Source of the DNA: Clostridiales bacterium
GTDB lineage: Bacteria; Bacillota; Clostridia; Saccharofermentanales; DTU023
Reading direction: 5' to 3'
Assembly: GCA_028724525.1 (NCBI GenBank)
Contig: JAQYCV010000019.1
Span: forward strand, 1 to 64,000
Length of the DNA stretch: 64,000 nucleotides
Below the pieces are notes generated by a model. It saw only the letters and a program-made list of their open reading frames with translations. It was not told the origin of the DNA and made no database searches. Position numbers and translations under genes: made by a program. Shown here one piece after another: positions 1 to 64,000 of the stretch. Each line of letters opens with the position of its first letter. The first letter of the stretch is position 1.

Positions 1-374
1 TTGGCAAACCAAGCTTCGTCAATTTCAAAAACCAGCTTGGCCTGGTCTTGAGCCAGATCTTTGCTCTGCAAGCCCAGGGCTGTCACCAGGCCAGAGGCCA
101 TATTGGCTCCACCGGCGTTATGGATAACGCTGAGCCCGGACTCCCTTAGCATCTGCGCCAAGAGAGCAGAAACAGAAGACTTGCCATTCGTCCCCGTGAC
201 CAAGGTCACCGCTTGGCCCTGGCAAAGATCTGCCAAAAGTGAGGGATAAATCTTGAGCGCGACTTCCCCAGGCATGGCAGTACCCAAACGGCCCAGAAGC
301 TGGGCCGTTTGGTGTAGTAAGGGTATAGATTTAAGGGCAGCATAACGGCGTAGAGCCGTGAAAGCTTTGGGCAT
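1..374 (-). CDS. murT: Lipid II isoglutaminyl synthase, Mur-ligase-like subunit MurT (5' part only)
   Basis: The first 124 codons are present and the gene runs off the left edge. The visible protein reads through LVTGTNGKSS (P-loop of the Mur ligase fold), HNAGGANMASG and LVFEIDEAWF. These are the ATP-binding and acidic motifs of MurT. MurT works with the glutaminase GatD to amidate the second-position glutamate of lipid II, a cytoplasmic step of peptidoglycan synthesis in Gram-positive bacteria. The start ATG lies 7 bases after the pnp stop. An in-frame TTG two codons upstream is also possible, and no strong ribosome binding site is visible for either, so translation may be coupled to pnp. 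A gatD partner would be expected just beyond the window edge, which cannot be checked. The family call is firm; the exact start is less so. Confidence 0.85.
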   Translation of the reverse strand, partial: MPKAFTALRRYAALKSIPLLHQTAQLLGRLGTAMPGEVALKIYPSLLADLCQGQAVTLVTGTNGKSSVSALLAQMLRESGLSVIHNAGGANMASGLVTALGLQSKDLAQDQAKLVFEIDEAWFA

Positions 375-380
375 AGCCAA

Positions 381-2678
381 TTAGAAATCTCTTACATTAA
401 TGTTACGGTCGTCGTCATCAAAGTCACGACGGGGCCGGTCAAAGTTCTTGCGCTTGTCGTCTCTGTTCCGTCCGCGGCCTCTGTTAGAGCCGGAATCGCG
501 ATTGCCTTGGCCTTCCCGACCTTCCCGATTATCTCGGCGCTGGTCACGGCGGTCATTATCCTCGCGGACAGGCAGGCCTTCTGGTTTCGGCATGAGGTCT
601 CGCATAGAAAGGTTTACGCGGCCTTGAGAGTCGATATCATAGACGATAACCCGAACTTTTTGGCCCGGCTCCACGACATCCTCAACCTTGTCGACATGGT
701 CCCAAGACAACTTGGAAATGTGGACCAGGCCTTCTTTACCAGGCGCATATTCTACAAAAGCGCCAAAGTTCATGAGGCGCGTGACTGTTCCGGCAAAAAC
801 CTCGCCCGGCTCGGGGTCAAAGGCGATCGTCCGAATGAGCTTAATCGCTGTCTCAGCGGAATCTGAGTCAGGAGAGGCGATAAAGACATGGCCAACGGGC
901 CCATCTTCTTGGATATCAATCTCGCAGCCAGATTCTTCGGTGATCCGCTTAATATTCTTACCGCCAGAACCGATAACTTCACGGATTTTGTCTGCCGGAA
1001 TATCGATGCTTTCAATCTTAGGCGCAAAACGGCTAAGTTCTGCACGAGGCTGATCAATGGCAGGCTTGATCACTTCATTGATAATCTGGAGACGACCTTC
1101 TTTGGTGATAGCAAAAGCGTCCCGGATCATATCGTAGGTCAGGCCCTTGTTTTTAATATCCACTTGTATAGCGGTAATACCTTCAGTCGTACCGGCTACC
1201 TTAAAGTCCATGTCGCCAAAGAAGTCTTCAATGCCTTGGATATCCATAAAGACCTTGTAGTCATTGTCATCATCAGGATTGGAAATCAAGCCAGAAGAAA
1301 TACCTGCTACCGGGCGTTTAATAGGAACACCCGCTGCCATAAGGGCGAGAGTGGATCCGCAGACCGAGCCCTGAGAGGTAGACCCGTTGGACATGGTGAC
1401 CTCAGAGACAACCCGAATGGCGTAAGGGAACTCTTCTTCGCTAGGCAGAACGGGCACCAAAGCGCGTTCAGCCAAAGCACCATGGCCAATTTCCCGGCGG
1501 CCAGGGCCACGGCTGGGCTTAGTCTCCCCTACAGAATAGGAGGGGAAGTTATATTGGTGCATATAGCGCTTGGAAACTTCGTAGTCAATGGAGTCCAGGG
1601 TTTGAGCATTAGATAAGGTACCCAGGGTCACAATAGATAAAACCTGGGTTTGTCCGCGTTGGAAGAGGCCTGAGCCATGGGTGCGAGGCAGAACATCAAC
1701 CTCAGCATGGAGGGGACGGATCTCATGCATACCGCGGTTATCCACCCGTTGGTCTTGCTTGAGCATGGCGCGGACCACAGACTTTTCAAGCTTATTCAAG
1801 AAGGCGCCTGCTTGACCCACATAGTCAGGATGCGCTTGTTCCAAGAAACTAGCAATCTCTGCTCGCAAAGCGCTGACATCCCGGTCACGTTCTTCCTTAT
1901 CAGCTGTATGCATAGCAGTCTTTACCCGGTCTTCGAACTGATTTGATATGGATTGATAAACATCCTGATTCAGCTCGAAAGAGGTATAGCTATACTTAGC
2001 CTTGCCCACCTCTGCAGTCACTTCTTTAAAGAAGTTAATCAGATTTTTGATCTCTATATGGGCTTCTTTAATCGCATCCAGCATGACTTCATCAGGCACT
2101 TCATTGGCACCCGCTTCAATCATTACAATCTTGGTCTCAGAACCAGCCACAGTGAGTTCCATTTCCGAGGCTTGCGCTTGCTCCACCGTGGGAGAAATGA
2201 TGACTTGGCCATCAATTAGACCCACTGCCACACCAGCAATTGGTCCCTCCCAGGGGATATCAGAAATGCTCAAGGCCAAAGAGGAAGCCAGCATAGCAAC
2301 CGCTTCAGGGGCATTATCTTGGTCTACGGAGAGGACCAGGTTGTTGACGGTAACATCGTCCCGCATATCCTTGGGGAAAAAGGGACGAATTTGCCGGTCA
2401 ATCATCCGGGAAACCAGGGTTGCCTTCTCAGTGGGGCGGCCTTCACGGCGCAAGAATCCTCCAGGGATCTTGCCGATAGCGTACATTTTTTCCTCATAGT
2501 CAACGGACAGGGGGAAGAAATCGATACCTTCACGCGGCTCGGCCGCCGTGGCTGTAGCCAATACGACAGTATCGCCATAACGCATGAGGACTGAGCCATT
2601 AGCAAATTGGGCCAGCTGTCCGACTTCTACTTCCAGAGTACGGCCAGCAAGTTGTGTTTTAAAAATTCTTTTTTCCAT
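381..2678 (-). CDS. pnp: Polyribonucleotide nucleotidyltransferase (PNPase)
   Basis: This 765-residue protein is a phosphate-dependent 3'-5' exoribonuclease of mRNA turnover that forms a trimer. Two RNase PH-like domains are visible. The second carries the strongly conserved FNFPSYSVGE-type region (here YNFPSYSVGETKPSRGPGRREIGHG, residues about 385-410). A KH domain (IREVIGSGGKNIKRI) and an S1 domain (GEVFAGTVTRLMNFGAFVE) follow. After the S1 domain there is an unusual tail of about 60 residues, very rich in Arg, Asp, Asn and Gly. The start was set at the ATG preceded by AAGGAAGG; an in-frame ATG six codons upstream lies before that site and would be wrong. It is downstream of rpsO, as in many bacteria, and is separated from it by a hairpin and a long leader stem-loop. 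Confidence 0.97.
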   Translation of the reverse strand: MEKRIFKTQLAGRTLEVEVGQLAQFANGSVLMRYGDTVVLATATAAEPREGIDFFPLSVDYEEKMYAIGKIPGGFLRREGRPTEKATLVSRMIDRQIRPFFPKDMRDDVTVNNLVLSVDQDNAPEAVAMLASSLALSISDIPWEGPIAGVAVGLIDGQVIISPTVEQAQASEMELTVAGSETKIVMIEAGANEVPDEVMLDAIKEAHIEIKNLINFFKEVTAEVGKAKYSYTSFELNQDVYQSISNQFEDRVKTAMHTADKEERDRDVSALRAEIASFLEQAHPDYVGQAGAFLNKLEKSVVRAMLKQDQRVDNRGMHEIRPLHAEVDVLPRTHGSGLFQRGQTQVLSIVTLGTLSNAQTLDSIDYEVSKRYMHQYNFPSYSVGETKPSRGPGRREIGHGALAERALVPVLPSEEEFPYAIRVVSEVTMSNGSTSQGSVCGSTLALMAAGVPIKRPVAGISSGLISNPDDDNDYKVFMDIQGIEDFFGDMDFKVAGTTEGITAIQVDIKNKGLTYDMIRDAFAITKEGRLQIINEVIKPAIDQPRAELSRFAPKIESIDIPADKIREVIGSGGKNIKRITEESGCEIDIQEDGPVGHVFIASPDSDSAETAIKLIRTIAFDPEPGEVFAGTVTRLMNFGAFVEYAPGKEGLVHISKLSWDHVDKVEDVVEPGQKVRVIVYDIDSQGRVNLSMRDLMPKPEGLPVREDNDRRDQRRDNREGREGQGNRDSGSNRGRGRNRDDKRKNFDRPRRDFDDDDRNINVRDF

Positions 2679-2695
2679 ATTTCCTTCCTTTACCA

Positions 2696-2778
2696 AGGAT
2701 CAGACTGTAGCTTGTAGACTCCGCCACTAAATCTTTGTCCAACTTAGTAGCGCAGTCTACGACCCACGGTCTGATCCT
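2696..2778 (-). promoter_or_regulatory. Long stem-loop in the pnp leader (candidate RNase III / PNPase autoregulatory element)
   Basis: Read on the minus strand, the 83 nucleotides just before the pnp ribosome binding site fold into one long imperfect hairpin. The bottom is AGGATCAGAC paired with GTCTGATCCT (10 bp). Above it GTAGACT pairs with AGTCTAC, and near the top ACTAA pairs with TTAGT, around a loop of about 11 nucleotides. In Escherichia coli the pnp leader forms a comparable double-stranded element that RNase III cuts and PNPase then degrades to control itself. The same role here is an inference from position and shape. Confidence 0.7.
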
Positions 2779-2784
2779 AAAAGT

Positions 2785-2809
2785 AAGGCGGGTGGCCTGC
2801 ACCCGCCTT
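2785..2809 (-). terminator. Strong hairpin after rpsO (terminator or attenuator before pnp)
   Basis: A perfect 10-bp stem, AAGGCGGGTG with CACCCGCCTT, has a 5-nt loop and starts about 12 bases after the rpsO stop. On the minus strand it is followed by ACTTTTAGG, so the U-tract is short and some read-through into pnp is likely. Confidence 0.65.
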
Positions 2810-2820
2810 GTTTAACTGAG

Positions 2821-3084
2821 TTATCTTCTGAGGTTAAGCTTGGCGATCAAATCACGATAGCGTTCAATGTCAACCTTCATGAGATAGTCCAAAAGGCTTC
2901 TCCGCTTACCTACTAAAATCAAGAGGCCACGACGAGAGTGGTGGTCATTATTATGATCTTTAAGGTGGGCGGTGAGGTGGTTAATCCGCTCCGTCAGGAG
3001 GGCAATTTGCACCTCGGGAGAACCAGTGTCACCTTCATGGGTGGCGTACTCTTGGATGATGCTCTGCTTTTTTTCTTTGTCCAT
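2821..3084 (-). CDS. rpsO: Small ribosomal subunit protein S15
   Basis: This protein of 87 residues has the standard S15 length (87-89). It contains the characteristic [29 protein letters not shown] and [12 protein letters not shown] segments. S15 binds the central domain of 16S rRNA at the three-way junction of helices 20-22 and helps assemble the platform of the 30S subunit. An AGGAG ribosome binding site lies upstream. The gene is followed by a strong hairpin and then pnp, which is the conserved rpsO-pnp order. A structured leader just upstream suggests the usual S15 feedback control. Confidence 0.98.
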
Positions 3085-3108
3085 AAATATCTCCTTTTAT
3101 AGGCCACA

Positions 3109-3144
3109 TACTAAGTAGGGGTCGGACGAACCCTGAACTGAGTA
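3109..3144 (-). promoter_or_regulatory. Structured rpsO leader (candidate S15 autoregulatory site)
   Basis: On the minus strand UACUCAG (3144-3138) can pair with CUUAGUA (3115-3109) with one mismatch, enclosing an inner AGGGU/ACCCCU hairpin with a UCGUCCG loop. The element ends about 15 bases before the AGGAG of rpsO. S15 represses its own mRNA through leader structures in several phyla, though the structures differ. The role is inferred from position and folding only. Confidence 0.45.
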
Positions 3145-3197
3145 CGGGCAAAACCGCTTAATAGTTTACCATCATCTCCCCTGCAATAGCAAGAAGC

Positions 3198-4658
3198 CTA
3201 GCCCTGGTCGATGATCGACTGGTAGACTTCGAGGTATTCCTTAGCGGATTTTTCCCAAGAAAAATCTGCGGTCAGGCCGCGGCGGACCATACGGCCCCAG
3301 GCAGGCTGATCATTATAGTAGAGATTTAAGGCTTCTTTAGCGGTAAAGAGCAGTTCATGGGCGTTGATATTGTTGAAGGAAAAACCTGTTCCGGAGCCGT
3401 CATAGCGATTATAGGGCTGGACGGTGTCTCGCAAGCCACCCGTTTCCCTGACTAGAGGCAGGGTCCCATAGCGCATAGCCATCATCTGCGAGAGGCCGCA
3501 GGGTTCAAAGAGAGATGGCATCAAAAAGACATCTGCACCTGCATAAAGCAAGCGAGAACCTGGCTCATCAAATTCAATCATGGCTCTCATTCGATCGGGG
3601 TGACGCTCCTGAAGGGCCCTCAGCCCATCTTCATAGGGATAGTCGCCCGTGCCCATAACCACCAATTGCATATCTTGTTCCAACAGCTCATCCGCTATGT
3701 AGAGCAAGAGATCAATGCCCTTTTGGGATACCAGACGGGTGACCATGGAGAAAACAGGGACTTCAGGTCTTTGGGGCAGGCCTAAGCGTTCCTGTAAGGC
3801 TTGCTTATTGGCCGCTTTTCCCTTGCGCCAGTTGCGCTGGTCGTAATGCATGGCAAGGTGAGGATCTGTCTTGGGATTGTATTCCTCCACGTCCAAGGCA
3901 TTTAAAATACCTCTGACCTTCCAAGCCTGGGCTTGGAGGACATGGTTTAAGCCTTCACCGTAGTAATCCAGGAGGATCTCTTCGGCATAGGAGGGGGAAA
4001 CGGTCGTGACTCGGTTTGAATAAACAATCCCCGCCTTCATAAAGTTGGGGGCACCGTCTTTAAGGAAGTTATCCTCTCGCATATAGGCATCTGGCAGGTC
4101 GAGGAGGTCTTGAATCTTTTCTCTCCCCTGGATGCCCTGATATTTTAAATTGTGGATGGTGAAGACAGTTTTCAGGTCCAAGAAATAGCCCTTGGATTGA
4201 TAGTGGGCCTCTAGGAGCAAGGGGATTGCACCCGCTTGCCAGTCATTGAGATGGAGAAACTGGGGGTGGAAGTCTAAGCGCTCACCCAGGGTATCCAAAA
4301 TCGCCCTTTGGAAAAAGGCAAAACGCTCAATATCGAAAGCGTAGTCCAAGTAGATGCCGTCATGGCCAAAATAATATTCATTATCGATAAAGTAGCAGGG
4401 CACCCCATTGATTTCCATCTGAAAGAGGCCGTTGTACATGGACCGCCAGCCCAACTTAGTCATGGACCAGGACATGAAGTTTAATTGGTCATGATAGCGG
4501 TCTTTAATCTGTTTATAGAGGGGCATAATCACCCTGGCATCATGGCCCAGGGACCGGAGCGCTTGCGGCAGAGCGGAAACAACATCTGCCAGGCCGCCAC
4601 TTTTGGCTAGGGGCGACATCTCAGAGCTCACGAATAAGATCTTCATGGCATCACTCAT
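3198..4658 (-). CDS. glgA: Glycogen synthase (ADP-glucose type, GT5)
   Basis: This protein of 486 residues has the usual length for bacterial GlgA. It transfers glucose from ADP-glucose to the growing alpha-1,4-glucan. Near the N-terminus it has the ADP-glucose-binding KSGGLADV motif (the KTGGL motif of the family), then HLNDWQAG. In the C-terminal Rossmann domain it has SLFEPCGLSQMMAMRYG with the conserved glutamate and cysteine, followed by GGLRDTV. The start ATG is preceded by GGAAGGAAG. It is the last gene of the glgC-glgD-glgA operon, 15 bases after glgD. No branching enzyme or phosphorylase gene lies nearby. Confidence 0.96.
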   Translation of the reverse strand: MSDAMKILFVSSEMSPLAKSGGLADVVSALPQALRSLGHDARVIMPLYKQIKDRYHDQLNFMSWSMTKLGWRSMYNGLFQMEINGVPCYFIDNEYYFGHDGIYLDYAFDIERFAFFQRAILDTLGERLDFHPQFLHLNDWQAGAIPLLLEAHYQSKGYFLDLKTVFTIHNLKYQGIQGREKIQDLLDLPDAYMREDNFLKDGAPNFMKAGIVYSNRVTTVSPSYAEEILLDYYGEGLNHVLQAQAWKVRGILNALDVEEYNPKTDPHLAMHYDQRNWRKGKAANKQALQERLGLPQRPEVPVFSMVTRLVSQKGIDLLLYIADELLEQDMQLVVMGTGDYPYEDGLRALQERHPDRMRAMIEFDEPGSRLLYAGADVFLMPSLFEPCGLSQMMAMRYGTLPLVRETGGLRDTVQPYNRYDGSGTGFSFNNINAHELLFTAKEALNLYYNDQPAWGRMVRRGLTADFSWEKSAKEYLEVYQSIIDQG

Positions 4659-4673
4659 TGTAGACTTCCTTCC

Positions 4674-5777
4674 TTACACTCTGGCGTTCTTGCGAATAAC
4701 TACAGGATATGCCGTAGCACCCTGGAGCTTAACGCCAGCATTCACCAAGGCTTTCTTATCCAGGATGACACAAGACAGGTCCGCGCCTTCAGCAATATAA
4801 GAATCTTGGAAAATGACACAGTCATGCAGGTTGGCATGACGGCCGACATGGACACCGCGGAAGAGAATACAGTTAGAAACAGATCCATAGACAGAACAAC
4901 CGTCAGAAATTAAGGAGTTGCTCACAAAGGAATCTTTTTCGTAGAAAGCCGGGGCTTCGTTTTTAACTTTGGTGTAGATGGGCCGGTCTTCTTGGTTAAA
5001 GAGGTGGTCCCGCACTTCGGGATCCAGCATACGGAGATTAGCCGAGAAAAAGGAGGCTAAGCAGTCAATATCGAGGCAGAGGTCCTTATATTCTTGGCCG
5101 CGTATGCGGTAAGTAGGATATTTCTTTAAGAGGGTTTCAATGCCAAAGCCAGACTCTCCCCGCGCCATGGCCTCAGAGACCATCTCGACCAAGAGCTTGC
5201 GGCTGATTACCATGATGCCAATGCTGGAAACATCCGTCTTGGGATCAGGCGCCCCTACTAGGACATCCTCAACATAACCGTCCTCTAGAAAGAGAGAAAC
5301 ATTGTTGAGAGGATTGCCAATGTCGTGGTTGTACAGAATGGTCATATCTGCAAGAGAGGCACTATGGGCTTCGACAATTTCATCTAGCTTAATATTCAAG
5401 ATGAGGTTGCCATTAGAAATCACCACGTAATCTTCTCTGCCCGCTGACAGGAATTCAAAAAGGCCTGTCAAGTCTTCTTGTCCCGGCTGTCCGGAACTAG
5501 AGACTACAAAAGGCGGGATGATCGTCAGGCCTTGCTGCATGCGGTCTAGATCCCAGAAGGCTCCTGTCCCCAGGTGATCCATGAGGGATTTGTACTTGGT
5601 TAAGGCCAGAATACCAACGTTTTTGATCCCCGAGTTAACCATGTTGGAAAGCATAAAGTCCACAATGCGGAAGCGGCCAGCGAAGGGCACCGCAGCCAGG
5701 GCTCTAGCGGCGGTAATTTCTGCCAAATCCACCCGGTGGTGGTCAGCTAAGATGATACCCATAGCATTTGTTAGCAT
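4674..5777 (-). CDS. glgD: Glucose-1-phosphate adenylyltransferase, regulatory-type subunit GlgD
   Basis: This 367-residue protein belongs to the nucleotidyltransferase/left-handed beta-helix family but is clearly the GlgD type. The N-terminal nucleotide-binding signature reads [13 protein letters not shown] instead of the GGQGSRL loop of GlgC. The sugar-phosphate part ([17 protein letters not shown]) is kept, and hexapeptide-like repeats occupy the C-terminal third. In Bacillota GlgD pairs with GlgC and raises its activity while being weakly or not active alone. The start overlaps the end of glgC by 7 bases, which implies translational coupling and matched amounts of the two subunits. Confidence 0.93.
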
Positions 5778-7051
5778 AGTTGCCTCCTTACAAAATCGCT
5801 ATCGCACACGGCTTCTAAGAGGTCCGTTTCGGAGCCATCAGGGCTACGTTTGATCATAGAGTTAGGGGCAATACGGAGGCCAGCTTTTAAGCGGATGCCA
5901 TTTTGCAAGACGGTAATGCCCTCTGAGCAGAGGGGATCTTGGTATTGGTCAATGCCATCCTTGACATCCAGGCCTGCCTCCACGTTTTCACCCACCACCG
6001 TATTGATCCCAACAATACAGCGCTCCAACCTGGCCCCCTGCTTGATCCGGCAACCCGGCATGAGGACACAATCTTTAACAATGGCATCCTCCTCAATCAC
6101 AACGCTATCGGAAATCACGGTGTGATAAGCGGAGCCGTAGATAATATCGCCATCGGTTACGAAGCACTTTTCTAGCACCGCCGTTTTACCGATATAGTGG
6201 GGCGGCCGGATGGGGTTGCGCGAATAAATCCGCCAAGAGGCATCGGCAAGGTCTAAGTCTTCGGGAGCATCCAGGAGGTCCATATTGGCCTCCCAGAGGG
6301 AGAAAATAGTGCCTACATCCTTCCAGTAACCTTCGAAGGGATAGGCTTGGAGCTTACAGCCTTCTTCCAACATCTTGGGAATAATATTCTTACCAAAGTC
6401 ATTGTCAGAATCTGGATTAGCTTCGTCTTCAATCAGCTGCCTGCGCAGGACCGGCCAATCAAAAATATAAATGCCCATGGAGGCCAAATTGCTCTTGGCA
6501 TGGGCAGGTTTTTCATCAAACTCTACTATACCCATGTGTTCATCGGTATTCATAATGCCGAAGCGGTGGGTTTCTTCCCAGGGCACCTCAATGACAGCAA
6601 TGGTGGCATCCGCCTTTGCTTTGAGATGATAGTCCAGCATTTTCCCGTAATCCATTTTGTAGATATGGTCGCCGGACAGGATGACCACGTGCTTTGGCCG
6701 GTAACGGTCAATAAAGTTGATATTTTGATAGATAGAGTTGGCGGTTCCCTTGTACCAGTCTTTGCCCGACATCGTCTGATAAGGAGAAAGAATAGAGAGG
6801 CCGCCGGCATTACGGTCTAGGTCCCAGGAATGCCCATTGCCTACATATTCATTGAGTTCCAGAGGCATGTATTGGGTAAGCACACCTACGGTCTCAATCC
6901 CAGAGTTGGTACAGTTGCTGAGGGGAAAATCGATAATCCGATAACGGCTTCCGAAGGGAACGCCAGGCTTGGCCAGGTTTTCTGTTAAAACGCCTAAACG
7001 AGAACCTTGCCCACCGGCCAACAACATAGCAATAAAGTCTTGCTTTGCCAT
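5771..7051 (-). CDS. glgC: Glucose-1-phosphate adenylyltransferase, catalytic subunit
   Basis: This 426-residue enzyme makes ADP-glucose from ATP and glucose-1-phosphate, the committed step of glycogen synthesis. The catalytic motifs are intact: [15 protein letters not shown] near the N-terminus, [19 protein letters not shown], the Asp of [13 protein letters not shown], and [10 protein letters not shown] left-handed beta-helix follows ([17 protein letters not shown]). An AAAGGAGG ribosome binding site precedes the ATG. It is the first gene of the glg operon, behind a good sigma-A type promoter with a perfect inverted repeat between promoter and gene. Confidence 0.97.
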
Positions 7052-7073
7052 GACGACCTCCTTTGTTGTGAGT

Positions 7074-7092
7074 TTGCTAGGCTCACTAGCAA
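7074..7092 (-). promoter_or_regulatory. Palindrome in the glg operon leader (candidate operator)
   Basis: TTGCTAGTGAGCCTAGCAA (minus strand) is a perfect inverted repeat with 7-bp arms and a 5-bp centre. It begins roughly 13 bases after the predicted -10 box of glgC, so a bound protein would block early transcription. The regulator is unknown. It could alternatively act as a small RNA hairpin. Confidence 0.5.
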
Positions 7093-7104
7093 TTGCTTAT
7101 ATTA

Positions 7105-7133
7105 ATTCTATTTAGTAAATGCCACAAAAACAA
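7105..7133 (-). promoter_or_regulatory. Sigma-A type promoter of glgC-glgD-glgA
   Basis: On the minus strand TTGTTT and TAGAAT are separated by exactly 17 bases, and the glgC start is about 54 bases further on. This is the only good match in the 165-bp gap between mutS2 and glgC. Confidence 0.6.
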
Positions 7134-7216
7134 GGTTTTGCCTAGTCTTTTACACAATAACCAAAAGTATGGTTAATTACCGGACTAAAAATCCAGTGCT
7201 TTGTGATAAAAGCAGA

Positions 7217-9631
7217 TTAGCGCAGATCTACCAGGGTAACACCTGCATCCCCTGCACCAAAGGGAGCATCTCCAAAAGTTTGGACCCGCTTGTCATGCTT
7301 GAGCTGGTCTCGGATGGCTTGACGTAGGGCACCAGAACCCTTGCCATGCACAATACGCACACTGTGGAGGCCCACCAACTGAGCATTGTCTAAATACTTA
7401 TCAAGAGCATCTAAGGCCTCAGCCACTCGGTAGCCCAGAAGATAAAGCTCAGGACCCGTCGTCAAGCGCGCTGAACTGCCCGCTGAAGACGAAGAGGCCC
7501 TCCGGGACAGACTGGGCTTGGAGGACTCTGGAGCCCCTTTGCTTTTTGAGCAAGGCCGGAGATTGGCAAGTGGAACCCTCAAGCTAAAATTACCTTTGGT
7601 CAGCAAGACCTTATTCTGGCTATCTAGGCCCTCGGTCAGCTGGCCAGAAAAACCTGTGATCACGTCTTCGTAATCCTGGCCAAACTCCAAGTCTTCTACT
7701 TCTAGAGGACGATCAATACCAGCCTTGAGCTTTTCTTCACCCATGGCAGTTTCTAGAGCCCTCCTCTGGGCCCGAATTTCTTGTTTAGCTAGCTCTCCAG
7801 ACTGAACCTGGCTACCGGCTTGGCGCAATTTCTTTAACTCTGCTTCCGCCATGTCTTCCGCCTGGGAGAGGATCTGGTGCGCTTCTAGTCTGGCTTGATT
7901 TAAGAGTTCTTCCTTAACTTGCTTTAACCTGGCCTGTTCAGCCAAATTTTCCGCTTTAGTGGCCTCTGCCTGGGCATGGAGGTCGGCAATTTGGGCCTCC
8001 ATCTTGCGCGATTCTTGCTCTGATCGTTCAATAGCTTCAATAAGCGACTGGAATTGGGCTCCTTCGTCAGAGATAAGAGCCTTGGCATGGCTAATAATCT
8101 CTTCTTGCAGACCCAGCCGGGTAGAAATCGCCAAGGCATTAGACACCCCTGGGACCCCTATGAGGAGGCGGTAAGTCGGCTTCATCGAGACAGAATCAAA
8201 TTCGCAGGAAGCATTCGATACGCCGGGGGTATTGAGGGCATAGCCCTTGAGTTCCTGGTAATGGGTAGAAGCGACTACAGAAGCGCCCTTGCCTTTGAGA
8301 TAGTCCAAAATGGCAATGGCCAGAGCGGCACCTTCACTGGGGTCCGTCCCGGCTCCCAACTCATCGGCCAGAACTAAGCTACTGGGCCCTGCCAGGTCGC
8401 AAATTTCAATCAACTGCTTGATATGGGCCGAAAAGGTCGACAGGGACTGCTCAATGGATTGTTCATCCCCAATGTCCGCCAAGACATAGTCAAAGACAGC
8501 CAGCTCAGACCCCGCCTTAACTGGGACCTGGAGGCCAGCCATAGCCATAAGGGTTAGGAGGCCACAAGTCTTGAGGGAAACAGTTTTGCCACCCGTGTTA
8601 GGACCGGTAATCACCAGACTAGTGAAATGAATACCCAATTCAAAATCAATGGGAACAACTTTCTGAGGGTCAATCAGGGGGTGGCGGGCCTGGCGCAGGA
8701 TAATCCGGCCTTGGCGATTTAGAGCAACAGGATTGGCTTTTTGCTTAATCGCTAACTTGGCCTTGGCCTGGCAGAAATCCAGGTGTGCGAGGATGTCTTG
8801 GTTGGCCTTCAGTAAGTCCGCCTGGTCGAGTACGAGGCTAGAGAGCTCCCGTAAGATGCGGTGGATCTCCCTTTCCTCTTCATCCTTAGCCTCTCGGATA
8901 CGGTTATTCAGGTTCACAACTTGCAGGGGCTCAATAAAAACCGTTGCTCCTGAAGCTGAGGAATCATGGACAATCCCCTGCAGCCTCCCCTTGTATTCTG
9001 CTTTAACTGGGAGGACATAGCGGTCTCCCCTCAAGGTAATCAACTGGTCTTGGAGGATATCTGACTGGGAACGGAGAATAGAATTGAGCGATTTTTGGAC
9101 TTCTTCCTGCAGGCTTTGCAAGGACCGCCGTATCCGATAGAGTTCAGGGCTGGCCCGGTCCTTCAGCTCTTCATCATTGAGGATACAGGCATCTAAACGC
9201 TCGGCTAAGGTGTCTAAGGGATATAAATCCTGTAGAAGACGCTGGCAAGTATTGACCCGGCCGAGACCAGCGGCTTCGGAATCTAGCCCACTTTCCTCCG
9301 TAGCCAGGCTGTCTAACCGTCCCTCGAGCTGGAGGACTAAACGGATTTGCCGGGCCACCCGCAAGAGGTCAGCAGGCCCAGCCACCGAACCCACGGCCAG
9401 TAGGGCTAAAATCTCACTCAGATCTTCTAGAGCCGAGAGGGGGAACTCACCGTTTTTTAAGATTTCTTTGACCAGGTCGTCTGTTTCCTGAGCGGTCAGG
9501 CGTACCCTATCCAGGTCAGAGCTAGGACGGAGGGCCAGGCAAAGTGCCCGACCCAAACGGGACTTGGCTTCCTGGGCCAAGACTTGCAAAACTTTATCAA
9601 ACTCTAAATTGCGGAGGCTTTTCTCCTGCAT
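7217..9631 (-). CDS. mutS2: Endonuclease MutS2 (ribosome-rescue / recombination-suppressor ATPase)
   Basis: This 804-residue protein has the MutS2 core with Walker A GPNTGGKTVSLKT and Walker B VLADELGAGTDPSEG. A long charged coiled coil follows (about residues 510-630). The C-terminal Smr domain carries the HGKGSG loop (HGKGTG in most members). MutS2 homologues have been reported to suppress recombination and, in Bacillus, to split collided ribosomes. It lacks the mismatch-recognition domain of MutS. The start is the ATG 5 bases after AGGAG; a GTG two codons upstream overlaps the ribosome binding site. pfkA lies 13 bases upstream. Confidence 0.95.
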   Translation of the reverse strand: MQEKSLRNLEFDKVLQVLAQEAKSRLGRALCLALRPSSDLDRVRLTAQETDDLVKEILKNGEFPLSALEDLSEILALLAVGSVAGPADLLRVARQIRLVLQLEGRLDSLATEESGLDSEAAGLGRVNTCQRLLQDLYPLDTLAERLDACILNDEELKDRASPELYRIRRSLQSLQEEVQKSLNSILRSQSDILQDQLITLRGDRYVLPVKAEYKGRLQGIVHDSSASGATVFIEPLQVVNLNNRIREAKDEEEREIHRILRELSSLVLDQADLLKANQDILAHLDFCQAKAKLAIKQKANPVALNRQGRIILRQARHPLIDPQKVVPIDFELGIHFTSLVITGPNTGGKTVSLKTCGLLTLMAMAGLQVPVKAGSELAVFDYVLADIGDEQSIEQSLSTFSAHIKQLIEICDLAGPSSLVLADELGAGTDPSEGAALAIAILDYLKGKGASVVASTHYQELKGYALNTPGVSNASCEFDSVSMKPTYRLLIGVPGVSNALAISTRLGLQEEIISHAKALISDEGAQFQSLIEAIERSEQESRKMEAQIADLHAQAEATKAENLAEQARLKQVKEELLNQARLEAHQILSQAEDMAEAELKKLRQAGSQVQSGELAKQEIRAQRRALETAMGEEKLKAGIDRPLEVEDLEFGQDYEDVITGFSGQLTEGLDSQNKVLLTKGNFSLRVPLANLRPCSKSKGAPESSKPSLSRRASSSSAGSSARLTTGPELYLLGYRVAEALDALDKYLDNAQLVGLHSVRIVHGKGSGALRQAIRDQLKHDKRVQTFGDAPFGAGDAGVTLVDLR

Positions 9632-9644
9632 ATTCACTCCTAAA

Positions 9645-10718
9645 TTAGAAAGAGAGGATGGTCGCCTGGTCAGCTAAGTCCTTGGAGATACTCTTCTGGC
9701 ATTGATTGGCTTCGTGAAGATCCATGTCCGTGATCTCCCCATGTTTCATAACGATAGCCCGGTTAAAGTTACCCTGGATAGCTTGGCGGACAGCATAAAC
9801 TCCCATAAGGGATGCTGTATAGCGGTCTCTTAAACGTGGAGACCCCCCTCTCTGCACATAGCCCAGATTGGTAGCCCTGGTCTCAATTTCCGTTATGTCT
9901 TCAATCTTGTGGGCCAGGTCCTGGGCATCGCCCGCCCCCTCGGCTACAATCACGATATAGTGGCGTTTGCCCCGATTGCGGGCAGATATAATCTTGGCCA
10001 CGACATCATCCATAAAATCCACAGGATGTTCAGGAATCAGGACAATTTCCGCCCCTGATGCAATGCCGACCGACAAAGCGATATAGCCCGAATTCCGGCC
10101 CATAACCTCAACAACCGAGCAACGCTCGTGGGAAGAGGCCGTGTCCCGCAATTTGTCTATAGCATCCATGGCCGTGTTGACTGCAGTGTCAAAGCCTATC
10201 GTGTAGTCCGTTGCCCCAATATCATTGTCGATTGTGGCAGGGAGAGTCATCACTTTAACCCCATGGTCAGCCAGAGCTTCCGCTCCTCGCCAAGTCCCAT
10301 CACCGCCTAGACAGAAAAGGCAGTCAATATTAAAAACTTCCAACATGGCCTTAGCCCGATTGAGCCCCTCTAGGGATTTAAAGGATTCAGATCGTGCTGT
10401 CATCAGGAAGGTACCTCCCTGCTGGATAGTCTCAGAAAAGTCCCGAGCACCTAGCTCGTAGATTTCTCCCTTGGTAAGGCCATGGTAGCCCCGCCTAATC
10501 CCAAAAGCTTTCAAGCCATAGAAGACAGCCGCCCGGCCCACACCCCGAATCAGAGGGTTCATTCCCGGAGCGTCGCCTCCCGAGGTGAGGATACCCACAC
10601 TTTTAATCTGCGGTTGATCGGCAATTTTGGCCATCTCCGCGTGGCGATTTTTCGCAAAATCTTGGAGAGCATTACGTTCAGCTTCCATTAGGTCCGTTTT
10701 ATCTAACAAGTCTCCCAT
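9645..10718 (-). CDS. pfkA: 6-phosphofructokinase
   Basis: This protein of 357 residues phosphorylates fructose-6-phosphate in glycolysis. Visible motifs are GILTSGGDAPGMNPLIRG, LGGDGTWRGAEAL, TIDNDIGATDYTIGFDTAVN with the catalytic Asp, and EVMGRNSGYIALSVG. The GGDG motif has Gly where pyrophosphate-dependent enzymes have Asp, which favours ATP as donor. The residue before TIDND is Ala rather than Gly or Lys. The protein has about 37 extra N-terminal residues before the usual start of the domain. The ATG at 10718 follows a GAAAGGA site and was chosen over a longer frame back to 10838, which would run toward the dnaE stop without a ribosome binding site. Confidence 0.93.
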   Translation of the reverse strand: MGDLLDKTDLMEAERNALQDFAKNRHAEMAKIADQPQIKSVGILTSGGDAPGMNPLIRGVGRAAVFYGLKAFGIRRGYHGLTKGEIYELGARDFSETIQQGGTFLMTARSESFKSLEGLNRAKAMLEVFNIDCLFCLGGDGTWRGAEALADHGVKVMTLPATIDNDIGATDYTIGFDTAVNTAMDAIDKLRDTASSHERCSVVEVMGRNSGYIALSVGIASGAEIVLIPEHPVDFMDDVVAKIISARNRGKRHYIVIVAEGAGDAQDLAHKIEDITEIETRATNLGYVQRGGSPRLRDRYTASLMGVYAVRQAIQGNFNRAIVMKHGEITDMDLHEANQCQKSISKDLADQATILSF

Positions 10719-10809
10719 AACTTTTCCTTTCAAGCGATCTTGCTCTGCACACCTGCTCATCCTGGCAGGCGCTGGATTTATTATCGCATAAGCAGGCAAA
10801 ATATGCCGA

Positions 10810-13800
10810 CTACTCAATGAAACTGAGGCAGTCTTCACCGTAACGCTGGATCAGAAGGCCCAGATATTCAAGGTCAAAGCCTAAGTCTAAGTCCTGGGTT
10901 TGGCCCTTGCCTTCATAAAGACAGATGGGAGTTTCGCCGCTAAAATAACGGAGAAAGCCCATCAGGCTCTGACTCTGGGGGGCAGAGGCAGGATAAGGCC
11001 AGTAGAGAACAAGTTTGAAGGCTGCAGGCTGGCTTTTTGCCGGATGAGCCTGGCCCGGACTTGCCTCCAGATGTCGATGCTCGACAAGGCCTTGGCCAGG
11101 AGGACTAGATTTAGCATAGGACCGGGTCAGATAGCGGCTAGGAAAGTCTTCCGGTAGCTGGGTCATATCAGGGTTCAGCAAGCTAATGTAGTTGGCAATC
11201 AACTTGGCTTCTTCCTCTTCCTTGAGGTTAATCTGACCGGCTATCAGGAGAACCTGCCCCTCGCCGAGCAAACTGTGAAACTGCTTATAAGCTTGGGGAA
11301 AAACAATGACCTCATAAGCACCTGTGAGGTCTTCCACTTGCAGGAAGGCCATTTGTTCATTCTTCCGAGTAAAGAGGGTCCGCTGACTCACAATTTGCCC
11401 AGCCATAATAACCTCTTGCCGGTCCTCCACTACTACCAAGCCTTCTTCAGCTAAGAGTTCGGGCTTGAGTTCTGCTGAACTTAAATTGGTGAACTTAGCG
11501 AAAAACTGGCTATATTGCTCCAAGGGATGGCCGGAGACATAGAGGCCCAAAACTTCCTTTTCCTGACCGAGTTTAACGGGGTCTGGCAATTCTGGCTGAT
11601 CTTCATAGAGAGACTGGTGGCCAGACCTGCCCAAGTCCTCATGGGCATCGAAGAGGGACAGTTGATTTTCCCAGGATTGGCCAGCCTGATTTTGAATTTG
11701 ACTGATACGTTCATCGTGAGCAGCCATCATTTGTGACCGCTTTAAACCCAAGTGATCCAAGGCAGACGACTTGATTAGGCTTTCCACAGCCTTGCGGTTG
11801 AGACCCAGGCCCACAGCCCTTTCTAAAAAGTCGTCAAAGTCCTTAAAAAGGCCTTGGACTTTCCGGTCTTCCACCAGTTTTTCCATGACAGACCGGCCCA
11901 CATTTTTCACCGCTCCTAAAGCAAAGCGGATAGACCCGTCTTCAGGCGTAAACAGAACCTCGGAAGCGTTAATATCCGGGGGCAAGATAGCAATATCCAT
12001 ATCTTTTGCAACCCGGACATAAAAAGCAGCCTTGCTGAGATCGCCCAGAAAAGAGTTAAGCGTGGCGGCCAAATATTCCACGGGATAGTAGTATTTTAGC
12101 CAGGCAGACTGATAGGCAATGACCGCATAGCCGGCAGCGTGAGCCTTATTAAAGGCATAGCCCGCAAAGGCCATCATTTCATCAAAGATCTTCTGGGCCA
12201 GGGCTTCCTCTACCCCCCGCTTAATGGCCCCCTCTACGGAATTGCCATTCTCATCTTCGCCACCATAGACAAATAATTGCCGGTAAGCCGCCAGGAGTTC
12301 GGGTTTCTTTTTCGCCATGGCCCGGCGGATATTATCTGCTTGGCCCATGGAGAAGCCAGCCATCTCGCGGGATATCTGCATGACCTGTTCTTGATAGACC
12401 ATGCAGCCCCTGGTGGCCTCTAAAATGTGTTCCAGAATGGGGTGTTCATAGGTCACACCCTGGTCGGCTGCCGCCAAGTACCGAGGGATCTGCTCCATGG
12501 GCCCGGGCCGGTAAAGGGAGATGCCCGCGATGATATCTTCTAGGGATTGGGGCTTCATCTCTTTGATAAAGCTGGTCATCCCTGTTGCTTCTAATTGAAA
12601 AACCCCTGCTGTTTTCCCCTCACATAACATTTGATAAACCTGGGGATCATTAAAAGGCAAGTCATCAACCCGAATTTTGGGTCCGCCACCCGCCTCAATG
12701 AGCCGGACCGCATCGTGGAGGACAGTGAGATAGCGCAGGCCGAGAAAGTCAAACTTTAAGAGCCCAACATCCTCAATGGAATTTTTGGTGTACTGGACCA
12801 CAATGGATTCGTCATTGAGGGCCAAGGGGGCCACTTCATCTATAGGAACAGCGGAAATAATAACCCCGGCTGCATGGGTAGAAGAATGGCGAGGCATTCC
12901 CTCTAACTTCATAGCCAGGTCCAGTATCCGCCGGCTTTCCGGCCGCATCTCGTATTCTGTTTTAAGTTCAGGATTAAGCTCCAGGGCTTTAGTCAGGGTA
13001 ATGTCTAGCTGGTTGGGGACCATTTTGGCCAGGCGGTCCCCTTCGGCATAGGGAAAGTCCAAAACACGGGCGACATCCCGTATGACGGCCTTGGCCCCCA
13101 GGGTGCCAAAGGTAATCAACTGGCAGACATGATCCGACCCATATTTTTCTGTCACATAGCTAATCAGCTCATCCCGGCGAGCATCCTCAAAGTCACAGTC
13201 AAAATCGGGCAGGGACACCCGGTCCGGATTGAGGAAGCGTTCAAAAATCAATTTGAATTCTATGGGATCTACATTGGTAATATGGATACTATAGGCTACC
13301 AGGGATGCAGCGCCAGACCCCCTACCCGGCCCTACCATAATGTCACGGTCACGGGCAGCCTTAATATAGTCCGCAACTATCAAATAATAGTCGGTGTAGC
13401 CCATAGAAATAATGACATCAAGTTCCTTTTCCAGGCGGTCTATATAAGTCTGGCGGCCAAAGCGTTCGGCCTTGCTGGGATCAGCAGCTAAACGCGCCTC
13501 CAGACCTTCCCGGGCCAGGCGGCGGAGATAGCTGACGGCATCTGACCCATCATCCGGCTGAAATTGGGGCAGATAGAGCTTACCCGTTTCAATTTCTGCA
13601 TGACAGCGATCGGCAATCTTAACCGTATTCTCAATAGCCTCCGGGATATGGGCAAAAGCTGCCGCCATTTCCTCTTGAGATTTCAGATAAAACTCCTGGG
13701 TCTCCATCCGCATGCGGTCCTGGTCTTGGAGTTTTTTGCCCGTTTGCAGGCAGAGCAAGACATCTTGCGCTTCCGCATCCTCTTTGCGGAGATAGTGGCA

Positions 13801-14418
13801 GTCATTGGTAGCCACCAGGCCCAAGCCGGTATCCTGGGCCAATCTAATCAGGCCCTCATTGACCAGGACCTGGTCCGCTATGCCGTTATCCTGAAGCTCC
13901 AAGAAAAAGTTCTGGGGGCCAAAGCAAGCTTTGTAACGCAGGGCTGCCTGTTTGGCCCCTTCATAGTCCCCTTCTTTCAGGAGGCGGGGAATCTCTCCCC
14001 CCAAGCAGGCCGAAAGGGCGATAAGGCCCTTGGAGTATTTTTTGAGGGTCTCAAAGTCAACTTGCGGCCGGTAATAAAAACCTTCCACAAAGGCCAAGGA
14101 ATCCAATTTGATTAAGTTGTGCCAGCCCTCTTGGCTTTCTGCCAAGAGAATAAGATGGTAGGGATAGCGGGCCAAGGGGCCCGTCTTCAAGTGCATATCC
14201 TGGCGGCAAATATAAAGTTCACAACCCAAGATAGGCTTGATCCCTTCTGCCTTCAGCTCTTGATAAAAATCATAGGTCCCATAAAGAACGCCGTGGTCCG
14301 TGAGGGCACAAGCATCCATGCCCAGGTCTTTAAGGCGGCCTGGCAGGTCCCGGAGCCGGATGGCCCCATCCAGGAGACTGTACTCCGTATGAAGATGGAG
14401 GTGAACAAATTGCGACAT
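10810..14418 (-). CDS. dnaE: DNA polymerase III subunit alpha (DnaE type)
   Basis: This replicative polymerase has 1202 residues. An N-terminal PHP domain opens with HLHLHTEYSLLDGA. The catalytic core contains GPGRGSGAASLVAY and PDFDCDFEDARRDELISYV, with the metal-binding aspartates. The fingers region has GVFQLEATGM and SLYRPGPM, followed by MVYQEQVMQ, a helix-hairpin-helix region and an OB-fold domain (VIMAGQIVSQRTLF). No proofreading exonuclease domain is inserted, so this is DnaE and not PolC. It sits 5 bases after the phosphoglucomutase gene and upstream of pfkA, so all may be co-transcribed. Confidence 0.97.
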   Translation of the reverse strand: MSQFVHLHLHTEYSLLDGAIRLRDLPGRLKDLGMDACALTDHGVLYGTYDFYQELKAEGIKPILGCELYICRQDMHLKTGPLARYPYHLILLAESQEGWHNLIKLDSLAFVEGFYYRPQVDFETLKKYSKGLIALSACLGGEIPRLLKEGDYEGAKQAALRYKACFGPQNFFLELQDNGIADQVLVNEGLIRLAQDTGLGLVATNDCHYLRKEDAEAQDVLLCLQTGKKLQDQDRMRMETQEFYLKSQEEMAAAFAHIPEAIENTVKIADRCHAEIETGKLYLPQFQPDDGSDAVSYLRRLAREGLEARLAADPSKAERFGRQTYIDRLEKELDVIISMGYTDYYLIVADYIKAARDRDIMVGPGRGSGAASLVAYSIHITNVDPIEFKLIFERFLNPDRVSLPDFDCDFEDARRDELISYVTEKYGSDHVCQLITFGTLGAKAVIRDVARVLDFPYAEGDRLAKMVPNQLDITLTKALELNPELKTEYEMRPESRRILDLAMKLEGMPRHSSTHAAGVIISAVPIDEVAPLALNDESIVVQYTKNSIEDVGLLKFDFLGLRYLTVLHDAVRLIEAGGGPKIRVDDLPFNDPQVYQMLCEGKTAGVFQLEATGMTSFIKEMKPQSLEDIIAGISLYRPGPMEQIPRYLAAADQGVTYEHPILEHILEATRGCMVYQEQVMQISREMAGFSMGQADNIRRAMAKKKPELLAAYRQLFVYGGEDENGNSVEGAIKRGVEEALAQKIFDEMMAFAGYAFNKAHAAGYAVIAYQSAWLKYYYPVEYLAATLNSFLGDLSKAAFYVRVAKDMDIAILPPDINASEVLFTPEDGSIRFALGAVKNVGRSVMEKLVEDRKVQGLFKDFDDFLERAVGLGLNRKAVESLIKSSALDHLGLKRSQMMAAHDERISQIQNQAGQSWENQLSLFDAHEDLGRSGHQSLYEDQPELPDPVKLGQEKEVLGLYVSGHPLEQYSQFFAKFTNLSSAELKPELLAEEGLVVVEDRQEVIMAGQIVSQRTLFTRKNEQMAFLQVEDLTGAYEVIVFPQAYKQFHSLLGEGQVLLIAGQINLKEEEEAKLIANYISLLNPDMTQLPEDFPSRYLTRSYAKSSPPGQGLVEHRHLEASPGQAHPAKSQPAAFKLVLYWPYPASAPQSQSLMGFLRYFSGETPICLYEGKGQTQDLDLGFDLEYLGLLIQRYGEDCLSFIE

Positions 14419-14423
14419 GGGGG

Positions 14424-16166
14424 CTAACGGTCCAAAGCCGCTTTAATTTTGTCCGCTACGATATGCTCGAGCTTAGCCAAGTCTTTTTCCGCTGTGGCCT
14501 GGTCAGGCCGGGTAACTCCCATATAAATTTTCAGCTTAGGCTCAGTCCCTGAAGGCCGGGTAGCAAACCAGTCTCCCCCTGCGAGCTCATAGACCAAGAC
14601 ATCCGACTTATCTTGGTCCAAGGGAGTGGTCTGGTCTGTTTTGAGGTCTAAGACTTCAGAGCCGGCAAAGTCGGAAATTCTTTCTGCCCGGAGCGGGGCA
14701 AAAAACTCTGCCTTGCTGGCTCGGACAATTTGCATGGCCCCTTTTATACGTTCCTGCCCTTCCATTCCCTCTCGAACCAGGGAAATGGTTTTTTCCGCGG
14801 CATAGCCATGCCGCTGGTAGATTCTTTGCAGGCGGTCATAAACGGTCTCCCCTGCTTCCGCCGCTACCGCAGCCATTTCGCCCACCAAAAGAGCCGCGGA
14901 AACAGCATCCTTATCTCGGACAAATTTGCCTACCAGGTAGCCGAAACTTTCTTCATAGGCAAATTGGAAATGCTCCTGGCCCTCATCATCGTGGTCCTGA
15001 ATCACCGTGGCGATGTTTTTATAGCCTGTGAGGGTGCGGTAGAGTTGGACACCATAATAATCACAAATGGCATCGGGTAGGCGGGAGGACACAACCGTGG
15101 ATACGGCAAAGGAATTGGCCTCTAGAGTGCCCTGGGCCTGTTTAGCCCCGAGGATGTAGTCCAAGAGGAGGCAGCCGATCTGGTTGCCCGAGAGCACAAC
15201 AAAGTCACCTGCCTGAGTCCGGCAGGCCAGGCCCAGGCGGTCAGCATCCGGATCTGTAGCAATCAGGAGGTCGGCTTTTTTCTCTTCAGCCAATTGGATA
15301 CCCAGCTCCAGGGCCTCTCGTGCTTCTGGATTGGGATAGGGGGCAGTCGGGAAATCACCATTTGGCAATTCTTGTTCCGGGACCACAGAAATATTAGTGA
15401 AACCCAACTGGGCCAAGAGGCGGCGGACGGGTTTATTGCCTGCTCCATGCAAGGGGCTGTAGACAATGGATAAGTCCCGGTGTTTGACAACCAGGTCCGG
15501 CCTAATGGTATGGGCAAGGGCCACTTGATCATAAGCCTGGTCCAGATCTTGACCCATCATTAGCCAAGAGGACTGCTTTTCAAGGATGGCCCGGCTGGGG
15601 ATGCTGTGGTAAAGGGCAATGGGGTCAGTAATTTGGGCAATTTCTGCGGATACTTGGTCAGAAACCTCACCAGGTAATTGCCCGCCGTCTTCGCCATAAG
15701 CCTTAAAGCCATTGTAGGCTTTGGGATTATGGCTGGCCGTAATCATGATGCCGCCAGCGCAGTTGAAGTGCCGAATAGCATAGGACAGGAGGGGGACAGG
15801 ACGAAGCTCATCAGAGAGTCTGACCTGGATGCCATGATGGACAAAAATCCGGGCCGCCAGCTCCGCAAATTCAGGAGAGAAATGACGGGAATCGTAAGAT
15901 ATGGCGATACCGCGCTTTTTGATATCCGCACCCTTGCCAGCCAGGTAACGGGCAAAGCCCTCGGCCGCTTGGGCTACCGTATAGTAGTTCATGCGGTTCG
16001 TCCCCAGGCCCAGGACACCCCGGAGGCCGGCAGTACCAAACTGGAGATCTTGATAGAAGGCTTCTTCTATTTCTTCTGCCGACATGGCTTGAAGCTGTTG
16101 CCGATCCTCTGGGTCCAGTTGAGGATTCTCTAGCCATTCCTGATAAATCTTCTGAGCTCTAGTCAT
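14424..16166 (-). CDS. pgcA: Phosphoglucomutase / phosphomannomutase (alpha-D-phosphohexomutase)
   Basis: This 580-residue enzyme interconverts glucose-1-phosphate and glucose-6-phosphate. All four functional loops are visible: the phosphoserine loop GIMITASHNPKAYNGFKAYG, the metal-binding ATDPDADRLGLA, the sugar-binding EESFGYLVG, and the phosphate-binding RPSGTEPKLKIY. Length and motifs fit the PgcA-type group. It supplies glucose-1-phosphate to GlgC, encoded about 8 kb away, and also to cell-envelope sugar nucleotides. The ribosome binding site GGGAGG precedes the ATG. Confidence 0.92.
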   Translation of the reverse strand: MTRAQKIYQEWLENPQLDPEDRQQLQAMSAEEIEEAFYQDLQFGTAGLRGVLGLGTNRMNYYTVAQAAEGFARYLAGKGADIKKRGIAISYDSRHFSPEFAELAARIFVHHGIQVRLSDELRPVPLLSYAIRHFNCAGGIMITASHNPKAYNGFKAYGEDGGQLPGEVSDQVSAEIAQITDPIALYHSIPSRAILEKQSSWLMMGQDLDQAYDQVALAHTIRPDLVVKHRDLSIVYSPLHGAGNKPVRRLLAQLGFTNISVVPEQELPNGDFPTAPYPNPEAREALELGIQLAEEKKADLLIATDPDADRLGLACRTQAGDFVVLSGNQIGCLLLDYILGAKQAQGTLEANSFAVSTVVSSRLPDAICDYYGVQLYRTLTGYKNIATVIQDHDDEGQEHFQFAYEESFGYLVGKFVRDKDAVSAALLVGEMAAVAAEAGETVYDRLQRIYQRHGYAAEKTISLVREGMEGQERIKGAMQIVRASKAEFFAPLRAERISDFAGSEVLDLKTDQTTPLDQDKSDVLVYELAGGDWFATRPSGTEPKLKIYMGVTRPDQATAEKDLAKLEHIVADKIKAALDR

Positions 16167-16222
16167 ATGGGACCTCCCTGATGGTAGCGCTTGAACACGC
16201 TACACTTATTTTTAATAGTTAA

Positions 16223-16232
16223 AGTATAGCAT
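16223..16232 (-). promoter_or_regulatory. Extended -10 promoter ahead of the phosphoglucomutase gene
   Basis: The minus strand reads TGCTATACT, an extended -10 element, in the 101-bp gap between uvrB and the mutase gene. No clear -35 is visible. A small inverted repeat, GTAGCG/CGCTAC, lies between this box and the gene (16184-16203). Confidence 0.4.
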
Positions 16233-16267
16233 TCTTCCTCAGCTATCTGGCTCCAGGCAAGAGATGC

Positions 16268-18283
16268 TTAAGAATCTTGGGGACCTAGGAGTCCTTTGAG
16301 ATAAATCATTTGGTCACGTAGGATGGCCGCTTCTTCAAAGTCTAAGTTTTCAGCAGCCTGGCGCATTTGCTTGTCAAGGTCCTGAATCATAGTTTTGATT
16401 TGCCTTGGCGATAAGTCACCCTGGTAGGTCTCGCTCTGCTCAGCCTCAGCCACCAGGCTCTCCTCCTCTTCGTCCAGTTCATAGCGGGTATCCATAATCT
16501 CCCGGACATCCTTATGCACCGTCTGAGGAGTAATGCCGTGCTCTTTATTATAAGCTTCTTGTATCTTCCGCCGGCGCTCCGTTTCTGTAATCGCCTGATA
16601 CATGGATTCAGTCACCTCGTCTGCATAGAGGACAACTCGGCCATTAGCGTTCCGGGCCGCCCGCCCCATAATCTGAATCAGGGAGGTCGTGGACCGCAAG
16701 AATCCTTCTTTATCGGCATCCAGAATAGCAATGAGGGAAACCTCAGGCAGGTCCAGACCCTCGCGCAAGAGGTTGATGCCGACCAGGACGTCGAATTCAT
16801 TCTGTCGGAGATCACGTAGAATTTCTAAGCGTTCTACCGTTTTAATCTCTGAGTGGAGGTAACGTACCCGGTAACCCTCGGCCAACAAGTAGTCTGTAAG
16901 ATCTTCGGCCATGCGCTTGGTCAGGGTGAGAATTAAGCTCTTCTCGCCCTTGGCATTATTCTGATCAAGCTCTGCCGTGAGGTCATCAATTTGGCTAGCA
17001 ACGGGCCGAACATAGACCAGGGGATCCAGAAGTCCCGTGGGGCGAATAATCTGTTCTGCTAGCTGTTCGGCATGCGCTGCCTCATATTTAGCGGGGGTTG
17101 CCGAAACAAAGATGGTCTGACCCATGCGGGCTTCAAATTCGGAGAACTTCAAGGGCCGGTTGTCAAAAGCCGAGGGCAGGCGGAAGCCAAAATCTACCAG
17201 GGATTCCTTGCGGGAATGGTCGCCATTGTACATGGCCCCCACCTGGGGAACCGTCACGTGCGACTCATCAATAAAGAGCAGGTAGTCCTCCGGGAAAAAG
17301 TCCAAAAGCGTATAGGGCGGCTGGCCAGGTAATCGGCCATCCATATGGCGGGAGTAGTTCTCAATCCCCTTGCAGAATCCCGTCTCCAGTAGGATTTCCA
17401 TATCATAGCGGGTCCGCTGTTCCAGACGGTAGGCCTCCATCAACTTGCCCTGATCTCGCAGCTCTTCTAAACGCTGGTCCAACTCATGTTCAATAGAGAC
17501 CACAGCCTTCTTCAGCTTTTCCTGGGTGGTGGCATAGTGGGAGGCCGGGTAAATCTGCACATAGGTGCAGCCCCGCAAGGGCTTCATGGTGAGGGCATCT
17601 AGCTCAGAAATTTTTTCAATTTCATCGCCAAAAAAGGAGACGCGCGTAATGAGATTTTCGGAGGAGGCTGGAAAAATATCCAGGGTATCCCCCCGGGGGC
17701 GGAAGGTCCCGCGATGCAAATCCAGATCATTGCGTTGATACTGGATGGCGACCAATTCCGCAATAACCTCTTCCCGCGACTTACGCTGGCCTGGCCGAAG
17801 GTGGACCATGAGGTGCTTGTAGTCCTCAGGGTTACCGATGCCGTAGATGCAGGAAACAGAAGCGACGACAATCACATCACGACGCTCCATAAGGGAGTTG
17901 GTCGCCGCATGGCGGAGGCGGTCGATTTCATCATTAATGGCCGAGTCTTTTTCAATATAGGTATCCGTAGAGGCTATATAGGCTTCCGGCTGGTAGTAGT
18001 CATAGTAGGAAACAAAATATTCCACCGCATTGTCGGGGAAAAGGGCCTTAAACTCTTGCCAGAGCTGGCCAGCCAGGGTCTTGTTATGGGCCAAAACCAA
18101 AGCGGGTCGCTGGGTTCTTTGGATGACCTGAGCCATGGTAAAGGTCTTACCAGAACCTGTTACCCCCAAGAGGGTTTGGGCGGGCATGGCCTGGTCTAAG
18201 CCCGCGACTAGAGTATCTATGGCTTGCGGTTGGTCACCTGCGGGCTGGTAGGCTGAAGAGATATGAAACTTCTGGTCGGACAT
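16268..18283 (-). CDS. uvrB: Excinuclease ABC subunit B
   Basis: This protein of 671 residues has the standard UvrB length. It is the damage-verifying helicase-like subunit of nucleotide excision repair. Walker A is [10 protein letters not shown]. The beta-hairpin region is [15 protein letters not shown]. The helicase motifs run to [27 protein letters not shown] and [11 protein letters not shown]-terminal UVR motif for UvrC contact is present ([23 protein letters not shown]). uvrA and uvrC are not in the window. The downstream neighbour of transcription is the phosphoglucomutase gene, and the upstream one a uracil-DNA glycosylase, so a small repair unit is plausible. Confidence 0.97.
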
Positions 18284-18298
18284 AAGGAGCGGTCACTC

Positions 18299-18919
18299 TT
18301 AGGCCTGGTCCTTTTCTGGACACAGGGGCTTGGACAAGGGGGCTTTAAAACCCAGTTCCACTAATTTTTCTCGGACTGCTAGGAGGTCAGACCAAAGTTC
18401 AGCGCGTTTAGACATGTTGCGCAAAATGTAGGCAGGGTGAAAAGTCGGCATGATATAAAAAGACTTCTGCTCAATCCATTGGCCCCGAACTCTGGAAATA
18501 GGCTCTTTACTGCCGGTAAAGTACCTATAGGCGGTCGATCCGCATAAAAGGATTACCCGGGGTTTTACCAAGGCAAACTGGGCGTTAAGGAGACGGCGGC
18601 AGGCTTTGGCTTCCTCTTCCGTAGGGGTCCGATTTTCTGGAGGTCTACACTTGACAATATTACAGATATGGAAATCTTCTTCACTGAACTCTAAGGCTAG
18701 GAGGGCATCATCCAGCAGGCGGCCTGACCGGCCGACAAAGGGCTTGCCCAGCTTATCTTCCTCTCGGCCCGGTCCCTCGCCAATGATCATGAGAGGCGCT
18801 GCCAGGCTCCCCCGGTAAACAACGACCTGGTCACGGGACTGATGGAGGTCACAGTTTTTACAAGAATTACAGGCTTGTAAAAAGCCCTGCCAGGCTGTAG
18901 GTAGATCTTCAAAGGTCAT
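18299..18919 (-). CDS. Uracil-DNA glycosylase, family 4 (iron-sulfur type)
   Basis: This 206-residue protein removes uracil from DNA. The family-4 motifs are clear: GEGPGREEDKLGKPFVGRSG, NIVKCRPPENRTP and FHPAYILRN. Cysteines near the N-terminus (a CxxC, with two further nearby Cys) and in the middle (CRPP and KACRR) provide the ligands of the [4Fe-4S] cluster typical of this family. It is 15 bases upstream of uvrB on the same strand, which suggests a shared transcript for two DNA repair enzymes. Confidence 0.92.
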   Translation of the reverse strand: MTFEDLPTAWQGFLQACNSCKNCDLHQSRDQVVVYRGSLAAPLMIIGEGPGREEDKLGKPFVGRSGRLLDDALLALEFSEEDFHICNIVKCRPPENRTPTEEEAKACRRLLNAQFALVKPRVILLCGSTAYRYFTGSKEPISRVRGQWIEQKSFYIMPTFHPAYILRNMSKRAELWSDLLAVREKLVELGFKAPLSKPLCPEKDQA

Positions 18920-19023
18920 GGTCTCCCCTCCTTAACCTTTATAGTCTAGCATAAGCCACTTGCTTCGAGAAAACTAAGCAAACTCGGGCGGGCCCCAAAG
19001 GTCAGAAGCCTGGCTCAATTGAT

Positions 19024-20769
19024 TTAGATATTCATAGTGACGATAAAGCTAGACCCATGGCCAGGCTGGGATTCCACACGGGCTTCTCCGCCATAAAGCT
19101 GGGCAATGTGTTTAACAATGGAAAGGCCGAGGCCGGTGCCCCCCAGGCTACGTGATCGACCCGTATCGACCCGGTAGAAACGTTCAAAGATGCGCTTTTG
19201 GGCCTCTGGTGAGATACCAGGACCGTTATCCTTCACCACTATCTGGACTTTTTGCGGACTGAGCCGGTAGGCAGAAACAGAAACTTTACCAGCCTCTTGA
19301 TTATATTTAATAGCATTATCAATCAGGTTGATGAGCACTTGCTTAATCCGGTCAGCCTCTGCTTCTACAGGTAGGCTTTCCGGCAGATTATCTTCAGTAT
19401 AGACAGAGACTTTTTTGTCTGAAGCCTGGTCATCCAGGAGCACAATCACTTCATCGATTAGCTCGCTCAAGTCAAAACGAGCAATATTTTTAATCTTCCC
19501 CTGCTCTGCTTCAGATAGCGAGAGAATGTCATTGATGAGGTGTTCTAGACGTTCCGCCTCCACATCAATAATGTCATAAAAACGCTGGGCTTGCTCAGAA
19601 CTGACCTTAGGATTATCCCGCAGGGTCTCTACAAAGCCGCGGATTGAGGTGAGGGGAGTTTTCAGCTCATGGGTCACATTGGCGACAAAATCCCGGCGGA
19701 AGGCAGCACTCTCTTCTTCTACGGTCAGATCATGCAAGGCTACGACTACACCATAGACAGAGTCTTCCACAAATATAGGCGAAACCAGGGTTTTATAGCG
19801 CAGGTCTCCCTTAATCGTGCTTAGGCTTAAGATCGTGTCTAGATCCTCCCCTGTAGACATGGACTGGTCGATCAGGTCATCCAATTCTTCCGAGTGGGTA
19901 AGGAGAATTTGCGGGTAGGACTTGTCTTCGGGGTCCAAATTGCGGCCAAAGACATACAGTGCCTGACGATTGCTGTATAAAAGATTTTTGTTCTCATCCA
20001 CCAAGAGGAGGGGGTCAATGATGGTATTCAAGATGGTAGAAAGTCTGGCCATGCGTTGCAGGCTATATTCATGGCGTTCTTCCAAAAGCTTACCGGCCTG
20101 GTTGAATGCTACGCTTAAGGCCTGCACTTCATTGAAGGGGGCGCCAGCAATCTCTGAGACTTGAACCGCATAATTCCCCTGGCCTAAATCTACCAATGCT
20201 TCGCGCAATCCTTCCAGGCTAGAGATATAGCCTTGGGTTTTCTTGCCTACCCAAAGATGGCAGAAGACCAAGCTGAGCAGGGTAAAGAGGCAAGCAGAAA
20301 GCAAGAGAGGCCAAAAGTCCTGCCATGGGAAGGCAGGCTCAACCCCTAGACGAATAGCAGCAGCCTGACTAGGGACGCGCAAAGTATAATATAGCTTGCT
20401 CTTGTGGCTTTGCTCAAAGCGGCGGATAAAAAAGCGGTCCTCCCCTGCAAAGGCCCGGCGGAACTCTTCTCGGCTTTTTTCCTTAAAGGCATTGGCTTGG
20501 TCAGGCAAACGCAAAATGACCTCGCCGTCTTCATGTAAAACAATAAGGTCTAAATTGGGTAAAGGAGAAGAGTCATACATGCTTACCGCAAGATCATTGA
20601 TCTCTAGGCCAGATTCCCAGCCTCGCGCGAGAAGTTCACCTGCTTCCGAAAGCTGGGCCTCCAATTGCGCCTGCGCCTGCCTTTGGCTATGAAAGGCTGC
20701 CAGCGCCAAAAAAAGGATGAGGCTAGCAAGTAATATAAACACAAGACCGCGCGTCAGATCTTTTTTCAT
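19024..20769 (-). CDS. phoR: Sensor histidine kinase of the phosphate response (PhoR/PnpS type)
   Basis: This is a 581-residue membrane kinase. TM1 lies at about residues 9-27 and TM2 at about 150-172, enclosing an extracytoplasmic sensor segment. A HAMP-like stretch and a PAS domain (about 246-350) follow. The HisKA motif is FVANVTHELKTPLTSIRGF with the phosphorylated His. HATPase boxes are LIDNAIKYN, VKDNGPGIS and GGTGLGLSIV. It is the last gene of the pst-pho cluster and lies 69 bases after phoB. In this arrangement PhoR phosphorylates PhoB under phosphate limitation, with PhoU and the Pst transporter keeping it inactive when phosphate is plentiful. Family identity is firm; the phosphate role is inferred from context. 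Confidence 0.92.
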   Translation of the reverse strand: MKKDLTRGLVFILLASLILFLALAAFHSQRQAQAQLEAQLSEAGELLARGWESGLEINDLAVSMYDSSPLPNLDLIVLHEDGEVILRLPDQANAFKEKSREEFRRAFAGEDRFFIRRFEQSHKSKLYYTLRVPSQAAAIRLGVEPAFPWQDFWPLLLSACLFTLLSLVFCHLWVGKKTQGYISSLEGLREALVDLGQGNYAVQVSEIAGAPFNEVQALSVAFNQAGKLLEERHEYSLQRMARLSTILNTIIDPLLLVDENKNLLYSNRQALYVFGRNLDPEDKSYPQILLTHSEELDDLIDQSMSTGEDLDTILSLSTIKGDLRYKTLVSPIFVEDSVYGVVVALHDLTVEEESAAFRRDFVANVTHELKTPLTSIRGFVETLRDNPKVSSEQAQRFYDIIDVEAERLEHLINDILSLSEAEQGKIKNIARFDLSELIDEVIVLLDDQASDKKVSVYTEDNLPESLPVEAEADRIKQVLINLIDNAIKYNQEAGKVSVSAYRLSPQKVQIVVKDNGPGISPEAQKRIFERFYRVDTGRSRSLGGTGLGLSIVKHIAQLYGGEARVESQPGHGSSFIVTMNI

Positions 20770-20838
20770 ATACCCTCCTTTATGCTTAGGAAAGCAAAGG
20801 CTATGGGCAGGCTAACAAGCGGCTCTGACTTGTTTAGC

Positions 20839-21627
20839 CTAGTCTTCTTCCTTGAAGCGGTAACCAAAACCCCGGACGGTCTGGATAAGCTCTGGTTTGG
20901 AACTATCGTCCTCTATCTTACGGCGCAACTGCCTAATATGGACATCTACGGTTCGGGTTTCGCCAGAATAATCATAACCCCAGACATAGTTCAAAAGATC
21001 ATCACGGCTGTAGGCATTACCCCGGTGGAGCATGAGAAACTTCAAGAGCTCATATTCGCGGTGGGTCATTTCGAGCTCTTGCTTATCCTTAAACACGACA
21101 TGGCGAGCATCGTCCAAGGTGATGTCCCCTGCCCGGATTTGCTTGCGCTTGTCGTCTTCAGGCTTAGGCGGGTTATTGGGGACTTGCAAACTATAAGCAG
21201 GCGCAGGACCTGCTTGATCTCCAGCCTGTTGGCGAAGCATTTTGAAATGACGGCGGAGGAGGGCCCTTACTCGGGCCAAAAACTCCCGTATACCAAAGGG
21301 TTTTGTCACATAGTCGTCAGCGCCAATCTCTAAGCCTTTGACCTTATCTTGCTCTGTTCCCCTGGCCGTCAACATCATGACCAAACTGTCTTTATAGGCT
21401 TGGCTAGCCCGCAAGCGTTCGCAAATTTCTAGGCCGTCCATGTTGGGTAGCATCAGGTCTAAGATAAAGAGGGTCACAGGAGGAAAGCTCTCTTTTTCCA
21501 GATAGTCAAACAGATCTTCCCCAGAGACAAAGCTTAGGCAAGCATAACCTTCATTTTGCAGATTGAACTCTAGGAGCTCAGCTATAGACTGCTCATCTTC
21601 GACAATGATCAGCTGTGGTCTACTCAT
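20839..21627 (-). CDS. phoB: Phosphate response regulator (PhoB/PhoP type, OmpR family)
   Basis: This 262-residue protein has a receiver domain with IVEDEQS, the phospho-acceptor Asp in LFILDLMLPNMDG, and the KPFG lysine. A linker of about 45 residues, longer than usual and Pro/Gln-rich, leads to a winged-helix DNA-binding domain (MTHREYELLKFLMLHRG, TVDVHIRQLRRKIE). The start at 21627 overlaps the phoU stop (ATGAGTAG), so the two are translationally coupled. An upstream in-frame start eight codons earlier was rejected because GAGAGGGAA sits between it and the chosen ATG. Confidence 0.92.
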   Translation of the reverse strand: MSRPQLIIVEDEQSIAELLEFNLQNEGYACLSFVSGEDLFDYLEKESFPPVTLFILDLMLPNMDGLEICERLRASQAYKDSLVMMLTARGTEQDKVKGLEIGADDYVTKPFGIREFLARVRALLRRHFKMLRQQAGDQAGPAPAYSLQVPNNPPKPEDDKRKQIRAGDITLDDARHVVFKDKQELEMTHREYELLKFLMLHRGNAYSRDDLLNYVWGYDYSGETRTVDVHIRQLRRKIEDDSSKPELIQTVRGFGYRFKEED

Positions 21628-22288
21628 GTTCCCTCTCTTCGAAGAAGTCAAAGGCGCCCTCCAAATAATAAATTACCCATTCTGCTACATTTTCAGCATG
21701 GTCAGCGCAACGTTCTACATGCTTAGCAATCATGAGCAAGTTCAAATACCCCTCTATATTGCGCGTGTCATCTTTCATAGAACGCACAAGTTCGCTGTAA
21801 ACAAAAGCATAGAGGTTATCTACCAGGTCATCCATCTTAATCACAGCCAGGGCCTTTTCTCTGTCGCGCGTTACATAAGCGTCTAGAGCAGCAGAAGTCA
21901 TCTTCCGACACTGTTCAAACATCTGGTTAAGGTCGGAAGGAATTGGGAGTTTATAGTCTCCAGCTATCATCCGGCGGGTGTGCATGCAAATATCCTCAGC
22001 ATGGTCCCCCATACGCTCCAAGTCTGTGATGAGCTTGAGGTTGGAGGTGATATCCCGGAGGTCGCTGGCAACCGGCTGCTGGCGGGCTATCAGGAGTACA
22101 CAAGCCTTATTGATCTGCATTGTGGCCTGGTCGATGATGTCGTCTTTTGTGATGACTTGGTCACACAGGTCCTGGTCATAATTAACCAAGGCCTGATTGG
22201 CACTGCCCAGGGCTGTTTCTACAAGTGATCCCAGACGGATCATTTCATTATGGAGTGCTTCCATTTCTTTAGTAAATTCAATGCGCAT
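21620..22288 (-). CDS. phoU: Phosphate signalling protein PhoU
   Basis: This protein of 222 residues is all-helical, with two PhoU repeats. Each has the metal-binding ExxxD-type patterns (for example DDIIDQ, ERMGDHAED and ERCADHAENVAEW). PhoU links the Pst transporter to the PhoR kinase and represses phosphate uptake and signalling when phosphate is abundant. It lies between pstB and phoB, the common order. The ATG at 22288 has an AGGA site six bases upstream; an ATG two codons earlier would overlap that site. The 103-bp gap before it holds a small hairpin (AATGAT/ATCATT) but no clear terminator. Confidence 0.95.
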   Translation of the reverse strand: MRIEFTKEMEALHNEMIRLGSLVETALGSANQALVNYDQDLCDQVITKDDIIDQATMQINKACVLLIARQQPVASDLRDITSNLKLITDLERMGDHAEDICMHTRRMIAGDYKLPIPSDLNQMFEQCRKMTSAALDAYVTRDREKALAVIKMDDLVDNLYAFVYSELVRSMKDDTRNIEGYLNLLMIAKHVERCADHAENVAEWVIYYLEGAFDFFEEREHE

Positions 22289-22391
22289 ACTCATTCCTAT
22301 GGCCTCCGCATCATTGCATGTTCAAAAGTTTTTAAATAGAGACTTACGTGTAATGATTTAAGATCATTATTAGGCAGATGCCCGGTAAGAA

Positions 22392-23225
22392 TCAACCGAA
22401 TTTACCCGAGATGTAGGCTTCTGTACGGGGATCCTGGGGCAGGTGGAAGATTTGGTCTGTTTCTCCTGCTTCGATGATTTCACCCAAGAGGAAGAAGGCT
22501 GTTCGGTCACTCACCCGGGCAGCTTGAGCCATAGAGTGGGTAACGATAATGATGGTAAACTCCCCCTTGAGTTCCATAATCAAGTCTTCAATCCTGGAGG
22601 TAGCCAAGGGGTCTAAGGCCGAGGTCGGCTCGTCCATCAGGATAATCTCAGGTTCTAGGGCAATGGCCCGGGCAATGCAAAGGCGTTGCTGCTGGCCGCC
22701 AGAAAGACTGGTACCCGAACGATGGAGGATATCTTTGACCTCGTCCCAAAGGGCGGCTTCTCGAAGGGAAATTTCCACCCGGTCCTGGATTAGCTTTTTA
22801 TCTTTAACGCCTTGGCAGCGCAAGCCGTAAGCTACATTGTCAAAGATTGACATGGGAAAGGGGTTGGGCTGCTGGAAGACCATACCCACCTTGGTCCGCA
22901 GGGCGACGACGTCTGTATCCTTACTGTTGATATCCTCATCGTGAAGGATAATTTGTCCCTCAACCCGGCAACCTTCTACCAAGTCGTTCATTCGGTTGAA
23001 GCAACGCAAAAATGTCGATTTACCACAACCGGAGGGGCCAATAAAGGCCTGGACTTCTTTTTCAGGAATCCGGATATTAACATCTTTGAGCGCCTGAAAA
23101 TCTCCGTAGAAGAGATTCAGCTTGGAAACGACAATTTCTTCGCCCCTGGCCAGCGCTTGGGCTTCCACATTTTCCAAGTCCTCTGCCTCTTCTCTTGTTT
23201 TTGCTATTACTTGTGTATCACTCAT
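22392..23225 (-). CDS. pstB: Phosphate ABC transporter ATP-binding protein
   Basis: This 277-residue ATPase has Walker [10 protein letters not shown], the signature [14 protein letters not shown] and Walker [14 protein letters not shown]. The substrate-specific [16 protein letters not shown] stretch is typical of PstB. About 30 residues precede the usual domain start. It energises phosphate import by PstC/PstA. It begins one base after the pstA stop, consistent with one transcript. Confidence 0.97.
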
Positions 23226-23226
23226 C

Positions 23227-24474
23227 TTATACTCCCTTATCTAAACCTAGTTGCTTGCGGTGTAAGCGGTTGAGGATGAAGCGGGTCAGGAAATTGAGAA
23301 TCAGGACCAGGGCCAGGATCACGATTGAGATGGCCGTCGCCTGGGCAAAGTCTGGTTGTTCTCCGGACATGACCTTCCAAACATGTAGGGCCAGGGTGGT
23401 GGCCCCTCGACTGTACACAGGCTGGTCTGAAATGGCGACGCCCATGGTGTAAATGAGGGCAGCGGACTCGCCAATCACCCGGCTGATGGACAGGAGGCAG
23501 GCCGTTACGATACCGGGCATGGCCTGAGGCAGGACCACCCTAAAGATGGTTTGCGTAAGGCTGGCCCCCAAAGACAGAGACCCCATCCGCATGGAAACCG
23601 GTACGGTCTTGAGGGCTTCCTCGGTCTGACGGATTACCAAGGGTAAAAGCACAACCGACATAGTTAGACCGCCTAAGACTATAGACTGACCTTGAATGCC
23701 GAAGGCTGCAGTGATGGGATAAAGCATGGTCATCCCCATCAATCCAAAGATAATAGAAGGAATACCTGCCAGCATATCAATGCCGGTCCGGATAATGTCT
23801 GTAAAGCGGTTCTTGGCTGCTACTTCGTTTAGCCAAATCGCCGCACAGATACCGATGGGTAGAACAAGCACAAGGGTGATGGCGATCAGCATGATAGACG
23901 TGAGCATGGAACCCCGGATGCCACCCCCCTTGCTCTGCCCAAAGTATTCATAGAAGGCCTCAGCCTTTTGATCAAGCTCGGCTACGGATTTCTGCGCATT
24001 CTTTTGCACCTGGGGGCCGACATGACCACGGTTGCCTTCTGCATCTAGATAGGTTAATTTTTTCAGGACCATGCCGGGGAAGGGCCGCATCACCTGGCCC
24101 TCTTGGCCCGCCGTAATGGATTTCGCGTGCATTAAAGGGGATTCAGGGTCTATGGCATGGACCGTCACTACCTTCGATTTATTTTTATCTAAGCCGTCCT
24201 GCAGGGCAAGGCCCAACTTACGCGAGTAGTAAGTACCGGCAGGCAGACTGCTGGGTACTTGGAAATTACCCAGCTTAGCTAATTCAGGATCCTCAACCCG
24301 GGCAATCACATTCTTTGAGTTATAGTCTCCTTTAATCATGTCCCAGGAGAGGTCTTCTACGCCGGTCTTGAAAATGAAAACCAGGATGGCTAGGAGGACA
24401 AACACAGAAATGAGCGAAAAGAACCAAGATAAAGCTAAGATCAGGCGATCTTTCAACAAACGTGCCCTACTCAT
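23227..24474 (-). CDS. pstA: Phosphate ABC transporter permease PstA (with a large extracytoplasmic insertion)
   Basis: This protein of 415 residues is much longer than classical PstA (about 280-300). The inner-membrane permease core is standard: [16 protein letters not shown] and the EAL-type coupling loop [20 protein letters not shown]. Between TM1 (about residues 12-35) and TM2 (from about 185) there is an extra polar segment of about 145 residues. It begins [11 protein letters not shown] and, by topology, faces outside. The insertion holds no motif I can name. The start overlaps the pstC end by 8 bases. Confidence 0.93.
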
Positions 24475-25444
24475 CCTTCATGCCTCCGGCAAATTGCCGT
24501 TTGAGAAAGTAAATCCCCGCATTCGTAATCAGAATCAAAATAATGAGTACAATACCGACAGAGAAGCGGACGTCATAGTCCAAGCCAGAAGTTTCATGGA
24601 AGCCGGATAACATGGTTGAGGTCAGCGTGCGCGTGGAATCGAAGGGATTGATACTGGGCCCAATAAAGGCGTTACCGGCAACCATGGAGACAGCGGTCGC
24701 TTCACCGAAGGCCCGGCCCACGCCCATAACCAAGCCGGAAAAGATCCCCGACCGGGCGGCCCGGAGGACCATTTTGAAGTTGGTCTGAGTTTCCGTTGCA
24801 CCCAAGGCCAGCGAACCCTGGATGAGGGAATCTGGAACTGCATGGATGGCAGAGATGGCCAAGTCAGTCATGGTCGGAAAAATCATGATGGCCAAAAGAA
24901 TAACGACCGTGAGGAAGGAATTGCCGCCAGCCGTGTGGTAATTAAAGACTCCTGCCAACTTCACCACCATTTGGGTGATGACGCCAGAGGCAAAAACACC
25001 GTAAACGACAGAAGGAATTGCCGCCAGGACTTCCACGGCGGTGGTAAGCACCGTCTGCATGCGTTTAGGAGCCATGCGGGTAATCATCAGCGCGGTTAGT
25101 ACAGCCAGGGGGAAGGAGATCAAGGCAGCAAAGAAAGCGGAGAGCAGGGTATTGATTATAATAAAGCCTACTCCGTAAACGCCCTGGTCTGCTCTCCAGC
25201 GCGTACCTGTCAAAAACGCCCATAAATTTTGCTGGTCAGCTCCGCGAGAAGGAAGAAAAACGCCCACCCCACGGCTAAATACAAAAATAAAGATCAGCAC
25301 AATCATGAGGCCCGAGATGACCCCGGCGACCGTGAAGATGGTCCGCGCGGTTTTATCCGTACGTTTGATGCGGGCTACAGATTCTACTGTTGCGTAGCGG
25401 CCTAGCGGCCGACTGCCGCCCCTTTTATCTGGGGATTTGTCCAT
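24467..25444 (-). CDS. pstC: Phosphate ABC transporter permease PstC
   Basis: This 325-residue permease has six predicted membrane helices. Characteristic motifs are EVLAAIPSVVYGVFA and the coupling loop region PDSLIQGSLALGATETQT. It forms the phosphate channel with PstA. It is the first gene of the cluster. The usual pstS gene for the phosphate-binding lipoprotein is not upstream: only 141 bp separate pstC from an unrelated membrane protein gene. PstS must therefore be encoded elsewhere or replaced. Confidence 0.95.
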   Translation of the reverse strand: MDKSPDKRGGSRPLGRYATVESVARIKRTDKTARTIFTVAGVISGLMIVLIFIFVFSRGVGVFLPSRGADQQNLWAFLTGTRWRADQGVYGVGFIIINTLLSAFFAALISFPLAVLTALMITRMAPKRMQTVLTTAVEVLAAIPSVVYGVFASGVITQMVVKLAGVFNYHTAGGNSFLTVVILLAIMIFPTMTDLAISAIHAVPDSLIQGSLALGATETQTNFKMVLRAARSGIFSGLVMGVGRAFGEATAVSMVAGNAFIGPSINPFDSTRTLTSTMLSGFHETSGLDYDVRFSVGIVLIILILITNAGIYFLKRQFAGGMKDE

Positions 25445-25510
25445 GAAGACGCTCTACTTTCTCTTATTCAGCATTTAGCCAAGGACGACCTGTCCTCGAC
25501 TAAGTCTAGA

Positions 25511-25566
25511 ATAGTAAAGGGCCTTTAGGGCTGTATAAGCTTTATGTAAAATCCGAGTTAAGTAAA
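25511..25566 (-). promoter_or_regulatory. Possible Pho-box-like promoter region of pstC
   Basis: Upstream of pstC the minus strand carries TTTACT, TTTACA and TTATAC. These resemble the TT(A/T/C)ACA half-sites bound by PhoP in Bacillus, but the spacing is irregular (16 and 12 bases instead of about 11). A TACTAT box 16 bases after TTATAC could be the -10. This is suggestive only. Confidence 0.3.
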
Positions 25567-25585
25567 GGGTGGTCTAGCACGAGGC

Positions 25586-26857
25586 TTATTCAATCTCAAT
25601 AGCTGGATCTATTGTTTCAGGGAGAACTTCAACTTTAACCTTGTTGATCTTCGTTTGGTCACAGTCTAATACTGTAAAAAGTAGCTGGTCCTTTTGGATG
25701 CTTTCACCACAAGTGGGAAAACGGCCAAAGAGTTCTAAAAGATAACCGGCTAGCGTATTGTATTCACTCTCGTAGTCCTCATAATCTAAGTCTAAGGCTT
25801 CGCAAAAATCTCTTAGAGACATAGAGGCTTCAGCAATGTAAGTGTGATCGTCTAGGCTCTCAAGCTCACTTGAGACTTCGTCATATTCATCCCAGATATC
25901 GCCAACCAAGACTTCCAAGAGGTCTTCTATGGTGACACAACCTACCGTCCCACCATATTCATCTACGACAATCCCCATTTGCCCCTCCCCCTGGTTTAAG
26001 AGTTGAAAAACCTTGGGGAGCTTCATGCTTTCGTTGATACCAATGTCGTCCGTAATTTGCGCCTTAAATTCTTCTTTGGTCAATCTGGGATGGTCTGCCA
26101 GATACTTGAGAAATTTCGTCACATGGAGGATGCCCAGGATGTTATCGGGGCTTTCCTCGTAGACCGGTAAGCGAGTATAGGGTGAATCTTCAATTTCCTG
26201 CAGCAGGGTATCCAAATCATCGTCCAAATCCAGCATGTACATATCCACCCGTGGGGTGACAATCTCGCCCACCTCCATGTCTGGGAAGTCCAAGGCAGAC
26301 TGAAGGAGGTCAGAAGCATCTTCATCTAAGATCCCCTCGTCTTCCACCTGGTCAATGATGGAAGAGAGTCGCGCCTGAGTAACCGTTTGCAGCTCTTTTT
26401 TCGGGGGCCAAATCTTGGCGATTTGTGCCAGGAGGAAGAGGGCCAGCTTATTGAGAGGCCATAAAATCACCATCATAAGAGAGAGAGGGCCGACAGCAAA
26501 TAAGACATAGCGGTCCGCATAATTTTTGGCTAAAACTTTGGGTGTAATCTCCCCAAAAATAAGAATAAGAATGGTCATAAGGACCGTAGCGATGAGGGTT
26601 CCAGACCTGCCAACCCGCTCCATAATTAACACGGTTGTCAGCGAAGAAGCCGCTATATTAACCAAATTATTACCGATCAAAATGGCAGATAAGGCCTCAT
26701 CAAAGTCTTCTACAATCCGGTAAGCCTGATCTGCCCGCTTGTTACCAGCTTCTGCCTGGGTTCGCAGGCGAAGCTTATTAGCAGAAGCAAAAGCAATCTC
26801 AGAAGCCGAAAAATAGCCGGAAAGGACAATACAGAGAATTATACCCAATATGGTCAT
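25586..26857 (-). CDS. CNNM/HlyC-CorC family membrane protein with CBS pair (full length)
   Basis: This 423-residue protein has an N-terminal DUF21/CNNM membrane domain (four hydrophobic segments, with SASEIAFASANKLRL and ILIGNNLVNIAAS). A CBS pair follows (TPRVDMYMLDLDDDL to VVDEYGGTVGCVTIEDLLEVLVGDI). The C-terminal CorC_HlyC domain is complete (NTLAGYLLELFGRFP). Members of this family act in magnesium or cobalt efflux and are often annotated as hemolysins without direct evidence of hemolysis. It lies 5 bases after a shorter paralogue on the same strand. Confidence 0.88.
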   Translation of the reverse strand: MTILGIILCIVLSGYFSASEIAFASANKLRLRTQAEAGNKRADQAYRIVEDFDEALSAILIGNNLVNIAASSLTTVLIMERVGRSGTLIATVLMTILILIFGEITPKVLAKNYADRYVLFAVGPLSLMMVILWPLNKLALFLLAQIAKIWPPKKELQTVTQARLSSIIDQVEDEGILDEDASDLLQSALDFPDMEVGEIVTPRVDMYMLDLDDDLDTLLQEIEDSPYTRLPVYEESPDNILGILHVTKFLKYLADHPRLTKEEFKAQITDDIGINESMKLPKVFQLLNQGEGQMGIVVDEYGGTVGCVTIEDLLEVLVGDIWDEYDEVSSELESLDDHTYIAEASMSLRDFCEALDLDYEDYESEYNTLAGYLLELFGRFPTCGESIQKDQLLFTVLDCDQTKINKVKVEVLPETIDPAIEIE

Positions 26858-26862
26858 AAGCC

Positions 26863-27915
26863 TTAGACTCCCGAGCCCGCTTGCCCAGCCTGCTTAGCCT
26901 GTCCTGATCGACGCACAGCCTGGCTGGTTTGGAGGTCTGTTTCATCCCATATCTCCCCCACCAATTCTTCCAAGATATCCTCCAGGGTAATAATACCCCG
27001 AGTCCGTCCCAAATCGTCTACGACCAAGCAAAGATGGCTACGCTGGCTAGACATTTGTGTTAAGAGCTTATCGATGGGCATATCAAAAGGAACCTTGTGG
27101 GGTTCATACATCTGTTGACGAAGGTTAATGTGATTTCCCGCAATATAAGCCTTTAAAAATGTTTTGGCATTTATAACTCCAATAATGTGATTGGCTTTGC
27201 CCTGGTAGACCGGTAGGCGGGAATAGGAGGAGGATTTAATGTGATGGAAAATACTTTCCAAGGGATCATCAATATTGATAGAGTCAAGTTTTTCCAGGGG
27301 CTGATAGGCCTCCTGGACCAAGAGCTTGTCAAAAGCCAAGGCGGAATTCAAGAGCCGCTCTTTTTGCTCTCCGAGACTGCCTTCTTCCGTAACGTTTTTT
27401 ACGATGCTCAGAAATTCTTCCTCTGAAATATCTGGTTCTGTCGTGCCCTTGAACAAGCGGGAAATCGCTTCCGAAATCCGCGAGAAAACAAAGCTGAGGG
27501 GGCGGAAGATCTGCATCAAGACATAGAGAGAAGGTGCTATAGCCAGAGCATAGTTAAAGGAGCCGTTAGCATAGGATTTGGGTAAAAGCTCGGAGAAAAA
27601 GAAGACGACTAGGGTGGAAAGCAGAGTCACAATGGCGACAGCCCCTAGGCCAAACAGGTCTACGGCAATTGCTGTAGCCACCGCGGCAAAAGCAATGTGT
27701 GTAATGTTATTACCTATCAGGATGGTAACCAGAGCCCGGTCAAAGTGATCAACGACATATTTAGCTTTGACCGCCCGTTTATCCCCATCATCCACCAATT
27801 CCTGCAGGCGGAAGAGGTCCAAGGAAGCAAATGCAATTTCGGCGGAAGCGCAATAGGCCGCTCCCGCCAGACAAAGGATTAAGGTAAATATATCCCCCCA
27901 CGAGTCAGGGTCCAT
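26863..27915 (-). CDS. CNNM family membrane protein with CBS pair, lacking the CorC_HlyC domain
   Basis: This 350-residue paralogue of the next gene has the same CNNM membrane domain (SAEIAFASLDLFRLQ and ILIGNNITHIAF) and CBS pair (VVDDLGRTRGIITLEDILEELVGEIWDE). It stops right after the second CBS motif with a short Gly/Gln/Ala-rich tail, so the C-terminal CorC_HlyC domain is absent. The two may act as a heterodimer, since CNNM proteins dimerise. It is encoded one base after lysS. Confidence 0.85.
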   Translation of the reverse strand: MDPDSWGDIFTLILCLAGAAYCASAEIAFASLDLFRLQELVDDGDKRAVKAKYVVDHFDRALVTILIGNNITHIAFAAVATAIAVDLFGLGAVAIVTLLSTLVVFFFSELLPKSYANGSFNYALAIAPSLYVLMQIFRPLSFVFSRISEAISRLFKGTTEPDISEEEFLSIVKNVTEEGSLGEQKERLLNSALAFDKLLVQEAYQPLEKLDSINIDDPLESIFHHIKSSSYSRLPVYQGKANHIIGVINAKTFLKAYIAGNHINLRQQMYEPHKVPFDMPIDKLLTQMSSQRSHLCLVVDDLGRTRGIITLEDILEELVGEIWDETDLQTSQAVRRSGQAKQAGQAGSGV

Positions 27916-27916
27916 G

Positions 27917-29401
27917 TTAGTCTCCTAGGGCCTTCATAGTGGGGAAAAGCAGTACGTCACGGATACTGGTGTTGTTCGTGAGGAGCATGACCAAGCGGTC
28001 AATACCGATACCCAGGCCACCCGTGGGGACCAGGCCGTATTCCAGGGCTTGGACATAGTCCTCATCCGGCAGGTTGGCTTCCTCATCCCCACCTTCACGG
28101 CGTTTTAGCTGATCAGCAAAACGCTGGCGCTGGTCACGGGGATCATTCAACTCCGAATAGGCGTTACCATATTCCATACCACAGATAAAGAGTTCAAAGC
28201 GCTCTACAATGGTTTCCGAACCGGGCTTTTTCTTGGTTAAGGGAGAGACTTCAATCGGGTAATCATAAATAAAAGTAGGCTGGATCAGGTGACTTTCGCA
28301 GAATTCTTCAAAGAAGAGATTCATAACATCACCCACTCCCCTAACCGCATCTAAATCTTTAAGTCCGCGTTCCTCAGCCAAGGCCCGCGCCTCATCCAGG
28401 CTCTCCACTTGGGCAAAATCTACCCCTGTATGTTCTAGGATGGCCTCTCGCATGGTTTGGCGCTTAAAGGGCGGGGTTAGATCAAGGTCCTGGTCACCAT
28501 AGCGGATTTGCAGCTGGCCACCGTTGACAGCCTTGCAAGCTTCCGAGATGAGCTCCTCAGTGAGGGCCATCATGCCGTGGTAGTCTGTATAAGCTTGATA
28601 GAGTTCAATCATCGTAAACTCAGGATTATGCTTGGTATCGATACCCTCGTTGCGGAAGTTCCGGCCAAGCTCATAGACTCGCTCAAAGCCACCTACAATC
28701 AGGCGTTTGAGGTAAAGTTCAGGAGAAATCCTCAGGAAAAGATCAGCATCTAGGGCATTGTGATGGGTCACAAAGGGGCGGGCTGTCGCGCCACCCGCTA
28801 TGCTGTTCAAGAGAGGTGTCTCTACCTCGATAAAATCTTTTTCATCCAATACTTGGCGAATCTTAGAGATAATCTTCGACCGGTTTTTAAAGGTGGCCTG
28901 GACCTCAGGGTTGACAATCAAGTCTAAGTAACGTTTGCGATAACGTGTATCCACATCTTGGAGGCCATGAAATTTTTCTGGCAAGGGCCGCAGGCACTTG
29001 GCCAGGAGTTGAAAGCTATGGTTGCGGATAGAAATTTCGCCCCGCTTGGTGGTAAAAACCTCACCCTCTACTGCTACCAAGTCGCCGATATCGAGGTTGA
29101 GCCAGGCCTGGTAGTCTTCCTCACCTAAAGCATCTACTTTTGAGAAAATTTGGATTTTACCAGCCCGATCACGTAGGTCAGAAAAACTCACTTTTCCCAT
29201 ACCACGCTTAGACATCAATCGGCCAGCGACCTTAACAATTTTGCCTTCATATTGGCCATAATGGTCTAAGATATCTTGGCTATGGACTTCTTGGTCGACC
29301 TTGGTAATCTCATAGGGTTTGGTCCCCGCAGCCTCCATTACTTCCAGCTTATCTAGACGCTGCTGTTCCTGCTCACCCCAGTTGGGTAAATCTTCTCTCA
29401 T
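27917..29401 (-). CDS. lysS: Lysine--tRNA ligase (class II)
   Basis: This 494-residue enzyme has an N-terminal OB-fold anticodon-binding domain ([22 protein letters not shown]). The class II motifs are present: motif 2 [23 protein letters not shown] and motif 3 [13 protein letters not shown]. The standard [29 protein letters not shown] stretch is also there, as is the [14 protein letters not shown] signature. It charges tRNA-Lys. greA lies upstream, 74 bases away; greA-lysS adjacency is common in Bacillota. Confidence 0.97.
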
Positions 29402-29475
29402 TTCTTGCTCCTTAAATGGTCGTCATCTGATCTAAGTGCCATGAGCACTCATACCTTGTTAGTCGTTAACGGCAA

Positions 29476-29955
29476 CTAGTTGCTCTTTCCGATACGTAAA
29501 ATTTTGTAGCGAATAATGCCGATGGGGGTTTTAACTTCCACAATATCATTTTTCTTGTGGCCTAGAATGGCTGCCCCCACAGGAGAGTCAGAAGAAATCT
29601 TGTTTTTCATAATATCTTCCTCATGGGGACTTACCAAGATGTATTCTTGGCTTTCATCTTCTTCAATATCCAAAAGTTCGACAACCTGACCGAGTGAGAC
29701 CTTAGTCTTCAGAATGTCAGACTTTTCAATCACCTTGGCATTCTTCAGAATCTTCTCAATCTCGGCTATGCGAACTTCATTGTTTGTCTGGGCCTCTTTG
29801 GCATCGTCGTACTCAGAGTTTTCGGAGAGGTCGCCTTGGGCTCTGGCCTCTTTGAGGCGCTCGGCAATCTCGATCGAGATACTCGTTTTACGTTGTTCTA
29901 ATTCGTCTTGTAGCTCGCGGATACCATCCGGAGTCATTTCAAAGATTTCGTTCAT
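29476..29955 (-). CDS. greA: Transcription elongation factor GreA
   Basis: This protein of 159 residues matches the standard 158. An N-terminal coiled coil is followed by the acidic tip with ARAQGDLSENSEYDDAKEAQ, which inserts into the secondary channel of RNA polymerase and stimulates transcript cleavage in backtracked complexes. The C-terminal FKBP-like domain holds DSPVGAAILGHKKNDIVEV. The ATG start was preferred over a TTG three codons upstream because it gives the family length. Confidence 0.96.
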   Translation of the reverse strand: MNEIFEMTPDGIRELQDELEQRKTSISIEIAERLKEARAQGDLSENSEYDDAKEAQTNNEVRIAEIEKILKNAKVIEKSDILKTKVSLGQVVELLDIEEDESQEYILVSPHEEDIMKNKISSDSPVGAAILGHKKNDIVEVKTPIGIIRYKILRIGKSN

Positions 29956-30021
29956 TATGCTCAACTCTTTCTAAGCAAGCAGATCCTAGATCTGCTGGGC
30001 AACTATAAGTAATTTTACTCA

Positions 30022-31527
30022 TTATGAGTGGCGTTCATTTTCTTTACGGATAACATCATGGGCACCACCCTCCACGATAGAGGTGGGCGATACGACAACT
30101 AATCTGGCCTTCTTCTGCAGTTCCTCAATGGACTTGGAGCCGCAGGACACCATGGTGGCGATGATCTTAGCCATGGAGGTTTCCAAGTTCTCCTTGAGGG
30201 GACCCGCATAGGGAACGTAGGAGTCTACTCCCTCTTCAAAGTGCATGGTGGTAGAGCCTGTATCCGCATAGCGGGCCCAGTTTCTGGCCCGGTTGGAACC
30301 CTCGCCCCAATATTCTTTCACATAATTGCCCTTATACACTAGGCGCTGGCCGGGAGCCTCATCAAAGCGAGAGAAATAACGGCCCAGCATGAGGAAGTCT
30401 GCGCCCATGGCTAAGGCCAAGGTCATGTGGTAATCATAAACAATACCGCCATCAGAGCAGATGGGGACGTATTCACCGGTTTTGGCAAACCATTCATCAC
30501 GTGCCTTCGCCACTGCCATAACTGCAGAGGCTTGACCACAACCAATCCCCTTTTGCTCACGGGTAATACAGATAGATCCACCGCCAATACCCACTTTAAT
30601 AAAGTCGGCACCGGCCTCAGCCAAATAGCGGAAGCCCTCAGCATCTACCACATTGCCTGCACCTACAATAACGTCCTTGCCATAGCGGGCACGGATCCAA
30701 TCTATGGTCTTTTTCTGCCAAATAGAGAAGCCATCTGAAGAGTCAATGCAGAGGACATCAGCCCCTGCATCCACCAGGGCAGGTACCCGGTCTGGATAGT
30801 CCCGGGTATTAATACCGGCCCCGCACATGAGGCTCTTTTGGGCATCCAAAAGCTCATCCGGATTTTCCTTGTGGGCATCATAGTCTTTACGGAAGACCAG
30901 GGAGACCAGGTGACCTTCTGCGTCAACAATGGGTAGCTGGTTTAGCTTGTTGTCCCAAATAATGTCATTGGCTTCGCTTAAAGTGAGCCCGTCTTGTCCA
31001 CAGATCAACTGATCTAAAGGCGTCATAAACTCTTTAATCTTGGTATCAGAGGATAGGCGGGAAATCCGGTAGTCACGTGAGGTGACCAGGCCCAAAAGTT
31101 TGCCATGGGAACTACCATCATCGGTTATCGCCACAGTTGAATGCCCAGATTTTTGTTTTAAGGCCAAAATATCGGCGAGGTCGTTTTCTGGGGTAAGGTT
31201 AGAGTCAGAGCTCACAAAACCTGCCTTATAACGTTTCACCTTCCGAATCATTTCCGCCTGGCGGTCGATGGGTTGTGATCCATAGATGAAGGAAAGTCCT
31301 CCACTCCGGGCCAGGGCGATAGCCATATGGTCGTCAGATACCGCCTGCATGATAGCAGAAGTAAAGGGAATGTTGAGCTGAAACCTGCTGGGTTCTTGCC
31401 CCTTGCGGTAGCGGGCCAAGTCTGTCAGCAGGGACACATTCTCAGGGATGCATTCTTCATCACTGAGGTTGGGAACTAAAAGGAATTCACTAAAGGTACG
31501 AGATAAATCTTCAAAAACGTAAGTCAT
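30022..31527 (-). CDS. guaB: Inosine-5'-monophosphate dehydrogenase
   Basis: This 501-residue enzyme oxidises IMP to XMP, the first committed step to GTP. The TIM-barrel core contains [16 protein letters not shown] and the phosphate-binding [18 protein letters not shown] with the catalytic Cys. A pair of CBS domains is inserted (about residues 95-215: [17 protein letters not shown] and [21 protein letters not shown]). The N-terminus ([19 protein letters not shown]) differs from the common LTFDDVLLVP pattern, so this is a divergent branch, but no catalytic residue is missing. The second of two adjacent ATGs fits the AAGGAG site better. It follows pyrG by 10 bases: GTP and CTP supply are linked. 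Confidence 0.94.
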
Positions 31528-31537
31528 CATTCACTCC

Positions 31538-33184
31538 TTATTCTGCTTGTTGTTGACGATATTGCAGGGCAGCTTCAATCAAGCCACGGAAAACCGGATG
31601 GGGCTTCAGGGGGCGGGACTTGAACTCAGGGTGGGAAATAAGTCCCACATAATAGGGATGGTCGGGCCACTCTATAGCCTCTAAGAACTGGCCATCCGGT
31701 GAAGTACCGGCAAAGGACAAGCCCGTCTCCAAGAGGGGACCTTGATAGGCAGGATTAAACTCCCTTCTGTGGTGGTGGCGTTCGCTCACTTCAGTCTGGC
31801 CATAAAGCTTCGCTAAGAGGCTCTCATCCTTCAGGGTCATGGGATAGCCACCCCGCCGCATGGGCTGGTCAGTCAAGGGAATCTGGGCGAGATTTTGCTT
31901 GAGTTCAGGGGTTAAGCCATGGTAGTAAAAGAGATCGGAGCAGGGATGTTCGCACTCGTCACTATGGGCATCTTTGATGCCAGCCAGGTGGCGGGCAATT
32001 TCCACTACAGCCATTTGCATACCCAGGCCCAAGCTCAAGAAGGGGACTTTATGTTCTCTCGCATACTGGCAGGCCCGGATCATACCCTCCATACCCCGGG
32101 GGCCGAAGCCGCCTGGCACGAGGATGGCTTGGCAGCCTCGATAAATGTCGTCTAACTCTTGGTCGGTCTTATCTTCTAAGCCATCCGAATCGACCCAGAC
32201 TAATTCCATCTTCTGCTCCCGCTCAATACAGGCATGTTCCAGAGCTTCCATAACGGAGTAATAGGCATCCGGTAGTTCCACATATTTGCCCGTAATGGCA
32301 AAACGCAGGCTACGCCTGGAAGCGCGAATCTTATCCAAGAGTTGCTCCCAGGGGCTAAGATCGGGCTCTACAAACTGAGCCAAGCCAAGCTTTTGGCAAA
32401 CCCGGTCTGTCAGGCCCTGCTTTTCAAAATACATAGGCAGGGCATAAACCGTATCCATATCAATATTTTCTATCACACAATTACTGGCAACATTGCAGAA
32501 GAGGGCCAATTTGTTGCGGATATCTTGGTCAATGGGCACTTCCGTCCGGCAAACTAAGATGTCGGGCTGGATCCCGTATGACAAGAGTTTTTGCACACTA
32601 TGCTGGGTAGGTTTAGTTTTAATTTCGAAAGAATTTCGCAGGTAGGGTAATAGAGTCAAGTGGAGGAAAATGCAATTCTCCCGTCCTACTTGATAAGAGA
32701 CCTGGCGGATGGCTTCCAAAAAGGGCATGCCCTCCATATCGCCTACAGTCCCCCCTATTTCGATAATACAAACATCGGGGTTATCCTGATAGGAAATGGC
32801 AAACATATGCTCTTTGAGTTCGTTGGTAATATGGGGAACAATCTGGACAGTGCGGCCGTTATAGCCTCCTGCCCGCTCCCGCTCGATCACATCCCGATAG
32901 ACCATACCGGAAGTGATATCAGATTCGTGGTTGAGATCGACATCGGTAAAGCGTTCATAGTGGCCAATGTCTACATCCATCTCCGAGCCATCTTCAGTCA
33001 CAAAAATTTCCCCGTGCTGAATGGGGCTCATCAGTGCGGGGTCTACATTGATATATTGATCAAGTTTTTGGTTGCGGACACTAAGGCCTCGTGCCTTTAG
33101 AAGCCCGCCGAGAACAGCTGCGGTAATGCCCTTACCAAGGCCAGAAACCACACCTCCGGTGACAAAAATATATTTGGTAGCCAC
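31538..33184 (-). CDS. pyrG: CTP synthase with a substituted glutaminase nucleophile
   Basis: This protein of 548 residues has the normal length. The synthetase domain is intact: FVTGGVVSGLGKGITAA, KLDQYINVDPALMSPIQHGE, DIGHYERF and IEIGGTVGDMEGMPFLEAIRQ. The C-terminal class I glutamine amidotransferase domain keeps VPGGFGPRG and the His/Glu pair in SHPEF (H518, E520). At the nucleophile elbow, where the family has GICLGMQ, it reads SLGLGMQ: the catalytic Cys is Gly386 (codon GGC at 32029-32027). Glutamine hydrolysis should therefore be lost, and the enzyme would have to use free ammonia. The oxyanion-side TMRLG motif is also altered to PMRRG. The start is GTG after AGAGGTG. Confidence 0.93.
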   Translation of the reverse strand: MATKYIFVTGGVVSGLGKGITAAVLGGLLKARGLSVRNQKLDQYINVDPALMSPIQHGEIFVTEDGSEMDVDIGHYERFTDVDLNHESDITSGMVYRDVIERERAGGYNGRTVQIVPHITNELKEHMFAISYQDNPDVCIIEIGGTVGDMEGMPFLEAIRQVSYQVGRENCIFLHLTLLPYLRNSFEIKTKPTQHSVQKLLSYGIQPDILVCRTEVPIDQDIRNKLALFCNVASNCVIENIDMDTVYALPMYFEKQGLTDRVCQKLGLAQFVEPDLSPWEQLLDKIRASRRSLRFAITGKYVELPDAYYSVMEALEHACIEREQKMELVWVDSDGLEDKTDQELDDIYRGCQAILVPGGFGPRGMEGMIRACQYAREHKVPFLSLGLGMQMAVVEIARHLAGIKDAHSDECEHPCSDLFYYHGLTPELKQNLAQIPLTDQPMRRGGYPMTLKDESLLAKLYGQTEVSERHHHRREFNPAYQGPLLETGLSFAGTSPDGQFLEAIEWPDHPYYVGLISHPEFKSRPLKPHPVFRGLIEAALQYRQQQAE

Positions 33185-33236
33185 TGTTATACACCTCTTT
33201 TGCTCAAATCGCCAAGATAATTAAATATACCTAGTT

Positions 33237-33265
33237 ATTCTAGTGAAGTGGGGTTTTAGTGTCAA
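33237..33265 (-). promoter_or_regulatory. Sigma-A type promoter of pyrG-guaB
   Basis: The minus strand has TTGACA, a 17-base spacer and TAGAAT, followed by about 50 bases to the pyrG start. This is the best promoter match in the window. No GGGC start or pyrG-type attenuator hairpin is visible after it. Confidence 0.75.
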
Positions 33266-33309
33266 CGGGAGGACTCGGCTGGAAGAGCTGAGTTGTCTTC
33301 TGGCCTCCA

Positions 33310-33318
33310 TGCTATAAT
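33310..33318 (+). promoter_or_regulatory. Extended -10 promoter of the 33.3-35.9 kb gene pair
   Basis: TGCTATAAT is a consensus extended -10 element, 52 bases before the start codon of the ZorA-like gene. A -35 is weak (GAGTTG at a 17-base distance). Confidence 0.6.
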
Positions 33319-33369
33319 TTCCCTATTATAAGAGTGTACGTTCAGGAAAACCCAAGGAGGCTTTACACC

Positions 33370-34911
33370 ATGCATATCTCACCTATAGTGCTTCTGGTAA
33401 ATGGAGAACCTATGGTCAACATCATCATTCTCTGCTTAACCTTAGTGATCCCCTTCTTCTCTATCATCTTGAGTTTAATCTACTTAAACCGGATGGCCCG
33501 GATTAAAGAAGACTGTCTGGCTCAAGCAGAAGATTGGGAGGCAGACTTACGTGAAGTCCGCCCCAATTCTATGGACAATCTAGAGGCAGTCAGTAAGGTT
33601 ATTGACCAAGAGGAAGATGAAATCCTCTCTCAGGTCTGGAAAGACGTACTCGAGGATAGTCAGACCTTTTTTAAAGGTCGCTGGTTGCCTCCCCTGGAAA
33701 GCTATCTCAACCCCCAAGCTGTAGAAGGACCACAGCTTATTAATTTATTAAGTTTTCGCCCGCCCATTCTGGTCTTTTCTATATCTATTCTGACGGCAAC
33801 CGCCCTTTGGATTTACCTAAGAGCTATGCCAACTCAATTCATCCCTGCCTTAGCTTTAATCCCTCTTGCAATAGGCCTGGCCTCTTCCCTCTTTTTGGCC
33901 AATTCCGTTCAAGAGCTCCGTATGCTAGTGGACGAAAAATACCAAAGGATCTACCGGGCCCTGTCCAAGGCCCTGCCCATCTACAACAGCCAGCAGGGAG
34001 TTGCCCTCTTGGTAGACGAAATGCTGAGTCATGAATCACAGCTCAATGACTCCATCCAACGCCTAGAAGAGACAACGAGCAAAATGGCTACAGCAGATTT
34101 TGCCCAGGGCATCAGCCTATCTGTCCGGCAAATTATGAGTCAGGAGATTGCCCCTCCCCTCAGGCAAGCCAGCGAAAACTTAGGAGACCTCGCCCGCAAT
34201 CTGGACCAAAGGCAAATGACCGGTATGGAAAAATTGGCCGGCGATTTCTCTGGCCAGTTATCCGAAAACCTGGCCCGTCACTTAGGTCCCTTGCGCAAAG
34301 AACTTATGGGACTCAATCAATTAATGGCCAGGACCCGGGACTTCATACAGGAATCTGTGACTGTACTCAACAGCAATCGTGAGTACAACGCCAAACTCAA
34401 TCAAGAGATTTCCCAGTCTCTCCGCCTCATGACTGCTGCCAAGAATGACCTGGCCAATGAAATGTCAGAAGTCTCCCAAAATGCCGCAATCATGTCAGAA
34501 ACTAGCACAAAGATGTCCCAGTCTTTTGCGGGTAAGCAAGAGGAATTAGCAAACCGCATTAAGGACTTAGACACTGCCATGCGCGATGCCCTCCAAGTCT
34601 TTTCCCATGGTTTAAAGACCTCTTCTGCCTCCCTGGAATTAGCTGGCCAGCTCAAGCAAGATCAAGAGCAACAGTTTGATGAATTTAGCCGTCAGCTCTC
34701 GTCCTTAATTGTTAAGCTAGAAGAAGTCGACCAAGGAATCAAAAGTTCTTCGGCCAGCTTTACCCAAGAATCCGCTAAGTATGTGGAAGAAACTTTACAA
34801 AACTTTGACCAAAGTCTAGCTGAAGTGGTGGAGCGTCTGCTCTTTACAGCCTCTGCCCTCCGGGATGCCGTAGACAACCTGCCCGCTTCTCTCAAGCAAA
34901 TTAAGAATTAG
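33370..34911 (+). CDS. Membrane protein with ZorA/MotA-like layout: three TM helices and a long coiled-coil tail
   Basis: This is a 513-residue protein. TM1 spans about residues 15-39. A cytoplasmic segment (about 40-130) contains VWKDVLEDSQ and SYLNP. Then come TM2 (132-150) and TM3 (157-177), and a tail of about 335 residues predicted as coiled coil (for example SQEIAPPLRQASENLGDLARNL). This order is that of ZorA in the Zorya anti-phage system: a MotA/TolQ/ExbB-type proton channel followed by a long helical tail. The conserved small-residue TM signature of that family (GxLGTFxGL) is not obvious, so similarity is of layout and segment pattern. AAGGAGG precedes the ATG at 33370; an ATG at 33415 with GGAG is an alternative. 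It forms a unit with the next gene, 8 bases away. A plain coiled-coil membrane protein of unknown role is the alternative. Confidence 0.55.
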   Translation: MHISPIVLLVNGEPMVNIIILCLTLVIPFFSIILSLIYLNRMARIKEDCLAQAEDWEADLREVRPNSMDNLEAVSKVIDQEEDEILSQVWKDVLEDSQTFFKGRWLPPLESYLNPQAVEGPQLINLLSFRPPILVFSISILTATALWIYLRAMPTQFIPALALIPLAIGLASSLFLANSVQELRMLVDEKYQRIYRALSKALPIYNSQQGVALLVDEMLSHESQLNDSIQRLEETTSKMATADFAQGISLSVRQIMSQEIAPPLRQASENLGDLARNLDQRQMTGMEKLAGDFSGQLSENLARHLGPLRKELMGLNQLMARTRDFIQESVTVLNSNREYNAKLNQEISQSLRLMTAAKNDLANEMSEVSQNAAIMSETSTKMSQSFAGKQEELANRIKDLDTAMRDALQVFSHGLKTSSASLELAGQLKQDQEQQFDEFSRQLSSLIVKLEEVDQGIKSSSASFTQESAKYVEETLQNFDQSLAEVVERLLFTASALRDAVDNLPASLKQIKN

Positions 34912-34919
34912 CTCATTCT

Positions 34920-35903
34920 ATGTGGCACGATAAGCAAGAGATGCCAAAAGTTCAGCCAGACTCTCCCATGAAGCAGATGGCCCGCCAGCTCTTAGCTTCA
35001 GATAGCCAGGAGAATACCCGACCACAGCCCCTCATTCGCCGGGTTAGCTTGTCTGAGCGTTTTAGCCAGGACCAGGAACCGGGTTCCACACAAAAAACAA
35101 TCCCCAGTTCAGATCTCATCCAAAAGCCCAGGCCTCAACAGAGTTCAGGCCTAGTGCAGAAGCAAGACAAAACACCAAGGCCTCAGCAGAGACTGGCGCG
35201 CAAGCCTGCCCATAGGCTACTAGCGCCAAAGCCCCGGCCAGGACGTTTTGCCAGCCTGCAAGAGGCCTTGGCTTATGCCCGCGACTCCTTCCCCCTGCCC
35301 AGGGAAATACAGATGAAGCAGGAGGTCCCCCGCCAGGCCTGGCTACTCAACCAGATCCAGGCTTGCCATGACGAAGGCGATCTTCGGTGCTTAGCCTATA
35401 GCCTATCTAGCCAGGATCTGGCTAATCTTTTCCCTTGTTTGGCTGAGCTAAAAACAGGGAGTGTCATCGACAAGTTACTCCGCCTGATCGCCCTCCGGGC
35501 TAGTAAATACCTCTACTTCCAAGGTTGGATAAGCTTGCAATACACCTATCCCCGCTCAACTGTACAGAAGGGTCTGACGGTGCTTTGTGAAATTTTGGAA
35601 GACAAAAACGCCCACGCTTATCAACTCGAAAGACTTAACTTTCAGAGTCTGCCCTTAGGCCTAGACCGCTTTGATTGGCAGTCGGTCCATCTCATATCCG
35701 AAATCAGCCTGCCCAATACCAGACACTTCATGTCTTCCATCATCAAGTACTTACGAGATTCTGGCCTATCAGGCGAAGAGTTCTTCCAAAAGTATGGTAT
35801 TTATCGAGATTTGGCCTTAGGCCAGGCTATTATCGGCCAGTGGGAGATGGCGGTCTTTGAGTCTAATCTTCATAACAACCATCCCCTACACAATTTGTTC
35901 TAA
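34920..35903 (+). CDS. Uncharacterised protein with a disordered basic N-terminus, partner of the ZorA-like gene
   Basis: This 327-residue protein is of no family I can name. The first 110 residues are rich in Gln, Pro, Arg and Lys, and contain a repeated PRPQQ block, so they are probably disordered. The rest is helical and well folded in appearance, with YLYFQGWISLQYTYPRSTV and a Leu-rich region. It has no signal peptide or membrane helix. Its position 8 bases after the ZorA-like gene suggests a joint function. The general appearance recalls the helical EH-signature proteins found beside ZorA, but I cannot assign the defining Glu and His, so this is only a suggestion. No good ribosome binding site is visible for the first ATG, so translation may be coupled to the upstream gene. 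ATGs at 34941 and 34968 are alternatives. Confidence 0.55.
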   Translation: MWHDKQEMPKVQPDSPMKQMARQLLASDSQENTRPQPLIRRVSLSERFSQDQEPGSTQKTIPSSDLIQKPRPQQSSGLVQKQDKTPRPQQRLARKPAHRLLAPKPRPGRFASLQEALAYARDSFPLPREIQMKQEVPRQAWLLNQIQACHDEGDLRCLAYSLSSQDLANLFPCLAELKTGSVIDKLLRLIALRASKYLYFQGWISLQYTYPRSTVQKGLTVLCEILEDKNAHAYQLERLNFQSLPLGLDRFDWQSVHLISEISLPNTRHFMSSIIKYLRDSGLSGEEFFQKYGIYRDLALGQAIIGQWEMAVFESNLHNNHPLHNLF

Positions 35904-35986
35904 ACGCTTATTAAAGTTCTGGCATAATTATAAGCAGATCCTATGACGGCTGGTGATTGAAACCTGCTTGGAAACGGAGGCTATTT

Positions 35987-37312
35987 ATGCCAGAACTTGA
36001 ACGTGCTAAGGATAATTTATCCAAGGCGGTATCTTTCCCGACGATCTCTCACTATCAGCTGGAGGATATGGACCTCAAGGTCTTTTCCGCCTTTGAGGAT
36101 TTCCTCCTAGAAGCCTATCCCCTGGTCCATGAACATTTAACGAAGACCATCGTAAATGACCATGGCTTGGTCTTTTTTTGGCCCGGTCAGGAGCAAGCCC
36201 TCAAGCCTTACCTTTTAACCGCCCACTATGATGTGGTACCCGTTCTGGAGGAAGGCTGGCCCCACCCTCCTTTTTCTGGCTTTCAGGACCAAGATAAGAT
36301 CTGGGGCCGGGGTACCCTAGATGATAAAAGTTCCCTGATTGCGATTTTAGAAAGTGTAGAAACTTTGCTGGCAGAAGGTTTTACACCCCCACGGGACGTG
36401 TATTTGGCCTTTGGCTTTGATGAAGAGTGCAATGGCTACCATGGCGCTGCCCAGATTGCCCAATATTTCAAAGACCACAATATTCACTTTGCCTGCGTTC
36501 TTGACGAAGGGGGAGCCGTTACAGATGGGTCATCTGTAGGAATCAGCCGGCCGGTAGCTGTTATTGGACTGGCTGAAAAAGGCAACTCTTCCTTCCGCTT
36601 TAGCTTTAAGGGCGAAGAAGGCCATTCCTCTACTCCGCCTGCTCATACAGCCTTGGGAAAAATGGCGGCCTTTATTCATGATGTCGAGAGCCATCCTCAA
36701 GCCTACCGTTTGACGCCCTTGGTGGAAGAAATGTTGAAAAGTTTAGCAACAGAAATGTCTGGTCCAGCATCTTTTGCTACCAGCCGTCCCCAGCTTTTTG
36801 CCCCCTTGCTTAAAAAGATTTTAGCCAAGAATCCTCAAACACAGGCTATGCTGAGAACGACGGTAGCTTTTACTATGGCCGACTGCGGGCAAGCACCCAA
36901 TGTCCTGCCTTTAGAGGCTAGCTGTGTAGCCAATGTGCGTATCTTGCAGGGGGATAGCTTGGACACGATCTGCGAATGGTTTAAGAGCCTGGGCCACGAT
37001 TTTAGCCTTGAAGTTTTAGCGGGTGAGAATCCCACCAAGGCCTCCTCTGTTGATGGCCAGGCCTACCAGCACTTGACTTCAACAATCAGGCAAGTTTTTC
37101 CTGAGGCCCTCGCCCTCCCTTACCTCATGACAGGCGGGACAGACTGCCGTCACTATGAAGCGGTATCGGAAGCGAGTTATCGCTTCATGCCTGCCTACCT
37201 GACGGGGACAGAACTGAAGCTCATGCATGGCACCGGTGAGTTTCTTTCCTACGACAATCTGGAAAATATGCTTAAGTTCTACGAAAGTTTCCTGCGCCAT
37301 TTGCCGGCCTAA
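35987..37312 (+). CDS. M20 family metallopeptidase (carboxypeptidase S / PM20D1-like)
   Basis: This 441-residue enzyme has the M20 dizinc site: LLTAHYDVVPV (first metal His), WGRGTLDDKSS (bridging Asp), GFDEECNGYHGA (catalytic and metal Glu) and a C-terminal GTDCRHY region. A lid/dimerisation domain contains GEEGHSSTPPAHT. This branch resembles carboxypeptidase S, which hydrolyses peptides or N-acyl amino acids. No signal peptide is present, so it acts in the cytoplasm. The start at 35987 is preceded by GGAGG. Two membrane protein genes follow at once (21- and 12-base gaps), suggesting that a substrate is imported by them and cleaved here. Confidence 0.88.
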   Translation: MPELERAKDNLSKAVSFPTISHYQLEDMDLKVFSAFEDFLLEAYPLVHEHLTKTIVNDHGLVFFWPGQEQALKPYLLTAHYDVVPVLEEGWPHPPFSGFQDQDKIWGRGTLDDKSSLIAILESVETLLAEGFTPPRDVYLAFGFDEECNGYHGAAQIAQYFKDHNIHFACVLDEGGAVTDGSSVGISRPVAVIGLAEKGNSSFRFSFKGEEGHSSTPPAHTALGKMAAFIHDVESHPQAYRLTPLVEEMLKSLATEMSGPASFATSRPQLFAPLLKKILAKNPQTQAMLRTTVAFTMADCGQAPNVLPLEASCVANVRILQGDSLDTICEWFKSLGHDFSLEVLAGENPTKASSVDGQAYQHLTSTIRQVFPEALALPYLMTGGTDCRHYEAVSEASYRFMPAYLTGTELKLMHGTGEFLSYDNLENMLKFYESFLRHLPA

Positions 37313-37333
37313 AAATACTCTAGGAGGTAACTT

Positions 37334-38065
37334 ATGGATTTTAATGTTAATCATCCCCTATTCTTTGCCCTGGCTGGATTAGTCATTATTTTTGTCCTGG
37401 GACAATCGATTTTCTTTTTGATCAAGGCCTATCAAGAAGCCAGGCGCCTGGGCCTAGCTAGCAAGGTCCTGCGCAAAGTCATGGCGGGGTCTGCCATCTT
37501 CTCTGTCGCCCCCGCCGTTGCGATTTTGCTGGGCCTAGTCACCCTGTCCAAGTTCCTAGGCTTGCCCCTCCCCTGGATGCGGCTGTCTGTATTAGGCGCT
37601 CTGACCTATGAACTGCCAGCCGCGACTTCTGCGGCCAAGGCCATGGACATTCCCCTCAACCAAACCGTCACCGATCCCCAGGTCTATGCCACCATTACTT
37701 GGGTCATGACCCTCGGTATCCTGTCCGGGATTCTGGTTATTCTCTTTTTCCAAAAGAAGATGGAGCAGGGCCTGGATAAGGTCAAAAATAAGGACCAAAA
37801 ATGGAGCCAGATTATGATGGATTCGCTCTTTCTAGGCATGATCGCTGCCTTCATGGGTATGGTCTTTTCTGATATCCGGTCCGGGCTTGTAGGTTGGATA
37901 CCCGTATTTGTCATGGCCTTCTCTGCCCTAGTTATGATGGTCATAGGCCTCATGGTCAAAAAGCTCAAATGGACCTGGCTGGAAAACTATGCCATGCCCT
38001 TATCTATGTTATCTGCTATGGCTTTTGCGATCCCCCTCACTTCCTGGATTACGGGAAATCACTAA
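37334..38065 (+). CDS. DUF5058 family membrane protein
   Basis: This 243-residue protein has about six hydrophobic helices. It shows the features I associate with DUF5058: the N-terminal HPLFFALAGLVIIFVLGQS helix, the cytoplasmic KVLRKVMAGSAIFSVAPA stretch, and LGALTYELPAATSAAKAM. The function of the family is not established. It is encoded between an M20 peptidase and a second membrane protein with small spacings, so it is probably one half of a two-component transporter. AGGAGG precedes the ATG. Confidence 0.75.
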   Translation: MDFNVNHPLFFALAGLVIIFVLGQSIFFLIKAYQEARRLGLASKVLRKVMAGSAIFSVAPAVAILLGLVTLSKFLGLPLPWMRLSVLGALTYELPAATSAAKAMDIPLNQTVTDPQVYATITWVMTLGILSGILVILFFQKKMEQGLDKVKNKDQKWSQIMMDSLFLGMIAAFMGMVFSDIRSGLVGWIPVFVMAFSALVMMVIGLMVKKLKWTWLENYAMPLSMLSAMAFAIPLTSWITGNH

Positions 38066-38077
38066 AGGAGTTAAGTC

Positions 38078-38752
38078 ATGACTAAATTACAAGCAACACA
38101 AAATTATCGCGACCGGGTACACGTCTGGGGCAGAGTCTCCCTTGCCCTAGCCTTGATCATGTTTATTTCCTACCCTTTGGTTTTATGTATCCACTTTGAT
38201 GCTTGGCCGGGCTGGTGGCCCGTCTTTAAGGGGCTCCTGGGTGTAGCGCCCATTTACTGGACAGTTGGCGTTATCGAGGCCTTGACCTTTGGCCCTATGC
38301 TGGGTTCAGGCGGGGCCTATCTGGGCTTTGTCACCGGTAATCTGACCGCCATGAAGGTACCTGCGGCCATCCGGGCCCAGCAGGTCAGTAAAACAGAAGC
38401 CAACACACCCGAAGGAGAAGTCATTGCCACCATCGCCATAGCGATCAGTTCCATCGTGACAACGCTCATCCTTCTAATCGGCATGCTCTTACTCACCCAA
38501 TTACAACCTGTTTTGGAGTCTCCCCTACTAGCACCTGCCTTTGACAATATCCTACCGGCTCTTTTCGGAGGACTGGGTGTCGTTTTTATTGCCAAGGCAT
38601 GGAAAATTGCCCTGGCACCCATCGCCATCATGCTTGCGGTCTTCCTGCTCTTCCCCCAGTTGGCTGGGGCTGTAAGCGTCCTGGTGCCGGTGTCTGCCCT
38701 CATCACTTTAGGGTTTTCACGCATCCTCTATAAAAAAGGCTATTTAGATTAG
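38078..38752 (+). CDS. Second membrane protein of the DUF5058 pair
   Basis: This 224-residue protein has about five hydrophobic helices. Notable conserved-looking segments are the Gly-rich GPMLGSGGAYLGFVTGNLTAMKVPAA loop and EGEVIATIAIAISSIVTT. It is encoded 12 bases after the DUF5058 gene, with AAAGGAG before its ATG, and ends at a strong terminator, which closes the three-gene unit. I infer a heteromeric transporter with its upstream neighbour. No binding protein or ATPase is nearby, so it would be a secondary carrier. Confidence 0.7.
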   Translation: MTKLQATQNYRDRVHVWGRVSLALALIMFISYPLVLCIHFDAWPGWWPVFKGLLGVAPIYWTVGVIEALTFGPMLGSGGAYLGFVTGNLTAMKVPAAIRAQQVSKTEANTPEGEVIATIAIAISSIVTTLILLIGMLLLTQLQPVLESPLLAPAFDNILPALFGGLGVVFIAKAWKIALAPIAIMLAVFLLFPQLAGAVSVLVPVSALITLGFSRILYKKGYLD

Positions 38753-38779
38753 GTCTAAAGCTGAAAGACAGCCTCAAAA

Positions 38780-38823
38780 AGGCCAGCTCCTGAAAAAGTC
38801 AGGGCTGGCCTCTTTACTTTTCT
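38780..38823 (+). terminator. Rho-independent terminator after the M20/DUF5058 unit
   Basis: AGGCCAGC pairs with GCTGGCCT, extended inward by CCTG/CAGG with one bulged base, around an AAAAAGT loop. The stem is followed by CTTTACTTTTCT. It lies 27 bases after the last stop codon. Confidence 0.85.
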
Positions 38824-38856
38824 AAAAGATAGAAACTTGACAGATTGTAACAAAAC

Positions 38857-40527
38857 TTAGCTCTTATTATCCCGTAGGTACTGGAGAAGTTTAGGCATTA
38901 CCTGGTTTTTGCGTGACACCACTCCTGCTTGAAAGGTATGGGCTTCTCCCGGCTTGTTGGGAAAAATCATTTCAATGATATGTTTGCCGGGTCCCCCCGC
39001 GTAAAAAATGGAACCCGAGTCCCGGGCAGAGGTAAACATCATGGCCCAGAGATAAGCACCTTCCTTGGCGGCCTCCTCTTCCAATTTTTCCTCCATATGC
39101 CCAGTAATAGAGTTGGCCTCGTTCAAGCGGTACATGGTGTGCTGGGAAATCAGGACCTTGGTCTCACCGACCTGATACTCCTTGATATCGTTGCGGATGA
39201 GTTTGTCCAGGTCTTCTAAAAGTTTTTGCGAAGAAGCAGCAAAAATATCCCCGGCGAGTTCTGCGGGATCTAGGCTCGTAAACTCTGCCCAGTGCTTGGC
39301 CAGGCGGACATCTTGGGCCGTCGTCGTGGGCGATTTAAAGTTCAAGGTATCGGCAATGATAGCAGCCAGCAAAAGCCCCGCGATATCCTGGTCCGGCTCA
39401 ATACCCTGTTCCAGGAACATTTCGCTGATAATCGTAGCAGTAGCCCCGACAGGCTCATTGCGGACATAAATAGGATTGTCTGATGTAAGATCGCCCAGGC
39501 GGTGGTGGTCAATAATTTCAACGATTTCTCCCCGGTCGATATGGGGAACAGACTGCTGGGAATCATTGTGGTCTACCAAGATAAAACGGCGGCGAGGAGC
39601 ATTGAGGACCCGATAGCGGGAGGTCAGACCCAGGACCCGGTTTTCTTCATCCACGACCGGATAGGCCCGGTGCCGGCTCTGCAGCATTTTGGCCCGGACA
39701 TCATCGACAAATTCCGCATTATTAAAGGCAACCATATCCTTTTCCATGACGGCAGAAACTGGAATGGCATAGTAAATAAAGCGTGATGTATTCATAGCCC
39801 CATGGCCGGAGAGAATCAAGGCGCAATGCTTGTCTCTCGCCTCTTGCATCACCATGGGAGCAATTTCCTTGGTCCAGACTAAGACCAGGGCAGCCGCGCC
39901 CTTGCGAATGGCTTCGAGCTGGGCATTGGTATCATTGCCCAGGATCACAATCCGGTCTGCCAGGTCATAAAACTTCAGATTATTGGCAGAAAGGGCAATG
40001 ATGGATACCTTGCCGTTATGGTTAGTTTTCTCTGGGGCATAAATGAGCTTGCCGTCAATCGCCTTGACAATATTTTCTATCGGGGTATCCCCCAAGAGAT
40101 CAATTGTTCTGTCTGTATCTAGGAGCAGGACCTTGCTCAAGGAGGAGTTCGTGACCATTCCTAAGAGCCGGCCCTTGGGATCCTGGACGGTAAAGACCTT
40201 CTGGTCACCGTCCGCATACTTCTCTACCACGGTCCGTAAAATGTCGTCCGGACTGACCGCATTGCCATCATCGATCTCTGTTTCATCAATCTGCGACCGC
40301 GCATCCGTGATTAAGAGGGGGTCCGCTTGATTAAAACGTTCAAGGAGATAGGCCGATTCAGGCGTCAGTTCGCCCAAGCGGCAGGGCACAATGTTCGCTC
40401 CCTGCTTATGACGTAGGTGGGCATAAGCAATAGCGGAAACGATGCTGTCTGTATCCGGATGGCGGTGGCCTGTCACATAAGCCACTCCCCCGCCCTTAGC
40501 GCCTAGGAGTAAGTGATCACAAGACAT
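38857..40527 (-). CDS. ppaC: Manganese-dependent inorganic pyrophosphatase with regulatory CBS-DRTGG-CBS insert
   Basis: This 556-residue family II pyrophosphatase has the DHH motif region YVTGHRHPDTDS near the N-terminus and IIDHHRLGDL in the middle. PVGATATIISEM and the C-terminal DHHA2 domain follow. Between the first two motifs lie two CBS domains split by a DRTGG domain, the arrangement that binds adenine nucleotides and regulates activity in clostridial CBS pyrophosphatases. It hydrolyses pyrophosphate made by biosynthesis, including by GlgC. The first ATG follows GAAGGGA; the domain proper would begin about 14 residues later. It is convergent with the preceding plus-strand unit. Confidence 0.92.
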   Translation of the reverse strand: MSCDHLLLGAKGGGVAYVTGHRHPDTDSIVSAIAYAHLRHKQGANIVPCRLGELTPESAYLLERFNQADPLLITDARSQIDETEIDDGNAVSPDDILRTVVEKYADGDQKVFTVQDPKGRLLGMVTNSSLSKVLLLDTDRTIDLLGDTPIENIVKAIDGKLIYAPEKTNHNGKVSIIALSANNLKFYDLADRIVILGNDTNAQLEAIRKGAAALVLVWTKEIAPMVMQEARDKHCALILSGHGAMNTSRFIYYAIPVSAVMEKDMVAFNNAEFVDDVRAKMLQSRHRAYPVVDEENRVLGLTSRYRVLNAPRRRFILVDHNDSQQSVPHIDRGEIVEIIDHHRLGDLTSDNPIYVRNEPVGATATIISEMFLEQGIEPDQDIAGLLLAAIIADTLNFKSPTTTAQDVRLAKHWAEFTSLDPAELAGDIFAASSQKLLEDLDKLIRNDIKEYQVGETKVLISQHTMYRLNEANSITGHMEEKLEEEAAKEGAYLWAMMFTSARDSGSIFYAGGPGKHIIEMIFPNKPGEAHTFQAGVVSRKNQVMPKLLQYLRDNKS

Positions 40528-40624
40528 AGAAAGTCCCTTCTACATTCCGTTATAGGTTATTGATGACTAGATTGTAGCGCAAATCAACGGATCCTTCAGA
40601 AGGGCTAATTGGATACCAGACAAA

Positions 40625-40799
40625 TTTGCAAGTAATGGATGGCTGTTAGCGACTAAACCACCCATTACTTGCAGAATTGCCCTGTCTGCCCTCCCACTAG
40701 TTGCAAACTTGCATAGTGCCCCACCCATTAGTTGCAATAATGCCGGAGAATCCGGAAATCCGAAGTAATATAGACCTCTGGCCGCCCACTACTTACAAA
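40625..40799. repeat. Five copies of a ~22-bp motif in an intergenic region
   Basis: The consensus is roughly TTTGCAAsTArTGGGyGGscca. One copy is on the plus strand (40625-40645). Four are on the minus strand, at 40657-40675, 40686-40707, 40716-40738 and 40778-40799. The first two form an inverted pair (GCAAGTAATGG/CCATTACTTGC, 40628-40672). The four same-strand copies start 32, 31 and 61 bases apart, close to a 31-base (three helical turns) period with one position vacant. They lie in the 774-bp gap between ppaC and the 41302 gene, which holds no protein gene. A multi-site operator or remnant of a small repeat element is possible. Confidence 0.7.
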
Positions 40800-40904
40800 T
40801 ATGTACGTCCATGGAGACCACCATAGTCAAGTCCTCAATAGTGTGTAAATTTGTAATTGCCTTTCTTTAAGTTTTTCTTAGGCTACTTTTGCTAGGCGAC
40901 ACTG

Positions 40905-40924
40905 TTGGTGGGCAAGTCCACCAA
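40905..40924. repeat. Perfect hairpin between the two repeat clusters
   Basis: TTGGTGG and CCACCAA form a perfect 7-bp inverted repeat around GCAAGT. The loop matches the GGCAAGT core found in both copies of the adjacent ~69-bp repeat. No U-tract follows on either strand, so it is not a standard terminator. Confidence 0.55.
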
Positions 40925-40936
40925 ATTGGGGGTTTA

Positions 40937-41078
40937 CCAACCTTTTTGAGCCGGCAAGTGCTTAGAAAAAGTACATAATGGTTGGCAGATCAGCTAAATC
41001 AAGGCTTTGCCAATCTTTTTTGAGTCGGCAAGTGCTTAGAGAAGGCACATAATGGTTGGCAAATCAGCTAAATTAAGG
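40937..41078. repeat. Two tandem copies of a ~69-bp repeat
   Basis: Copy one is 40937-41004 and copy two 41010-41078 (period 73). Shared blocks include CGGCAAGTGCTTAGA and ACATAATGGTTGGC, and both end in CAGCTAAAT followed by AAGG. Substitutions are scattered, with one single-base insertion. Each copy contains a CCAACC- or CCAATC-type start that can pair with an internal GGTTGG. No open reading frame of note runs through the copies. They end just before the tRNA-Ser terminator. The function is unknown. Confidence 0.8.
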
Positions 41079-41092
41079 GGTGGTAAGAAAGA

Positions 41093-41121
41093 AAGCCCTG
41101 GTCACTAGTGGCTCAGGGCTT
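41093..41121 (-). terminator. Rho-independent terminator of tRNA-Ser
   Basis: On the minus strand AAGCCCTG pairs with CAGGGCTT around a 13-base loop and is followed by TCTTTCTTACC. It lies 12 bases after the 3' end of the tRNA. The plus-strand tail TTTTCTG could also work weakly. Confidence 0.75.
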
Positions 41122-41133
41122 TTCTGATCATTC

Positions 41134-41224
41134 TGGCGGAGAAGGGGGGATTCGAACCCCCGTATCGGTAAACCGATAAACTGATTTCGAGTCAGTCCCG
41201 TTACGGCCACTTCGGTACTTCTCC
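41134..41224 (-). tRNA. tRNA-Ser (anticodon CGA)
   Basis: On the minus strand the acceptor stem is GGAGAAG/CTTCTCC and the anticodon stem-loop is ACTGA-CTCGAAA-TCAGT, giving anticodon CGA for the codon UCG. The long variable arm (TTATCGG...CCGATA) is the serine hallmark. The T-loop is GTTCGAATC. The 3' CCA is encoded (41136-41134). It has its own promoter and terminator, so it is a single-gene transcription unit. Confidence 0.97.
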
Positions 41225-41258
41225 AAAGCAAAATTTGCTACACTTGTTTTGCCCAAAA

Positions 41259-41287
41259 ATTATATAGGACACCATGATTTCCTGCAA
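41259..41287 (-). promoter_or_regulatory. Promoter of tRNA-Ser
   Basis: The minus strand has TTGCAG, a 17-base spacer and TATAAT, located about 35 bases before the tRNA 5' end. Confidence 0.7.
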
Positions 41288-41301
41288 GAATGGAGAAGCT
41301 T

Positions 41302-42036
41302 ATGGACCGTATCAAGATTGCTGTACCGACTTATGTATATGAAACGACCAACTACCTGGGTGAGTCTTCCTATCCTTTGCTGAGAATTAGCCAGGACTAT
41401 CCCCGATCTTTAGCCGCAGCGGGAGCCTCCCCCTTTATGATTGCTCAAAATCTCGACTCCGATTTGCTGGCATACCAGATGAGCCTGATGGATGCCCTAG
41501 TCATCCCAGGGGGAGATGATCTGGACCCCTCCTACTATCACGAAGAACCTAACTACACGGCCGAGTTCAAGCCCTTGAGAGATACCTTTGAATGGCAGCT
41601 TCTGGATATCGCTGTCCAACAGGGCAAGCCTATCCTGGGTATCTGCCGGGGCTTGCAGATCTTAAATGTCTATTTTGGCGGTAGCCTTTACCAGGATATC
41701 AAGGCACAAGGCGCCAGTCAGGTCAAGCACTGCCAGGACAATGCAATCCGCTATCCTTGGCACAGCGTGGACATTGTCCCTGCTAGCCATGTCCACCAGG
41801 CCTTGGGCGTGACCGAGACCAGGGTTAACAGCCTCCATCACCAGGCTGTAAAAGACCTGGCACCGGGCTTTGCGATTACCGCCCGGGCCAAGGACGGGGT
41901 AGTCGAGGCCATTGAGAGTACGAGCGGCCCCCTCCGCTGGGGCATCCAATGGCATCCAGAAATGCTGAGCCTCCAATCTCCAGAAGGTCAGGCTATCTTT
42001 AACCACTTCCTGGACCAGGTCAAAGCTGGTTTATAG
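41302..42036 (+). CDS. Class I glutamine amidotransferase-type hydrolase (gamma-glutamyl-GABA hydrolase / PuuD-like, peptidase C26)
   Basis: This 244-residue protein has the catalytic triad of the family: the nucleophile Cys in PILGICRGLQILNVYFGG, and His/Glu in GIQWHPEM. It also has the family's NSLHHQAVKDLAPGF loop and VIPGGDDLDPSYY. PuuD-type enzymes hydrolyse gamma-glutamyl amides such as gamma-glutamyl-GABA. The substrate here is unknown since no polyamine genes are nearby. The start at 41302 has GGAG eight bases upstream; an ATG four codons earlier has none. It is a single-gene unit ended by a strong bidirectional terminator. Confidence 0.85.
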   Translation: MDRIKIAVPTYVYETTNYLGESSYPLLRISQDYPRSLAAAGASPFMIAQNLDSDLLAYQMSLMDALVIPGGDDLDPSYYHEEPNYTAEFKPLRDTFEWQLLDIAVQQGKPILGICRGLQILNVYFGGSLYQDIKAQGASQVKHCQDNAIRYPWHSVDIVPASHVHQALGVTETRVNSLHHQAVKDLAPGFAITARAKDGVVEAIESTSGPLRWGIQWHPEMLSLQSPEGQAIFNHFLDQVKAGL

Positions 42037-42078
42037 TTTCAAAAAGTTTATGATATGTGAAGAATATCTCGAAATGCC

Positions 42079-42113
42079 AAAAGAGGGTGCCTCCTGTTGA
42101 GACACCCTCTTTT
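42079..42113. terminator. Bidirectional terminator between the convergent hydrolase and MFS genes
   Basis: AAAAGAGGGTG pairs with CACCCTCTTTT (11 bp) around a 13-base loop. The A-rich side on one strand gives the U-tract on the other, so it serves both the plus-strand hydrolase gene and the minus-strand MFS gene. Confidence 0.9.
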
Positions 42114-42149
42114 CTTGTGTTGAAGAGTGAGATCCTAATGCGGACCAAA

Positions 42150-43592
42150 CTATTCGTTGGCTGTAGTAGCTTTCTTATTCATCATGGGACGAACTAGGAA
42201 AATGACCAGGACAAAGCCGATCAGGGAAATAAGGGCAGCCAGCTGGAAGACGGTATTAACGCCCTTCTGGATATTGGCAGGATTGCCGGGATCCGCGGCT
42301 GTATTGAGGTTATAGGCGACACCGAAGGCTGCGGCCGCGACTGTGCCGGACAGGGAGTTAAAGAAATTGACTAAAGAGGTCCCAATCCCCATGTCTTCTG
42401 GAGCAAGGAGGGCTTGGGCCGCCGGGGTAATGGAGACCGAGCGGAAGCCTTCTGCGATACCTGTCAAGCCCAGGCCTACCATGAAAACCAAGACGGAGGT
42501 GGCGGGGGTCGTCATACCTAAGAAGGCGAAGGGAATAGCGACGAAAAGGGTCGCTATAGCCATGGCCTTCCAAAGGTTAGTGACTTTTTTGCCAACCCAG
42601 GCCCCGCAGATGGTAGGTAGAATCATGCAAATAATAGTCCGGGGCAACTGAAGAGATCCCGCTACGGTTGTCGTCCCCTCCATGACCCTCAGGACAGCGA
42701 TGGGAGCATAGACATTCATGGCATTCTGATAGAAGTAGCAGATAAAGCCAATGAGCAGGAGGAGAGCATATTGGGAGTTTTTGAAAAGCCTCAGAGGGAT
42801 GAGGGGCTCTTTGACCTTGTTTTCCACCACGATCAGGGCAAACAGAGCAATAATGCCAAGTACGAGAGCCAGGATAACCTTGGTGTTACCAAAGCCGACA
42901 GAAGAACCAAAGTTGAGGGCCAGGAGGATGCCGCAGAGGGCAGCAATCAAGAGGACTATGCCCGCCCAGTCGATGGCAATCTTACCCTCACGCTTGACAT
43001 TAGGCAGGTTGAGCCCAATAAGGGCGACACCTGCGAGCAGGGGGATGGCAGGCATAAGGATGGCTGCGGTCATCATACCCCGGTCGGTCAGAAAGCCGGC
43101 GATGATACTGCCACCAAAACCTCCAACAGAGATAGCAGCGGCCAGCATGCCCATGGCCTTGGGGACATCTTTCCGCTCATTGATTAAGCTGACAATAATA
43201 TAAGGAGCGGCAGTAAACATCCCCTGGGCCAAGCTGATGATCAGCCTGAGGGCCATAAGAGGAACAAGCGAATGTACGAAGGGAAAAAGCAGGCCTGCCA
43301 GGGCGCAGACTAAGCCAGGGATAACTACAATATTACGGCGACCAATGATATCGCTGAGTTTACCACCAATCGGAGTCATGGTAGACACACCCAGGGCGGC
43401 AAAAATGGAAAAGAGGGAAACATAACCACTGGCATTGATCCCCTCCAAGATGGGAGAGGTCAGGGTGGAGAATACGAGGCCGTACATGGCGACAGAAAGC
43501 ATCATGCAAATGCAGCCTATCTGGACAGCAAGCTTTTTACGATCAGGAAGTGGAATCGCTACCTGGGGAAGAGTTTTAGTCGGATCAGCCAT
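42150..43592 (-). CDS. Major facilitator superfamily transporter (DHA2-like)
   Basis: This 480-residue membrane protein has about 14 hydrophobic helices. The MFS motif A reads GGKLSDIIGRRNIVV between TM2 and TM3, and a motif C-like Gly-rich helix (ISVGGFGGSIIAGFLTDRG) resembles drug/H+ antiporters of the DHA2 group. The substrate is unknown. It is encoded downstream of an M20 amidohydrolase on the same strand (73-base gap), which suggests transport of the amidohydrolase substrate or product rather than a general drug pump. An AGGAG site precedes the ATG. Confidence 0.85.
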   Translation of the reverse strand: MADPTKTLPQVAIPLPDRKKLAVQIGCICMMLSVAMYGLVFSTLTSPILEGINASGYVSLFSIFAALGVSTMTPIGGKLSDIIGRRNIVVIPGLVCALAGLLFPFVHSLVPLMALRLIISLAQGMFTAAPYIIVSLINERKDVPKAMGMLAAAISVGGFGGSIIAGFLTDRGMMTAAILMPAIPLLAGVALIGLNLPNVKREGKIAIDWAGIVLLIAALCGILLALNFGSSVGFGNTKVILALVLGIIALFALIVVENKVKEPLIPLRLFKNSQYALLLLIGFICYFYQNAMNVYAPIAVLRVMEGTTTVAGSLQLPRTIICMILPTICGAWVGKKVTNLWKAMAIATLFVAIPFAFLGMTTPATSVLVFMVGLGLTGIAEGFRSVSITPAAQALLAPEDMGIGTSLVNFFNSLSGTVAAAAFGVAYNLNTAADPGNPANIQKGVNTVFQLAALISLIGFVLVIFLVRPMMNKKATTANE

Positions 43593-43665
43593 GAGGAAGA
43601 TCTCCTTTCTTATCAGGCGCCTATGGCGCTATAAAATAAAATGGGCGATACAAAGAGATCGCGGA

Positions 43666-44841
43666 TTATTGATTGCTCTTCAGCCAGGCTGCAGCGCAAT
43701 GGGCATAGTAGGCTGATCCAATAGGACATACGGCTTCGTTAAATTGTGCTTTGGGGTTATGGGCCATGTATTGACCACGATCATCCAGATAGCCAGCGGA
43801 AAGATACATAAAGACACTGGGAACCTTCTCTGCGATGCAGGCAAAGTCTTCAGAAGCACTGGCCTCTACACCAGGATAGGGCATGGCCTTGGGCACCCCT
43901 ACTGCCTGCATATAGCCCAAGATTTCATCTGTGAGGGCTGGATCACAAACCAGGTTGGGGACCTCATACAGCATTTCAACCTCTGCCTGGCCGCCAAAAG
44001 TGCTTGCTACGGCCTGGGAAACCTCTTGCATCCTACGAACTAGGAGTTCTCGGGCCTTGGCATCATTGGTCCGAATAGTACCTTCCAAGACGGCGGTTTC
44101 CGGAATCAGGTTGGGAGCGGTGCCACCCTCGATTTTTCCAATTGTCATAACGCAAGCTTTGGCTGGATCCGCTTCCCGAGCGATAATCGCTTCCAGGGCT
44201 TGGTAGATATTCACGGCGATATTCAGGGGATCAATAGTCATGTGGGGATAAGCACCATGGCCGCCCCGACCGGTTATTTTAATGCGGAAGCCATCGACAC
44301 TAAACATCATATTCGTCTTGTTGTTATACATGTAAAGTCCGATGGGCATCTTACCAGGTGATACGTGATAGCCGAGGGCCACATCCACGCAGGGATTCTC
44401 CAGAATGCCATGCTCAATCATGTCACGGCTACCCTGGAAGGTTTCCTCCCCTGGCTGGAACATGAACTTCACCGTGCCCTCAAGGTCTTGCTCGCTTTCT
44501 TTCAGCATGCGGGCAGCCGTCAGCAGCATGGCGGTGTGGAAATCATGGCCGCAGGTATGAGCCGCCTGGCCCGAGGCACAGGCAAAGGGCTCGCCACTTT
44601 CTTCTGCCATAGGCAGGGCATCCATGTCGGCCCGCAACAAAATACATTTGCCTGGCTTGCCTAGGGTGGCCGTTACACCATGGCCGCATTCTTTGGGGTC
44701 TAAGCCATACTCTTTGAGCTTTTCCATGACGTAGGCCTTGGTCATAGGCAGGTCCAGGCCAACCTCGGCATGCTGGTGGATATGACGGCGATTTGCTATG
44801 GTATCGTCTGCAAGTTCTTGCGCTCTAGCCCAATAATCCAT
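43666..44841 (-). CDS. M20 family amidohydrolase (N-acyl amino acid / hippurate hydrolase type)
   Basis: This 391-residue metal-dependent amidohydrolase has RRHIHQHAEVGLDLP, the metal-binding RADMDALPMAEESG, HTCGHDFHTAMLL, QPGEETFQGSRDM and the dimerisation-domain GRGGHGAYPHMTIDP, all typical of subfamily M20D. Such enzymes remove acyl groups from N-acyl amino acids; the exact substrate cannot be read from sequence. It heads a unit with an MFS transporter and has a good promoter. A regulator gene is divergently encoded 202 bp away and is the likely controller. Confidence 0.9.
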   Translation of the reverse strand: MDYWARAQELADDTIANRRHIHQHAEVGLDLPMTKAYVMEKLKEYGLDPKECGHGVTATLGKPGKCILLRADMDALPMAEESGEPFACASGQAAHTCGHDFHTAMLLTAARMLKESEQDLEGTVKFMFQPGEETFQGSRDMIEHGILENPCVDVALGYHVSPGKMPIGLYMYNNKTNMMFSVDGFRIKITGRGGHGAYPHMTIDPLNIAVNIYQALEAIIAREADPAKACVMTIGKIEGGTAPNLIPETAVLEGTIRTNDAKARELLVRRMQEVSQAVASTFGGQAEVEMLYEVPNLVCDPALTDEILGYMQAVGVPKAMPYPGVEASASEDFACIAEKVPSVFMYLSAGYLDDRGQYMAHNPKAQFNEAVCPIGSAYYAHCAAAWLKSNQ

Positions 44842-44905
44842 CTGTTTCCTCCTTTAATAAACACATCTCTGTATTAAACGAACGATTGGTCGCTTATTCT
44901 CTCGC

Positions 44906-44934
44906 AATATACAATAAATTGAGTCTATAGACAA
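44906..44934 (-). promoter_or_regulatory. Promoter of the amidohydrolase-MFS unit
   Basis: The minus strand has TTGTCT, a 17-base spacer and TATATT, about 65 bases before the amidohydrolase start. Just downstream lies CGACCAATCGTTCG, an imperfect dyad (10 of 14 positions symmetric), which could be an operator for the divergent regulator. Confidence 0.55.
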
Positions 44935-45043
44935 GAGGGCCCAGTTGCTTGGGCATGAAAGGCCTATAAGTTGTCGGTCAACAAATGATCCACAAGAAAA
45001 ATGCAGATAGGCTAGAATAAGGCTCAGAAAAGGAGCGAAAAAT

Positions 45044-46039
45044 ATGAAGCATAAAATCTTGTTTTTTGTCAGCCCCTTCCTGCGACGATATATGGAAGAG
45101 GTTACCCAGAAAATCAAGCTCAACTGCTCAATAGAATTTGCGGAATATTGTAACTTCGCAGCCCTGCCTGACCTCTTCTGGGACAGTGTCGACCGAGCAG
45201 ATGCCTTTATGGTCTATGGTCAGGTGGCCGGCTACATTGTCAAGCAAGCGGCAGAAAAGTCCGGCAAGAGGGTCCGCATGTTCGATGCGGATATTACAGC
45301 TTTTTATCGTTTGATGATTGAGTTGTTCCTGAAAAATCATCTCGATCCCCAGCGGGTGATTTTCGATTACCTCCTTCTCCTCCCCCTCGACCCTACTGTC
45401 CAGGCCTATATTGATAACATCAATGAGGACAATCTCATTGCAGATGACCTCCTCTTTGAATGGGAGCAACAATTATCCACTCAGGATTACCAGGGTCTGG
45501 AACATATTCTATTAACGAAGATCCAAGAGGCCTGGGAGGCCAAAAACATGGATCTGGTCTTATGCTCTTTCAGCACCCTGGTAGCAGACTTAGAGCGTCT
45601 GGGTATTGCCTATCGATATGTGATGCCAACGGCTGATCAAATTCATGCCCAGCTAGATGATCTCTGTACCCAGCTGGAAATAGATGATCTTAAGTCTGCA
45701 GATGCTGAAAACTCAGTTGCAGGCTCCCTGGTTCCCAGTATGGGGCAGAATAGAGAGCAAGAGTTTAACCAAAGAGTCACTGCGATTGCCGAAGCCTGCG
45801 GTTTCTCCACAACGACGGTCCAAAAGCTCTTTAATATTGTGGAAACTCAAAATAGCTTGGAATTCACGACTCAGGAGCTGGCAGACTCTATGATCTCTAC
45901 AGTTCGTTATGCCCAGAGGATTCTCAGAACTCTGGAAGATAAGGGCTACGCCTCATATGTCTATCCCTTAAATACCTCGGCCCGGGGCAGGCCCCGCAAG
46001 GTCTACCGCTTGAAGCTTTGGGATGACCTTGAGGGCTAG
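45044..46039 (+). CDS. Predicted transcriptional regulator with C-terminal winged helix, divergent from the amidohydrolase
   Basis: This 331-residue protein has an N-terminal part (about 1-110) that looks like an alpha/beta signalling domain: HKILFFVSPFLRRYMEEVTQ, then RADAFMVYGQVAGYIVKQ. A helical middle follows. The C-terminal 80 residues form a winged-helix-like domain: LEFTTQELADSMISTVRYAQRILRTLEDKGYA, then a basic wing with ARGRPRKVYRL. I do not recognise a named family. Divergent placement from the amidohydrolase/MFS unit suggests local control. AGGAGCG precedes the ATG. The 3' end overlaps by 4 bases the end of the convergent DUF2254 pseudogene. Confidence 0.65.
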   Translation: MKHKILFFVSPFLRRYMEEVTQKIKLNCSIEFAEYCNFAALPDLFWDSVDRADAFMVYGQVAGYIVKQAAEKSGKRVRMFDADITAFYRLMIELFLKNHLDPQRVIFDYLLLLPLDPTVQAYIDNINEDNLIADDLLFEWEQQLSTQDYQGLEHILLTKIQEAWEAKNMDLVLCSFSTLVADLERLGIAYRYVMPTADQIHAQLDDLCTQLEIDDLKSADAENSVAGSLVPSMGQNREQEFNQRVTAIAEACGFSTTTVQKLFNIVETQNSLEFTTQELADSMISTVRYAQRILRTLEDKGYASYVYPLNTSARGRPRKVYRLKLWDDLEG

Positions 46040-47314
46040 GCCTGGGCACTGACCTCGGCGAGATTGAGGCCGGCTTCCAGGTTTTCTCGGATTTTCTGGA
46101 AGCGGCTGAGATGGATGGGATGTTGGAAGTTCTCAGTAAGTTGGGCATAGGTTGCATCAAAAAACGCCTTTACTTGGCTTTTGGCGCTGACACCTGCCAA
46201 CATATAGATCAGGTTGAGACCTTCTAAAATAGTCTGGGCCATTAAAGGGTCATTGCCAGCCAGGGCAACAAGTGGACTAAAGACCAGGTAAAGTTCTTCG
46301 GCGACCGTATAGTTTTGATAAATAATTTTGATATCCCCTTCTTCCTTAGCCACTATATAGGGTTTGCCCGAGGAGAAGAGTTTCCCCAGCAAGGGAGAAA
46401 GTTTTTGGATACAAGAGATAGCGGTGTTCGTATCACTATTTCCCGGACTCAAGTTTGTGGCCGCAATTTCGGCCAGCTTAATAATTTCATGGTGATAGTC
46501 GCGATCATCATTCTTAAACATATTAATAACAAAACAAGCGCTAATTGTCTTACGCATGCTTTTCTTATCTTCTGGCAATAGGGCCTCTGCCTCCTTGTCC
46601 GGAGACGCATAGATCTTAAGCGTAGCCAGAGTGGAGGCAACGGGCACATATTCACCCACCCGCTGATTGATGATCATTTCCGCCTTATAGCCATGCAAGG
46701 CCTTGGCCAGGCGATCTTAGTCAATTTCAAAGAGATAGCCTGTGGCCTGGGATAAGATGGACACTTCATCAGCCAGATCCCCCCTTTCTTCCATACTGGC
46801 TTGCCGTCTCAGGGTCAACTGCTCATCGACCAGGCTGGCACAATCTTGGCTGAGGTTCTCAATAATATTGGAAATTTTGAGATTTTCTAAAATCCTTTGC
46901 GAAAAAATGACGAAGCCAATCATGGCCAGGATGGAATAAACGACACCTAAGCTACCCGTCATTACATTGGCCTTGGAGTCAACATTTTGCAGCATAAAGA
47001 GGCTGATGACAGAATAAAAGAAACCACCCACAAAGATGCCATGCAGGGAGAGCACGTCTGTGCGGTCTATAAAATCTTGGACCATCCGGGGCGTGACACT
47101 GCTAGCGTATTTATTGAGGACAGTGATGATAATCGTAAGTGAAAAAATACTGATGGTCAAAAAGACACCTGATAGGTTAGACAGAAAATTAATCGAGACA
47201 TCCACCGGCAATAAAAGCTCGGCCGGCAGGTAAGCCTACTGTCAAAAGGCTAAACTTGGACATCTTAACGATATTTTTACGGTTGATTAGCCAGAGTTGT
47301 ATTTTGCGTATCAT
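46036..47314 (-). pseudogene. Broken DUF2254 membrane protein gene (one frameshift, one in-frame stop)
   Basis: Read together, the pieces give about 426 codons, the normal DUF2254 length. The first piece starts at ATG 47314 after GGAGCTCC (MIRKIQLWLINRKN) and runs to about residue 30. A frame change near 47225-47245 (around GCCGGCC) is needed to continue into the second piece (LLLPVDVSINFLSNLSG to GYLFEID). That piece ends at TAA (46719-46717). The same frame resumes directly with DRLAKALHGYKAEM and runs to 46036, including the family's LAEIAATNLSPGNSDTNTAISCI signature. Two independent lesions indicate a decayed gene. TAA excludes selenocysteine or pyrrolysine recoding. The DUF2254 function is unknown. 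Confidence 0.8.
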
Positions 47315-47361
47315 AGGAGCTCCTTAAGAAACTGGACTCTTTAACGTGAGTGGGGCTTGAA

Positions 47362-49683
47362 CTAGTCCAAATCAGGCAAGAAGATTTCAAGACCTGTGGG
47401 CAAGTTATTGATGTTCTCAATCTGGGGGTTGACTGCTAAAACCCGATCTACAACGGCCTCATAGGCTCCGTAATGCCGATAGAGTATGGTGTAAAGGATA
47501 TCACCGTTCTGGACCACATACGTGCTACCTGTAGGCTTTGCGGCTTCTACAGTCGCACTGGTCTGGGTCACTTCCTCCCTGCTTGTCTCAGACTCTGATG
47601 TGGTTCTGATCTTTTCTTCGCCCTGGGTCTCCTCTTCCTCACCCTGACTCTCCTCTACAGAAGGGACCTCCCCGCCTTGACTGGCAAGGAAGGCCTGCCA
47701 GCTTTTGGCCAGCTGGGTCCCAAGTTGCTTGCGGCTTGCCTGTAATTGGCGAAGACTCCTTGTGAGTTTTTCGGTAAGCTCGTGCAAAGACTCCAGGGTT
47801 TCTTCTGTTTGGACTTGCTCTGGCTGGTCTGGCTGGTCTGTTTGGCCGCCTACCTCCCCAATCTGAGGCACGGAGCTAGTGCTAGGCTCGCTTGTCTTAC
47901 TACTTGCGCGTGGAGCTGTCTCCTTAAGGCTGGGGTCTGAAGACTCCGTGCTGCTTGCAAGCTGGGTTTGGTCCTGGCCAGAATTACTTGTGCTAGTTTT
48001 CTCTTGCTGCGTTGGCGTAGTGATGGGGGCCTTACCAGCCGAGTCAGCGCGCAGGAAAATATAGCCCACATAAAGGACGGCAGCCAGGGCTACAAGACAG
48101 AGGATAACCAGCAAAGGCAGGAGCCAGCGGTGCTGGCTAGGCCTGGCGTCTTTTGCAGAGTCTACTGCATAGGCGGAGGGCTTGTCTGGGGTTGGCGGAT
48201 CCGGGGGAATACTTGTTCGCCGGGGCTTCTGATCAATCGCCTCATCAAGAGGGGCAGGCTCTATTGGCCGGTAGACGACATCTGCATCTTCTGGATACGT
48301 CTCCGCAGTCCAGACCGAGTCTGGGCTAAGTTCTGCTTGGCTAGCCTGGCTTGTGCTTGCATCCTCTAGGTCCTCTGCCAGGTCCTCAAGTTCTATCTCT
48401 CGGTCATTCGGCTGGTCTAGCGCTTGAGAAGGGACGGCCGCTTCCATGGCCGGATTCCTATCCTCTCGCTCTACAAACTGAGTATCATCCTCTGCCTCTT
48501 CTTCTGTATTTTCTTGCTTACTGACCTCTATATCTGGCACAAGAGAGTCGGAACTGGCCTCTGCTTCCTGCTGGTCTATATAGTCTTCCAGGCTCTCCCC
48601 CACTGCTTGTAAGTCTTTTTGGAATTCTTCCAGACTAGGGTAGCGGTCTTTGGGATCAGTGGCCGTAGCCTTGGTCAAGGCTTGGGCAAAATCTGGCAAG
48701 ACCGCCTGCAAATGTGGCATGGCTAGGTCAGCTTCTGGAGAGGCATGATCTGCCTCATCCGGGGAGATTTTCCTGCGCAGATAGGCTTCAAAATCTTGTG
48801 GGCTGACCAGTTGCAGGAGTAGCAAGCCCAAGGCAAAGATATCGCTAGCCTGGCTAGGTGGACCACCTTGTGCCAATTCTGGAGAAAGATAGACTTTAAG
48901 CGGGACAGGCCAGGTCTCAGGCCCTGTCCGAATGGCGATTGTTCCAATCAAACCGCTGATGGGTAAGCCGCCCAACTTGTAGCTGTAGGGTCCTTGACGG
49001 AAAATACGGCTGGGTAGGATGGGGCCATAGGTTAGGTTGTGGGCATGCAGGGCAGATAGGGCCTGACTGATATCTCGAGAGAGAGCCAAGGCTTCACTTG
49101 CTTGAAAGGCTTCCAGATTAGCCGCAGACTGGTCAAGATCTGCTGACAGATCGGAGTCAGTATTTTGGAGGGCGAAAAGTGTCTCTTCTAATGGCTTATA
49201 GGCACTTAGGCTGGGTAAAAACTCCGTGCGGATTAAGACATGCCAGCCTGGACCCTGTAACTGTTTTAGGGCCTTATAGTCCAAAATTTTTAAGAAGGGG
49301 CTGTCAAATTGCAAATCTTGCAGCTGGTGAATTTCTTCCTGAATACCCTGAACCAGGTCTTTGTAATAGGCCGCTAGATCTTGAGGATTGCTGATTCCGA
49401 GATCGCGGGCTATATCCTGGCCAGCGGCTACATTACGGGGCAAGGTCAGAACGCGTATGGCATAACGTTCCGAACTAGCTGGCTGAGTCTGCCTTAACTC
49501 TACAGCGTCTTCTAAACTGAGATCTCCTGAATGGCCACTTAGATCCTGGGGTCTATCGGTATGGACCAGGCCCTCCGTGCTTACTTCATATACAGAACCG
49601 AATAAGCCGGAACCCAGCTGGCGCACGACCTTGAGGTCTGGCCACAGACTTTCAATGAGATAGATATCTGTTGCTTGTGACAT
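47362..49683 (-). CDS. Transmembrane pseudokinase with extracytoplasmic LysM domain
   Basis: This is a 773-residue protein. An N-terminal Ser/Thr-kinase-like fold (about 15-365) has the Gly loop LGSGLFGSV, but the catalytic motifs are replaced: the VAIK Lys is Arg77, HRD is YGP (219-221), the catalytic-loop Lys and Asn are Leu223 and Arg226, and DFG is GLP (239-241). Structural motifs such as YLSPEL and SDIFALGLLLLQL remain. Then come an acidic linker (370-515), one TM helix (520-544), a Ser/Thr/Gln-rich external stretch, a short coiled coil (about 628-665) and a C-terminal LysM domain (from about 720, TYVVQNGDILYTI). I infer a non-catalytic receptor sensing peptidoglycan. No partner phosphatase or kinase is adjacent. 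Confidence 0.85.
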   Translation of the reverse strand: MSQATDIYLIESLWPDLKVVRQLGSGLFGSVYEVSTEGLVHTDRPQDLSGHSGDLSLEDAVELRQTQPASSERYAIRVLTLPRNVAAGQDIARDLGISNPQDLAAYYKDLVQGIQEEIHQLQDLQFDSPFLKILDYKALKQLQGPGWHVLIRTEFLPSLSAYKPLEETLFALQNTDSDLSADLDQSAANLEAFQASEALALSRDISQALSALHAHNLTYGPILPSRIFRQGPYSYKLGGLPISGLIGTIAIRTGPETWPVPLKVYLSPELAQGGPPSQASDIFALGLLLLQLVSPQDFEAYLRRKISPDEADHASPEADLAMPHLQAVLPDFAQALTKATATDPKDRYPSLEEFQKDLQAVGESLEDYIDQQEAEASSDSLVPDIEVSKQENTEEEAEDDTQFVEREDRNPAMEAAVPSQALDQPNDREIELEDLAEDLEDASTSQASQAELSPDSVWTAETYPEDADVVYRPIEPAPLDEAIDQKPRRTSIPPDPPTPDKPSAYAVDSAKDARPSQHRWLLPLLVILCLVALAAVLYVGYIFLRADSAGKAPITTPTQQEKTSTSNSGQDQTQLASSTESSDPSLKETAPRASSKTSEPSTSSVPQIGEVGGQTDQPDQPEQVQTEETLESLHELTEKLTRSLRQLQASRKQLGTQLAKSWQAFLASQGGEVPSVEESQGEEEETQGEEKIRTTSESETSREEVTQTSATVEAAKPTGSTYVVQNGDILYTILYRHYGAYEAVVDRVLAVNPQIENINNLPTGLEIFLPDLD

Positions 49684-49800
49684 GGGTTTCCCTCCGGTAA
49701 AAGAATACTTTAGGCGGCAAAAGCCATGCTTAATATAACCTAAAGTCTCTGTCTAAAGCCTTTTACTACAAGCTTGTAAAGAAAGCGTAACCGGAAAGAA

Positions 49801-49829
49801 AAACGCTGCCCCTGAATGAGGCAGCGTTT
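49801..49829 (-). terminator. Rho-independent terminator of the binding-protein gene
   Basis: AAACGCTGCC pairs with GGCAGCGTTT around a 9-base loop, followed on the minus strand by TTCTTTCC. It lies 24 bases after the stop codon. Confidence 0.85.
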
Positions 49830-49853
49830 GGCCAACTTTTGGAAAACTTATGC

Positions 49854-51539
49854 TTATTTGACTGGTGTAGCTTCCTGAGCGACAAAGACTCCATCTACTA
49901 CTTTGGTAATAATCATAGACTTGACAGGACTACCATCCTGGTCAAAGCTCAAAGTGCCTGTGGCGCCTTCAAATGCACTGGTCTCCATTAAGGCAACCCG
50001 GATGGCTTCTGGATCGGTAGAATCCGCTCTTTTAATCGCATCTACCAGCAACATATAGGCATCATAACCCAGGGCCGCATAGGCGTTGGGCTCTTCACCG
50101 TATTTCTCTGTGTAGGCTTTAGCAAAGCGTTCTGCTTCCTCAGTCAGGGGCAGGGAGGCATTGTAGTGGGAGCTAAAGTAAACGTCTTGATCAAGCGCAT
50201 CTCCTCCAATCTTGAGGAAGTCTGGATTATCCCAGGTGTCCCCTCCTAAGATAGGAGCAGTGATGCCTAAGTCTCTGGCCTGCTTGATCAACAATGCACA
50301 ATCTCCATAATTGCCTGGGCAGAAAATGACGTCAGGGTTTGCCTGCATGAGATTGTTCAGTTGGGGGCCAAAGTCTTGGTCGCCCGTCTTGTAGGAGGCC
50401 TCAAAGACGATAGCGTCATCACCTGCTTGATCCTTAAAGGTATTGGCAAATTGCTTGCAGAGTCCTACGGAATAGTCACTAGAAAGATCCTGCAGGATAG
50501 CCGCAGTCTTGGCTCCTAAATTCTCCATGGCATATTGGGCCAGGGCCATGCCCTGATAGGTGTCCGTAAAGCAGGCCCGGAAGAAATACGGATTATCAAC
50601 AGTGACAGAGGGGTTGGTAGCAGCAGTGCTGATAGCAGGCACTTTTTCTTCCAAGAAGACGGGGGCAGATGCCTGAGACAGCATAGAGGTGTGAGGGCCT
50701 AAGACAGCCACGACTTTTTCCTGGGTAACCAGGCGTTGGGCTACGTTATAGGCTTCCATCTGGTCAGACTTATTGTCCGCCTTCAGCAGGGCAACTTTGC
50801 GGCCCAAGACCTCAGGTACCAGGGACTGAGCCAGCTCCATACCCCGGAAATCCATTTGGGCAGCGGCGGCGAACAAACCAGAGAAGGGTTCTAAAACACC
50901 GATGCGGATGGCATTGGGGTCGTTGATGTTCTCTTTGAGACTTTCCGGACTGGTAGCCTCTTTGTAGAGAGCCAGGGCAGCACTAGGCGCATAGAAAGTC
51001 ACTTGCTCGACTTGGTCACTATCTGCTCCTACAGCAATCCGGGCCTGGCCAGTCAAAAAACTATAGATATAAAGGGTTTGATCTTCCGACTCCTCAGTCT
51101 CGGCAGCCTCCCCATAGGTAGCCAGCATATCTTTAGCTAAAGAACCTAGCTGAATGTTGTCGGGGAAAACCAACTTATTGGCATGTTCTATGCTGGCCTG
51201 GTCAAAGCTGATCCCAATGACCTGGCAGTCTCCATAAGCCTGGCTGGCAGAAGCTAAAGCGGCAAGATAAATCTTGGCCTCTTGGTCTGCTTTCCGGATT
51301 GTGAGATAAGCAGTTTGGCCCGGATTTAGTTCACCATCCTCTGTCAAGGCCCAGCCCTGGTCAGCCAAGTCAGCAAAGGCAAAAGGCAGATGAACGTCTA
51401 GACCTTCGAGAGTAAAGCTAAAATCTGACAAGTGGGAAGGCAAAGAGTCGCCGCTTTCCTCCGCCCACATGACAGGTGCGGCTAAGCCTGTGAAGACAAA
51501 GCTTAGAACGATCAAAGCAATGAACAAAGATTTTTTCAT
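49854..51539 (-). CDS. ABC-type branched-chain amino acid binding protein (LivJ-like) with an extra N-terminal domain
   Basis: This 561-residue exported protein has a signal peptide (MKKSLFIALIVLSFVFTGL, predicted cleavage near AEES), with no lipobox Cys. An unfamiliar domain of about 170 residues (30-205) is followed by a complete type I periplasmic-binding fold. The fold begins IRIGVLEPFSGLFAAAAQMDFRGMELA and includes VLGPHTSMLSQASAPVF and ILGGDTWDNPDF. LivJ homologues bind branched-chain amino acids, amides or urea. No livH, livM, livG or livF gene lies beside it, so it is an orphan. Without a lipid anchor it may be released or held by other means. It has its own promoter and terminator. 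Confidence 0.83.
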   Translation of the reverse strand: MKKSLFIALIVLSFVFTGLAAPVMWAEESGDSLPSHLSDFSFTLEGLDVHLPFAFADLADQGWALTEDGELNPGQTAYLTIRKADQEAKIYLAALASASQAYGDCQVIGISFDQASIEHANKLVFPDNIQLGSLAKDMLATYGEAAETEESEDQTLYIYSFLTGQARIAVGADSDQVEQVTFYAPSAALALYKEATSPESLKENINDPNAIRIGVLEPFSGLFAAAAQMDFRGMELAQSLVPEVLGRKVALLKADNKSDQMEAYNVAQRLVTQEKVVAVLGPHTSMLSQASAPVFLEEKVPAISTAATNPSVTVDNPYFFRACFTDTYQGMALAQYAMENLGAKTAAILQDLSSDYSVGLCKQFANTFKDQAGDDAIVFEASYKTGDQDFGPQLNNLMQANPDVIFCPGNYGDCALLIKQARDLGITAPILGGDTWDNPDFLKIGGDALDQDVYFSSHYNASLPLTEEAERFAKAYTEKYGEEPNAYAALGYDAYMLLVDAIKRADSTDPEAIRVALMETSAFEGATGTLSFDQDGSPVKSMIITKVVDGVFVAQEATPVK

Positions 51540-51573
51540 GTTGCACCTACCTTAATGAAAGATTTACACAGAT

Positions 51574-51602
51574 ATTATACCTATTTATGGCACTATTGCG
51601 AA
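51574..51602 (-). promoter_or_regulatory. Promoter of the LivJ-like gene
   Basis: The minus strand has TTCGCA, a 17-base spacer and TATAAT, about 35 bases before the start codon. Confidence 0.6.
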
Positions 51603-51630
51603 CAAAGATCTTAAACCAGCCAAAGACAAC

Positions 51631-51652
51631 GCCAGCTCAAGTTTGGGCTGGC
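51631..51652 (-). terminator. Hairpin after the HtrA gene
   Basis: GCCAGC pairs with GCTGGC around a 10-base loop, followed on the minus strand by GTTGTCTTTGG. The U-tract is poor, so termination efficiency is uncertain. Confidence 0.5.
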
Positions 51653-51708
51653 TTTGCAAAAAGAGGATTCTATATAAAACGTAATGTGTCTTACTGGATG
51701 AAGAGATA

Positions 51709-53064
51709 TTAAAAATCCTGATTGGTCTCTGTTGGTTCAGTTTCTTCCGCTGCCTTCTGAGGCCCTGCCTCTAAGGTCATGTGGGTGGTTTGTTTGACTC
51801 CTTCGCGGAAGTAGATGAGCTCAACAGTATCGCCAGGGGCCCAATTTTTCTTCATATTTTCAATAGAGCTAACCGAGTCGACTGCCTTGCCATCAATTTC
51901 GACGATGAAGTCGCCAGCCTCCAAGCCAGCCTTATCCGCAGAGGAATTCTCCACCACTTCTACCACAAAGACACCGGGACGGTCAGCCAAGCGGTATTGG
52001 CGAGCAAAGTCTTTATCAAAGCCACGGCCCGCAATTCCCAGCTGGACCCGGGAGACAACCTCGCCGTGCTTCATGAGGTCTTGCAAGATAGGCAGAGCAT
52101 AGTCTGATGGGATGGCAAAAGAAAGGCCTTCAAAACTATCACCAAATCTGCCGCCTGACATTTTAGCGGTATTGATTCCGATCACTTCACCAAAAGAATT
52201 GAAGAGGGCTCCGCCAGAGTTGCCTGCGTTAATAGCGGCATCTGTCTGCAAGACATTGAGTTCGAGGCCATCAATATTAATAGTGCGCTCCAAGGCTGAG
52301 ATAATACCAGCCGTGACGCTACCTTCCAGGGTACCCGAGGGGTTGCCAATAGCCACAGCTAGTTCACCGACTTCGAGCTCAGAGGACTTACCAAAATTAA
52401 CCGCAGGGAAAGTTTCATCCTTGTGGAGCTTAATTTTGATGACCGCTAGGTCAGAGAGCGGGTCAGTGCCAACGACTTCGGCTTCATAAAGCTCCCCGTT
52501 ATCCGTGTGGACTTTGATATTGCTGGCATTTTCCACAACGTGGTTATTGGTCGCAATATAGCCATCTTCTGAGATAAAGAAGCCGGAACCTGCTACAGGC
52601 ATGGGTAATTCAAAATAAAAATTTACAGGAACGGCTTTCTCTGTGGAGATAGCTACGACTGAGGGTTTACCCAGCTTAGCAATTTCCGTGATCGGCAGGG
52701 CTGGACGGCTAGTATCTTCACGGACAGCTGCATGATAGAGAGAAAGCGCTTTATTAGACTCAGGGCTAGCAGGCTCCGCATTGACACTACTAGCTGGCAG
52801 GGCAGACATCCGGCTGGCCAGCTCATTCTCCAGGCCGCGGTTTTGCCACAGTAAGCCTAGGATGGAAACAAGGCCAACCACAATTAAAAAGAGTGCCAAG
52901 ATATGCTTGAGTTGGCCGGGCCGCTTGTGAGAGCCTATGTTCCTAGATTCTGGCCGAGGCTGAGCTTTATAGGTATATACGCCATTTTCTCGCTCTGTCG
53001 CGTAAATATTGGGTTGTGGACTATGGTCCTCAGACGGATAAGCTTGAAAACGATGATTTTCCAT
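51709..53064 (-). CDS. HtrA/DegP-type membrane-anchored serine protease with PDZ domain
   Basis: This 451-residue protein has a cytoplasmic N-terminus of about 50 residues, one TM helix (about 52-70, ILALFLIVVGLVSILGLLW) and an external S1C protease domain. The triad is in TNNHVVENA (His), DPLSDLAVIKI (Asp) and INAGNSGGALFN (Ser). A single PDZ domain follows (ADKAGLEAGDFIVEIDGK). It handles misfolded or excess proteins at the cell surface. It is probably monocistronic. The family name htrA/degP is certain, but which paralogue is not. Confidence 0.93.
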   Translation of the reverse strand: MENHRFQAYPSEDHSPQPNIYATERENGVYTYKAQPRPESRNIGSHKRPGQLKHILALFLIVVGLVSILGLLWQNRGLENELASRMSALPASSVNAEPASPESNKALSLYHAAVREDTSRPALPITEIAKLGKPSVVAISTEKAVPVNFYFELPMPVAGSGFFISEDGYIATNNHVVENASNIKVHTDNGELYEAEVVGTDPLSDLAVIKIKLHKDETFPAVNFGKSSELEVGELAVAIGNPSGTLEGSVTAGIISALERTINIDGLELNVLQTDAAINAGNSGGALFNSFGEVIGINTAKMSGGRFGDSFEGLSFAIPSDYALPILQDLMKHGEVVSRVQLGIAGRGFDKDFARQYRLADRPGVFVVEVVENSSADKAGLEAGDFIVEIDGKAVDSVSSIENMKKNWAPGDTVELIYFREGVKQTTHMTLEAGPQKAAEETEPTETNQDF

Positions 53065-53139
53065 AGAAAATTCTCCTTAGTTTTGAATAAGGTCCTAAGC
53101 GAGCTAAATCTTAGCCGCAGGGTGATTTGAAACAAGGTC

Positions 53140-53145
53140 ATTATA
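53140..53145 (-). promoter_or_regulatory. -10 box of the HtrA gene
   Basis: A consensus TATAAT (minus strand) lies 76 bases before the start. The -35 is weak (TTCTTT region), so the protease gene may need an activator or another sigma factor. Confidence 0.4.
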
Positions 53146-53222
53146 GGTTGAGGCCAAGATAAAAGAAGCACAATAATGCAAAACAATGTGCCAGCTTTGT
53201 GAAGAATTTTGACGTGGAGGAC

Positions 53223-53828
53223 TTAGGAGGTCAGCCGGTCGGGATAAAAGCGCTTCAGGATGAAGCTATCCCAAAGACGCTGGAGCTTCTTCAAGAGAAA
53301 AAAGTAAAGGAGGGGAACGTAGATTGCTAAAATTAAGATCACAATCCCCACGAGCGCTAGCAGGATGGCACCTGCGGCAACTCCAGCCAGGGTAGCGGAT
53401 AAACCGCCTAAGAAGGAAAAGAAACCCGCTAGATTGGCCATGAGATTGTTAGCGAGCTCCCCGATTTGCCGGACCAGGCCACCAGCAGAGTTGCCAGACT
53501 TGGCCCCGGTGAAACTTCTGAGAACAAAACACCAGGATGAAAAGTACATCAAGCCATAGCCCAAAAGGATTAAGACTCTCAGCAGATGAGGGAAGGCATA
53601 ATAGCGGGCTGCGGCAAAGGGTAAAGCAATCAAAAGAACCAGGCTGGTCAGTAAATAAAAGGGAGCCGGCAGAGGGATGAAGCGCTCTAAGGAAGGCAGA
53701 AAGTACAGGGCCAAAACCATGGCCAGAGCTACAAAACCTACCACAAAGTGAAAAGCAGGATGCCGGCGGTCCGCATAATCAGTTTGAGCCCATCGGGGGC
53801 CTAAAAATTCACCTTCCCAAAAGTCCAA
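53223..53828 (-). CDS. Uncharacterised membrane protein
   Basis: This 201-residue protein has about four to five hydrophobic segments: FVVGFVALAMVLALYFL, FYLLTSLVLLIALPFAA, VLILLGYGLMYFSSW, and a last pair near IILALVGIVILILAIYVPLLYFFLL-like sequence (about 155-180). The N-terminus and C-terminus are polar, and a Gly/Ala-rich stretch precedes the last helix. I recognise no family. It starts one base after the preceding gene, so the two form a unit, probably with whiA upstream on the same strand. Confidence 0.6.
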   Translation of the reverse strand: MDFWEGEFLGPRWAQTDYADRRHPAFHFVVGFVALAMVLALYFLPSLERFIPLPAPFYLLTSLVLLIALPFAAARYYAFPHLLRVLILLGYGLMYFSSWCFVLRSFTGAKSGNSAGGLVRQIGELANNLMANLAGFFSFLGGLSATLAGVAAGAILLALVGIVILILAIYVPLLYFFLLKKLQRLWDSFILKRFYPDRLTS

Positions 53829-53829
53829 A

Positions 53830-54252
53830 CTAGTGACCTCCTATGGGGTCAACCAGCTGGTCGGCTGTGTTTTCAATCGACTTAATGAACTGAAGCCAGT
53901 CAGGGTTTTTATCGTCTACGCCACTGGAATTGAGGTTTGGCTCTTTATCCTCTGCCATGCCAAGAGAAAGGCACCAGGAATAGTCCAAATTGGGATCGCA
54001 GGCCGTGAGCTCCGAAGGCCGGGCATCGGCCAAGAGAGGAACTAATTGGCTACGAATAGACTGCACTTGGTCCTCAGCAATATTGCGGGTAAAGTCGTTA
54101 TACCAGCGGTTACTATCCCGCCAAGAGAGAATACGCTTGCCAAAGTCAACCCGAATAACAATTTGGCCTTGACGAAAGCGGTTGACGACCACTTCTACCC
54201 ACTTCACATTTTGTGCTTTTTGCTTTAAATTTTCCCAGGTCTTCCTATCCAT
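53830..54252 (-). CDS. Uncharacterised small soluble protein
   Basis: This 140-residue protein has no signal peptide, membrane helix or known motif. The N-terminal half is basic and strand-rich (KWVEVVVNRFRQGQIVIRVDFG). The middle has RWYNDFTRNIAEDQ, and the C-terminal third is acidic (AEDKEPNLNSSGVDDKNPDW). The ATG at 54252 was preferred over a TTG five codons upstream. It is directly followed by a membrane protein gene (1-base gap), suggesting a linked function. Confidence 0.55.
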   Translation of the reverse strand: MDRKTWENLKQKAQNVKWVEVVVNRFRQGQIVIRVDFGKRILSWRDSNRWYNDFTRNIAEDQVQSIRSQLVPLLADARPSELTACDPNLDYSWCLSLGMAEDKEPNLNSSGVDDKNPDWLQFIKSIENTADQLVDPIGGH

Positions 54253-54315
54253 AGCTTCACTTCTCAAATAATATGGTTCATTTTAGCATGAAGGCGAAAT
54301 CCTGCCTAGCTGGGT

Positions 54316-55233
54316 CTACACCTTCAGATCTGGGTCCAGGCTTTCAGCCAGGTCCAGAAGTTTTTGCATACGGTGATTGACTCCGGACTTGCCTAAAGGA
54401 GGATCTAGGGCTTGTCCTAATTCTGCCAAAGATAGTTCAGGGTACTTGAGCCGCAGTTGTGCCACGTTTTTCAGTTTATCAGGTAATTTGGCATATTCAC
54501 CACAAGCCTTTAAGGAGAGAATGGCCCGTCGCTGTCTGGCGGATGAGTCGGCCAGGCGCTGGGCATTGGCAGAGTCACAATTGACCACGCGGTTCACTTG
54601 ATTGAGCATTTCCTTTTCCACCCGCAGGGCCTCAAAGCTCAAAAGGACTTGATTAGCGCCGCTATAGAGCAGGAAGTCTGAGACAGTCTGACCATCTTTG
54701 GTATATAAGACATAGTAACCCTGGTGGCGGAGCTCCTTAAAATTCAGTTGCAAGTCTTTAAAGACTTGTTGAAAAAAACTTTGTGCTAGGGATCTCTGCA
54801 GGGAAAATTCCAAGTGGTAAAAATCCCGGGGGCTGGCAAGAGAGCCTGCGGCCAGAAATAAGCTCGCTAAGATAACAACGACATTATTACGTCTCTCGTC
54901 CTGGCCAAGATTGGCAGAAAGATAGACTTGACCTGTCTGGGCAAATTGTTCAAGTTCTGCCCTCAGGCGGCGAGCTGTCGCCAAGTCGTCTAGGTAGAGA
55001 GATGACCTGGTTTTACTCAGATTGACCTCTACCTGAATATGGTAAACCTGGTCTAAGGCTTGGGCTAAATAGTTTATAAAATCCTGGTTCTGACTGGAAA
55101 AATAGACCTCCCGCCCCTGTATGCGAAAGGCAGCCAGAAGCGACACCAAGAGGGGTAGAGCCTCATGGGCGTTTTGTTTTTGAATAAGGGTAAAAAATTC
55201 CTGACGTAGCTGCTGAGAAAATGAAGATTGCAC
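54316..55233 (-). CDS. whiA: DNA-binding protein WhiA
   Basis: This 305-residue protein has an N-terminal LAGLIDADG-derived region and a C-terminal helix-turn-helix domain (LRLKYPELSLAELGQALDPPLGKSGVNHRMQKL). WhiA is found across Gram-positive bacteria; it controls sporulation genes in Streptomyces and affects cell division and chromosome segregation in Bacillus. The start is GTG after GGGGAG. It lies 18 bases after rapZ, but yvcK, which normally sits between the two, is missing. Confidence 0.93.
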   Translation of the reverse strand: MQSSFSQQLRQEFFTLIQKQNAHEALPLLVSLLAAFRIQGREVYFSSQNQDFINYLAQALDQVYHIQVEVNLSKTRSSLYLDDLATARRLRAELEQFAQTGQVYLSANLGQDERRNNVVVILASLFLAAGSLASPRDFYHLEFSLQRSLAQSFFQQVFKDLQLNFKELRHQGYYVLYTKDGQTVSDFLLYSGANQVLLSFEALRVEKEMLNQVNRVVNCDSANAQRLADSSARQRRAILSLKACGEYAKLPDKLKNVAQLRLKYPELSLAELGQALDPPLGKSGVNHRMQKLLDLAESLDPDLKV

Positions 55234-55251
55234 AGTGGGCTCCCCTAGCGT

Positions 55252-56130
55252 TTAGATCCCACCCGTCGCCTGTTTGTGAATATCACGGTGTTCCACAAAC
55301 ACGGGATAGGCAGAATTGGCAAGCCGATCTTTGAAGGCCTCAACAAAAGCCACAGACCGATGATGGCCACCAGTACAGCCGAAGGCGATATTGAGCCGCA
55401 TCCGGCCTTCCCGTTTAAAGAAGGGCAAGATGAGACGAAGATTTTCTAGTTGGCGGTCGAGAAAATCTTGGCTTTCGGGAAAGGAAAAAATATAGTCAGA
55501 GACGGCCTGGTCCAGGCCTGTGAGAGGCTTCAATTCCGGTATATAGAAGGGATTGGCAATAAAGCGGACATCGCAGACTATATCCGCATCAGAGGGCAGG
55601 CCATATTTGTAGCCAAAAGACTCCAAATAAAGGGAGATAAAGTCTTCTTGGCCTGGCTGAAAGCTGTGTATGAGCTGGTCTCTGAGGTCAAGACCAGACA
55701 GTAGGCTGGTATCTATAATATCTGTGGCCATTTCTCTCAGGGGAGCCATCAACTCTCTTTCCCGGCTGAGGGCAGAAGTCAAGTTAGATGATTGGGCCAG
55801 AGGATGGTTGCGCCGGGTTTGCTTATAGCGGGAAAGGAGGATTTCTGGCTGAGCCTCCAAATAAAGCAGGCGGATCTGCGGATATTGGTGTAAGATACTG
55901 GCTATTTTCGGAGACAATTCATCACTCAAAAGCAAGGAGCGGGCATCACTAATTAAGCAAAAGCGCTGCTTGTCTCTCTCCTCATAGTGAGACTCAGATA
56001 AGGAATTGACAAAAAGTTCTAGGAGCGAAGGAGGCACATTATCAATACAAAAATATCCTAGGTCTTCCAGGTATTTTGCTGCCGTTGATTTGCCCGAACC
56101 CGATAGGCCGGTGACAATTAAGATCTCCAC
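55252..56130 (-). CDS. rapZ: RNase adapter / nucleotide-binding protein RapZ (YvcJ)
   Basis: This 292-residue protein has the P-loop GLSGSGKSTAAKYLEDLGYFCIDNVP at the N-terminus and the C-terminal GCTGGHHRSVAFVE motif that marks the family. In enterobacteria RapZ controls glucosamine-6-phosphate synthase through small RNAs and RNase E. In Bacillus YvcJ binds and hydrolyses GTP, and its role is less clear. The gene is part of the hprK-murB-rapZ-whiA row, linking it to carbon and cell-wall control. Confidence 0.95.
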   Translation of the reverse strand: MEILIVTGLSGSGKSTAAKYLEDLGYFCIDNVPPSLLELFVNSLSESHYEERDKQRFCLISDARSLLLSDELSPKIASILHQYPQIRLLYLEAQPEILLSRYKQTRRNHPLAQSSNLTSALSRERELMAPLREMATDIIDTSLLSGLDLRDQLIHSFQPGQEDFISLYLESFGYKYGLPSDADIVCDVRFIANPFYIPELKPLTGLDQAVSDYIFSFPESQDFLDRQLENLRLILPFFKREGRMRLNIAFGCTGGHHRSVAFVEAFKDRLANSAYPVFVEHRDIHKQATGGI

Positions 56131-56158
56131 AATTCCCCTCCTCTCTTCCTTGGCAAGT

Positions 56159-57088
56159 CTATGACCAGTCTCCCAGAAAACGGACCTCTGGCTCTAAGCT
56201 AAAGCCAGTCTGGCGTTTGACTTCTGCCTGGACATGGGCAAAAACTTGTCGTAAATCTTGGGCCGTAGCGCCACCATAATTCACAATAAAGCCGGCATGC
56301 TTGGCTGAAACCCCACAGGAGCCATGACGCCAACCCTTGAGTCCCGCTGTTTCAATCAGGCGGGAGGCATAGGCGCCCTGGGGCCTCTTGAAGGAGGAAC
56401 CTGCGCTAGCAAGCTCTAAAGGTTGAGACTTGCGGCGTCGGGCTTGAAAATCCGCCATTTTGGCATATATCTCCTGTGGAGATGCAGGCTTGAGCAACAG
56501 ACTAACTTGCGAAATAAGGCCAGGGTGGTCACTAAAATAGGAATGCCGATAGGCAAAATCTAGGTCCGCATGGCTCAGGGTCTGGACTTGTAACTGGTCA
56601 TCAATATAAGTCACCTGGGTCACCAGATCTCCCAGAGTATAATCGTAGGCTCCCGCATTCATCATCACTGCTCCGCCCAGCGAGCCAGGTATACCCACAA
56701 GGCCCTCTACACCAGACAAACCCTGGCGGGCACAGAAAGCAGCCAGCTGATAGAGGGGGCAACCCGCTTGGCAGGTAAGCACTGAGTTTTGCAAGTCCAA
56801 CTTGCTGTAAGCAGAAGCTAAAATCACCACTAATCCCCGGATACCTCTATCTGAGACTAAGACATTCGATCCCCGGCCCAAAATGGTAACCGGCAGGTCA
56901 AAATCCCGGGCGACCTGTAAGCAAGCTAAAATAGCCTCTTGGCTGTGGGGCCAGGCTACTAAATCTCCTGGTCCGCCCGCCTTAAAGCTAAGGGCCTGGC
57001 TGAGAGGATAATGACAGGCAAAGCGCAAATGAGCGATCTCTGCCAAAGCTTGGCTGGCAGACTCCAGCTGGGCAGGCAAATTAGGCAA
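56159..57088 (-). CDS. murB: UDP-N-acetylenolpyruvoylglucosamine reductase
   Basis: This 309-residue flavoenzyme completes UDP-N-acetylmuramic acid. The FAD-binding region is seen in FKAGGPGDLVAW, GRGSNVLVSDRGIRGLVV and GVEGLVGIPGSLGGAVMMNAGAY. The catalytic region is AGSSFKRPQGAYASRLIETAGLKGWRHG, with SAKHAGFIVN following; this is the shorter type common in Gram-positives. The start overlaps the end of hprK by 8 bases, so the two are translationally coupled. Confidence 0.95.
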   Translation of the reverse strand: MPNLPAQLESASQALAEIAHLRFACHYPLSQALSFKAGGPGDLVAWPHSQEAILACLQVARDFDLPVTILGRGSNVLVSDRGIRGLVVILASAYSKLDLQNSVLTCQAGCPLYQLAAFCARQGLSGVEGLVGIPGSLGGAVMMNAGAYDYTLGDLVTQVTYIDDQLQVQTLSHADLDFAYRHSYFSDHPGLISQVSLLLKPASPQEIYAKMADFQARRRKSQPLELASAGSSFKRPQGAYASRLIETAGLKGWRHGSCGVSAKHAGFIVNYGGATAQDLRQVFAHVQAEVKRQTGFSLEPEVRFLGDWS

Positions 57089-58025
57089 GACTATCGCCCT
57101 CCTTCATGACGTTCGATTGGCCAAAGACTCTCTCTGCTAAGGCCTTGGCCGCATCATAGCCCATGGTCTTTTGCCGGAAGTTTATGGCGGCAGCTTCTAC
57201 TATAACAGCCAAATTACGGCCAGGACGGACAGGAATCGTAATAGAAGGCACTTGGATACCCAGGATCTCCGTGTATTCATCCTGGAGACCAAAGCGCTCA
57301 TAGTTTTTACTTTCGTCCCAATACTCCAACTTTAAGATGAAATCAATATTGTCTTGGTATTTAACAGAGGAGACCCCATACAACTCTTTAATATCCAGAA
57401 TGCCTACACCCCGGATTTCAATGAGATAGCGAATGATATCTGGGGCCCGTCCCAGGAGCGTAGTATCTGAAACGCGGCGGATTTCTACCAAGTCATCTGC
57501 AATCAAACGATGACCACGCTTGATGATTTCCAAGGCAGTCTCGGACTTGCCAACCCCGGACTCACCCAATAGCAAGACACCTTCGCCGTAGACCTCCACC
57601 AGGACTCCATGCATAGAAAGACGGTCTGCCAGTTCCACGTTCAGATATTTAATTAAGGAAGAGGAAAAGGACCCTGTCGCTTCATCCGTACCCAGGATCG
57701 CTACACCAAAATTTCGTGCGGCCACTTCCATTTCTTTCATGGGCTTGTAGCCTCTAGCCAGGATGAGGCAGGGAATGCCCGTGGCAAAAAGAGTATTTAA
57801 GCGGGCTTGCCTTTGGCTAGGCTGGAGGCGTTCCAAGTAGGCAAATTCCATGTTGCCCAAGACCTGGATGCGGTCCGGGCCAAAATGCATGTAGTTACCT
57901 GCCAGTTGCAGGCCGGGACGAATCACATCGGGGACAAAAATATTCACTTGGGGAATGTTTTCTGCTCCCTGAAAGCATTGCAATTTAAAGGTTTCAACAA
58001 CTTTACTTAATGGGGTTTGGTTCAC
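57081..58025 (-). CDS. hprK: HPr kinase/phosphorylase
   Basis: This 314-residue enzyme phosphorylates HPr on Ser46 when glycolytic intermediates are abundant and removes the phosphate when they are not, setting carbon catabolite control in Bacillota. It has the P-loop GESGVGKSETALEIIKRGH followed by LIADDLVEI, and the signature EIRGVGILDIKELYGVSSV. The start is GTG after AGGAGG. It heads the hprK-murB-rapZ-whiA unit. A large dyad overlaps its promoter region. Confidence 0.96.
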   Translation of the reverse strand: MNQTPLSKVVETFKLQCFQGAENIPQVNIFVPDVIRPGLQLAGNYMHFGPDRIQVLGNMEFAYLERLQPSQRQARLNTLFATGIPCLILARGYKPMKEMEVAARNFGVAILGTDEATGSFSSSLIKYLNVELADRLSMHGVLVEVYGEGVLLLGESGVGKSETALEIIKRGHRLIADDLVEIRRVSDTTLLGRAPDIIRYLIEIRGVGILDIKELYGVSSVKYQDNIDFILKLEYWDESKNYERFGLQDEYTEILGIQVPSITIPVRPGRNLAVIVEAAAINFRQKTMGYDAAKALAERVFGQSNVMKEGDSLA

Positions 58026-58083
58026 ACTTGCCTCCTAAGCCCTCTAAACAGGCTAAGTTGAAGTCACATCCATAGATAGAAGG

Positions 58084-58118
58084 ATTATAACACGGCCAGC
58101 TTTCTCCAAGCCGGCCGT
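58084..58118 (-). promoter_or_regulatory. hprK -10 box with an adjoining 27-bp dyad (candidate operator)
   Basis: On the minus strand TATAAT (58089-58084) is immediately preceded by a dyad at 58118-58092: ACGGCCGGCTT and AAGCTGGCCGT around a 5-base centre, with one mismatch. The dyad fills the space where the -35 and spacer should be, and no good -35 is present. It has no U-tract on either side, so a DNA-binding site is more likely than a terminator. It lies between the divergent hprK and mntP promoters. Confidence 0.5.
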
Positions 58119-58148
58119 CTCTCTGACCAAGTGCTTTGGCAGAAAATC

Positions 58149-58176
58149 TTTCAGCCTAAGCTCCAGCATGTATAAT
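58149..58176 (+). promoter_or_regulatory. Promoter of mntP
   Basis: TATAAT at 58171-58176 is preceded at 16 bases by TTTCAG, a weak -35. The start codon is 36 bases further on. No manganese riboswitch (yybP-ykoY) is visible in the leader. Confidence 0.5.
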
Positions 58177-58211
58177 TTGAAAGACAAGAGTTAGCTATAG
58201 GAGATTTGAGA

Positions 58212-58799
58212 TTGAGCCTTTTAGAGATTATCTTAATTGCCATTGGTTTGAGCACGGATGCCTTTGCGGTAGCCATCTGCAGAGGTTTATCTGTGCACAG
58301 GGTCCGACCTCGGCACTATTTAATCACTGGCCTCTGGTTTGGTGGCTTCCAAGCCCTTATGCCCCTGTTAGGATTTATCCTCGGCCGCGGACTCGAAAGT
58401 TATATTAAAGCGATCGACCATTGGATCGCCTTCGGTCTCTTAAGTCTTATTGGTCTCAATATGTTGCGGGAGTCCCGGCATGCCAGTTGCGACCTGCCAG
58501 TAGATAGAGATAATGAGCGACAGGCCTTCTCGCCTGCCGCCATGTTGCCACTCGCCCTGGCAACATCTATTGATGCTTTAGCGATTGGCGTGGGGCTAGG
58601 CCTCTTGGATCAAATTGATATTGGCTTTACCTGTGCGACCATTGGCCTGATTACTTTTTTATTCTCTGGTCTTGGCTTGGGCCTAGGCAGAATATTAGGC
58701 GAAAAATTCCAGCAAAAAGCACAGATCGTAGGCGGCCTTGTATTAATTGGACTAGGTGTAAAGATTCTTCTGGAACATTTAGCTATAATTAGATTTTGA
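58212..58799 (+). CDS. mntP: Manganese efflux pump MntP
   Basis: This 195-residue protein has six membrane helices in two related halves. The conserved acidic helices are GLSTDAFAVAICRGL in the first half and ATSIDALAIGVGLGL in the second, both with the Asp needed for manganese export. The start is TTG at 58212, eight bases after AGGAG; an earlier TTG lies only two bases from that site. It overlaps or abuts the frame of the next gene, so the pair may be co-transcribed. Confidence 0.92.
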   Translation: MSLLEIILIAIGLSTDAFAVAICRGLSVHRVRPRHYLITGLWFGGFQALMPLLGFILGRGLESYIKAIDHWIAFGLLSLIGLNMLRESRHASCDLPVDRDNERQAFSPAAMLPLALATSIDALAIGVGLGLLDQIDIGFTCATIGLITFLFSGLGLGLGRILGEKFQQKAQIVGGLVLIGLGVKILLEHLAIIRF

Positions 58800-58831
58800 A
58801 GCCAGCTAGCAGCGAGCCGAGGTCAAAGACA

Positions 58832-60007
58832 ATGTCAGAAAAATTAGACCATATGAACAAACATACAAGCTTATCAAAAGCTAAGGACCCTAAAGCCCTC
58901 TACAGGCGGATTCTCGTGCGGACCATTATAGCTGCCCTAGTCTGTCTGGTGGTTTACTATATTGTCGTACCAGGCCTGCATATTTTTTCTCCCCTGATTT
59001 GGGCAGCCCTGCTCGCCACCCTCCTCTCCCCGCTCTTAAACAAGATTTACCAGTACAGTAAAATTCCCCGGGGCATCTTGAGTTTTATCATGGTCTTTCT
59101 CATCATCGCCTTACTAGTAGTACCCTCTTATTTTTTGGTCAAGGTGGCTTTAGACCAGGTGAGAGACTTTGCCGGCGCCCTGCAGAGGACCAGTCTCTTT
59201 GATCTAGGCGATCCTGAGACCATTGAGAAAATTCAAAGCTGGATAGAGGACTTGCCGGATCCGGCTGCAGGCTATGTCCAAGACCTCTTGAACAATTTAC
59301 AACGTGGCATGCAAAGTTCAGCCAACCGCATGCTCAATCTTTCGGTGACCTTTGGCCGGAGGATTATTTCTCAAGCTACCTCTATCGGCCTCTGGCTATT
59401 TACCTTTTTCATGTCCATCTTCTTTATCCTTTTGGATTATGAGAAAATCTACCAGGCGATTAGTAAAAAATTGACTCGGCCTACCCGCAAGACCTTAGAG
59501 ATAGTCAAAAGCACGGGCGTCGTAGCGGTAGGTAAATATGTACGCGGGCTCTTTTATTTAGCCGTCTTCTGTACGGTTTACATGCTGATTGCCTTTAGCA
59601 TTTATGGCTATCCCTACGCGATCCTTCTCTCTCTCTGTATGGGCGTTTTGGACATCTTGCCCATTGTTGGCTCCTTGACCATTTTAGTGCCCTGGTGTGC
59701 TTTAGAATTTCTGATTGGCGATTTCCACTTTGCCAGTTTTCTTTTAATCACCATCTGTATCTACACCGTTTTGCGCAAGATGGTCGAACCCAAACTGATG
59801 GGAACTGCAACCGGATTACACCCCCTCTTCACCCTGATCTTGTTTTATGTCACCCTGCGCTATATGGGGGTTTGGGCCGCCATTCTTGCACCCATCCTGG
59901 CCATGATGCTCATCTCTATTTACCAAGCCGGCCTATTTGATGAATGGCTACTTGACCTCTATGAGTTTAGGTCCCGCCTGCGGGTCCTCTTGCGTCGGAA
60001 GGGATAA
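58832..60007 (+). CDS. AI-2E family transporter
   Basis: This 391-residue membrane protein has a pair of N-terminal helices, an amphipathic region (DLGDPETIEKIQSWIEDLPDP) and a C-terminal bundle. The bundle contains the family's LLSLCMGVLDILPIVG-type stretch and LRKMVEPKLMGTATGLHPL. Members were first linked to autoinducer-2 export; others act as Na+/H+ antiporters, so the substrate is open. The ATG at 58832 follows GAGGT at 9 bases; earlier in-frame starts lie inside or next to the mntP stop. Confidence 0.88.
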   Translation: MSEKLDHMNKHTSLSKAKDPKALYRRILVRTIIAALVCLVVYYIVVPGLHIFSPLIWAALLATLLSPLLNKIYQYSKIPRGILSFIMVFLIIALLVVPSYFLVKVALDQVRDFAGALQRTSLFDLGDPETIEKIQSWIEDLPDPAAGYVQDLLNNLQRGMQSSANRMLNLSVTFGRRIISQATSIGLWLFTFFMSIFFILLDYEKIYQAISKKLTRPTRKTLEIVKSTGVVAVGKYVRGLFYLAVFCTVYMLIAFSIYGYPYAILLSLCMGVLDILPIVGSLTILVPWCALEFLIGDFHFASFLLITICIYTVLRKMVEPKLMGTATGLHPLFTLILFYVTLRYMGVWAAILAPILAMMLISIYQAGLFDEWLLDLYEFRSRLRVLLRRKG

Positions 60008-60018
60008 GGTACTTGACG

Positions 60019-60285
60019 ATGACTATGATTTCTGCACCCTGCATCAACTGCAAGCACTGCCTTCCCGCATGTCCCAAATGCTTAGATATACCTGCCATCT
60101 TAGAGGTCTATAACGAATTAGCCATGCAGCCTGGCCAATGGGGCATGCCCAGCGCCTTTGCTGATTGGGAAGACCACAAGCTACCAGCAGCCTGTATCGC
60201 CTGCCACCGCTGCGAGCGCCAATGCCCACAAGACATAAAAATAGCGGAAATAATGGCTAGATTCACCGCGAAGATGGAAATCTAA
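60019..60285 (+). CDS. Small two-cluster ferredoxin-like protein (resembles the C-terminal domain of iron-sulfur aldo/keto reductases)
   Basis: This 88-residue protein has two cysteine sets: PCINCKHCLPACPKCLDIPAI near the N-terminus and ACIACHRCERQCPQDIKIAEIM near the C-terminus, enough for two [4Fe-4S] clusters. The spacing and the CPQDIKI ending match the C-terminal domain of a family of aldo/keto reductases, but the TIM barrel is absent here. Either it is a stand-alone ferredoxin or a remnant of such a reductase. It sits 11 bases after the AI-2E gene. The ATG at 60019 is 9 bases from AAGG. Confidence 0.7.
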   Translation: MTMISAPCINCKHCLPACPKCLDIPAILEVYNELAMQPGQWGMPSAFADWEDHKLPAACIACHRCERQCPQDIKIAEIMARFTAKMEI

Positions 60286-60308
60286 GGTCACTTGTGCTAG
60301 GCTATAAA

Positions 60309-60438
60309 AGTTTTCGGGGCAGGGTGCGATTCCCTACCGACGGTGTTAGGTCTAGTGGATCTTAAGTCCGTGAACTCCTTGAGTGGAGCCGATAGGGTGA
60401 GAATCCCTAACCGACAGTAAAGTCTGGATGAGAGAAAA
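60309..60438 (+). ncRNA. FMN riboswitch (RFN element)
   Basis: The highly conserved RFN blocks are all present: TTTTCGGGGCAGGGTGCGAT, TTCCCTACCGACGGT, AAGTCCGTGAACTCC, GTGGAGCCGATAGGGTGAGA, ATCCCTAACCGACAGTA and AGTCTGGATGAGAGAA. The closing stem pairs GTTTTC with GAAAAC. It precedes ribU, a riboflavin importer gene. When FMN binds, the downstream terminator should form and shut off uptake. Confidence 0.97.
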
Positions 60439-60460
60439 CCCTAGTGTTTGATCTTCTCCC

Positions 60461-60488
60461 AAAAACCTGCCGTAAGGCCGGTTTTTTT
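60461..60488 (+). terminator. Riboswitch-controlled terminator ahead of ribU
   Basis: AAAACC-T-GCC pairs with GGC-C-GGTTTT around GTAA and is followed by TTT. The AAAACC of the riboswitch closing region (60435-60440) can alternatively pair with the same GGTTTT, giving an antiterminator. Confidence 0.9.
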
Positions 60489-60527
60489 ATGCCCGAAGGC
60501 AAATAATACGCCTCATAGGAGAAGGAC

Positions 60528-61184
60528 ATGAAGTATCAAGAAAAAACAGTCACACACACAGCAAGTGAGTCCGACCCAGGGTTGCAAGCGATCGACCAAC
60601 AGAAGCGGCGCAATCGAACGATTGCCAAGATCGCCATCATGTCAGCCATTGCTTTCATCCTTATGTATTTGGAATTCCCAGTTCCCTTAATGCCAGTCTT
60701 CCTCAAATTTGATTTTTCGGAGATTCCCGCCCTTTTGGCAGCCTTTAGCATGGGCCCCCTGGCTGGAGTCCTGGTGGAACTGGCGAAAAACCTCCTCCAC
60801 CTGCCCTTTAGCCAAACCATGATGATTGGGGAATTAGCCAACTTCTTGATCGGGTCCAGCTTTGTTGCCACCGCTGCCTTCATTTATAAGCAGCACAAAA
60901 CAAAAAAGAATGCCCTCAAGGGGCTGGTTCTAGGGACTGTAACCATGACCGTAGTGGGGGCAGCGTTCAACTACTTTATCAATATTCCCTTCTACATCAA
61001 TGTCATGGGCTTTAACCTAGAGGCGATTATCGGAATGACCAATCAGGCAGGCAACCATCTGGTCACAGATTTACCTAGCTTGATCATGTGGGTCTTTGTA
61101 CCTTTTAACATCGTGAAGGGTGCCCTCATTTCTCTATTGGTCTCCCTCTTGTATAAGCCCCTCAGCCCACTTCTGCACAAATAA
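60528..61184 (+). CDS. ribU: Riboflavin ECF transporter S component
   Basis: This 218-residue membrane protein has about six helices. It has the S-component helix 1 pattern IAIMSAIAFILMYLEFPVP and the RibU-typical LKFDFSEIPALLAAFSMGP, followed by ELAKNLLHLPFS. It binds riboflavin and uses the shared EcfA/A'/T module, which is not in the window. The FMN riboswitch directly upstream confirms the substrate class. About 40 polar residues precede helix 1. An AGGAGAAGG site precedes the ATG. Confidence 0.95.
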   Translation: MKYQEKTVTHTASESDPGLQAIDQQKRRNRTIAKIAIMSAIAFILMYLEFPVPLMPVFLKFDFSEIPALLAAFSMGPLAGVLVELAKNLLHLPFSQTMMIGELANFLIGSSFVATAAFIYKQHKTKKNALKGLVLGTVTMTVVGAAFNYFINIPFYINVMGFNLEAIIGMTNQAGNHLVTDLPSLIMWVFVPFNIVKGALISLLVSLLYKPLSPLLHK

Positions 61185-61197
61185 GCTTTAAGTCAGC

Positions 61198-62148
61198 TTA
61201 AGCCTGCAGGTCCTGGTCTAAGAGCCGAAAGACTTGATAAAAATTGGGTGCCAGGTCCCCAACCCGCATAGACCGCTCGCTCGTGGCGCTTGCCAAGAGC
61301 TGGGCGGTTTTTACATGGATCCAAACGGCTAAGAGAGTAGCTTCAGCTAAGCTAATACCCTGGCCGGCTAGCCCTAAACAGAGACCTGTTAATACGTCGC
61401 CCGAGCCGGCCCGAGCCAGGCCAGAGCATGATTCAGGACAGATAAAGCAGATCCCATCTGGAAGAGCTACAAGACTCCGGCTCCCCTTTAAAAGCACAAT
61501 GGCACCACTAGCTTGAGATAGGCTACGGGCGGCGGCAAGACGGTTTGCTTCTTCTTTGCGGCCGCCCAGGTCGGGAGCCAGGCGGGCAAATTCTCCAGGA
61601 TGGGGGGTTAATAGGGTTGTAGCTGGTTTACGCTGGCTGAGCCTGTGGCATAAGGCAGGGCCAGAAAAGCGCCGGGCCAAGAGATTGAGGGCATCGGCAT
61701 CTAAAATCAGCGGATAGGGGCTGGCCAGCAAATTCTCTAGGATCTGGTCATGTCCTGGCTGCAAGGACCAGCCTGGGCCAGCGGCAAGGGCCTTAAGCTG
61801 GGGATCTAAATCTAAGCCCTGGGCCTGACGGGGACTTAAGAGGACCACTTCAGGAAATCGCAGCAGGCAAAGGTCCAGGGCAGAGGGATCAGACGCTACT
61901 TCGACATAGCCTACCCCAGAACGCAGGGCCGCTTCCGCAGCAAGACAGAGGGCACCCGGATAGGCCTGAGAGCCTGCCCACAGGGCAACACGGCCATAAG
62001 TCCCCTTATGGCTGTCTGCAAACCTTTGGGGCAAGAGTTGGGCCATCAGCTTTTCTTGCAAGAAAAAAGCACCCGGGAAGGCTGCGGCTTGCAGATTTCC
62101 CGGGTGAATTGCTACATAAGGAGAGATGGTCTCTAAAGATTCAGGCAT
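61198..62148 (-). CDS. nnrD: ADP-dependent (S)-NAD(P)H-hydrate dehydratase
   Basis: This 316-residue enzyme repairs hydrated NADH and NADPH. The ribokinase-like fold is visible with GTYGRVALWAGSQAYPGA near the start, ILDADALNLL, LTPHPGEFARL and the active-site LARAGSGDVLTG (Asp is the catalytic base). Most bacteria fuse this domain to the NnrE epimerase; here only the dehydratase part is present, with a short extra N-terminus. Its ATG overlaps the trxA stop (TAATG), so it is coupled to thioredoxin. Confidence 0.9.
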   Translation of the reverse strand: MPESLETISPYVAIHPGNLQAAAFPGAFFLQEKLMAQLLPQRFADSHKGTYGRVALWAGSQAYPGALCLAAEAALRSGVGYVEVASDPSALDLCLLRFPEVVLLSPRQAQGLDLDPQLKALAAGPGWSLQPGHDQILENLLASPYPLILDADALNLLARRFSGPALCHRLSQRKPATTLLTPHPGEFARLAPDLGGRKEEANRLAAARSLSQASGAIVLLKGSRSLVALPDGICFICPESCSGLARAGSGDVLTGLCLGLAGQGISLAEATLLAVWIHVKTAQLLASATSERSMRVGDLAPNFYQVFRLLDQDLQA

Positions 62149-62465
62149 TAGAGGTACTGGCTTAGCTCAGCGGTAATATCTTCGTAGGAACGAGCTCCAA
62201 CCATGCGGTTAACGACCTCGCCATCTTGGAAAATACAGAGGGTTGGAATAGACATGACACTAAAGTGTTGGGCCAGACTTGGTTGTTCATCCACATTAAT
62301 CTTGCCCACGACAACTTTATCTTTATAGTCTTCCGCGATTTGGTCAATAACCGGACCCACTGCCCGGCAGGGGCCACACCAACTCGCCCAGAAATCCACT
62401 AAAACCGGTTTATCATTTTTGAGGACAAGTTCCTCGAAGTTTTTTTCAGTAATTTCCATACTCAT
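62148..62465 (-). CDS. trxA: Thioredoxin
   Basis: This 105-residue protein has the standard length, with the active site FWASWCGPCRAVGP and the cis-Pro in MSIPTLCIF. It reduces disulfides in the cytoplasm. The ATG at 62465 follows AGGAGG at the right distance; an in-frame start 13 codons earlier was rejected. A conserved Asp (VLVDFWA) precedes the active site. Confidence 0.97.
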   Translation of the reverse strand: MSMEITEKNFEELVLKNDKPVLVDFWASWCGPCRAVGPVIDQIAEDYKDKVVVGKINVDEQPSLAQHFSVMSIPTLCIFQDGEVVNRMVGARSYEDITAELSQYL

Positions 62466-62569
62466 AGCTTTCCTCCTGCTTGCAAATATTCTTGACTTAG
62501 CCAAGGGTAATTAATGAACTAAAGCTAGTATAAATAAAGCCATTAAAAGGCTCTGTAACATCTGAAACT

Positions 62570-63562
62570 TTAGATAAATTCATGCAAGATAGAACCTGGA
62601 GGTACGAAAGAAGCATCCATCGCGGGCAAGAGCTCACACACGGCACTCAGGCGGAGGGCCTCCTGGACAGCAGACTCGAGATCTGCGTAATAAAGGCCTG
62701 GTTTGACCAGGTCTGAGGCCGGCAAACTAGCCGCCCGGTATTGTGCCAGGGCATCTTGGAGGGCCCTATAGGCCGCCGGAGCAACCACGGTCAATTCATA
62801 GGCTAAGGCTGAGTTGATATAAATATCTGCCCGCTCCAAATAGGCCTGAATGGAGTTTTCTTCCTCCCGTTGGATGGCCGGCCAATAGTCTAGGGTGGCC
62901 AGGGCGTTAGACCCTCTATGGACCACATCCCGGGCACAGCGGCGGAGTTTGCGTAAATCGCGGGGCGAGAGCATCTGCTGGCCATGGATAAATTGGGCAT
63001 AGGGCATGATAAAAATGCCCAAATAGCTTTCCAGGGCAAAATCAGCCAGCACCTGGCTACTGAGCCCGTGTAAGCCTTCGGCCAAAATGATGGTATCTGG
63101 CTCCAGGCTTATCGCGCGATCTGGCTGGTAGCTACGCTTCCGTTCAACAAAATCGTAACTAGGAAGAATAACTGTCTGACCGTCTGCCAATTGTTGCAAG
63201 TGTTCATGCAAGAGGCTAAGTTCAAGAGTTCCTACCGATTCAAGATCGGGATGCCCCACATCATCATAGCTTAGCTCTCCTGGATAATAGTAGTCATCCA
63301 GAGAGATGAGCTTGGCTTTCTTCCCTATGCCCTCAAGTTTTTGGCAAAGCTGGCTGGTAAAGGACGTCTTACCAGAGGAGGTAGGGCCAGAAACAAAGAT
63401 GAAGCCTAAATGAGGCCGGGCCTGAACAGCAGCTAAAACTTGGTCCACTTGGTCCTGAAAACCTTGCTCGCAGGCCTGGACAAAGGCGGGAAAACAGGTC
63501 TCCCCCAAGTGGGACTTCAGAAAGTCCAAGCTATATTGCCAGAGCGGGGTAAGCAGCGCCAT
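62570..63562 (-). CDS. Uridine kinase-like P-loop phosphotransferase
   Basis: This 330-residue protein has Walker A GPTSSGKTSF and a following SLDDYYYPGELSYDDVGHPD stretch, then YDFVERKRSYQPDRA and ILAEGLHGL. These match the uridine kinase/phosphoribulokinase group. In many Clostridia such a kinase is fused to an N-terminal TGS/ThrRS-like domain; here only about 50 residues of helical sequence precede the kinase. Nucleoside salvage is the likely role, but the substrate is unproven. Confidence 0.8.
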   Translation of the reverse strand: MALLTPLWQYSLDFLKSHLGETCFPAFVQACEQGFQDQVDQVLAAVQARPHLGFIFVSGPTSSGKTSFTSQLCQKLEGIGKKAKLISLDDYYYPGELSYDDVGHPDLESVGTLELSLLHEHLQQLADGQTVILPSYDFVERKRSYQPDRAISLEPDTIILAEGLHGLSSQVLADFALESYLGIFIMPYAQFIHGQQMLSPRDLRKLRRCARDVVHRGSNALATLDYWPAIQREEENSIQAYLERADIYINSALAYELTVVAPAAYRALQDALAQYRAASLPASDLVKPGLYYADLESAVQEALRLSAVCELLPAMDASFVPPGSILHEFI

Positions 63563-63565
63563 ATC

Positions 63566-63991
63566 TTATTGGCCAGGGCTGATCACATAGGCCTGGTCAG
63601 CGTCATGTGGCGCAGGCGCGATCCGCCAAGATCCTTCTGTAGAGATAACCTCCATACCCACATTAGCATAGAGAGCTTTTGAATCATCAGTTTGCGGGTC
63701 AAGTTCAAGCAGTTTGGCCCTTTGCCGGCAAAACTTTTCAAAATATTGGCCAGCTTCCTCTTTGCTGACCTCACCTTTTACCAAAAGGACAGCCTGGGAG
63801 TTATCATTGCCACGGATCAAGAGCTTCTCTGCGTCTACCGACGGATCCAGTTCTAAATCGTGGAGGAAGGAAGCACTGAGCTGGGCCTTGATCCGGTCCC
63901 GTTCTAGGCTAACTGGGATCATGACAGCCAAGAAGATAGCAGCTATTAAGAGTGCGATACCGGCTACTATGGCTACTTGCTTGCGGGGCAT
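63566..63991 (-). CDS. Uncharacterised membrane-anchored protein
   Basis: This 141-residue protein has one N-terminal TM helix (VAIVAGIALLIAAIFLAVMI, about residues 6-25) and an external domain with no motif I recognise. The external part is mixed alpha/beta in appearance (LLIRGNDNSQAVLLVKGEV, then a helix EEAGQYFEKFCRQRAKLL). No lipobox is visible. It ends 3 bases before the kinase gene, so they probably share a transcript. The chosen ATG is 9 bases from the window end, and a longer N-terminus outside cannot be excluded. Confidence 0.55.
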   Translation of the reverse strand: MPRKQVAIVAGIALLIAAIFLAVMIPVSLERDRIKAQLSASFLHDLELDPSVDAEKLLIRGNDNSQAVLLVKGEVSKEEAGQYFEKFCRQRAKLLELDPQTDDSKALYANVGMEVISTEGSWRIAPAPHDADQAYVISPGQ

Positions 63992-64000
63992 CTTGAGATC

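Follow-up and report, generated by a model that had tools for sequence, protein, structure and literature searches.

In the usual order of stator genes, the stator protein has an OmpA-domain protein as its neighbor, while TolR/ExbD-type partners have no OmpA domain. Type IV pili (T4P) are anchored in diderm bacteria by the secretin and PilP; what keeps the T4P machine in place when the cell has one membrane and lacks these two is, to our knowledge, an open question. The ion path of ZorA and MotA includes a polar Ser/Thr ring, and MotB and ZorB use an Asp of the membrane helix (PMC11890865).

The window (the whole 64,000-nt stretch of DNA analyzed) contains two adjacent co-directional genes, here called A and B, whose products and upstream signals are the following:

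33310–33318, + strand: extended -10 promoter element TGCTATAAT, without a good -35 (from sequence)
33354–33360, + strand: Shine-Dalgarno site of gene A, AAGGAGG (from sequence)
33370–34911, + strand: gene A, 513 aa, putative TolQ/ExbB/ZorA-like membrane protein with a long coiled-coil tail
34920–35903, + strand: gene B, 327 aa, predicted soluble helical partner

Both open reading frames are present as the first-pass annotation described them. The best start for gene A is the ATG at 33370, with AAGGAGG 9 nt upstream; a GTG at 33334, in the same frame, lacks a comparable Shine-Dalgarno site. The unit had also been credited with its own extended -10 promoter: judged by eye, the element at 33310–33318 is perfect, but it is not listed by a -35/-10 scan, because it has no good -35. 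Eight nucleotides separate the stop of A from the start of B, and when the window pair is taken together with those of its relatives, 37 in all, nearly all gaps (35/37) are within about 60 nt, with a 4-nt overlap in 11 of the 37. Elsewhere in the window, downstream of an M20 peptidase gene, two further adjacent and co-directional genes (37334–38749) encode membrane proteins, one of 243 aa and the other of 224 aa; they look like a paired transporter, and an NCBIfam search with them gave no match.

Protein A is predicted to consist of a first membrane helix, a cytoplasmic segment of ~90 residues, a TM2-TM3 hairpin, and a helical tail of ~335 residues, an order that had been read from the sequence in the first pass and is seen in both the alignment and the AlphaFold model:

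33421–33486, + strand: TM1 (residues ~18–39), within a long helix, 14–61 (AlphaFold model and sequence)
33676–33693, + strand: GRWLPP motif (residues 103–108) in the cytoplasmic TM1-TM2 segment; family consensus YxGxWLPDP (alignment)
33763–33819, + strand: TM2 (residues ~132–150); column 139 a conserved Gly, replaced by Ser in the window protein; Ser/Thr not conserved
33844–33900, + strand: TM3 (residues ~159–177); column 165 a conserved Pro, no conserved Ser/Thr
33901–34908, + strand: cytoplasmic helical tail (residues 178–513) (alignment, model)

Conserved blocks in the tail are FAxGIxxSVRxIM, QxxGMxxLAxxF, and a C-terminal FDxGLAEVVERL..IRDAVDALP. The model, made with 47 sequences, has pLDDT mostly between 83 and 95 in the membrane part and low confidence in the tail. 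When it was searched against the PDB with Foldseek, ZorA took ranks 1–4 and 6, and TolQ or ExbB the others through rank 32, the first 32 matches all being from one superfamily; none is below E 1e-3, and the top match (8qyd_A; probability 1.00, target TM-score 0.55) is marginal at 1.9e-3. Since ZorA, TolQ, and ExbB make up nearly all of the best matches, the MotA/TolQ/ExbB/ZorA-like build, proposed earlier as ZorA-like, is probably real, even if the match to the modeled fold is statistically marginal. At the sequence level, Pfam, NCBIfam, and PADLOC profiles gave no significant match for A or B, those with low E-values falling on the coiled tail only. PF01618 (MotA_ExbB) has no match to the window protein A up to E 10, and is not among the 25 families listed, out of 71, for 30 A members; the case for homology to the MotA/TolQ/ExbB superfamily comes from structure. 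Sequence matches of A to MotA are weak.

Several candidates raised by the tail were discarded. An NCBIfam MCE match (E 7e-5, far below the cut-off, tail only) was taken as a coiled-coil signal, as were PADLOC ZorA matches to the tail, because the same profile also rings in control genomes (Bacillus subtilis, Thermus, Lactococcus), most likely on coiled coils. Protein A is a caution that ZorA profiles call coiled-coil tails as Zorya. On the contig of the window (G000:C19:91526-93979, equivalent to L222:8526-10979), a repeat-rich coiled protein of 818 aa adjoining an MMPL-like transporter weakly matches the A profile; it was rejected as an A homologue, and is a similar caution for coiled-coil profiles in general.

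In the TM2 and TM3 columns of the 47 homologues, where the alignment is weak, no Ser or Thr is conserved; a Gly, a Pro, and a Leu are among the positions with the strongest conservation. Because the polar ion-path residues are not conserved, A seems unlikely, on sequence grounds, to be a proton channel. As a contrast to A, two clostridial ZorA-like proteins (L104:1504-2970 and L109:802-2265) have GLLGTF(L/I)GL motifs and are followed by a ZorB-like gene.

Protein B had been described as soluble and helical, with a disordered Pro/Gln/Arg-rich arm, and on this the model and the sequence agree:

34920–35234, + strand: N-terminal arm, Pro/Gln/Arg-rich, of low model confidence and varying in length among relatives
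35028–35063, + strand: short conserved arm motif PLIRRVSLSERF; in the family (I/V)R(K/P)xxL, often repeated (alignment)
35235–35870, + strand: all-helical core domain with blocks HPLPREIQM, LYxxGWLTLQFxYPRS, and ISLPNSRHF (alignment, model)

Residues ~112–320 are modeled as all-helical, with pLDDT mostly above 90, while residues 32–71 and 78–84 have low confidence. A PDB search with the model returned nothing under E 0.1. The first-pass suggestion of a profile comparison with EH_signature had a negative outcome: 30 B members have no Pfam match (PF15611 included), and HHalign of B against EH_signature (PF15611) gives a probability of 0.1%, which together rule out B as an EH_signature/ZorC protein.

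In the family of the window (f1), 35 of the 38 genomes carry A and 36 carry B, so this is not a chance pair of open reading frames. Two other families of the order, f2 and f4, also have both; in f3, no match to either was seen. The relatives are Mageeibacillus- and Fastidiosipila-like Clostridia, all metagenome-assembled. In the surveyed loci A and B lie side by side and point the same way, and they stay joined while their surroundings vary. Many f1 genomes, including that of the window, have the pair beside pyrG, IMP dehydrogenase, greA, and lysS; others have recG-, rsmD-, coaD-, and D-ala-D-ala-ligase-like neighbors (names by sequence inspection), and the f4 pair is next to fatty-acid synthesis genes (also named by inspection). 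None of the conserved neighbors points to a definite function. The core copies of f1, f2, and f4 form one clade each in the tree, and the pair is inherited vertically in the family. ZorB, ZorD, and ZorE had been noted as missing beside the pair, and profile searches of the neighbors were indeed negative for these, and for ZorC as well. The f1 genomes have no match to the OmpA-domain profile PF00691, and the ten window neighbors of the pair no match in a PADLOC search. No relatives of A or B were found in viral contigs, nor of B in plasmids, and no mobile or defense context was found around the pair in the surveyed loci.

The class as a whole was searched with a wider A profile. Outside the order, five genomes have an A with an adjacent B: G393 and G448 (f44), G214 (f31), G431 (f76), and G199 (f16). 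All five pairs are in a T4P context, with PilB, PilT, PilC, PilM, PilN, PilD, or pilins around them; weaker matches of this search (E 8e-6 to 9e-4), one of them on the contig of the window, may be coiled coils. Family f4 has A paralogues in addition to its core copies, in loci that include PilB/PilT/PilC/PilM/PilN/PilO-type genes upstream. Four of them (L201–L204; G185:C18, G182:C118, G181:C45, and G183:C265) are long-tailed (673–984 aa) and downstream of pil genes, behind pilM/pilN/PilO-type genes and each followed by a gene in the B position; two more (L136 and L148) adjoin pilin-like genes.

Some of these loci have a third component. In the two f44 genomes, a gene for a protein with one TM helix and an OmpA domain above the Pfam cut-off lies between A and B, and the A-OmpA-B set is upstream of pilB-pilT-pilC-pilM (L184:2744-6263 and L185:7400-11091). 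In one f4 genome (G172, L206:163-2738), a homologue of this OmpA protein comes directly after A, downstream of a PilO-like gene; the contig ends before any B position. An OmpA-domain protein adjoins A in these three loci only, and not in the window. In none of the three does the TM helix have the Asp that is found there in MotB and in clostridial ZorB-like proteins. Term searches found no mention of an A-OmpA-B gene set in papers about how MotAB evolved or about Gram-positive T4P, and none of OmpA or MotA in the Gram-positive T4P papers; the stator-like set of clostridial T4P is apparently new to the literature.

The core and T4P-linked proteins are homologous, with HHalign probabilities of 99.9% for A, over nearly its whole length, and 98.9% for B, and by these profile comparisons the window pair is akin to the T4P-linked A-B pairs of other Clostridia. 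In the tree, which is unrooted and drawn with a midpoint root, the T4P-linked clade is apart from the core clade (both 100/99), with L136 and L148 as basal branches on the core side. The earlier idea of a “reduced” system is supported here, in that an OmpA-domain partner is still present beside relatives in T4P loci.

A pilus in the organism of the window itself is another matter. No PilT match reaches the curated cut-off in this genome, in any f2 genome, or in most f1 genomes, and searches of contig C19, the window included, turned up no pil gene. The genome does have a match to a T2SSE-family ATPase (E 3.6e-44), placed at family level. Co-occurrence of the core pair with PilT was rejected: f3 has PilT without the pair, and f2 the pair without PilT. 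The core pair is therefore not a PilT companion, and a present-day role in a pilus is unlikely in this lineage.

The explanation that we favor, and consider reasonably probable, is that the pair is a core version, without the OmpA part, of a TolQ/ExbB/ZorA-like module from clostridial T4P, acting as a passive envelope scaffold. Protein A would form an oligomeric membrane ring, by analogy pentameric, from which a long coiled-coil stalk extends into the cytoplasm. B would be a helical adaptor in the cytoplasm, co-produced with A, that most likely binds this stalk and uses its disordered arm to recruit further proteins. A scaffold of this kind is suggested, instead of an ion-driven motor, because there are no conserved ion-path residues and no MotB/ZorB partner. 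In T4P loci the OmpA-domain partner would fix the A ring to peptidoglycan and give support to the pilus machine. The pair in this lineage would have been retained after separation from PilT, itself lost in most genomes, to serve a core function in the envelope, for instance the placement of wall or division machinery. With an unrooted tree, the order of events is argued from parsimony, by which the T4P-linked form would be the older and the core form derived; the OmpA gene could instead have been gained in f44 and f4, and not lost in the window lineage.

Other explanations share part of this evidence. The build of A would suit a motor that is still driven by ions, with a partner gene located elsewhere whose product has diverged beyond the reach of the OmpA profile; a TolR/ExbD-type partner, in particular, would be missed by PF00691, having no such domain. 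TM2 and TM3 without a conserved polar residue, and OmpA partners that lack the membrane Asp even in T4P loci, make this quite unlikely. It is unlikely, too, that the pair continues to work with a pilus-type machine here, driven for example by the T2SSE-family ATPase: its homologues are members of T4P clusters and the genome has the ATPase match (E 3.6e-44), but PilT above the cut-off is missing from the genome and most of the family, pilus genes from the contig, and the pair from f3, which has PilT.

The likeness of A to TolQ and ZorA might also be limited to three TM helices and a coil, A being an unrelated coiled-coil envelope protein, as the Foldseek E-value just above 1e-3, the missing MotA_ExbB profile match, and the weak MotA matches would allow. 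Against this stand best PDB matches drawn almost wholly from a single superfamily, not from mixed helical proteins, and T4P-linked homologues adjoining OmpA-domain proteins, and we regard this too as improbable. A reduced Zorya anti-phage system, with A as a ZorA sensing envelope damage and B as an effector, is a very remote prospect. ZorA is the best match to the fold and long tail of A, and its PADLOC profile weakly matches that tail; against this, the profile behaves in the same way in the three control genomes, the ion-path residues and ZorB are missing, B is not an EH_signature protein, and viral relatives of either protein and plasmid relatives of B are lacking. The pair is, moreover, nearly universal in f1, vertically inherited, and set among housekeeping genes, with no defense or mobile association and no PADLOC match in ten neighbors, so that the Zorya-defense reading fails. 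Universal vertical conservation next to pyrG without a defense association had been named at the outset as evidence against such a system; this is essentially the pattern found, except that pyrG is only one of several neighborhoods.

A broader and more tentative proposal can be made: that clostridial T4P hold a peptidoglycan-anchored stator that is not ion-driven (A as ring, the OmpA protein as anchor, B as adaptor), in place of anchoring by secretin and PilP, and that in the Saccharofermentanales A-B outlived the pilus as a near-universal envelope scaffold. The TolQ/ZorA-like protein and OmpA-domain partner of clostridial T4P clusters are in any case a concrete candidate for what holds these pili. 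The window pair suggests that the module can do without its OmpA part, persisting as a core pair where PilT is mostly lost, and that the scaffold function of this superfamily can be separated from ion-driven work.

Among known systems, ZorA (8qyd, 8vvn) is the top structural match, and like A has three TM helices, a cytoplasmic TM1-TM2 segment, and a long helical cytoplasmic tail; A differs in that its ion path lacks conserved Ser/Thr, that no ZorB was found in the genomes of its family, and that ZorC, ZorD, and ZorE are absent, and the pair differs from Zorya in its housekeeping context and vertical inheritance. TolQ and ExbB (8odt, 5sv0), the next best matches, share the predicted topology of the membrane domain, while A has a long tail, no TolR/ExbD-type neighbor that could be seen, and no recognizable sequence similarity to them. 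The OmpA partner of T4P-linked A (f44 and one f4 genome) resembles MotB and ZorB in its single TM helix, OmpA domain, and position beside A, but not in its TM helix, which has no Asp; no such partner was found in the family of the window. The window pair adjoins pyrG, in a genome without PilT above the cut-off, and in this is unlike the clostridial T4P clusters (pilB-pilT-pilC-pilM-pilN-pilO), to which homologues of A and of B belong in f44, f31, f76, f16, and the f4 paralogue loci.
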